Below, one piece after another: positions 1 through 27,768 of a stretch of 27,768 bases of DNA. A model generated the notes under the pieces. The model ran no database searches and had not been told where the DNA came from. It saw only the letters and a list, made by a program, of their open reading frames with translations. Origin of the DNA: a virus; the IMG/VR virus record IMGVR_UViG_3300045146_000277, positions 1-27,768 of that record; one strand, written 5' to 3'. The position numbers and the translations under genes were made by a program. How positions within the stretch are numbered: position 1 is the first letter of the stretch; each line of letters opens with the position of its first letter.

Positions 1-1020
1 TCCGACCCGCACCGCAAGGCGGGCTGCATTTCGGCGATTCAGCACGCCATGCACCTGCTGTGGGATCGCGGCCGGCAGGCGTTCAGCTACGAATACCAAT
101 GCGAGCCGCTGGAAGAGTCGGCCGACGTTGGCCAGTTGAAGCCGGCGGTGATCGCGGCCAAGCCGCGAGGATTGCCGCGGGGCGTCGTTCCGCTGGCCTG
201 CCCCTACGTGGCCGCGTACCTGGACGTTCACGGCCGCCTGTTGTACTGGGTCATTTCGGCCTGGGATGCGCATTTTGGAGGCGGGCCGATCGCCTACGGC
301 ACCTATCCCGACCAGGGCTTGCGCTACTTCGCCCAAGACAGCGCGCCGGTTCCAATGGAGGCCAAGCATCCGGGCATGGTCGAGGATGCGTACCTGTTGG
401 CCGCGCTCAATCTGACGGTGGATCGGCTGTTGGCGATGGAGTTCCGTCGCGAGGATGGCGCGGCCATGCGGATCGGCCGCTTGCTGGTCGATATTCGCTG
501 GGGCCAAAAGACGCAACTCTTGAAGCAGTTCGTCCGCCGTCACCCGCAAGGCGGCGGCGTGCTCTGGGCGGCACAGGGCATCGGACGCCGGGCCGGACAG
601 AAGCCGTTGCACCTGTATCGCCGCGAGCCGGGCGAGCTGCGAGGCCCGGGCTGGCGGGTCGCTCCGGCGCAGGGCGGCGACCGCTGGGTGACGATCGACG
701 CGAACTTCTGGAAGACGTTCGCGGCCGAGCGACTGGCCAAGCCGTTGGGCACGCCGGGCGGCTGGGACTTATTCGGCAGCGACCCGGCGGAGCACGGTCT
801 GTTTGCCGACCACTGCTGCGCCGAGTATTCGCGGCCGGTGTTGGACATCCGCAGCGGCGAGACGGTGAACCAGTGGGAGATGAAGCCGGGCAACCCGGAC
901 AATCACTGGTGGGACTGCCTGGTCAATTCGGCGGTGGCCGGCTCGATGCTGGGGGCGACGATCGCGGGAATGCAGGAGGCGGGCAAGCCCAAGCGGAAGT
1001 TTCAAATCAACTGCGTGTGA
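1..1020 (+). CDS. Phage terminase large subunit, GpA-like, C-terminal part (5' cut)
   Basis: The frame is open from base 1 and reads into the ATG at 49, so the true start lies upstream and this is the C-terminal part of a larger protein. Terminase large subunits cut and translocate phage DNA into the prohead with an ATPase domain followed by a nuclease domain. Only the nuclease half is visible. Typical GpA-like features are a DIRWGQK segment after a helical stretch and a C-terminal segment with NPDNHWWDCLVNSAVAG, where the HWWDC Asp fits the last acidic nuclease residue. Place supports the call: a gpW-like connector, portal and protease follow in lambda order. The stop is followed by a short gap and a strong SD for the next gene. 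The packaging role is well supported; the GpA subfamily is inferred from the C-terminal motif. Confidence 0.85.
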   Translation, partial: SDPHRKAGCISAIQHAMHLLWDRGRQAFSYEYQCEPLEESADVGQLKPAVIAAKPRGLPRGVVPLACPYVAAYLDVHGRLLYWVISAWDAHFGGGPIAYGTYPDQGLRYFAQDSAPVPMEAKHPGMVEDAYLLAALNLTVDRLLAMEFRREDGAAMRIGRLLVDIRWGQKTQLLKQFVRRHPQGGGVLWAAQGIGRRAGQKPLHLYRREPGELRGPGWRVAPAQGGDRWVTIDANFWKTFAAERLAKPLGTPGGWDLFGSDPAEHGLFADHCCAEYSRPVLDIRSGETVNQWEMKPGNPDNHWWDCLVNSAVAGSMLGATIAGMQEAGKPKRKFQINCV

Positions 1021-1057
1021 TTTCTGGTAATCGTTTCTCGAATAAGGAGTCTTGAAG

Positions 1058-1414
1058 ATGGATCGCGAAGCACAACGGTCGAAGCGGAAACAGCCCAACA
1101 AGCCGAGCCAGCAGGCCCGTCCGCAAGTCGGGCGGCCGGTCGGGGCCGAGACCGCCGAGCGGGTGGACACGGTGAGCCTGCCGGCGGCTTGTCCGAAATG
1201 CCACAGCACGCGGCGCAAGCCGTACACGGAAGGCGTGGTGGCCGACCGCAAGATGTCCGGCGTCATTGACGGCCGGCCCTACAATCGCATCGTCTGGCGG
1301 CGGACGCAATGCGCCGACTGCGGGCAAGCCCTTACGGTGCGGGAATTCCATTTCGCCCCGGAGTCGTTCGGCGAGTCAGCCCCCGAGAAAACACCCTCCG
1401 GCGCGGAATTCTGA
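1058..1414 (+). CDS. Small zinc-ribbon protein between terminase and gpW-like connector
   Basis: 118 residues. The ATG at 1058 has an AAGGAG Shine-Dalgarno at 1044-1049 with 8 nt spacing; the TTG at 1052 is too close to it. The first 40 residues are basic and Gln/Pro rich, likely disordered. The middle has two Cys pairs, CPKC and CADC, about 40 residues apart, the pattern of a treble-clef or zinc-ribbon fold, with a basic strand RIVWRR between them. Residues after 95 are acidic and Pro rich. I do not recognise the family. Its place suggests a packaging or DNA-binding accessory role, but that is only inference. A perfect 13-bp inverted repeat starts at the base after its stop codon. Confidence 0.7.
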   Translation: MDREAQRSKRKQPNKPSQQARPQVGRPVGAETAERVDTVSLPAACPKCHSTRRKPYTEGVVADRKMSGVIDGRPYNRIVWRRTQCADCGQALTVREFHFAPESFGESAPEKTPSGAEF

Positions 1415-1443
1415 AACTTTAATTGGATTTTCCAATTAAAGTT
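1415..1443 (+). terminator. Perfect 13-bp AT-rich hairpin after the zinc-ribbon gene
   Basis: Arms AACTTTAATTGGA (1415-1427) and TCCAATTAAAGTT (1431-1443) are perfectly complementary with a TTT loop. The element is strikingly AT-rich in GC-rich surroundings and starts directly after a stop codon. There is no T-tract after the right arm, so it may be a processing, stability or protein-binding hairpin rather than an intrinsic terminator. Confidence 0.6.
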
Positions 1444-1491
1444 CCATGACCGCTCTGGGCAAAAGGCGAAATCGATGCTCACCTTGACCGC

Positions 1492-1695
1492 ATGGCAACC
1501 CTGGCCGAACGGATCGCCGAGTTGGAAACGCTCATTGACGGAGCGACCCAAAGCGTTTCGTCGGACGGGTTTTCGGCCACCTTTGACATCGACGCCGCCC
1601 GCAAGCGGCTGGCCGAACTCAAGGCCCAGCAGGCGGGTTCGAGTTGGCCGCGGGCCTCCACCATCAAGCTCAGCAGCGGGTTTTCCGACGAATGA
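1492..1695 (+). CDS. gpW-like head-tail connector
   Basis: 67 residues. It starts with MATLAERIAELETLIDGA, a helix, then a short polar strand region (SVSSDGFSATFDID), then a second helix AARKRLAELKAQ. This helix-hairpin-helix layout and the length match lambda gpW, the small protein added to the filled head before tail joining. Position between terminase and portal equals lambda A-W-B. No clear SD precedes the ATG, so translation may depend on neighbouring genes. The stop TGA (1693-1695) overlaps the portal ATG (1692), so the two are probably translationally coupled. The main alternative is an unrelated small coiled-coil protein. Confidence 0.7.
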   Translation: MATLAERIAELETLIDGATQSVSSDGFSATFDIDAARKRLAELKAQQAGSSWPRASTIKLSSGFSDE

Positions 1696-3116
1696 TCGCC
1701 AACGCCGGACTGACATTCACGGCCGACACCAGCGGGGCCACCCGCTTCGGGTTCGATGCCGTGGAAGACAAGGGCCGCCGCAAGCCGCCGGTGGTCCGGC
1801 TGCGGAGCGAGGATGACGAAGCCACCCCGCAGCAGCGCGGGCAACTCATCACCCTGACCCGCGACATCCGCCGCAATTTCACCCTAGCTGCGTGGGCCAT
1901 CCGCAAGCACCTGGACTACGTTTCGACCTTCACGTTTCAATCCAAGATCGGCGATGACGCCCTCGACGATCGGATCGAGGAATTGATCGCCTGGTGGGGC
2001 CGGGCGGCCAACTTCGACGTTGCCGGCCGTCACGGGCTGCGCCGCCACCTGCGATTGGCGGAGGCCCATCGGGCGCTGGACGGCGACTTCCTGGCCGTGA
2101 AGCTGGACAGCGGCAAGGTGCAGTCCATCGAGGGCGACCGGGTGCGGACCCCGACCTACTGGCCTGCCGACCGCGGGCCGCGTCCGGCGTGGGTCGATCG
2201 GATGCGCCACGGCCTGTTGTTGGACAAGGCGGGAGCCACGCTGGGCTATGCCGTGCATCGCCGCGGCGGCGGCTACGAAGTCGGCCCGGAATGGATGCGG
2301 CTAGCGTCCAACTCGTTCACCTTCGAGCGACTGGTGCCGGCCGAGTACGCCGTTCACCTGGCCTACTACGACCGCTTCGACCAGACTCGCGGCATTTCGC
2401 CCTTCGCCTCGGCGCTAAATCCGATTCGCGACGTGTACGAAGGACTCGATTACGCGCTGGCCAAGGCCAAGATCGCCCAGATGGTGGCCTTGAAGATGAC
2501 CGGCTTCGACACCTCCGACGCGCCGGCCGAATTGGATTGGGGCCGCGGGCCGGTGGCCTTCAAGCTGGGCGAGAACGAGAACGTCGAACTCCTGCAGGGC
2601 AACACGCCCACCAGCGAGTGGCAGGCGTTCATCAATTTCGAGATCGCCGCCGCCTTGAAGGCGTTCGACATCCCCTTCCTGTTCTACGACGAATCGATCG
2701 GCAACTACAGCAAGGACCGTTCGGCTTGGCTGCAATACGACAACGCCAGCGAGCAGAAGCGCGAAGACCTGCGCGAGTACGCTTACGACCTGATTAACTG
2801 GCGGCTGGCGATGTTCGTCGCCTTCGGCACGTTGGAATTGCCGCGCGGCTTCAACGTGGCCCGCGACCTGAAGTATGACTTGATCGCCAACCGCGTGCCG
2901 TGGATCGATCCCTTGAAGGAAGTCCAGGCGTACAAGATGGCCGCCAACACGGGCTTCGATTCGACGCCCGACATCGCCATGCGGATGGGCAAGGACGCCT
3001 ACGAGTTGGCCGACAAGGAAGCCGCCTACCAGAACTACCGGCAGAGCATCGGCTTGCCGCGGACCGACACGCCGCTGGCCCCGGTGCCCGTCACGATCAA
3101 CGAGGGAGCCCAATGA
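1692..3116 (+). CDS. Phage portal protein, lambda gpB-like
   Basis: 474 residues from the ATG that overlaps the previous stop (ATGA); the frame extends upstream but that part lies inside the connector gene. Portals form the dodecameric ring at one capsid vertex through which DNA passes. Visible signs are an N-terminal segment with LTRDIRRNFTLAAWAIRKHL, a central GDFLAVKL strand, the GISPFASALNPIRDVYEGLDY segment typical of portal crowns and stems, and near residue 340 the IGNYSKDRSAWLQ stretch that corresponds to the NYS...R region of the lambda family. Length is close to gpB. The stop overlaps the next ATG at 3113, again ATGA. The flanking terminase and protease make the call firm. Confidence 0.9.
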   Translation: MIANAGLTFTADTSGATRFGFDAVEDKGRRKPPVVRLRSEDDEATPQQRGQLITLTRDIRRNFTLAAWAIRKHLDYVSTFTFQSKIGDDALDDRIEELIAWWGRAANFDVAGRHGLRRHLRLAEAHRALDGDFLAVKLDSGKVQSIEGDRVRTPTYWPADRGPRPAWVDRMRHGLLLDKAGATLGYAVHRRGGGYEVGPEWMRLASNSFTFERLVPAEYAVHLAYYDRFDQTRGISPFASALNPIRDVYEGLDYALAKAKIAQMVALKMTGFDTSDAPAELDWGRGPVAFKLGENENVELLQGNTPTSEWQAFINFEIAAALKAFDIPFLFYDESIGNYSKDRSAWLQYDNASEQKREDLREYAYDLINWRLAMFVAFGTLELPRGFNVARDLKYDLIANRVPWIDPLKEVQAYKMAANTGFDSTPDIAMRMGKDAYELADKEAAYQNYRQSIGLPRTDTPLAPVPVTINEGAQ

Positions 3117-4225
3117 GCAATGCCGCAACCAGACAAGTGCCGAAAAACGCCATGCGGTTTTCCGCCGGGCCGTGCCAATTCGCCGCCGCCAACGGCGATG
3201 GAAAAGTCCCCGTCCGGCTCACCGCCCGCAGCGGCGACCCCATCAACCACTGGTATTTCGGCCTCTGCATCCACGACCTTGCCGGAATGCAGTTGCACAA
3301 GGACCGGCTGCCGCTGGACTACGCTCACTACGATCAGGAAGTGATCGGCTTTGCCGACAAGTTCGACGTCGCCAGCGGCGACCTGGTGGTCGACGGCCAG
3401 TTGGTTCCCTTCGACGAAAAGGACCGGGCCAGCGAGATCATCTTCAAGGCCAATCAGGGCGTGCCCTACGAATCGTCGATCTTCTTCGACGACGCCACGG
3501 TCGAAGACATCCCGGCCGGCAAGGTGGCCCAGGTCAACGGCCGGCAGATTCCCGGCCCGCTGACCGTGTTCCGCCAGTGGGGCCTGCGCGGGATCGCGAT
3601 TTGCCCCTACGGGGCCGACAAGAACACGCCGGTCCAGTTGGCCGCCGGCGAGGAAGCGACAATCACCATCCTTTCCACGAAGGAGGAAAACGCGATGGCA
3701 GCGAAGAAGAAAGCGGCGTCTGGCGGCGACTCGGCGGCCGGCGCCTTGACCGACGAAGCGGCCCCGGCCGCGGTGGAAGAGAAGCCGGCAGAGACCAAGC
3801 CCGCCGAGAGTGAGCCTGCCAAACCGGCCGAAGAGGCGGCAGCCGTCCCGGCCGCGGAAGAGAAGCCGGCGGAAGTTGCGCCGGCGGCCGCCACGGAACA
3901 AGCGGCCGTTCAGCCGGCCGCCAAGACGGGCAAGGACTTCCTGGAGGCGTTCGGCCAGCAGGGGGCCGCCTGGTTCGTCGAGGGGAAGACCTGGGACGAA
4001 GCCCAGAAGCTCAACGCCGACGCCTTGAAGGCCGAGAACGAAGACCTCAAGGCCAAGCTGGCGGCGGTCAAGTTCGGCGTCAAAGAGCCGCTCTCGTTCA
4101 CCCCGGCGGACGACGATCCCAACGCCGTGGAGTCGGCGCGATTGAAGCGGGAGTTGGGTGAAAATTTGGGAGCGTTCGCCGCCGGTATCGACAAGGGATC
4201 GAAGCGAAAGCGTGATCGCGTATAG
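3113..4225 (+). CDS. Prohead protease fused to scaffold domain
   Basis: 370 residues, start ATG at 3113 overlapping the portal stop. Residues 1-190 look like a capsid maturation serine protease: LDYAHYDQEVIGFADKF carries the candidate catalytic His72, and VPYESSIFF carries Ser121/Ser122 about 50 residues later, the usual His-to-Ser spacing of this protease fold. The segment PLTVFRQWGLRGIAICPYGAD is the common closing part. After residue 195 the protein is Ala/Pro/Glu/Lys rich and ends with a predicted coiled coil (DEAQKLNADALKAENEDLKA), typical of a scaffold. This equals lambda gpC with its C-terminal Nu3 part, and a strong internal start supports that. The catalytic assignment is inferred from spacing. 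Confidence 0.8.
   Translation: MSNAATRQVPKNAMRFSAGPCQFAAANGDGKVPVRLTARSGDPINHWYFGLCIHDLAGMQLHKDRLPLDYAHYDQEVIGFADKFDVASGDLVVDGQLVPFDEKDRASEIIFKANQGVPYESSIFFDDATVEDIPAGKVAQVNGRQIPGPLTVFRQWGLRGIAICPYGADKNTPVQLAAGEEATITILSTKEENAMAAKKKAASGGDSAAGALTDEAAPAAVEEKPAETKPAESEPAKPAEEAAAVPAAEEKPAEVAPAAATEQAAVQPAAKTGKDFLEAFGQQGAAWFVEGKTWDEAQKLNADALKAENEDLKAKLAAVKFGVKEPLSFTPADDDPNAVESARLKRELGENLGAFAAGIDKGSKRKRDRV
3680..3697 (+). promoter_or_regulatory. Internal Shine-Dalgarno for a nested scaffold start
   Basis: AAGGAGG at 3680-3686 sits 8 nt before an ATG at 3695 that is in the same frame as the protease gene. It is among the best SD matches in the window, much better than the SD of the protease gene itself, so internal initiation is likely. 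Confidence 0.75.
3695..4225 (+). CDS. Nested in-frame scaffold protein, Nu3-like
   Basis: 176 residues, the C-terminal part of the protease gene translated from its own start (codon 195 of the long form). It begins MAAKKKAASGG, continues with an Ala/Pro/Glu/Lys-rich stretch that should be disordered, then a helical segment with KDFLEAFGQQGAAWF and a coiled coil near residues 105-130, and ends with a basic tail (KGSKRKRDRV). Scaffolds of this type guide capsid assembly and are later cleaved; a basic C-terminus that binds the shell is common. The evidence is the strong SD, the in-frame ATG exactly at the domain border, and the lambda C/Nu3 precedent. Separate expression has not been shown. Confidence 0.7.
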   Translation: MAAKKKAASGGDSAAGALTDEAAPAAVEEKPAETKPAESEPAKPAEEAAAVPAAEEKPAEVAPAAATEQAAVQPAAKTGKDFLEAFGQQGAAWFVEGKTWDEAQKLNADALKAENEDLKAKLAAVKFGVKEPLSFTPADDDPNAVESARLKRELGENLGAFAAGIDKGSKRKRDRV

Positions 4226-4263
4226 CGAGTGGAAACATCGCGGGCTAGGTTTGGCCGCCGAAC

Positions 4264-4282
4264 GGCACGTTCCCGACGTGCC
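4264..4282 (+). promoter_or_regulatory. Hairpin before the major capsid gene
   Basis: GGCACGT (4264-4270) and ACGTGCC (4276-4282) pair around a 5-nt loop, in the 117-nt gap 4226-4342. No T-tract follows. It may be an mRNA stability or processing element that helps set high capsid expression; no gene is seen in the gap. Confidence 0.4.
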
Positions 4283-4342
4283 TGCCCGCGTAAAACAAGA
4301 TCGGGATTTTCCAGGCTTCGGGAGGCCCTGTGAGGAACTGTC

Positions 4343-5254
4343 ATGGGTTTTCCGACTCTGCTGGACATCAGCACCATCAACGGCAGTGATGCGCTGACGG
4401 GTCTCATCAAGGAGACCAACAAAGTGTGTCCGGAAGTCCGCCTCGGCGCAGCTCGGACGATCAAAGGCGTGCATTACAAGACATTGGTGCGGACTTCTCT
4501 TCCGACGGTTGGCTTCCGCAACGCCAATGAAGGCACGGCCGTTAGCAAGAGCACTTACGAAAATCGCATCGTCGAGTGCTTCACTTTCAACCCGCCCTGG
4601 GAGTGCGACAAGTCGGTGGCCGATCGGCACGACAAGGGCAAGAATGCGTACCTCGCCCTGGAAGGCGAGGCGGTCATGGAAGCGGCCATGATCTCCCTGG
4701 GACGCCAGTTCTACTACGGCACGGCGGCCGACGCCAAGGGCTTCCCCGGATTGAATCAGATGGTTGATTCGACGATGGTGGTCGACGCCGGCGGCACCAC
4801 CGACGACACGGCGTCCAGCGTGTGGGGCGTCCGCTTCGGCCCCCAGCACGTCCAATGGGTCTGGGGCGAGGAGGGACTGTTCGAGCTCTCCGAGATCAGC
4901 GACCATCGCGTGGTGGACGCCAACGGCAATCCCTATCTGCTGTACCATCAAGAGATTCTGGCCTACCCCGGGCTGCAAGTCGGCTCGATCTATTCGGCTG
5001 CCCGTCTGTGCAACCTCACCGCCGACAGCGGCAAGGGGCTGACGGATGACCTGGTGTTCGAGTTGCTCGGGAAGTTCCCGTCTGGGACGGCCCCCGACGT
5101 GCTCTTGATGAGCCGTCGCTCGCTTGAGCAACTCCGCAAGAGTCGCACGGCAGTGAACATGGTTGGCGCGCCGGCTCCCGTTCCGCCGGACGTGTCGGGG
5201 ATCCCGATCGTGACCACGGATTCGATTGTCAACACCGAGGCCCTGGTGGTCTAA
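4343..5254 (+). CDS. Major capsid protein, epsilon15 gp7-like
   Basis: 303 residues. The ATG at 4343 is preceded by GAGGAA about 8 nt upstream. The protein directly follows the protease-scaffold gene and precedes a cement-like protein, the normal place of the shell protein. The N-terminal region reads KGVHYKTLVRTSLPTVGFRN followed by NEGT, then SKSTYENR; the VGFRNANEG..S pattern resembles the gp7-type capsid proteins of epsilon15-like phages (HK97 fold). The middle has GRQFYYGTAADAKGFPGL, and the C-terminal half (LLMSRRSLEQLRKSR then IPIVTTDSIVNTEA) fits the end of such capsids. Family placement is from memory of motifs; the role is firm from context. Confidence 0.8.
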   Translation: MGFPTLLDISTINGSDALTGLIKETNKVCPEVRLGAARTIKGVHYKTLVRTSLPTVGFRNANEGTAVSKSTYENRIVECFTFNPPWECDKSVADRHDKGKNAYLALEGEAVMEAAMISLGRQFYYGTAADAKGFPGLNQMVDSTMVVDAGGTTDDTASSVWGVRFGPQHVQWVWGEEGLFELSEISDHRVVDANGNPYLLYHQEILAYPGLQVGSIYSAARLCNLTADSGKGLTDDLVFELLGKFPSGTAPDVLLMSRRSLEQLRKSRTAVNMVGAPAPVPPDVSGIPIVTTDSIVNTEALVV

Positions 5255-5321
5255 GTCGGCCGTCGGCCGCGGCGACAAGGGGGCATTTTCCAATACCCAT
5301 TTTCCGCAAAGGATTTTCGCA

Positions 5322-5753
5322 ATGACTCAGAGCTACGAAGTTCGCGACGCCTTGCTCATCAAGGCGGACGCCCTGCCGGCGGACGCCGGGACGGTCAACG
5401 GGACCGCCATCGACCTGGGGGCGGTTGGCTCCCACGGGGCTCGGTTGGAAAACTGCGAGGTCAAGCTGTCGGCCCCGGCGCTGACGGTGACGCAGTTGCC
5501 CAACACGACCACGGCCACCTACAGCATTCAGGCTTCGGCGGCCTCGAATTTCGACGGCGCGGTGACGCTGGCCAGCGGTTGCATCGTGCAAACGGGGGCC
5601 GGGGGCGCGGGCGCCGCGGCCGATTCGTTCCGCCTGAAGCTGCCCACGGATTGCCCGCGCTACTTGCGGGCGGTAGTCGTAGGGGCCGACGTGGGCGAGG
5701 CCGGTTTCGGCGACTGCTCCGACGCCGACATGACGCTGGAACTGCTGTTCTGA
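5322..5753 (+). CDS. Capsid cement (decoration) protein, Bbp16-like
   Basis: 143 residues from the ATG at 5322, with AAAGGA at 5308-5313 as SD; the open frame reaches further upstream into the capsid gene but only this start has an SD. The sequence is beta-rich: an opening DALLIKADALPADAGTVN, then AIDLGAVG, ending with RYLRAVVVGADVGEAGF and an MTLELLF strand. This order (an IDLG strand near the start, a PRYLR strand late) resembles the Bordetella phage Bbp16 type jelly-roll cement protein that binds the shell at capsomer contacts. Such proteins follow gp7-type capsid genes, as here. The family call is inference; a structural capsid role is likely. Confidence 0.65.
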   Translation: MTQSYEVRDALLIKADALPADAGTVNGTAIDLGAVGSHGARLENCEVKLSAPALTVTQLPNTTTATYSIQASAASNFDGAVTLASGCIVQTGAGGAGAAADSFRLKLPTDCPRYLRAVVVGADVGEAGFGDCSDADMTLELLF

Positions 5754-5915
5754 AAGACCTCCCGGCCAACGCCCTTCGGCCGACGACGGCCACACAAGCG
5801 ATTGCCATAAAGTGCCGATCGCCCGAAGCGCGTAGCCGGTTCTCCTTGGGCGCGGGCCGGTTGGTGGACTCGATAGAGAAAGCCAGCCGGCCGCGACCAG
5901 GGAATAGTGACAGGG

Positions 5916-5930
5916 AACAGGTTACAGGGG
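5916..5930. repeat. ACAGGTTACAGGGG-type intergenic repeat, copy 1
   Basis: The 15-mer AACAGGTTACAGGGG is found here and again at 15467-15481, both in intergenic DNA. Here it stands alone without the complementary arm seen in the second copy. The 199-nt gap 5754-5952 around it holds no credible gene. Confidence 0.7.
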
Positions 5931-5952
5931 CGGAACCAAGTCGCGTTGAGCG

Positions 5953-7383
5953 ATGAAACGACCGAGAGCATTATTCCGCGTGTCTACGATGACCAAAACG
6001 GCGTCCTTCATAGCGAGGTCCGCTGGCGGAGCGGTGGCGAGGTTCCGCAGGATGTTCCACCTCCAATTGCGGACCGACAAAGAATCTCGCGGCTGGCAGG
6101 GAGTTTCGGTCGAGTGCGTCGCAACGCTCTGCCTGCTGCTCTTGCTGTCCGGCTGCTGGCCGGGGCGGCGCGACAATCCCGAGCCGCCGCAAGCGGCCGT
6201 GTCGATCGTGGTGCTGTACGACACCAAGGCGGCCGACGACCTGGGCGTCTACGCCGACAAGGAACTTGATTCCTACGCGGAGTCCCACGGCTTCCAATTG
6301 CGCATCCACGCCACCGAAACGGTCGATGAATCGGGCAAGCCGCCCAAGTACCTTCAGCCGTACCTGGAATTCGCCCAGGGAAAGAAAACGCCGCTGGTGA
6401 TGATCGGCGGCAACGGCAAGGTGCGCGACTCGATGGAGCGGCCGGTCGACTGTCAGGCGGTGATCGCCCTTGTGGAAAAGGCGGCTGGCGATCCGGAGCG
6501 GGCCAGCGATGCCATTTGGGCCGGCGGCCAGTGGCGAAAGCTGGCCAGCCTCAAACCGTGCCGACCGGGTGCCGCCTCGCGGTGGCCGGTTGAAGGTGCG
6601 ACCAGCCAGGAACCGCTGATCCCGGAAAAGGATTGGCGCGACGTTTCGATCCTCAACTACTCCAAGCGCATCGCCGATCAGGGATCGTATTCGAGTTGCT
6701 GCCCTACCTCCGGTTGCTCGGCGCTCGAGATGTTCGCCAACCGCTCGGGACTCAAGCCGGTGCGGCTGTCGGCGGCCGACGCCTATTGGCGAATCAACGA
6801 CGGGCGCGATTCCGGCGCGATGCTGGAAGACTTCTGGTCCATCGCCGGGAGCGAGGGGGTTTGCACAACCGACTTTTGCCAAGAGCAGACCGGCCGCAGC
6901 CCGTCGCACAAGGACGGCTTTCGCAGCGACCGCGGCAAACACCGCTCGTTGCGGGTGACCTACTGCGACGGCTGGGAGGCGATGGCCTCCGCGATCCAGA
7001 GACGGAAGCCGGTGCATTTCGGCTTGATGGTGACCAGCCAGTTTTCTGCCAATTCGCAAGGCGTCATCGGCCCCAAGCGTTCGCGCGGCGGAGGCGGCCA
7101 TGCCGTGCTGGCCATCGGCATGAAGAAGATCGGCGGCGAGTGGTACATCGTGATGCAGAACTCATGGGGCGAGCGTTGGGGCGGCTCGTTGGATGGCAGC
7201 GTGCCGAAAGGCTGTTGCCTGTTGCATACCTCATGGATTGAGCCGGCCTTCGGCTGCTTCGCGTTGGCCGCCATCGTTTCGCCGAGCGACGATCCGATTG
7301 CCGTGCGACCGAGGAAACCGATTACGGAAACACTTTACGCAAAGGACATCCAATGGAAACCGCTCTTGGCGCTTTCGCCCTGA
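5953..7383 (+). CDS. Papain-like C1 cysteine peptidase with lipoprotein-type signal
   Basis: 476 residues in the longest frame. The peptidase domain spans about 225-445: DQGSYSSCC places Gln243 and Cys249 with papain-like spacing (Q-x5-C), GGGGHAV gives His383, and QNSWGERWGG gives Asn403. The usual CGSCW is changed to SYSSCCP, so activity needs proof. A hydrophobic stretch ending LLLLLSGC (Cys68) looks like a lipobox. The ATG at 6052, with GAGG upstream, would place this signal nearer the N-terminus and may be the true start. Residues 80-200 hold a thioredoxin-like or unknown region (VSIVVLYDTKA...TPLVMIGGNGKV). The gene overlaps the next by 31 nt. A peptidase of this kind inside a head-tail operon is unusual; roles in entry, lysis or exclusion are guesses. 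Confidence 0.75.
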   Translation: MKRPRALFRVSTMTKTASFIARSAGGAVARFRRMFHLQLRTDKESRGWQGVSVECVATLCLLLLLSGCWPGRRDNPEPPQAAVSIVVLYDTKAADDLGVYADKELDSYAESHGFQLRIHATETVDESGKPPKYLQPYLEFAQGKKTPLVMIGGNGKVRDSMERPVDCQAVIALVEKAAGDPERASDAIWAGGQWRKLASLKPCRPGAASRWPVEGATSQEPLIPEKDWRDVSILNYSKRIADQGSYSSCCPTSGCSALEMFANRSGLKPVRLSAADAYWRINDGRDSGAMLEDFWSIAGSEGVCTTDFCQEQTGRSPSHKDGFRSDRGKHRSLRVTYCDGWEAMASAIQRRKPVHFGLMVTSQFSANSQGVIGPKRSRGGGGHAVLAIGMKKIGGEWYIVMQNSWGERWGGSLDGSVPKGCCLLHTSWIEPAFGCFALAAIVSPSDDPIAVRPRKPITETLYAKDIQWKPLLALSP

Positions 7384-8000
7384 CTCCGCTGTGGGTTCGG
7401 CTGTTGCTGTTGTACCTGTTCGCCGGACTGGCCTTGTCGCTCTACGACAACCGCCGGCAGGCGGGCGATTCGATCCTCAAGGCGGTGACCGCCGTGCTGG
7501 TGGCCGCCGTGTCGGCCCCGGTGACGGCCGTGGTTCTGCTGGTGCTGTTCATTATGAAGCGCACCTCGCCGCTGCCGATGCTGTTGCTGTGCCTGACGCT
7601 TGGCGTGGCGGTGGCCATCGCCGGCCCGTTCAACCGTGCGTTGCCGTCGCCTTGTGCCAACGGCCAATGTCCGACCGAGCGAGCGACCGGCTTGTTGTTG
7701 CCGCCTCTGGTCAAGCAGCCGGCGCCGGTTGTCGAGAATCCTACACCGCCCGACGCGGGAACACAGAAGCCGCCTGTTGCCGAGAAGGTGGCCCGACCCG
7801 CGCCGCCGTTGCCGGCAACGCCCTGGGGATTCGACATCACCTGGGAAGGCAAGCGGGGGAACAAGATCATCATTGGCGCGGAGGCGGAAGTAGTCGCGGC
7901 TACGGTGGTGGAAGGGGAGCGGCTGCCACGAATCAAAGCGGCCGCAAGTCGGGCGCGTCACGCGGCGGATCGGGTCGTGAATCGGTTCCGGAGGTACTGA
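7353..8000 (+). CDS. Membrane protein with three predicted helices, possible holin
   Basis: 215 residues, ATG at 7353 with AAAGGA about 7 nt upstream, overlapping the end of the peptidase gene. Hydrophobic segments lie near residues 12-30, 45-68 and 74-92, joined by short basic loops; then a Pro-rich linker (about 105-155) and a basic, Ala/Arg-rich C-terminal tail that ends RVVNRFRRY. Three membrane helices in a short phage protein next to a peptidase recall holin-lysis cassettes, but the long soluble tail is not typical. It may instead anchor or transport the upstream peptidase. I do not recognise a family. Confidence 0.65.
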   Translation: METALGAFALTPLWVRLLLLYLFAGLALSLYDNRRQAGDSILKAVTAVLVAAVSAPVTAVVLLVLFIMKRTSPLPMLLLCLTLGVAVAIAGPFNRALPSPCANGQCPTERATGLLLPPLVKQPAPVVENPTPPDAGTQKPPVAEKVARPAPPLPATPWGFDITWEGKRGNKIIIGAEAEVVAATVVEGERLPRIKAAASRARHAADRVVNRFRRY

Positions 8001-8036
8001 GCCGCGAGCCGCGGCGGGCAGGTTGTGGAGGCGGTT

Positions 8037-8231
8037 ATGGGCGGCCTTCCGCAGTTGGTGCTGAGTCGAGAGTGGGTTGGATTCTGCCCGTGCGGCCGAA
8101 TCATCCTGGCGGCCGAGGGCGGCGACGAACCGCCCCGGCGTGTGTTGTGCGATGCGTGCGAAAGGCTTTTTCAGGTGGTTGGCGACAGGGAACTGACGAC
8201 AGGCAAGGACAGCGAGGGCAAGCCATCGTGA
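8037..8231 (+). CDS. Zinc-ribbon miniprotein
   Basis: 64 residues from the ATG at 8037, with TGGAGG at 8026-8031 as SD; a GTG at 8025 in the same frame is possible but overlaps that SD. Two Cys pairs, CPCG and CDAC, stand about 25 residues apart around a short strand and a basic turn, as in small zinc ribbons. The stop overlaps the next start (GTGA), so expression is coupled to the small membrane protein downstream. The function is unknown; it belongs by position to the peptidase/membrane cassette. Confidence 0.6.
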   Translation: MGGLPQLVLSREWVGFCPCGRIILAAEGGDEPPRRVLCDACERLFQVVGDRELTTGKDSEGKPS

Positions 8232-8515
8232 CGACCGACGAACGCGGCCTATTGGAAGCGGTGCTGACCAAGGTACAGGAAACCCACGACGCGTTGATCA
8301 GGCATATCGCCAAGTGTGAAGCCTGCCGGGCCACGGTCGATTCGCTCAAGGTGACCGTCTACGGCGCGGAGGCCGACGACCACCGGCCGGGCCTCAAGGC
8401 GCAAGTGGTCAGCTTGGGCACGGTGATGAAGGTTTGCTTCGCGGTGTGCGGCGTGGGGCTGTTGGTGCTGGCCGTGGCGGACACGGTGCTGATCGTCCGG
8501 GCGTTGGCGTGGTGA
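8228..8515 (+). CDS. Small coiled-coil protein with C-terminal membrane helix
   Basis: 95 residues, GTG start at 8228 overlapping the previous stop. The N-terminal 35 residues form an amphipathic helix (LLEAVLTKVQETHDALIRHI) followed by a CEAC pair; the C-terminal 30 residues are a membrane helix (VCFAVCGVGLLVLAVADTVL). The layout (soluble helix then one C-terminal membrane segment, under 100 residues) resembles XhlA-type holin partners and other small phage lysis proteins. This is a structural analogy only. Together with the preceding three-helix protein it could form the lysis pair of this phage; no endolysin of a known family is seen in the window. Confidence 0.6.
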   Translation: MTTDERGLLEAVLTKVQETHDALIRHIAKCEACRATVDSLKVTVYGAEADDHRPGLKAQVVSLGTVMKVCFAVCGVGLLVLAVADTVLIVRALAW

Positions 8516-8525
8516 GGGAACAATC

Positions 8526-9431
8526 ATGGGCGTATTGAGCATCGACCCGCAGATCATCGGCTGCGTTGACGACCGTTCGGCCGTCGGCGTGCTGCGCAAC
8601 AAGCCGGCGTTGGGAAACATTGTTGCCGTTCCCTTTCGCCTCAACTGGGGCGAGCTTACGGCCATAGGCAGCGGCAGTGCGGCAACGCTGATCCAGAGCG
8701 GCTACGGTATCAGCCAAGAGCCGATTGACTCCTGCCTGTCGTTCACCGTGCCGGCCGTCACCGGCCACGGAGCGATGTGGCAGGGCACATTCTACGGGCC
8801 GGTGTTCGGCTTCTCAATCTACCGCGTTTCGAGTTCAACCTATGTGACCGACCGGCTTTCGTGCCTGGTGGATGGCGAGGCGTACCCGTGCCGCGTGCTG
8901 TCGGAGATGATGGCCTCGCGGGCCTACGCCGGCAACACCGACATGCGGGGTATGTTCGTTGCGGTCGATGACTTGCCCGACCTGCCGCAAGGCCGTCCGC
9001 ACCACGCCTACATCACCTGCGCGAGTCACCCCAGTACGGCGACAACTTCGCTGTTTATTACGTCGTTGTTGTTGGATGGCCGCTACTACGCAGCTCGACT
9101 GCCGGACTACTACGTCAAGACGCCGTTTCTGCCCATCACGTCGGCGACGGGACTATTTGCCGATTCGGCGACCAGCGCGGCCGGGACCGGCTCGACCATG
9201 TTCCGCGTGGTTCGTAAGCTGATTTTTCAGAACCTTGCCAGCGCCGCACGGATTGTTGAAATTCGCGTCGGCGCGGCCGTCATGCGGCGAATCACGCTGG
9301 CGGCCCTCGATTCGGCCGGCGACTCGGCGGAGATTGACTTCGGAGCGGACATCCACAACACGACCCTTTCGTGGATCGTGACCAACGGCAGCGCCAGCGA
9401 AGTGCAAGCGATGGTAACCGGGAGAACGTAA
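8526..9431 (+). CDS. Unknown virion-type protein, possible tail tip or receptor-binding protein
   Basis: 301 residues, ATG at 8526 ten bases after the previous stop with GGGAA as weak SD. The sequence is rich in Ser, Thr, Ala, Gly and beta-type strands, without a signal peptide or membrane helix. The C-terminal third (ASAARIVEIRVGAAVMRRIT then LAALDSAGDSAEIDFGADI) looks like a beta-sandwich. I do not recognise the family. The next gene is an SGNH hydrolase 2 nt downstream and then fibre-like proteins, so a place in the host-contact apparatus is likely by context. Confidence 0.6.
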   Translation: MGVLSIDPQIIGCVDDRSAVGVLRNKPALGNIVAVPFRLNWGELTAIGSGSAATLIQSGYGISQEPIDSCLSFTVPAVTGHGAMWQGTFYGPVFGFSIYRVSSSTYVTDRLSCLVDGEAYPCRVLSEMMASRAYAGNTDMRGMFVAVDDLPDLPQGRPHHAYITCASHPSTATTSLFITSLLLDGRYYAARLPDYYVKTPFLPITSATGLFADSATSAAGTGSTMFRVVRKLIFQNLASAARIVEIRVGAAVMRRITLAALDSAGDSAEIDFGADIHNTTLSWIVTNGSASEVQAMVTGRT

Positions 9432-9433
9432 GC

Positions 9434-10336
9434 ATGGCAACCAACCGCAGAATGCCGACCAGTTACGCCAAAGGCCGGCGGTTCTCCGTCGCCTGCATGG
9501 GCGACTCGCTGACTTTCGCGGCCGGGTCCGGCGTGCGGGCCGACCAGTATTGGCCGGAGCAACTGGGCATTCGCCTCCGCGCGGCCGGCGCAGCGGCGGC
9601 CGTGCGCAACTGCGGTAAGAGCGGCGACACCAGCACGCAAATGCTGGCCCGAATCGCCGATATGCTGTACTTTGACCCATCGCCGGTTATCGCGATCATC
9701 CACGCCGGCTACAACGACCCCGGGGCGTCGATCCCGCAGGCCACCACGCAAGCCAACATCCAAGCCATGATCCGCTACTTGCGTAACGGCTGCGTGGGGC
9801 AGGTGGCCGGCCAAGCGACGCTGCCGGCCGAACAAGCGGAGGGGACCAAGTATCTGGTGGTGAGCGACACGTCCAGCACGGGCGGAATCAATCCTGAATT
9901 GGCCGGCTCGCGAACCGGTCCGCAAGTCTGGCAGTCGCGCAACGGCCTGGCCGGCGAAAGCGGTTGGGGGCGGCTCAACTCACAATCCGGCACCACCATC
10001 ACGCGGTTCATGCTGCTGACGACGCATTTCTGCAACTACAGTTCGGCCGGCGATACGGTGGATACCGGCCACGCCGGGCAGAACGCCACGCGGAAGCAGG
10101 TCTACGACGCGCAGGCAGCGGCCCAAGCAGCGGAGGCCGGCGCGGTGCTGTGCGACATCTACGCCAGTCTGCAAGCCCGCATTGTGGCGGCAACCACCGG
10201 CGACACGGCCACCAACTACACCTGGCACACGGCCAATGGGGACATTCACCCGAACCCCTACGGGCACGACCTGATTGCGCAGTGCGCCTACGCGACGTTG
10301 GTGGCCCAAGAGGGCTGGCTGGCGGCAATTAGTTGA
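9434..10336 (+). CDS. SGNH/GDSL-type hydrolase (virion esterase candidate)
   Basis: 300 residues from the ATG at 9434; no membrane or secretion signal. The SGNH blocks are clear: GDSLT near the start gives nucleophile Ser25, NCGKSGDTS supplies the block II Gly, AGYND gives Asn94, and GDIHPNPYGHD gives Asp270 and His272. SGNH enzymes remove acyl groups from sugars or lipids; phage ones usually sit on tail fibres and deacetylate host surface glycans. The gene stands between an unknown virion-type protein and a fibre-like protein, in agreement with this. The substrate cannot be read from sequence. A cellular metabolic esterase is less likely in this context. Confidence 0.85.
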   Translation: MATNRRMPTSYAKGRRFSVACMGDSLTFAAGSGVRADQYWPEQLGIRLRAAGAAAAVRNCGKSGDTSTQMLARIADMLYFDPSPVIAIIHAGYNDPGASIPQATTQANIQAMIRYLRNGCVGQVAGQATLPAEQAEGTKYLVVSDTSSTGGINPELAGSRTGPQVWQSRNGLAGESGWGRLNSQSGTTITRFMLLTTHFCNYSSAGDTVDTGHAGQNATRKQVYDAQAAAQAAEAGAVLCDIYASLQARIVAATTGDTATNYTWHTANGDIHPNPYGHDLIAQCAYATLVAQEGWLAAIS

Positions 10337-10355
10337 GGCTTTTTGGAATAGTTCA

Positions 10356-11369
10356 ATGGGTCAATTCGTCATCGCAAAAAGCTGGTTGAGCGGCGCGGCT
10401 CTGACCGTGGCGGCCTACGACGCGGCCGGCGCGTTGATCTTCGCTGCCGCCGCGATGAGCGAATCCCCCGCTAGTTCGGGCTGTTATCGCCTGGTGCGAA
10501 GCGATCTTGACGGGCAGCAGGGGCATTTCATTTTCGACGATGGCACGTTCAAAGAGATCGAGGCGTTCGGGAATCCGGACCGCTTGGCGGCCGTATACGA
10601 CGCGGCCAAGACGGCCGCAACGCAGATCAGCGTTGACGCGATCCCGACCAATCCGCTATTGGACGACGATTCGCGACTCGACAACCTGGACGCGACGGTT
10701 TCGAGCCGCCATGCCTCGGGTGCGCCGGTGGCCAAGTCGCCGGCAACCCTGGACTGGTCGGCCGACGTCACCAACAAGCCGACCATCGGCACCAGCACGT
10801 TGGACGCGGCAGGAGTCCGCAGTGCCGTGGGAATGGCAGAAGCCGACCTCGACGAGCAACTGGCAGCGTTGGCGGAAGGCGACACTACGGCCGCGGAGAT
10901 TCGTGCGGCCATCGGCATGGAAGCGGCGGACCTCGATGCGCAGTTGGCGGCCGTCAAGGTGAAGACGGACCTCATTACCACACAGGGAGTTTTCGTTCAG
11001 CAGTCGATCGGGGCCAACGGCGCGCCGCTGGTCATCTATCGCGGCGACGACATGGACGAATCGACCGGCCGCTACGTGGATGTGACGCTGCCGGCCGGCC
11101 CGGACCTAACGGACGCCGCGGCATCGCTGGTGGTGCGGCTGCATTCCACGGGTGCGGTGGAGTTGGAAGCCGCTGGGGAACTACAACCGGGGACGCGGAC
11201 TTTCCGTTTCAGCTTGCCTGCCGCCGACACGTCGGTCTGCACGGCCGGCGTGCGCGACCATGATTATGCGGTCAATGTGACCTTGGACGGCGGGCTGATC
11301 TGGACGCCGTTCATTGGAATTCAAGCGGCCAGCGTGACCGACAACCTGGCCGTGGCAGAGGAGGCGTAA
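10356..11369 (+). CDS. Fibre- or baseplate-like protein with repeated helical motif
   Basis: 337 residues, ATG at 10356. The N-terminal 80 residues form a small beta domain (GAALTVAAYDAAGALIFAAA then a GHFIFDDGTFKEIEAFG part). A central region repeats a helical motif: GMAEADLDEQLAAL and GMEAADLDAQLAAVK, each with an IRAA or VRSA start, ending VKTDLITTQGVFVQ; such repeats are common in trimeric tail-fibre shafts. The C-terminal 110 residues are a beta domain with RYVDVTLPAGPDLTDAAAS and a GLIWTPFIGIQAASV end. No family is named with confidence; shape and neighbours suggest a host-contact or tail-tip protein. Confidence 0.65.
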   Translation: MGQFVIAKSWLSGAALTVAAYDAAGALIFAAAAMSESPASSGCYRLVRSDLDGQQGHFIFDDGTFKEIEAFGNPDRLAAVYDAAKTAATQISVDAIPTNPLLDDDSRLDNLDATVSSRHASGAPVAKSPATLDWSADVTNKPTIGTSTLDAAGVRSAVGMAEADLDEQLAALAEGDTTAAEIRAAIGMEAADLDAQLAAVKVKTDLITTQGVFVQQSIGANGAPLVIYRGDDMDESTGRYVDVTLPAGPDLTDAAASLVVRLHSTGAVELEAAGELQPGTRTFRFSLPAADTSVCTAGVRDHDYAVNVTLDGGLIWTPFIGIQAASVTDNLAVAEEA

Positions 11370-11371
11370 GC

Positions 11372-11428
11372 AATGGCGTCACGTTACGCAAGAACCGGCG
11401 GACCGAACTTTTCCCAGTCGAGCGATTG
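11372..11428 (+). pseudogene. 18-codon ORF, possible remnant of a fibre gene start
   Basis: It starts 2 nt after the previous stop (TAAGCAATG) and reads MASRYARTGGPNFSQSSD before TGA. The RYARTGGPNFSQ string resembles the opening of beta-solenoid fibre proteins (xRTGGxNW). The next gene is such a protein but begins differently, so this may be a leftover start of a replaced or truncated paralogue, or just a short leader peptide. Confidence 0.35.
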
Positions 11429-11481
11429 AAACACGGAGCCCGATGGCTCGGGCGATGCTGGCGTTCCGGAAGGAGGCGACG

Positions 11482-12804
11482 ATGGCCACGCGGACTACAC
11501 AAGCTGCCGGCAACCTAAAGACCGACACGGCGACCGTGTGGGGCGGCAACGCTCCCGCCGAATCGGATGATCTCGTCGTGGCCCATGCGGGATGCTCGCT
11601 GAGCCACGGTCAGACGTTGACCTGCAACACGCTCAAGCAAAGCGGCGACGGTACCATTGAAACGGCGGGCGATGTGGTGATCGTGGCAACGAACGTCACT
11701 TCACTGGATGAACCGGCGTTGGCGTCATTTCTACAGGGCGCGTCACGATCGAGAATCTTCCTCGATTCTCCCGCGAAAGCCTCTACGGGCGGACCAGGCG
11801 GCAACTATCAAGGCGAACTGCCCGGTGAGCCTGGGGTCGATGCGGCGGCGTTGGTGTCGCTAGCTGCGGACGCGAGCCTCATCAAGGTAGATGATTCTTA
11901 CGAATGGGAGAGCGGCGACGGCGGGCAGGGCGGTAATGGTGATGGAAACGAAGTGCCAGGCGGAAAGGGTGGGACGGGCGGGGTAATCTGCGAGACGGGA
12001 ATCATTGTCGGTTCGGCAGCCAACATGGCGGTGCAGGGCTTGACTGGCCCAGCCGGTATGGTAGAGCCGGTCGGAGCAGGCGGCGATCCTGGAAATGTCA
12101 CAGTTCCGACTTACGATCGGGCCGACCCGACATCAAGCACGGCGGCACTAGATACGTTGGTTTGGCCGATTGCCTTCAGTTGCGTGAGTTTGGCGAGCGT
12201 CGATCTGAACGGCTTCAGCGTGGATTGTGATGGGGTGACTTTGCCTGCGTCCTTGACCGTGACGGACGACAGTAGCGCGGGCACTCTGTTGAAGCCGTCG
12301 ATTGTCGGAACGCTGGCACTTGAGGTCGGTCACCTTGATGAGCCGACGTTTGGGGCGAGTTCCATAACGACGCTTTCGAGCACGGCCGATTTGCAAGACT
12401 CGACCGACCAGACGATGACGCTGCCAGACGGAGCGACGTTGACGTTCGAGGATACCGCCAAGATCGTCGCTGGCCACACGCTCACCGCCGAGGCAGGATC
12501 GACACTCAACGTCAATGTGGATGACACGTCCGCCTTTGCCAACGTGTCCAGCTATGGAGACTTGTATTTCGAGCCAGGGGCAACGATCAACAATGACGCC
12601 GGCATAGGCGACTTGCTGCTGAAAATAACCGTGCCGAATGGCAGCGACTCCAACACGGTGGTTGATTACCCGGCGGAAGGCGACGTAACCGACGGGGTTT
12701 TCTTCGCCAACAACACCAAAGAGGGCAGCGCCCCCGCTTCGTCGCCGCCGGCCATCGGCCGGGTGGACCTGGCCCCGGGAACGGAACTCAACTTCAAGGG
12801 CTGA
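11482..12804 (+). CDS. Beta-solenoid-like tail fibre protein with Gly-rich insert
   Basis: 440 residues. ATG at 11482 is chosen because AAGGAGG (11470-11476) lies 5 nt before it; ATGs at 11443 and 11455 in the same frame lack an SD. The first 75 residues have short repeated strand-turn units (LVVAHAGCSLSHGQTLTCNT, then LKQSGDGTIETAGDVVI) like a parallel beta-solenoid. Residues about 100-200 hold a Gly-rich insert (GDGGQGGNGDGN and GGKGGTGG). Further solenoid-like rungs follow (TMTLPDGATLTFEDTAKIVA, then HTLTAEAGSTLNVNVDD). Base use from about 11700 to 12660 is visibly less GC-rich than in neighbouring genes, a sign of recent exchange, as is usual for fibre genes. Confidence 0.65.
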   Translation: MATRTTQAAGNLKTDTATVWGGNAPAESDDLVVAHAGCSLSHGQTLTCNTLKQSGDGTIETAGDVVIVATNVTSLDEPALASFLQGASRSRIFLDSPAKASTGGPGGNYQGELPGEPGVDAAALVSLAADASLIKVDDSYEWESGDGGQGGNGDGNEVPGGKGGTGGVICETGIIVGSAANMAVQGLTGPAGMVEPVGAGGDPGNVTVPTYDRADPTSSTAALDTLVWPIAFSCVSLASVDLNGFSVDCDGVTLPASLTVTDDSSAGTLLKPSIVGTLALEVGHLDEPTFGASSITTLSSTADLQDSTDQTMTLPDGATLTFEDTAKIVAGHTLTAEAGSTLNVNVDDTSAFANVSSYGDLYFEPGATINNDAGIGDLLLKITVPNGSDSNTVVDYPAEGDVTDGVFFANNTKEGSAPASSPPAIGRVDLAPGTELNFKG

Positions 12805-12806
12805 GC

Positions 12807-13190
12807 ATGACCACTACGCCGGCAGAACGAATGCAAGCCGCCGCCCGCCTGTTGAAGCGGGGATGCTCCGTGCTGGCCGGAGTGCGGGCCAGCGTCCAGC
12901 GCGACGGCCAAAGCGTCGTGGTCGATGCGGTGCAAGGCAGGTCGGAGTTCGCCGTGGAAAGCGGCGGTGCGTTCGTCACCGTGACCAACGATCTTTCGTT
13001 GCTGGTCGAGGCGTCGGCTCTGGTGTTTTCCGGCAGTCTGGAAACGCCCAAGAGCGGCTGGAAGCTGACTGTGCTGGACGGCCCGAAGGCCAATCAGGTG
13101 TTTGAAGTTCTTGCTTTGCCCAACGGCAGTTGCCACGAGGAAATGGCCGGCGGCAACCTGTTGAGAATCCACTTGAAGCGAGTTGCGTGA
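12807..13190 (+). CDS. Head-tail connector (joining) protein candidate
   Basis: 127 residues; ATG at 12807, 2 nt after the fibre stop. It has an N-terminal helix (PAERMQAAARLLKRG), then a beta-rich body, with SGWKLTVLDGPKANQVFEVL near residue 90 and an LRIHLKR end strand. Small proteins with a closing motif of this sort (W-x-V-x-D then F-x-V) occur among phage head-tail joining or stopper proteins. The two following genes look like tail terminator and tail completion proteins, so this matches the connector slot. The family is not recognised with certainty. Confidence 0.55.
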   Translation: MTTTPAERMQAAARLLKRGCSVLAGVRASVQRDGQSVVVDAVQGRSEFAVESGGAFVTVTNDLSLLVEASALVFSGSLETPKSGWKLTVLDGPKANQVFEVLALPNGSCHEEMAGGNLLRIHLKRVA

Positions 13191-13194
13191 GAGC

Positions 13195-13689
13195 ATGAGC
13201 GCTCCGGTAGTTGCCCTAACCAAAGCGGTGGAAAGCTGGCTGAAGGCCGCCCAGTTCAGCCTGCCGATCACCGTCGAGCGGCAGTACACCACCGGAGTGA
13301 CGCTGGCCCGGCTGGAGTCGCTGCAAACGTCCGCCCTGGCGACCATCGTACCGCGTGCCGAGGGCGCGATTCAGCGGGTCTCGCAGAAGCACGTCGCCGG
13401 CGAATTGCTGGTCGATGTTTGCGTGCGGAAGAAACTCGGGCCGGTCGCGCGGCAGGAAGACTCGATTGCCACGGACGCCGAGATAGGCCAGATCGACGAC
13501 TGCATGGACCTGGTGGAGGAAATCAAGCTGGCCTTGATGACCATGCCCAAGCCGGACGGCGTGAGCTACAGCAAGCCGCCGGCGGCGGTCAACGAGCCGC
13601 TGCTGTTCGACATGGAGCATGTAGAAAAGCTGCGTGTCTTCGTCTCGTTGGTCACCGTCTCTTTCGGCGTCGGGAGGGTAGTGGCATGA
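13195..13689 (+). CDS. Tail terminator-like protein
   Basis: 164 residues from ATG at 13195 (a TTG at 13183 is in frame but overlaps the previous gene). The fold pattern is helix (VALTKAVESWLKAAQ), a strand with ITVERQYTT, further strands with ATIVPRA and ELLVDVCVRKK, a helix (IDDCMDLVEEIKLALM), and final strands VFVSLVTVSFGVGRVV. This alpha/beta order and length are those of gpU-like tail terminators, which cap the tail tube and join it to the head. The stop overlaps the next ATG (ATGA at 13686). Assigned by order and predicted structure. Confidence 0.55.
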   Translation: MSAPVVALTKAVESWLKAAQFSLPITVERQYTTGVTLARLESLQTSALATIVPRAEGAIQRVSQKHVAGELLVDVCVRKKLGPVARQEDSIATDAEIGQIDDCMDLVEEIKLALMTMPKPDGVSYSKPPAAVNEPLLFDMEHVEKLRVFVSLVTVSFGVGRVVA

Positions 13690-14336
13690 TCCAGGTCAAG
13701 CCGGGGGCTTTCTTCTTCGATTCCGAAACAATCGTTCGCTCGGTGGCCAAGGCCACGCGGGCGGTGTTGTCGAAGTTCGGTGCCTTCGTCCGACAGACGG
13801 CAAAGAACAGCATCCGCACGCGGCCCGGCCCGTCGCCGGCCGGGATGCCGCCGCACAGCCACAAGGGCACGCTGCGCCGGCTGATCTATTTCGGCTACGA
13901 CGCCAACACGCGCTCGGTGGTCGTGGGGCCGGTGCCCTTTGCCGGGGCCAGCGGCACGGCCCCCAGCGCGTTGGAATATGGCGGCACGGCGCGACTGACG
14001 ACCAAGAGCAGGCGGCACCTGAAATCTCTGCGGCGACATCGGTTCGTAGGCGGCGCGGGCGAAATCCGCCTCGACGGCACCGGCGGCAAGAGCACTAAGG
14101 AAAATCGCTTTGGGCGAGTGGTGACCTACGCCAAGCTCCGCACCATGGCGCAAGCCGCCAGGGCCAACCGCCTCAACGCCGAGCTCTACGAAGGACGCCA
14201 GAACGAAACGGAAACTGCGCACGAATCTACTCTGCGCAGCGGCTCAGCGCGAATCGAGGCCCGCCCCTACATGCGGCCCGCGATGCAAAAGGAACTTCCC
14301 AAACTGCCGGCGATGTGGGCCGGCTCAATCAAGTAA
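13686..14336 (+). CDS. Tail completion protein, HK97 gp10/lambda Z-like
   Basis: 216 residues, coupled to the previous gene by ATGA. N-terminal helix TRAVLSKFGAFVRQTAKNSI, then a Pro/Gly-rich stretch (RPGPSPAGMPPHSHKGTLRR), a strand VVVGPVPFAG, an ALEYGG motif, and a closing ARPYMRPAMQKELPKL. The ALEYGG and ARPxMRPA signatures are shared by minor tail and tail completion proteins of the gp10/Z type. Residues 150-195 are a basic, Gln/Asn-rich insertion. Order relative to tail terminator and tail tube supports the call. Confidence 0.7.
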   Translation: MIQVKPGAFFFDSETIVRSVAKATRAVLSKFGAFVRQTAKNSIRTRPGPSPAGMPPHSHKGTLRRLIYFGYDANTRSVVVGPVPFAGASGTAPSALEYGGTARLTTKSRRHLKSLRRHRFVGGAGEIRLDGTGGKSTKENRFGRVVTYAKLRTMAQAARANRLNAELYEGRQNETETAHESTLRSGSARIEARPYMRPAMQKELPKLPAMWAGSIK

Positions 14337-14349
14337 GGAGCTAGCAAAC

Positions 14350-14781
14350 ATGGCTGAGTACCAAGAGCAATTCCAACTCGGCAAAGACGCCCAGATGTTC
14401 ATGGGCCTCAACGGGGGCGAGCCGACCACGCTCATTGAGAACGTGGGCGACATCAAGCCCAACCGCACGCTGATCGAGGCGTCCCGCTTCCTCCGCAGCC
14501 AGCCGGTGGAAGTGACGGCCGCCATCGGCCACAAGGTGGAAGTCGAGTTCGACATCGTGGCCAGCGACGACGACGAAGTGTACATGGACCTGGTTGCGGC
14601 CGACGTGGGCCTGGAGCCGCGGACCTTCAAGTTCCTGTCGAAGGAAAACGGCCACGGATTCCAGGGCGATTTCGTCGTCTCGGTCGGCGAGACCTTCCCG
14701 GTCGGGGACATTCAAGCGGCCACGGTGAAGATCAAGCCCACGAAGACGGCCACCGCCTTCCAGTGGCTCATGCCCAGCTAA
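14350..14781 (+). CDS. Major tail tube protein candidate
   Basis: 143 residues; strong SD AAGGAG (14334-14339) before ATG at 14350. The protein is beta-rich and acidic: ENVGDIKPNRTLIEASRFLR, VEVTAAIGHKVEVEFDIVAS, then KFLSKENGHGFQGDF with VVSVGE, ending with an AATVKIKPTK strand. A DIxP segment near the N-terminus followed by a two-sheet layout is usual in siphovirus tail tube proteins. The strong SD fits high expression. The next gene (14848) is another structural-type protein, so which of the two is the main tube subunit is open. Confidence 0.65.
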   Translation: MAEYQEQFQLGKDAQMFMGLNGGEPTTLIENVGDIKPNRTLIEASRFLRSQPVEVTAAIGHKVEVEFDIVASDDDEVYMDLVAADVGLEPRTFKFLSKENGHGFQGDFVVSVGETFPVGDIQAATVKIKPTKTATAFQWLMPS

Positions 14782-14847
14782 GGCGCCAAGCGAAGCCGAT
14801 CGCGAGCAAACCAATCAACCTACTTCAATAGCGAAGGATCCCAAGCG

Positions 14848-15450
14848 ATGGAAGGAAAGATTACCAGCAAGATCACGGGCGGCGGCGTCTCGATCAGTTC
14901 GACGATCACCCGCAGCGACGACGACTATTCGCCGATGACGCTGACGAAGGAAATCGCCGCGGCCAAGGCGGGCACGCTCACCACGCGGACCGACAACGAC
15001 ACCGGAGTGGCCACCCTCTCCACCGGCCACGGCATCGTCACCAGCGACGCGGTCGACGTCTACTGGGCAACCGGCATCCGCCGCGGCATGACGGCCACCG
15101 TGGCCACCAACGCCGTGACCATCGACGGCGGCTCCGGCGACAACCTGCCGGCGCAGGACACGGCGGTCAAGATCTGCAAGCAAGTCGAACTCACCGCGGC
15201 ATTCAACGGGGCCAAGGTCAAGATGGCCGCGTTCCAGTCGGACCGCCGGGCCTACTTTGACACCCTGGAGTCGGCTGTCTCGGTTGCCGGCGCGGAGTTG
15301 ATCGCCAATGAGGCGTGGAGTTGGGCCGACGACACGGCGATTGACAACCCCTTCGGATCGTCCGACATCGACACCATCGTCTTGAGCAACGGCGATTCGG
15401 CGGGCGTGGCTACGATCAAGGTCTTGGTGCTGCTGGACGCCGCGGCCTGA
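14848..15450 (+). CDS. Second tail structural protein, function unknown
   Basis: 200 residues; GAAGGA lies about 10 nt before the ATG. The sequence is Thr/Ala/Asp rich and beta-type: ISSTITRSDDDYSP, TLTTRTDNDTGVATLSTGHG, IVTSDAVDVYWATGIRRGMT, ATVATNAVTIDGGSGDNLP, and a C-terminal TIVLSNGDSAGVATIKVLVL strand. It follows the tail tube candidate and precedes a terminator hairpin. It may be a tube ornament, an alternative tube protein or a short fibre. I know no firm family match. Confidence 0.6.
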   Translation: MEGKITSKITGGGVSISSTITRSDDDYSPMTLTKEIAAAKAGTLTTRTDNDTGVATLSTGHGIVTSDAVDVYWATGIRRGMTATVATNAVTIDGGSGDNLPAQDTAVKICKQVELTAAFNGAKVKMAAFQSDRRAYFDTLESAVSVAGAELIANEAWSWADDTAIDNPFGSSDIDTIVLSNGDSAGVATIKVLVLLDAAA

Positions 15451-15467
15451 GAAGCAGGTTACAGGCA

Positions 15468-15521
15468 ACAGGTTACAGGGGACGGGGAAAGACTGTCCCC
15501 TGTAGCCTGTCGCCGATTTTT
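15468..15521 (+). terminator. 16-bp hairpin with T-tract, made from the ACAGGTTACAGGGG repeat
   Basis: ACAGGTTACAGGGGAC (15468-15483) pairs with GTCCCCTGTAGCCTGT (15495-15510), 16 bp with one G-U pair and an 11-nt loop. TTTTT follows at 15517-15521. It stands between the tail tube genes and the chaperone/tape-measure genes and could cut read-through, so that tube proteins exceed tape measure. A partial repeat unit precedes it (15454-15465). Confidence 0.65.
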
Positions 15522-15541
15522 CCAAGGAGTGAACCGAAGCT

Positions 15542-16039
15542 ATGAAATCGTTTACCGACGCACTGGCCCGGAAGTGGGAATTCTCGCTGACCATCGGCGC
15601 GGCCGACCGCATCCGCAAGGCAAAGCAGATCGACTTGTTGGACCCGCTCAAGGGCGACGTGCCGCTACTGACGGCGATACACGCCGATTGCTACTTGCTG
15701 GCCGACGTGTTGTGGCTGCTGGTCGAGCCGGCGGCCGCCAAGCTGGGCGTGGACCAGGAAGGCTTCTTTTCCGCGATCGGCGGCGCTGAGTCGCAAGCCT
15801 CTTATGAGGCGTTCGTGGAAGAGTGGATGGATTTTTTCCGCAGCCGCAACCGCCCGGATGCGGCGGCAGCGATCGCGGCCCACCGCGCGGCCGTAATCCG
15901 GGCGATCGGAACGAAAACCAAGATCGTGGAACTGGCGACGGCCCGGATCGAGGAGACGATGACGGCCGCCGAGCGCCGTGGACTTGGCGCGATGTCTGGG
16001 GCCTTGCCGGATTCGTCGGTTTCGACCCCCGAGAACTGA
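15542..16039 (+). CDS. Tail assembly chaperone, gpG-like
   Basis: 165 residues; AAGGAG at 15524-15529 with a long 12-nt spacer before ATG. The protein is mostly helical: MKSFTDALARKWEFSLTI, then IRKAKQIDLLDPLKG, HADCYLLADVLWLLVEPAAA, YEAFVEEWMDFFRSRNRP and a long Ala/Arg-rich helix. A gene of this size directly before a start-less second frame and the tape measure gene is the tail assembly chaperone slot (lambda G). It should bind the tape measure protein during tail assembly and be absent from the virion. Assignment rests on order and on the overlapping -1 frame. Confidence 0.65.
   Translation: MKSFTDALARKWEFSLTIGAADRIRKAKQIDLLDPLKGDVPLLTAIHADCYLLADVLWLLVEPAAAKLGVDQEGFFSAIGGAESQASYEAFVEEWMDFFRSRNRPDAAAAIAAHRAAVIRAIGTKTKIVELATARIEETMTAAERRGLGAMSGALPDSSVSTPEN
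15832..15838 (+). promoter_or_regulatory. Candidate -1 ribosomal slippage heptamer T TTT TTC
   Basis: In the reading frame of the gpG-like gene the codons run GAT TTT TTC, giving the canonical X XXY YYZ heptamer T TTT TTC. The second frame (-1) is open from before this point to 16305. It is the only textbook heptamer I see in the overlap. The site would leave 66 codons of the gpG-like frame unused, so slippage nearer to 16000 at a non-canonical site remains possible. Confidence 0.5.
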
Positions 16040-16305
16040 CGCTGCGGGAACTGTGCTGGGCGGTGGAGGAAAAGGCCAAGCTGCAATGGAACCAGACCTC
16101 GGCCTTGATCGCCGCAATTTACAACAACGCCACCTACAACACCCGGCTCTGGAAGCCGGACGACTTCAATCCGCTGGCTGAAAGACGACAGCAACGAGCG
16201 CGGCCGAAAACGATGTCTTTGCACTCGTTGGCCAAGATGTTCCATGTGCCGGGCGTGCCGGCGAAAGCTCCAACCAACCCCCAACCCCCAATCCCCAATT
16301 CCTAA
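15838..16305 (+). CDS. -1 frame extension of the tail chaperone, gpT-like
   Basis: The frame ends at TAA 16303-16305 and has no ATG, GTG or TTG between 15826 and its conserved part, so it needs a ribosomal frameshift from the gpG-like gene. The conserved part begins near 15979 with PWTWRDVWGLAGFVGFDPRE and continues LTLRELCWAVEEKAKLQWNQ, TSALIAAIYN and RLWKPDDFNPL; a DP-x-x-LTLREL stretch, then a Trp, then a PDDF tail is typical of T-type chaperone ends. The stretch from 15838 to about 15978 is Pro/Gly/Arg/Asp rich and may be only a shadow of the other frame. With slippage at T TTT TTC the fusion would have about 254 residues. The last residues (PTNPQPPIPNS) are encoded by the telomere-like repeat. 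Confidence 0.6.
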   Translation, partial: PQPQPPGCGGSDRGPPRGRNPGDRNENQDRGTGDGPDRGDDDGRRAPWTWRDVWGLAGFVGFDPRELTLRELCWAVEEKAKLQWNQTSALIAAIYNNATYNTRLWKPDDFNPLAERRQQRARPKTMSLHSLAKMFHVPGVPAKAPTNPQPPIPNS

Positions 16306-16311
16306 TCCCTA
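16270..16311. repeat. Telomere-like CCCCAAT/CCCTAAT repeat before the tape measure gene
   Basis: Degenerate heptamers run CCAACCAACCC, CCAACCCCC, AATCCCCAATTCC, TAATCCCTAG up to 8 nt before the tape measure ATG. The same motif recurs around 20689-20762. It encodes the last residues of the gpT-like frame and leaves the tape measure start without a normal SD. Confidence 0.7.
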
Positions 16312-16318
16312 GCATCCC

Positions 16319-18505
16319 ATGAGCACAGGCGGATCGATTCGCGCCGGCGGGGCCTTTGTGGAAATCTTCGCCAACGATTCCAAGTTGGCGGAGGGACTGC
16401 GAGGGGCCTCCAACAAGCTCAAGGCGTGGTCGGGCCAGTTGGCTTCGATCGGGGCCAGCTTCTCGCTGGTGGGCGGCGGCATGGTGGCCTCGCTGATCGC
16501 CACCGCCAAGCGCGCGGCCGAGTCGGGCGACGAGCTAGTGAAGATGAGCCGTCGCACGGGGGAGTCGGCGTCCGCCTTGTCCGCTCTGGCCTACGCCGCC
16601 TACAAGAGCGACCTGGGGATGGAGACCGTCGAAAAGTCCATCCGCATCATGCAGAAGACGATCGCCGGGGTGGACGACGTGGCGGAGGGGACGGCCAAGG
16701 GACTGGAAACCATCGGCCTCAGCGCCGCCTCGATCATTCATCTGTCGCCCACGCAGCAACTCATGGCCATCCGGGAGAAGCTCCTGGAGATCCAGAATCC
16801 GGCCCAGCGGGCGGCGGCCGCCATGAAGGTGTTCGGTAAGAGTGGCGTGGAAATCATCCCCATGCTGGAGGATTTGCCCGACCTGTTGGAAGAGGCCAAG
16901 AAGCTGGGTTACATCAAGACCGACGCCAGCATTGAAGCCGCGTCGGCCCTGGACGACGCCATGAAGGACGCCGCCAAGGCGACCAGCGCCGCTGCCGGCG
17001 CCTTGGGTGCGGAGATGGTCCCGTTGGTCAAGGAGTACAGCGAGACGGTCACCTACGTTGCCCGCGAGGCGGCGGCCTGGATCAAGGCCCATCGCGACCT
17101 GGTGGAGATCGGCGTCAAGGCGGCGGTGGCGGTGACCGGCATCGGGGCGGCCGCCTTCACCGCCAGTAAGGCATTGTCGATCTTGTCCGGCGCGTTGATG
17201 GTGTTCTCCGGGCATCCCGCGGTCTTGGCGCTGTTCGGGCTCACCGCCGCCGTGGCTATGTTCGGAAACCAATTTACGCACACGGCAAAGATCACCAGCG
17301 ACGCCGTCAACGCGCTGGAGTCGCAGTATAAGCAGAACGCTACCGATCAGGCATTATTCAACCGGCTCGAAAAGCTCTCGCAGCAGACGGCCTTGACCGA
17401 CGCGCAGATGACCGAGGCGGAGGGGATCGTCGCCGCGTTGACCGCACGCTATGGTGACTTGGGAATCACCATCGACCGGACGACGGGATCAATCAATGGC
17501 CTGGACGATGCGCACGACAAAGCGACCGAGGGCATGCGCAAGGCCACCATCGACAAGTTGAAAGATTCAATCCGCGAGCAGCAAGAGAACCTCAACGAAA
17601 TCCAGTGGAATATGAAGACCGCCGCCGCCGGCGACGTACTCTCGGCGCAGGGTCTGTTGAGTGCCATCACCTTCGGATTGGTTGATCGGCCCGATTCGCT
17701 GCCGCGGTTGGATGAGAAGGCGGCCCATATCCAAGCCACGTTGAAGCGGCTTCGGGAAGAGCTGCAAAAGATCAAATCCGGCGACTTGGAGACTCTGACC
17801 GGCGGAAAGGAGCGCCAGCGACAGCCTGACGGTGCGAGTCCCGAGGACGCACGAGAGGCGGAACGGCGGGCCGAACGGAAAGCCGAGTTCGAGCAGAACG
17901 CGGCCGAGAAGCTTCACCACCTGAAATTGCAGCAGATCAAGGATGAGTACCTTCGCGAGATCGCCCTTATCAACGAGAAATACGACGCTGAGCTTGCCAA
18001 GGCCCAGGAACTCGGGGCGAACATGGACTCGATCCAGGAAGCCCGCCGGGTGGAGATCGAGGCCGCGGAGAGGAAGCAAAAACAGAGGGAAGACGAAGAG
18101 CGAAAGAAGAAGGAAGAAGAAGAGCGAAGGGCCGAGGAGGACCGGGCCGACTTCGTGGCCAGCATGGAAGATCAGACGCAGCGCGAGGAGATCAACGCCA
18201 AGATGAAAGGCGTGGAGCGCGAGAAGGCCCTGCTGAAGATGGAAGAGGAGAAGGCGTTGGCCGAGGCCCGGGCCAAGGGCGTGGATGAGGCGTTCGTCAA
18301 GGAGCAGTTCGCCCGCCGGGCGGCGTTGCTGGACATGGCCGCCCCTGAAAAAGACGACTTCCAATCGAAGCTGTCCGCCTCCGGCACTTTCAGCGCCTGG
18401 GCGGCGCCGGGGATGGGCGGCGGCCGACAACTTGACCGGATCGCGCTGGCCACCGAAGAAACGGCCAAGAACACCAAGGACATCAAGGCCGGAGGGCTCG
18501 GCTAA
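16319..18505 (+). CDS. Tail tape measure protein
   Basis: 728 residues, the longest gene here, as expected for the protein that sets tail length and is ejected with DNA. Residues 1-70 contain the usual start (RAGGAFVEIFANDSKLAEGL, a helix, and a hydrophobic SFSLVGGGMVASLIATA). Residues 85-230 resemble the phage minor tail/TMP domain (ESASALSALAYAAYKSDLGM, then GLSAASI). Hydrophobic segments near 265-315 can cross a membrane. From about 500 to 670 there is a long charged coiled coil (ERKKKEEEERRAEEDRADF). The C-terminal end is short and Gly rich. No SD precedes the ATG at 16319; the repeat lies there instead. The stop overlaps the next ATG (TAATG). Confidence 0.9.
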   Translation: MSTGGSIRAGGAFVEIFANDSKLAEGLRGASNKLKAWSGQLASIGASFSLVGGGMVASLIATAKRAAESGDELVKMSRRTGESASALSALAYAAYKSDLGMETVEKSIRIMQKTIAGVDDVAEGTAKGLETIGLSAASIIHLSPTQQLMAIREKLLEIQNPAQRAAAAMKVFGKSGVEIIPMLEDLPDLLEEAKKLGYIKTDASIEAASALDDAMKDAAKATSAAAGALGAEMVPLVKEYSETVTYVAREAAAWIKAHRDLVEIGVKAAVAVTGIGAAAFTASKALSILSGALMVFSGHPAVLALFGLTAAVAMFGNQFTHTAKITSDAVNALESQYKQNATDQALFNRLEKLSQQTALTDAQMTEAEGIVAALTARYGDLGITIDRTTGSINGLDDAHDKATEGMRKATIDKLKDSIREQQENLNEIQWNMKTAAAGDVLSAQGLLSAITFGLVDRPDSLPRLDEKAAHIQATLKRLREELQKIKSGDLETLTGGKERQRQPDGASPEDAREAERRAERKAEFEQNAAEKLHHLKLQQIKDEYLREIALINEKYDAELAKAQELGANMDSIQEARRVEIEAAERKQKQREDEERKKKEEEERRAEEDRADFVASMEDQTQREEINAKMKGVEREKALLKMEEEKALAEARAKGVDEAFVKEQFARRAALLDMAAPEKDDFQSKLSASGTFSAWAAPGMGGGRQLDRIALATEETAKNTKDIKAGGLG

Positions 18506-19323
18506 TGGCATGGGTTGAATCGCTGTACGAAAACGTCGATTGGCGCGGCGGCGAGAGCGAAACAGCCACCATGAAGTTCCTGGTGGGCGACGTGGCCAGC
18601 GAAGCCGAGGCCCGCGCGGCGGTGCTGGAAGTCGCCCCCAAGCAGTACGAGGGCCTGTTCCGCCAGAAGCCTTCGGCCAGCCCGGCCGGCCGCGACTCTT
18701 ACGACGTGGAAGTGACTTACACGGCGAAGAAGCCGGACAGCGAAACGGGCGAAAATCCCGACGACAACGACCAGCCGATCGACGTGGAATTCGACATGTC
18801 GGTCGGCACGCAGCACGTCACTCAGGCCATCGCGCAGTTGGCCAAGTACGCCAAGGGAGGCGAGACCGCCCCGGAGAATTACGGCGCGATCGGCGTCACC
18901 GAGAGCGGCGTGGCCGGCGTCGACGTCCCGTCGCCGCAAATGCGGATTCGGATTCGCAAGGAAGTCTATTTAGCCCAACTGAACTGGAACTACATCGCCC
19001 TGCTATACGCGATGGGCGGTTGCACCAACAGCGCGCCGTGGCACGTCTTCGCCATCGGCGAGGCGCGTTTCCTGGGGGCGCGGATCGCCACCAAGACCTC
19101 CACCAAGGCTACGCTGGAATTCTCGTTCGAGATCTCGCCCAACGCCACAAACCTGGTGGTCGGTGAAATCACCGGCATTGCCAAGCCGGGATGGGCCTAC
19201 ATGGACGTCATGTATCGCGAGAAACTGGTAAGCACCACGCCCATGATGATCGTGCAAGAGCCGGTGGCGGTGTACATCGATCAGGTGAGCCGCGAGGCCA
19301 ACTTCAACGAGCTAGGAGTCTGA
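18505..19323 (+). CDS. Minor tail/distal-tail type protein, unknown family
   Basis: 272 residues, ATG at 18505 overlapping the tape measure stop. It starts MAWVESLYENVDWRGGESET, a beta-rich opening that resembles distal tail proteins, with a middle helix TQAIAQLAKYAKGG and later strands with MRIRIRKEVYLAQLNWNYIA. A GWAYMDVMYREKLVSTTPMM strand lies near the end, followed by QVSREANFNELGV. The gene directly after the tape measure is usually the distal tail protein that links tube to baseplate; this is my inference from order. The family is not recognised. Confidence 0.65.
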   Translation: MAWVESLYENVDWRGGESETATMKFLVGDVASEAEARAAVLEVAPKQYEGLFRQKPSASPAGRDSYDVEVTYTAKKPDSETGENPDDNDQPIDVEFDMSVGTQHVTQAIAQLAKYAKGGETAPENYGAIGVTESGVAGVDVPSPQMRIRIRKEVYLAQLNWNYIALLYAMGGCTNSAPWHVFAIGEARFLGARIATKTSTKATLEFSFEISPNATNLVVGEITGIAKPGWAYMDVMYREKLVSTTPMMIVQEPVAVYIDQVSREANFNELGV

Positions 19324-19326
19324 CCG

Positions 19327-20151
19327 ATGCCCGCCGACTACGGCTATAATCCCAAGGCGGGCGACGGTCTGGAGAAGATCTCGGCGGAGGCCCTGGGCGA
19401 TGCCCTGGACGCCGGCCGCGGGTTGCGCCGCGCCAGCGGAGGGCCAGCGAAGGGGCGCGGCGTCGAGCAGGTCCGTAACGCGGTGGTCGCCTTCTACGCC
19501 AACAATTCCGACGAGGATCTCGACATCGGCCTTGCCGTGCCCGTAAACGCCTCGGCGGTGGCTCTGCCGACCGGCGGCGACGCTAGCCCGGCCTGCTCCA
19601 ATCCCATCCTGCAACTGACGGGAGCATTGAATTTCGATAGTTGGATTCGGCACAACGGGCAAATTGGGATCACGTTGGAGCCAATCGACGCCGGTTCGGT
19701 CGGCCGCGTGGCGGTTGCCGGCCTAGTCTACGCCCGCATAACGGGCGAGAGGACGTTTCCGAATCTGTTCGCGGCGGTGCCGCTGCCCAACGGCAGCGGC
19801 GAATTTGTCGGCGTGTTGGAACTCGAACCGCACGGCTTCTATGTCGTTGAGGCCGAGAGCGGGACCGGCAAGCGTTGGGCGCTGATCAACATGATTACCG
19901 ACGGCCTCCTTGGCTGCCGCGGTGGGACCACCGGGGAACTGTCTCAGGGCGGATCGTGTGAGTGCAGCATCAGGACCCTTGAGCACGGCAGCACCGAGGG
20001 GACCGACTCGCCGCAGGGCTACGTCACCGCCTACGACTGGTTCCTGGACAACGAGCAGACGCTTCCGGCCGGGGCCCGCGTGCGGCTGGAATGGTCGAAG
20101 CAAGATCACCGCTGGTGGATCACCGAGGCGGCCTGCGGTCTGCCGCAATAG
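19327..20151 (+). CDS. Baseplate- or tail-tip-type protein, unknown family
   Basis: 274 residues; ATG at 19327, 3 nt after the previous stop. The first 50 residues are Gly/Arg rich and likely flexible. The rest is beta-type: VRNAVVAFYANNSDEDLDIG resembles a small carbohydrate- or protein-binding sheet, GQIGITLEPIDAGSVGRVAV and VAGLVYARIT look like a barrel. A Cys-containing loop SQGGSCECSIRTLE follows. The C-terminus ends RVRLEWSKQDHRWWITEAAC. No known domain is recognised; position after the distal-tail candidate suggests a tail-tip role. Confidence 0.6.
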   Translation: MPADYGYNPKAGDGLEKISAEALGDALDAGRGLRRASGGPAKGRGVEQVRNAVVAFYANNSDEDLDIGLAVPVNASAVALPTGGDASPACSNPILQLTGALNFDSWIRHNGQIGITLEPIDAGSVGRVAVAGLVYARITGERTFPNLFAAVPLPNGSGEFVGVLELEPHGFYVVEAESGTGKRWALINMITDGLLGCRGGTTGELSQGGSCECSIRTLEHGSTEGTDSPQGYVTAYDWFLDNEQTLPAGARVRLEWSKQDHRWWITEAACGLPQ

Positions 20152-20160
20152 GAGGTCGCC

Positions 20161-20685
20161 GTGGCTTTGTTGTTGGCCTGCCTCCGCTTCGCCCGATTTG
20201 CCGTCGGCTCCTACTGCTGCGGCTGGTGCCCATGCTGCGCCGGCAAGAAAACGCCCAACGAGATCCAGGCGACCATCGCCGGCCTGGCCAACGACAACTG
20301 CACGGACTGCGGCTCGGGCAACGGCACGTTCATCCTCAAGCAGCACACCGTTGCCAACGGCTTTGAGTGGAACGACCATTGCCGCTGGGTGTACGAGCCG
20401 TCGGGCGGCGGATTCTGCGACGGCGTTTATCGCTTGTGGATTGTGGTGAGCTGCTACCCGGGCATCCCGGCCATCACCGTGGGCTGGGACGATCAGAGCG
20501 GAACCCGATGGTGGTGGCGCAAATCGCTGCAGCACACCGAAAACGGCATTCGCGTCGACTGCAACATGTTCTACGACCAGGACAACGCACCTGTCGAGAT
20601 CACCATAGGCGACGCAACGGGAAACAACGACGGCTACTGGTGCGACGACAGCGGCAGCTCCTGCGTGATCGAGGCGGTGAGTTGA
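20161..20685 (+). CDS. Cysteine-rich tail-region protein
   Basis: 174 residues from a GTG at 20161, with GGAGGT at 20151-20156 (4-nt spacer) as a clear SD. It begins hydrophobic (ALLLACLRFARFAVGS) and then shows a dense Cys cluster YCCGWCPCCAGKK; further Cys lie in NDNCTDCGSG, DHCRWVY, GGGFCDG, SCYPG, VDCNMFY, WCDDSGSSC. So many Cys suggest bound metal or, outside the cell, disulfides. Trp and Tyr are frequent, and the body looks beta-rich. The role is unknown; a place in the tail apparatus comes from position only. Confidence 0.65.
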   Translation: MALLLACLRFARFAVGSYCCGWCPCCAGKKTPNEIQATIAGLANDNCTDCGSGNGTFILKQHTVANGFEWNDHCRWVYEPSGGGFCDGVYRLWIVVSCYPGIPAITVGWDDQSGTRWWWRKSLQHTENGIRVDCNMFYDQDNAPVEITIGDATGNNDGYWCDDSGSSCVIEAVS

Positions 20686-20688
20686 GGA

Positions 20689-20762
20689 AGGGATTAGGGA
20701 TTAGGCGCGTTGTCGCTGCGTCCGTTCTTCTTCCAATCCCCAATCCCTAATCCCCAATCCCT
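20689..20762. repeat. Telomere-like repeat pair forming a long hairpin
   Basis: AGGGATTAGGGATTAGG (20689-20705) and CCTAATCCCCAATCCCT (20746-20762) are complementary over 17 nt with one mismatch, around a 40-nt loop. More CCAATCCCC units follow in the loop and right side up to the next start codon. Same motif as 16270-16311. It is intergenic and could act as an RNA hairpin. Confidence 0.75.
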
Positions 20763-20775
20763 ACCATATCCCCCA

Positions 20776-21150
20776 ATGTCCGATTGCTGCTTCCAACAAG
20801 TCGAGCCGGGCCGAATCCGTTGCTCGGTCTGCGGCTACGCGCTGCGAACCGTCCGCCCGTTGCAAGACGTCCGCCGGCGTTGTGGCGTTTCGCCACCGCA
20901 GCCAATGATCCCTTTTGCCGAGCAGTTCCGCCATTTGTTGGACATGGCCATCGCCCACGGCCTGGCCACGCTGTCGGCCGTCGAGATCGAGCGCCGCCTG
21001 GCCGCCTGCCGCGTGTGTCCCAGCTATTCCGACGATCGCTGCACGAAATACTGCGTCGGCTGCTCGGGCGTGCAAAGCTGGCTTCATCGCCTCACGGCCG
21101 GCCAGTGCGACGGGTGGGCCATCACGACCGGCTGCCTATCCGTACACTGA
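20776..21150 (+). CDS. Cysteine-rich zinc-ribbon protein at the end of the late operon
   Basis: 124 residues; ATG at 20776 without an SD, the repeat lies directly before it. Cys pairs: DCC near the start, CSVCGY at about 16-21, then a second cluster CRVCPSYSDDRCTKYCVGCS followed by a helix and QCDGWA. Two independent zinc sites are likely. Residues 45-75 form a helix with QFRHLLDMAIAHGLATLSAV. The family is not recognised. It is the last gene of the late block and its 3' end lies in a sequence that recurs near 23193. Confidence 0.65.
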   Translation: MSDCCFQQVEPGRIRCSVCGYALRTVRPLQDVRRRCGVSPPQPMIPFAEQFRHLLDMAIAHGLATLSAVEIERRLAACRVCPSYSDDRCTKYCVGCSGVQSWLHRLTAGQCDGWAITTGCLSVH

Positions 21151-21297
21151 TTCACGGCCGTACAGTGTACGGGCGTTCGGTCCGGTAAGTGGGCGAATCG
21201 ACCCTCTAGCAGCCCCGCTGGTGCGTTCGGACTGGCCGGGTCGATACGCTAGACCTTGGCCACAACTTAGCATCCTGGGGCACGCTGGGCGTTTTCT
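21130..21297. repeat. Degenerate long repeat, copy A
   Basis: Shares ordered blocks with 23193-23364 at nearly constant offsets: GCCTATC, GTACAGTGT (21160), CGAATCG (21194), then 11 nt, then GCCCCGCTGGTGCG (21212), ACAAC and GCATCCT (21270). Copy A begins in the 3' end of the Cys-rich gene. Beyond GCATCCT the similarity fades to CTGGG..TTCT. Confidence 0.65.
21140..21172 (+). terminator. 10-bp inverted repeat after the late genes
   Basis: CCGTACACTG (21140-21149, spanning the stop codon) pairs with CAGTGTACGG (21163-21172). A nested palindrome CCGTACA-G-TGTACGG (21158-21172) overlaps the right arm. No T-tract follows, so it may be an operator or a processing hairpin rather than an intrinsic terminator. 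The gap 21151-21516 carries no gene; it holds this element, copy A and a possible promoter. Confidence 0.5.
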
Positions 21298-21425
21298 CCC
21301 TCTGGACGGTGGATTAGGACGGCAGACGCACCGCCGACAGCGGTAGGTCTGGCGTTAATCTGCGCGGGCCGACCCCCTAGACCGGATGGATTTTGAGGAA
21401 AATCGACACAATCACGCTAGAGCTA

Positions 21426-21453
21426 TTGCATCGAGCTGCGATATGTCGATAAT
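21426..21453 (+). promoter_or_regulatory. Possible sigma-70 promoter of the regulator genes
   Basis: TTGCAT (21426-21431), 16 nt, GATAAT (21448-21453). The -10 is good, the -35 only fair. It lies 64 nt before the ATG of the Cys-rich gene that is coupled to the repressor-like gene, in a locally AT-richer stretch. Confidence 0.4.
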
Positions 21454-21474
21454 AGAGGCAGTGAGAGCGATTGA

Positions 21475-21492
21475 GCCGGCCGTGTGGCCGGC
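21475..21492 (+). promoter_or_regulatory. Leader hairpin before the regulator genes
   Basis: GCCGGCC (21475-21481) and GGCCGGC (21486-21492) close a GTGT loop; the SD-like AGGGA and the ATG at 21517 follow. It would lie in the 5' leader of the transcript. Confidence 0.5.
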
Positions 21493-21516
21493 AACTCGCC
21501 CGCGGAGGGACTTGGC

Positions 21517-22074
21517 ATGATCGCAAAACAGCCTGACATGTGCGAGTGCTGCGACGAGCATCCCGTGTGGGATGAGTCGCGCAAGCACGGCTACGCCTAC
21601 TGTGAGGAGTGCTCACTTGAGTCGATGTGCCCTGAGTGCCGTAGCGATCACTCAGAGGAGCTAGATCCCGTGTACGTGTGGGATCCGTGCCCCGCCTGCG
21701 CTAGGCGAGATCGCGACGAACGAGATCGCGACGAACACCGGCAGGCAGAGTGGGAGGCGCGTGAGGGTGCGATCGATAGTATCGCGAGCGCATTGCATGC
21801 AGCGCTCGCGCCGACCATTGAGCTACGAGAGCGACACCGATCAGCCTCATCGGCCTCACGATACTATCTCGCAGTCGATGCAGACGACGACGGCGTCTAC
21901 GTTACCGTGCGAATCTCTGATCACGATGCCGGCGAGTTCGGCGGATACGACGAGCGCACAGGATATGCGCACGGCCGCGAGGAGTATGAGCTGCTCCACA
22001 CGGCGACGGCCGAGGACATTTCGGAGGCGGCGAAAAAAATCGATGCTGAAATCTCTGCTATGAGGACCGCATGA
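21517..22074 (+). CDS. Cys-rich protein of unknown function, coupled to the repressor-like gene
   Basis: 185 residues; ATG at 21517 has AGGGA about 6 nt upstream (GTG at 21484 is in frame without SD). The N-terminal 65 residues hold Cys in CECC, YCEECS, CPEC and CPAC, so one or two zinc sites. Then a charged RDRDERDRDEHRQ stretch made by a perfect 15-nt tandem duplication (21706-21735), and a helical/beta C-terminal part with SRYYLAVDADDDGVYVTVRI. Codon use is less GC-biased than in the late genes. The stop overlaps the next ATG (ATGA at 22071), so the two are translated together. A DNA- or protein-binding partner of the repressor is a reasonable guess. Confidence 0.65.
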   Translation: MIAKQPDMCECCDEHPVWDESRKHGYAYCEECSLESMCPECRSDHSEELDPVYVWDPCPACARRDRDERDRDEHRQAEWEAREGAIDSIASALHAALAPTIELRERHRSASSASRYYLAVDADDDGVYVTVRISDHDAGEFGGYDERTGYAHGREEYELLHTATAEDISEAAKKIDAEISAMRTA

Positions 22075-22277
22075 CACACACACAGATTACGCTTGGCGAG
22101 GCGATAAGAGCTGCGCGAGAATCCGCCGGCCTCACCCAACGCCAGTTGGCCGCCCGGCTCGGCTGCGAGTCGATTAAGGTCAGCCGTTGGGAGCGCGGCG
22201 CGAACGAGCCGCGAATCGACACATTACGGGAGATCGCGGCCGCGCTGGGCACCACGGCCGCCGCGCTGGTGGGCTAG
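22071..22277 (+). CDS. Cro/CI-like HTH regulator
   Basis: 68 residues, start overlapping the previous stop (ATGA). Residues 7-65 are a classic HTH_3 domain: LGEAIRAARESAGLTQRQLA, then ARLGCESIKVSRWERG, then EPRIDTLREIAAALGT. It has no C-terminal cleavage or oligomerisation domain, so it resembles Cro or a short XRE regulator rather than a full CI. Target sites are likely the inverted repeats nearby (21140-21172 for example), but this is inference. A strong terminator follows the gene. Confidence 0.85.
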   Translation: MTHTQITLGEAIRAARESAGLTQRQLAARLGCESIKVSRWERGANEPRIDTLREIAAALGTTAAALVG

Positions 22278-22300
22278 CGAGCGAAATCACTGGCAACCCG

Positions 22301-22325
22301 ACCCCGGTTTCGGCCGGGGTTTTTT
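22301..22325 (+). terminator. Intrinsic terminator after the HTH gene
   Basis: ACCCCGG (22301-22307) pairs with CCGGGGT (22314-22320) around TTTCGG, followed by a T-tract to 22325. Textbook rho-independent terminator in + direction, between convergent genes. Confidence 0.9.
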
Positions 22326-22338
22326 GTTGCGCCGCGAC

Positions 22339-23112
22339 TCAGCGCGTGATTTCCCACGCCCGCCGCTTGATCCAATCCAGGTCTTCTTTCGAGATCTTGG
22401 CCCGCTCGACCGAGAATCGGCTGCCGTCGCGGCGTTGGAAAACCACCTTATCGCCGATGCCCCACAGGTACTTCGCCTCGACCTGGTGCTGGCCGCTGGC
22501 GTCGGTCCACGTTCGCCACTTGCGAGATTCGATCAGGTCGCGTCGCTGCTTCTCGAAAGCCGCATTGGCCGCGGCCCGTTCGGCATCCTCTCGCTGGGCG
22601 GCGGCAAGATCGGATTCCGCACTTGGCTGCGGTTCGTCGGCGCGTCGCGGCTGATTCCAATTCGGGTCCACCGGCGGACCGCAGATAGATTGCTGCGGCT
22701 CTTCCATTCCCGCTTCGCCCGACGCGGGAAGAGCCGCAGCCGGTCGTACCGGCGGCCAGACGGTTTCCCAACCCTCGGGCAGCTCGGGCATCTGGTCGAC
22801 GGTGAAGAACTTGGGCGGCTGGTATTCGGCCGGCTCGGCTTCGGGCTGGTCCCAGCCTTCCGGCGTGCGCGGGTCGCGCGACGGCTGCGGGATTGCTCCC
22901 GGCGACGGGTGCTCGGGGTCGGGGAGCCAGGTCCGGGCGCTGGCACCGGCGTGCATCCGTTCATCGACGCTATTGGGCGTGATCTTGGCGTAGTCCTGAG
23001 TCCGGTACGCCTGCCAGAGCCCGTCTTGCCAGATGTAGGAGAAGGCGTAGCACAGCGCGCCGGTGGCCGCCGCGAAGACCAGCAACGCCAGCAGATACGG
23101 CTTTTCTTGCAT
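22339..23112 (-). CDS. Membrane-anchored protein with C-terminal SHD1-like domain
   Basis: 257 residues, the only convincing gene on the - strand. SD GGAGG lies about 5 nt before the ATG. An N-terminal membrane segment (LLALLVFAAATGALCYAFSY) anchors the protein. Residues 60-160 are Pro/Glu rich, with GWDQPEAEPAEYQPPKFF, likely extended. Residues about 170-200 form a charged helix. Residues 197-257 match the SHD1 pattern: RKWRTWTDASGQHQVEAKY, then a DKVVFQRRDGSRFSVERAKI strand pair, then SKEDLDWIKR. SHD1 domains are common in planctomycete surface and membrane proteins. Own strand, own SD and host-like domain suggest a host-derived gene carried by the phage, perhaps expressed in the lysogen. 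The function is unknown. Confidence 0.8.
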   Translation of the reverse strand: MQEKPYLLALLVFAAATGALCYAFSYIWQDGLWQAYRTQDYAKITPNSVDERMHAGASARTWLPDPEHPSPGAIPQPSRDPRTPEGWDQPEAEPAEYQPPKFFTVDQMPELPEGWETVWPPVRPAAALPASGEAGMEEPQQSICGPPVDPNWNQPRRADEPQPSAESDLAAAQREDAERAAANAAFEKQRRDLIESRKWRTWTDASGQHQVEAKYLWGIGDKVVFQRRDGSRFSVERAKISKEDLDWIKRRAWEITR

Positions 23113-23164
23113 GCGCCCCTCCCGATTGAGCTATTTACCAGCCTGCCGCGCCGGGCGTGGAAAT

Positions 23165-23184
23165 GCAAGCCCACCCCGGCTTGC
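23165..23184. promoter_or_regulatory. Hairpin upstream of the SHD1 gene
   Basis: GCAAGCC (23165-23171) and GGCTTGC (23178-23184) are perfectly complementary with a 6-nt loop. It lies 53 nt upstream of the SHD1 start on the other strand, in the gap 23113-23365, which otherwise holds repeat copy B. Confidence 0.45.
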
Positions 23185-23192
23185 GGGCGCCG

Positions 23193-23364
23193 GGCTTTGC
23201 CTATCTTCACACAACACTGGCCGCCCGTACAGTGTTAGCCCGTACAGCGGGGCCATACGCCCGAATCGGATCTCCCCCCGCCCCGCTGGTGCGATTGGAC
23301 GGCTTAACCCGGCCCCGCTGGGCGTCCGACGCTACAACGCATCCTAGATCCCCTGGCGAGTTCT
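23193..23364. repeat. Degenerate long repeat, copy B, ending at the tRNA-Leu core
   Basis: Same ordered blocks as copy A: GCCTATC, GTACAGTGT (23227), CGAATCG (23262), 11 nt, GCCCCGCTGGTGCG (23280), ACAAC and GCATCCT (23339). A second CCCGTACAG unit follows the first. The copy ends where the tRNA-Leu fragment begins, so it makes up the left arm next to the probable attachment core. Confidence 0.65.
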
Positions 23365-23365
23365 G

Positions 23366-23425
23366 CGCTAGGTTCAGGACCTAGTACCTGTAACGGGTGT
23401 GTGGGTCCGAATCCCACCTTCGGCA
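23366..23425 (+). other. 3' part of a tRNA-Leu(CAG) gene, probable attachment-site core
   Basis: Anticodon stem CTAGG/CCTAG (23368-23372, 23380-23384) closes loop TTCAGGA with anticodon CAG; class II long arm ACCTG-TAA-CGGGT (23386-23398); T arm GTGGG-TCCGAAT-CCCAC (23401-23417); 3' acceptor strand CTTCGGC (23418-23424) and discriminator A at 23425. The 5' acceptor strand (GCCGAAG expected) and D arm are absent upstream, so no functional tRNA is made. Phages that integrate in tRNA genes carry exactly such a 3' segment as attP core. A tyrosine integrase lies 1.5 kb downstream and an excisionase-like gene 0.2 kb downstream. In a prophage it could also be the truncated junction copy. Confidence 0.85.
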
Positions 23426-23432
23426 TTGGAAT

Positions 23433-23500
23433 AGGCGAGCGGCCGCGAAAGCGGACTGGATTTCTGCTAGGTCTCCAGTTGTCACCCGCTCGCCTTTCCT
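23433..23500 (+). ncRNA. Three-way-junction RNA structure 1, possibly a terminator
   Basis: Outer stem AGGCGAGCGG/CCGCTCGCCT (23433-23442, 23486-23495) is 10 bp and perfect. It encloses CCGC-GAAA-GCGG (23443-23454), a GNRA tetraloop hairpin, and ACTGGA/TCCAGT (23455-23460, 23474-23479) with a 13-nt loop. Junction strands are 0, 0 and 6 nt. TTTCCTT follows, so it may end transcription. Confidence 0.6.
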
Positions 23501-23514
23501 TCAGACGCACTTTT

Positions 23515-23581
23515 GGTGGGACGGCCTGCCGCAAGGCATCGGTCCTGTCAGGCACCGCTAAGCGGCCGTCCCGCCTTTTTT
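23515..23581 (+). ncRNA. Three-way-junction RNA structure 2 with T-tract
   Basis: Outer stem GGTGGGACGGCC/GGCCGTCCCGCC (23515-23526, 23564-23575) is 12 bp with one G-U. It encloses TGCC-GCAA-GGCA (23527-23538), a GNRA hairpin, and CGGT/ACCG (23540-23543, 23554-23557) with an inner CCT/AGG. Junction strands are 0, 1 and 6 nt. TTTTTT follows at 23576-23581, so an intrinsic terminator function is likely. Confidence 0.65.
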
Positions 23582-23584
23582 GTA

Positions 23585-23613
23585 TTGTAATGTTCTAACT
23601 AGGTCGATACAAT
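23585..23613 (+). promoter_or_regulatory. Promoter of the excisionase-like gene, near-leaderless
   Basis: TTGTAA (23585-23590), 17 nt, TACAAT (23608-23613). The expected start point falls at about 23620, one base before ATG 23621. ATTGTA (23584-23589) and TACAAT (23608-23613) are also inverted repeats, so the promoter may be an operator as well. Confidence 0.6.
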
Positions 23614-23620
23614 CAGGCGT

Positions 23621-23851
23621 ATGGCAATGCTCACCAAGTATCCTGTCGTGTCCGTTTCGGTCGCCGCAGAACGAGTCGGCGTTACCGAGGGTCGCATTCG
23701 GCAACTGCTTGGGCAAGGGAGTATTGACGGCCAGCACACCGACCCAAACAACGAAGATTCTCCCTGGCTTGTAGACATCGCCTCTCTCGACCGATGGGCG
23801 AAGAAACCACAGACCGTCGGCCGGCCACGAATATCTTCCAAGGCCAGCTAA
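23621..23851 (+). CDS. Excisionase-like small HTH protein
   Basis: 76 residues; ATG at 23621 (or 23627), no SD, right after the promoter. YPVVSVSVAAERVGVTEGRI followed by RQLLGQGSIDGQ has the form of a MerR/excisionase-type winged helix (helix, turn, helix, then wing), followed by WLVDIASLDRWAKKP, the usual ending in which the protein names its side residue. Size, fold and position between the tRNA-Leu core and the integrase suggest a directionality factor (Xis). It could also be a general phage regulator of the same fold. Confidence 0.7.
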   Translation: MAMLTKYPVVSVSVAAERVGVTEGRIRQLLGQGSIDGQHTDPNNEDSPWLVDIASLDRWAKKPQTVGRPRISSKAS

Positions 23852-23894
23852 CCCCCTCTTTCTTACCGATTCCAAGAAAATCTTCCCAGTGGAG

Positions 23895-23923
23895 TTGACA
23901 CGTTTTAGCTAGGTAGTTAAATT
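23895..23923 (+). promoter_or_regulatory. Sigma-70 promoter with perfect -35 box
   Basis: TTGACA (23895-23900), 17-nt spacer, TAAATT (23918-23923). It should drive the HNH-AP2 gene and perhaps the integrase, with a leader of about 105 nt. The gap 23852-24034 has no gene. Confidence 0.65.
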
Positions 23924-23990
23924 TCGGTTCGTTGAGTGGGACGCACAGCAGCTTAGAAAGCCTGACAACTTCTAGCCGCCTCTGCGGTCC

Positions 23991-24011
23991 CGAATCGGTT
24001 CTTTCGATTCG
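23991..24011 (+). promoter_or_regulatory. Leader hairpin before the HNH-AP2 gene
   Basis: CGAATCG (23991-23997) and CGATTCG (24005-24011) pair around a 7-nt loop in the predicted leader; the SD-like CGGAG and ATG 24035 follow within 24 nt. It may control translation. Confidence 0.45.
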
Positions 24012-24034
24012 CGTGATTCCGAACGGAGTCCCCC

Positions 24035-24670
24035 ATGATTTGCACAGACGCGAAGCGTCTTCGTCGCAAGGCATATAACACCTGGTATGGAATGCGAAGA
24101 CGCTGTTACGAACCAACCGCGAACGCCTATGAATACTACGGAGCCCGTGGAATCGCCGTGTGCCGACGCTGGCGAGATTCTTTCACGGCGTTTCTGAATG
24201 ACATGGGGCTTCCGCCGTCTCGCCTCCATTCGATCGACCGCATCGACAACCACGGCCATTACGAACCGCGAAATTGCCAATGGGTAACTCGGCGTGAGCA
24301 GTCGCGGAATATGTCGTCCAATCGAACGGTGACGTTCAACGGGCGAACGATGGTTCTTGCCGATTGGGCGAACGAACTCGGCATTGACCACAGCGCTTTG
24401 CGGAACCGCATCAAACGTCACGGCGTGGTGGTGGCCCTGTCCACGCCTCCGCTTCAACGTGGGAAAGTAATTTCCCATCCGAAGCACCACAAGCGGCACC
24501 CATCTACCGGCTTTCGCGGCGTCTATCGAAACAAGAACCGTTTCGAGGCCCGCGTGCATCGCAATGGCTCGGTTCATTATCTCGGGATGTTCGGGACGGC
24601 CGAAGAGGCTTCAGTGGCCGTATGCAACTTCGACTCCATCCATTCCACCCAGGAGCCCATTTCGGAATGA
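24035..24670 (+). CDS. HNH-type endonuclease with HTH and AP2 domains
   Basis: 211 residues, ATG at 24035 with GGAG upstream. Residues about 12-95: YNTWYGMRRRCYEPTAN, YEYYGARGIAVCRRW, then SIDRIDNHGHYEPRNCQWVT, the pattern of the HNH-like family that goes with AP2 domains (His, Asn and Asp in the DRIDN/NC region). Residues 96-130 form an HTH (TFNGRTMVLADWANELGID). Residues 155-195, GFRGVYRNKNRFEARVHRNG then HYLGMFGTAEEASVAV, match an AP2 DNA-binding domain. Such proteins are homing endonucleases or phage-borne nickases that spread between phages. It lies between the excisionase-like and integrase genes, so it may be an insertion there. Confidence 0.85.
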   Translation: MICTDAKRLRRKAYNTWYGMRRRCYEPTANAYEYYGARGIAVCRRWRDSFTAFLNDMGLPPSRLHSIDRIDNHGHYEPRNCQWVTRREQSRNMSSNRTVTFNGRTMVLADWANELGIDHSALRNRIKRHGVVVALSTPPLQRGKVISHPKHHKRHPSTGFRGVYRNKNRFEARVHRNGSVHYLGMFGTAEEASVAVCNFDSIHSTQEPISE

Positions 24671-24677
24671 GTCTGGC

Positions 24678-24718
24678 TGCCGGCAGCGGACCCCGGGGAG
24701 TCGCGATCCCGGCCGGCA
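24678..24718 (+). terminator. Possible terminator hairpin after the HNH-AP2 gene
   Basis: TGCCGGC (24678-24684) and GCCGGCA (24712-24718) form a 7-bp stem with a palindromic CCCCGGGG in the loop; CTTTA follows. T-tract is weak. The gap 24671-24880 has no gene; it also holds GCCGC-ACTAA-GCGGC (24764-24778). Confidence 0.4.
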
Positions 24719-24880
24719 CTTTATGAGTCACCGGGCCGACGAAGGCCCTGAATATCCGGAATAGCCGCACTAAGCGGCCATGTTTGGACGCCTCTCGCAT
24801 GGAAAGCCTACTCCACACCACGCGCCTCGCGACAACCGCAAGCTACGGTTGCGCGGCGTTGGCACCTGCGAGCGGGCACC

Positions 24881-25762
24881 ATGATCCAGGCAGATTCATC
24901 GTTGGCGGCGTTTGTGCGCGGCACGTATGCGGCGCGCCATCTGGGCATTGCGCCGGCCACCATCGACGTGTACTGCTACGCCGTGCGGTCGCTGGAGAAG
25001 TTTGCCGGGCGGCGGCTGTCGCTGGCAGACCTCAACGACGATCTACTCTACGCCTGGCTGTCGCAACGGCTGGGCGAAGTGTCGGTCCGCACGGTTCGAC
25101 GCGAGCGGGGCGACTTGCTGACCGTCTGGCGTTGGGCGGCCGACAACGGATTCTGTCTCAGCAAGCCGGGTCGCATCGCGGCCCCCAAGCAACATCGACG
25201 CGAGCCGGTGGCCTGGACGGTCGAGGAAATGCGGCGGCTGGTGGCGGCCTGCGATCAACTCACGGGCCGATCACGGACGACGGGCATCGCCTGGTCGGCA
25301 TGGGCACGCTCGCTGATTCTCACCTGCTACTACACGGGTGCGAGGATTGGAGCCTTGATGCAGGTCCGGCCGGCGGACATCGACCTCGACAAGGCGACGA
25401 TTACGCTCCGGCCGGAAACGCAGAAGCCGCGGCGCGAGGAAATCTTGCGGCTGCCGCCAGTGGCCGTGGAAGCGATTCGGGCGATTTGCGACCCGGCCCG
25501 GTCGCTGGTGTGGCGGCTGCATCGCTCGAAACGCTCGCCGCGACATCACCTGACGCGGCTGCTGAAAGCGGCCGGCCTGACCGTGGATCGCTACCACGCC
25601 TTTCATTGTCTGCGCAAGACGTGCTACACGCATACGGCCATCGCCGCCGGGCTGGCCGTGGCTTCAAGACAGCTTGGGCACCGCTCCGACCTATCGAGCG
25701 TCTATCTCGATCGCTCGCAGCTTCCCGAGCCGCAAGCGGCCGACGTGCTGCCAAGGCTCTGA
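24881..25762 (+). CDS. int: Tyrosine recombinase (phage integrase)
   Basis: 293 residues from ATG 24881; no clear SD. An N-terminal SAM-like DNA-binding domain (about 1-95: YAARHLGIAPATIDVYCYAV) is followed by the catalytic domain. The catalytic set is visible: Arg155 in TGARIGAL, His242 and Arg245 in FHCLRKT, His267 in QLGH, and nucleophile Tyr275 in SSVYLD. The protein lacks an extra arm-binding domain before the SAM-like part, as in short integrases. It should insert the phage at the tRNA-Leu core (23366-23425). Two hairpins follow the gene. Confidence 0.93.
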   Translation: MIQADSSLAAFVRGTYAARHLGIAPATIDVYCYAVRSLEKFAGRRLSLADLNDDLLYAWLSQRLGEVSVRTVRRERGDLLTVWRWAADNGFCLSKPGRIAAPKQHRREPVAWTVEEMRRLVAACDQLTGRSRTTGIAWSAWARSLILTCYYTGARIGALMQVRPADIDLDKATITLRPETQKPRREEILRLPPVAVEAIRAICDPARSLVWRLHRSKRSPRHHLTRLLKAAGLTVDRYHAFHCLRKTCYTHTAIAAGLAVASRQLGHRSDLSSVYLDRSQLPEPQAADVLPRL

Positions 25763-25808
25763 ATCTTCTTTCGCCCTCATTGCGGCAGCCTGTAGCGGCC
25801 GCGTTCTG

Positions 25809-25862
25809 CCCGGGCTTCGGCAACGTGAGTTCCATGCCGCACGCTCCGCAGCCCGGGTCTTT
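25809..25862 (+). terminator. Hairpin with T-tract after the integrase
   Basis: CCCGGGCT (25809-25816) and AGCCCGGG (25850-25857) pair; an inner CGGCA/TGCCG stem (25818-25822, 25835-25839) fills the loop. TCTTTT follows. Likely intrinsic terminator of the integrase transcript. Confidence 0.6.
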
Positions 25863-25865
25863 TGC

Positions 25866-25893
25866 TATTCCCGCTTTGTGCTACGCGGGAATA
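25866..25893. terminator. Perfect 9-bp hairpin after the integrase
   Basis: TATTCCCGC (25866-25874) and GCGGGAATA (25885-25893) pair around a 10-nt loop directly after the previous hairpin. No T-tract on the + strand. The rest of 25763-26009 shows no gene with support. Confidence 0.55.
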
Positions 25894-26009
25894 CACAAGC
25901 CATCTTCGATGGCCTCCGCGCCGTTCGCACCGGCGAGACGGACCGCCGGCACTGGGAGCACGACGCCCAGCGGCGGCGCGGAGGCTTCTACAACGATTAT
26001 TGCAATCCG

Positions 26010-26447
26010 ATGACAGACGTGAAGTGCGCTCATTGCAAATGGTTCCTTGCGGAAACGCCTGACGACGGGGAGGGCGAATGCCATCGCTTCCCGCCGAATC
26101 CAATGACAGTTCCACAGGATTACGTGGATGGAGGAGGATCGCAGAAGCTCATTGTCGTCAACTACTTTCCCCAATGTGACTGGGACAGCTTCTGTGGTGA
26201 GTTCATGGAACGCAACCAAGTTGAAAAGCACTCGCTCGATTCATTGTCCGTAAACTGCCTGAAGATTGGAGCCCGGGCTAGAAACGCCCTACTGAGCAAC
26301 GGTATTGAATCCATCGGTAAACTCACCCAAATCCACGCCGACCAGCTTATGCAGTTTCGTAACTTTGGGGTGCGGTGTCTGGCTGAAATTCGCCTGGCAT
26401 TGGGACTTCATGGTCTCGCGCTTCCACTGGAACAGGTTGTGAAGTAG
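26010..26447 (+). CDS. Zinc-ribbon protein fused to an RNA polymerase alpha-CTD-like domain
   Basis: 145 residues; ATG 26010 (the frame extends upstream without support). Residues 1-62: VKCAHCKWF, ECHRFPPNP, QCDWDSFCGEF hold five Cys/His clusters of a small zinc or iron site known from phage proteins. Residues about 72-140: SLDSLSVNCLKIGARARNAL, then NGIESIGKLTQIHADQLMQF, then RNFGVRCLAEIRLALGLHGL. This is the helix-hairpin-helix pattern of the RpoA C-terminal domain (the bacterial form runs SVRSANCLK...IGDL...LGKKSLTEIKDVL...RGL). RpoA-CTD binds UP elements and activators, so this protein may act on host or phage promoters. The domain match is strong; function is inference. Confidence 0.8.
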   Translation: MTDVKCAHCKWFLAETPDDGEGECHRFPPNPMTVPQDYVDGGGSQKLIVVNYFPQCDWDSFCGEFMERNQVEKHSLDSLSVNCLKIGARARNALLSNGIESIGKLTQIHADQLMQFRNFGVRCLAEIRLALGLHGLALPLEQVVK

Positions 26448-26472
26448 TACATTCGCTACGAAAGGATTCGCC

Positions 26473-26724
26473 ATGCTGATTTTGAGCCGCCGCGTGAATG
26501 AAGCCATCACGATAACCACGCCGGCCGGCGAGGAAATCCACCTCATGCCGGTGCGGATCGATCGCAACAGCGTGCGGCTGGGAATCTCCGCTCCGGACGG
26601 GTTCACCATCGTGCGCAACGAAATCCGCGAGCAGCCGTGCGAACTGCCGGACGCGGTGCGACAGGAAATCGCCAGTCTCATGCACGGCGGCGTGCAAGGG
26701 CCGTTGTGCGGAGAGGAAAGGTAA
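26473..26724 (+). CDS. csrA: CsrA-like translational regulator
   Basis: 83 residues; AAAGGA is the SD 6 nt before ATG 26473. MLILSRRVNEAITITTPAGE starts the CsrA fold; MPVRIDRNSVRLGISAPDGF and TIVRNEI follow, matching the five-strand swapped dimer (E. coli MLILTRRVGE...VRIGVNAP...V.REEI). RNA-binding residues of strands 1 and 5 (the RR pair and the VRNEI Arg) are kept. CsrA binds GGA in leader hairpins and blocks or stabilises mRNA. A phage copy could redirect host translation or control phage genes; its own SD contains AGGA, so autoregulation is possible. The C-terminal 25 residues are extra. Confidence 0.92.
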   Translation: MLILSRRVNEAITITTPAGEEIHLMPVRIDRNSVRLGISAPDGFTIVRNEIREQPCELPDAVRQEIASLMHGGVQGPLCGEER

Positions 26725-26729
26725 GGCCA

Positions 26730-27768
26730 ATGGCCACCACAACCGCAACCCCGCTGGAAGCCGCCACGCTGGCCGTGTGCCACGAAGCGCTCAACACCAA
26801 CAGCGAAAGCGACCTGCTGATCGCCGCCAAGGTGCGGGCGCTCGTGGTCGGCTATGCGAAACGATGGGCCACGGCTGAGTATGTGCCGTTGGAAATCGAA
26901 AACGTATTGACCGCCGACCTGGTGAATCCGCAGACCACGAGGCCAAGCCGCAAGTTGCGAACGGCCGGCAAGCTGGACGTGGTGGCCATGCACGGCAGTC
27001 AGAAGGTGCTGATCGACCACAAGACGACTTCGGACGACATCACCGACCCGGCCGGCCCCTACTGGCGGCAACTGGTCGTCGAGTCGCAGCCCACTCATTA
27101 CATGCTCTTGAAATGGCAGCGTGGCGAAAAACTGGACTCGGCCATGTGGGACGTCATCCACAAGCCGACCATCAACCCGAGGCAGTTGAAATCCAAAGCC
27201 GAAAAGGCATCGGTCGTGGCGACGCAGGAATACTGCGGCCAACGGATGACGCTCGACACCCTGCAATGGCTGCAAACCAACGACCGCGAAAACCTGGAGA
27301 TGTACGAGGCCCGGTTGGCGGACGACTGTTGCAGCGTGCGGCCGGAGTGGTATTTCCAACGCCGCACCATTCCGCGGCTCGACAGCGAATTGATGGACTA
27401 CGCCCGCGACCTGTGGGACGCCGGGCAACTGATTATCGAAGCCCGCCGCTATCAGCGGTGGCCCAAGCATCCGGCATCGTGCATGGCCTACGGGCGGCCG
27501 TGCCAATTCCTGGGAATCTGCTCCAACTTCGATTCGTGCGATTCGTCGAACTGGAAGCGGCTCGACAATCCGCACCGCGAATTGCCGGAACTGACCGGCC
27601 AAGAGAAAGACACGATTACCTTTTCCGGCGTGCGGACCTTCCAAGCCTGCCCGCGGAAATTCTTCTACCGCTATGAACTCGGGTTGGAACGCGTGGACGA
27701 AGAGGAAGCCGAGAGCCTTCGCTTCGGACACTTGATGCACTTGGCTCTCGAAGCCTACTGGCGGGCTC
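26730..27768 (+). CDS. PD-(D/E)XK nuclease, RecB/Cas4-like, with second module start (3' cut)
   Basis: 346 codons are open to the window end; ATG 26730 lies 5 nt after csrA, with AAGG before it. Residues 70-130: GKLDVVAMHGSQKVLIDHKT then TSDDIT hold the GxxD and DHK of the nuclease core, and VESQPTHYMLL the QxxxY motif. Near residue 255 a C-x6-C-x5-C-x5-C cluster (MAYGRPCQFLGICSNFDSCD) resembles the Fe-S site of RecB/Cas4 nucleases. Then TFSGVRTFQACPRKFFYRYE and SLRFGHLMHLALEAYW restart an N-terminal nuclease region (CPRKF...FGxxxH). So two modules are in line, the first without its own CPRKF part. It likely takes part in phage recombination or DNA processing. Confidence 0.85.
   Translation, partial: MATTTATPLEAATLAVCHEALNTNSESDLLIAAKVRALVVGYAKRWATAEYVPLEIENVLTADLVNPQTTRPSRKLRTAGKLDVVAMHGSQKVLIDHKTTSDDITDPAGPYWRQLVVESQPTHYMLLKWQRGEKLDSAMWDVIHKPTINPRQLKSKAEKASVVATQEYCGQRMTLDTLQWLQTNDRENLEMYEARLADDCCSVRPEWYFQRRTIPRLDSELMDYARDLWDAGQLIIEARRYQRWPKHPASCMAYGRPCQFLGICSNFDSCDSSNWKRLDNPHRELPELTGQEKDTITFSGVRTFQACPRKFFYRYELGLERVDEEEAESLRFGHLMHLALEAYWRA

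Follow-up and report, generated by a model that had tools for sequence, protein, structure and literature searches.

A predicted lipid-anchored papain-like peptidase with a putative thioredoxin-fold domain in an inserted gene block of an uncultured phage

An uncultured phage, whose hosts are probably planctomycete-type bacteria, encodes within its late genes a protein, here called PEP, that joins a lipoprotein signal and a C1 papain-like peptidase domain to an intervening segment which a structure model of moderate confidence suggests to be a redox-dead thioredoxin fold. PEP opens a gene block that capsid relatives do not share. Our tentative reading, to which we give somewhat less than an even chance, is that PEP is an envelope-directed protease acting at lysis of hosts with largely protein walls.

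Results

Gene order and host of the phage

The stretch of DNA analysed (the window), virus record IMG/VR IMGVR_UViG_3300045146_000277, is 27,768 bases long; its 5' end lies within the TerL gene and its 3' end within an exonuclease gene. TerL is followed by the genes for the portal, the head maturation protease, the major capsid protein and the cement protein, then by an accessory block, the head-tail joining gene and the tail genes (Table 1). Searching recovered no contig extending 5' of TerL or 3' of the exonuclease gene, and the longer relatives span about 30-44 kb as compared to the 27,768 bases of the window. L002, another contig of this phage, carries the four genes reported here (PEP, TM3, a zinc-ribbon-like miniprotein and TM1) at 99.8-100% identity. 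By capsid protein, the closest described phage is Akkermansia phage Chantilly (37%). An integrase and an HTH regulator, both temperate features, are encoded as well. Among the remaining genes are those for a CsrA-like regulator (26473-26724; PF02599, 2.6e-15), a possible transcription regulator with an RNA polymerase alpha C-terminal domain (25674-26447; PF03118, 1.2e-11) and an HNH endonuclease whose C-terminal part is possibly AP2-like (24035-24670; phrog_3377, 2e-50).

SHD1 domains are probably common among planctomycetes. They occur in the window, where the product of the minus-strand gene at 22339-23112 has both an SHD1 domain (PF03983, 2.1e-11) and a hydrophobic segment at its N-terminus, and also in the relatives G014 and G016. 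Since, in addition, the nearest described relative belongs to the PVC group and a weak match to a planctomycete cytochrome c lies beside the thioredoxin-like/peptidase gene pair of the giant phages described below, the host is probably of planctomycete type.

Table 1. Features of the window and of the accessory block.
Feature	Position	Strand	Description
TerL	to 1020		contig 5' end inside gene
Portal			lambda family, 9e-30
Head maturation protease	3113-4225		phrog_3244
Major capsid protein			GP7 family PF20911, 9e-24
Cement protein gene	5322..5753	+	left flank of block; present in most relatives
PEP	6052..7383 (ORF open from ATG 5953)	+	lipoprotein signal, putative thioredoxin-fold domain, C1 papain-like peptidase
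Lipobox S-G-C	6148..6156	+	predicted lipidated Cys at residue 35 (6052 start) or 68 (5953 start)
Thioredoxin-fold domain without CxxC (putative)	6187..6516	+	AlphaFold2 model and PDB structure matches
C1 peptidase domain	6607..7290	+	holds Q243, C249, H383, N403 (5953 numbering)
TM3	7353..8000	+	three hydrophobic segments, then Pro-rich tail and basic C-terminus
Zinc-ribbon-like miniprotein	8037..8231	+	CPC...CDAC; GGAGG ahead of ATG 8037
TM1	8228..8515	+	GTG start; N-terminal helical part, one long C-terminal hydrophobic stretch/membrane helix
g12	8526..9431	+	no Pfam/PHROG match; not found in relatives
SGNH/GDSL hydrolase	9452..10336	+	PF13472, 1.8e-19; not found in 35 relative records
g14 and g15	10356..12804	+	putative fibre or host-contact proteins; end of accessory block
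Head-tail joining protein gene	12807..13190	+	right flank; PF25138, 8e-7

The accessory block is an insertion

The block from PEP to g15 (5953-12804) places about 7 kb between the cement and head-tail joining genes. Capsid-protein searches yielded 39 loci, 38 when L002 is left aside. With the PEP-to-g15 genes as tblastn queries (E <= 1e-3) only L002 was matched, and none of the other 38 loci carries any of the four genes; a g15-like protein (32%) is present in G008. L002 was likewise the sole match when 36 records were searched with the PF00112 and PF13472 profiles. The cement gene leads directly or nearly so to the head-tail joining gene in G002, G004, G008, G013, G014 and G017, and some relatives have a small coil-plus-TM protein of different sequence at a similar place. 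In its GC content and its pattern by codon position the block matches the phage. The original prediction had described the four genes as a single cassette packed between the cement and host-contact genes. They do lie there, but the accessory block is larger, and the absence of all four from the 38 capsid relatives rules out a conserved four-gene cassette. Judged from these comparisons, the block is an insertion.

PEP combines a lipoprotein signal with a papain-like peptidase domain

The open reading frame at 5953-7383 matches PF00112 at 1.6e-14 (55 bits against a Pfam cut-off of 20.7), as does its copy in L002, and matches cathepsin H/K in the PDB at 1.8e-8. Its motifs DQGSYSSC, GGGGHAV and QNSWG align to the cathepsins with Q, C, H and N in order, such that Q243, C249, H383 and N403 (numbered from ATG 5953) fall on the papain active site of cathepsins H and K, in agreement with the peptidase and the four residues originally proposed. 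Translation probably starts at ATG 6052 rather than at 5953, because the former is preceded by GAGG and makes the lipobox Cys residue 35, while the latter lacks a Shine-Dalgarno sequence and would leave a 67-residue region ahead of the lipobox; the later start moves the numbering by 33 residues, to Q210, C216, H350 and N370. The LLSGC lipobox, also part of the original prediction, is present behind a hydrophobic stretch (LCLLLLLSGCW), and from 6052 the N-terminus conforms to the bacterial lipoprotein (type II) signal, with an n-region, a hydrophobic stretch and the lipobox L-S-G-C. Pfam gives no match N-terminal to the peptidase for an I29-type inhibitory propeptide, which is common but not universal in C1 peptidases. 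PEP is thereby predicted to be a secreted, lipid-anchored papain-family cysteine protease, its export and activity being read from sequence.

A putative thioredoxin-fold domain lies between lipobox and peptidase

Residues 46-155 of PEP, for which Pfam gives no match, were modelled with AlphaFold2 from a four-row alignment at moderate confidence (pLDDT 72.7, pTM 0.62). The top 50 PDB structure matches of this model are nearly all thioredoxins or thioredoxin-like proteins, with TM scores of about 0.5-0.6, probability 1.00 and E-values down to 2.5e-4. The alignment treated its other three rows as homologues, a relationship not shown by sequence profiles alone, so that it is the modelled window domain that carries the fold assignment. 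A model of full-length PEP (pLDDT 32) was set aside. CxxC is absent from 6187-6516, where the sole Cys (VDCQAV) sits near the last helix. With moderate confidence PEP may thus be described as a lipobox followed by a redox-dead thioredoxin fold and a C1 peptidase. The putative fold, which the original prediction did not contain, is newly recognised here.

Membrane proteins and other genes of the block

The coding signal is clear for PEP, TM3 and TM1; the miniprotein was not called by the gene caller. TM3 overlaps PEP by 31 bp and is preceded by AAAGGA. A match of TM3 to LrgB (antiholin-type) at 9.4e-4 lies below the Pfam cut-off and was attributed to hydrophobic composition. The CPC...CDAC pattern of the miniprotein is compatible with a zinc ribbon, with no Pfam match, and ATG 8037 is its more likely start. 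TM1 overlaps the miniprotein by 4 bp and could be called holin- or XhlA-like on architecture only; neither TM3 nor TM1 matches a holin family, and TM1 gave no match to any family. As a homologue of TM1 the coil-TM protein of G014 was rejected, as the two do not align. Apart from the start of the miniprotein, which probably moves to ATG 8037, the earlier description of a three-helix membrane protein, a zinc-ribbon miniprotein, a single-helix membrane protein and overlapping genes stands. Further along, the SGNH/GDSL hydrolase between g12 and the fibre-like genes is a possible capsule or glycan esterase.

Papain-like peptidases occur in other phage lineages

By tblastn and pattern scans we found C1 peptidases with 29-31% identity to PEP in three giant-phage-type contigs, LR756511 (595 kb; L006), L084 (187 kb) and L066 (an 18.8-kb fragment). 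Each of these genes lies directly 3' of a gene for a secreted thioredoxin-like protein, in which a Pro-rich linker joins an N-terminal domain to a thioredoxin-like C-terminal domain. In L084 the group (7228-12249) consists of the secreted thioredoxin-like protein, the C1 peptidase, a saposin-like hydrophobic protein, an N-terminally anchored 617-aa protein with CxxCH and a cytochrome-like protein, and it is conserved in L006 and L066.

Two more peptidases were found among the relatives, most of which, as far as examined, have no recognisable C1 peptidase. G014 encodes a 264-aa papain-like protein (NQSTLKYCW...GHALEL...LRNSHNE) that was the best non-training open reading frame of 12,889 in a leave-one-out HMM search (E 6.1e-4 or 3.6e-4; hhalign E 0.0034) and adjoins a 217-aa protein with a possible thioredoxin-like half. 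G031 encodes a signal-anchored papain-like protein (QGIGDCVSW...SHCMVFIG...LNSWGPDW), again the best non-training match (E 0.0086), which several small membrane proteins adjoin. Both genes lie upstream of TerL, as the lysis genes of lambda do. The catalytic Q/N, C, H and N are kept in all five homologues (LR756511/L006, L066, L084, G014 and G031); inactivation of C249 in most homologues, which the original prediction had named as evidence against itself, is not what is seen. No signal peptide is obvious in the peptidases of G014 and the giant phages, and localisation is therefore not uniform.

The leave-one-out HMM detects no mutual sequence match between the thioredoxin-like domains of the three lineages. 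Secreted CxPC thioredoxins that bear a membrane helix at the C-terminus are encoded by G031 and G013 and are related to each other (2e-8; PF13098). In G013 the minus-strand genes upstream of TerL (L051:178-2047) encode this CxPC thioredoxin with its TM helix, a 212-aa anchored protein and a 46-aa membrane protein; the 212-aa protein (L051:1412-2047) has a papain-like motif and the CxxC thioredoxin as neighbour, and was rejected as a homologue as it had no profile support. Two scans of genome contigs gave no host-genome homologues, and C1 family peptidases were found on Deinococcus and Sinorhizobium replicons.

No peptidoglycan hydrolase is recognised in the window or in a complete relative

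No peptidoglycan hydrolase domain was found in PEP, which has only the C1 peptidase, or in the other window genes scanned. The earlier statement that no standard endolysin is visible is thus true of the window, but as an argument it is weak, since the contig ends inside the exonuclease gene and starts inside TerL, without the region in which relatives keep such genes. In Akkermansia phage Chantilly an endolysin is annotated between the TerL and portal genes. The argument is stronger for G014 (34 kb), because that genome is complete, with a 144-bp direct terminal repeat and an integrase across the junction: 43 of its about 46 proteins were scanned and matched 21 Pfam families (E <= 0.01), with no recognisable peptidoglycan hydrolase among them. 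For 104 non-structural proteins from seven relatives, such a hydrolase is absent from the best 25 of 32 Pfam families matched, none of the other seven families being better than about 1e-4. A normal lysis cassette alongside a scattered set of the four genes had been named as the outcome that would speak against a lysis system; the relatives show no recognisable normal cassette, but neither does the set travel together.

Two further loci deserve mention. G004 has, between tail genes, a lipoprotein of spanin-like architecture, in which a long coiled part is combined with hydrophobic helices at the C-terminus (L056:11262-12170), and G008 has a pair of small membrane/lipobox proteins on the minus strand between g21 and the tape measure gene (L046:4294-5024), which could be lysis-related and has no family match.

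Discussion

The fold and anatomy of PEP are well supported; its export, activity, substrate, timing and role in lysis, like the planctomycete host, we infer. The original prediction had proposed a new lysis system for planctomycete envelopes, a superinfection-exclusion module or a membrane-bound processing enzyme, and of this the complete C1 active site, the lipoprotein signal and the membrane partners stand, while the cassette does not. The walls of Planctomycetales are described as consisting of protein, with YTV proteins rich in cysteine, and peptidoglycan genes are missing from most species (PMC8567305). We favour a proteolytic role at lysis because an envelope-anchored cathepsin-like enzyme made together with the late proteins would suit such a wall. 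PEP would be exported late in infection, become anchored to a membrane facing the wall and cut protein components of the envelope, which would help virions leave a protein-rich-walled host; the thioredoxin-fold domain may bind or position the substrate, and TM3 and TM1 are candidate membrane partners in holin- or spanin-like roles. This reading gains from the peptidases upstream of TerL, from the complete G014 genome without a recognisable hydrolase and from the protein walls described for Planctomycetales (PMC8567305). Against it, a separate lysis cassette may sit in the region upstream of TerL that the contig lacks, accessory lipoproteins of a phage with an integrase and an HTH regulator could be lysogenic-conversion genes, and the SGNH and fibre-like neighbours of PEP also fit host-contact functions.

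The temperate features, the lipobox and the insertion of the whole 5.95-12.8 kb block, absent from relatives as is typical of morons, would also suit an envelope lipoprotein of the lysogen or of early infection that trims a receptor or an incoming phage protein (superinfection exclusion) or alters the host surface, which the adjacent SGNH esterase could modify too. We consider a moron of this kind a serious rival, though rather unlikely, as the block is co-directional, tightly spaced and set inside the late genes and as the papain-like peptidases that recur among relatives lie ahead of TerL, a lysis-like place. PEP could also reside in the particle, cutting the protein wall at entry, or could mature tail-tip proteins or process the adjacent fibre-like proteins; its gene lies between head and host-contact genes, and the giant-phage and G014 homologues lack signal peptides. 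A lipobox would be unusual in a virion protein, however, a dedicated head maturation protease gene exists (phrog_3244) and PEP is overlapped by a membrane-protein gene, which makes a virion or assembly protease, though a serious rival too, unlikely in our estimate. That a host C1 peptidase gene was acquired by chance and has no part in the phage cycle appears improbable: C1 peptidases do occur in bacteria, for example on the Deinococcus and Sinorhizobium replicons, and close relatives lack the block, but its base composition is that of the phage, the frame and catalytic site are intact in both contigs, and similar peptidases occur in other phage lineages, in three contigs with a thioredoxin-like neighbour.

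Beyond PEP as a candidate lysis protease, one may ask whether, in phages of protein-walled hosts, membrane-targeted papain-like proteases associated with thioredoxin-fold proteins have taken the place of the peptidoglycan endolysin; in some members an active CxxC thioredoxin could then reduce wall proteins linked by disulfide bonds. We regard so general a replacement as doubtful, but a recurrent papain-like protease accompanied by a thioredoxin-like protein is a concrete candidate for lysis by Planctomycetales phages and, if true, would widen the notion of an endolysin from peptidoglycan hydrolases to wall proteases. In the open-access literature searched we found no paper on phage lysis of Planctomycetales, and the main text of a recent survey of viral lytic proteins mentions neither papain nor Planctomycetes (PMC12596118).

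PEP shares with papain C1 enzymes (PF00112; cathepsins H and K, bacterial C1 peptidases) the family profile, the Q-C-H-N residues and the NSWG motif, and differs in being phage-encoded and in having a lipobox and a putative thioredoxin-fold domain in place of the inhibitory propeptide. As in the giant phages (LR756511, L066, L084), a C1 peptidase is associated with a thioredoxin-like protein, although there the two are separate genes rather than a fusion, the peptidase has no signal and different genes follow, including cytochrome-like ones. Baculoviruses use a C1 cathepsin of their own, v-cath, to dissolve host structures late in infection. Its likeness to PEP is one of analogy only, v-cath being a soluble lysosomal-type enzyme of a eukaryotic virus. 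PeiW and PeiP, the pseudomurein endoisopeptidases of archaeal viruses, are viral cysteine peptidases adapted to a non-murein wall. These lysins differ from PEP in peptidase family and substrate and offer only an analogy for how PEP might work; the survey (PMC12596118) cites them.
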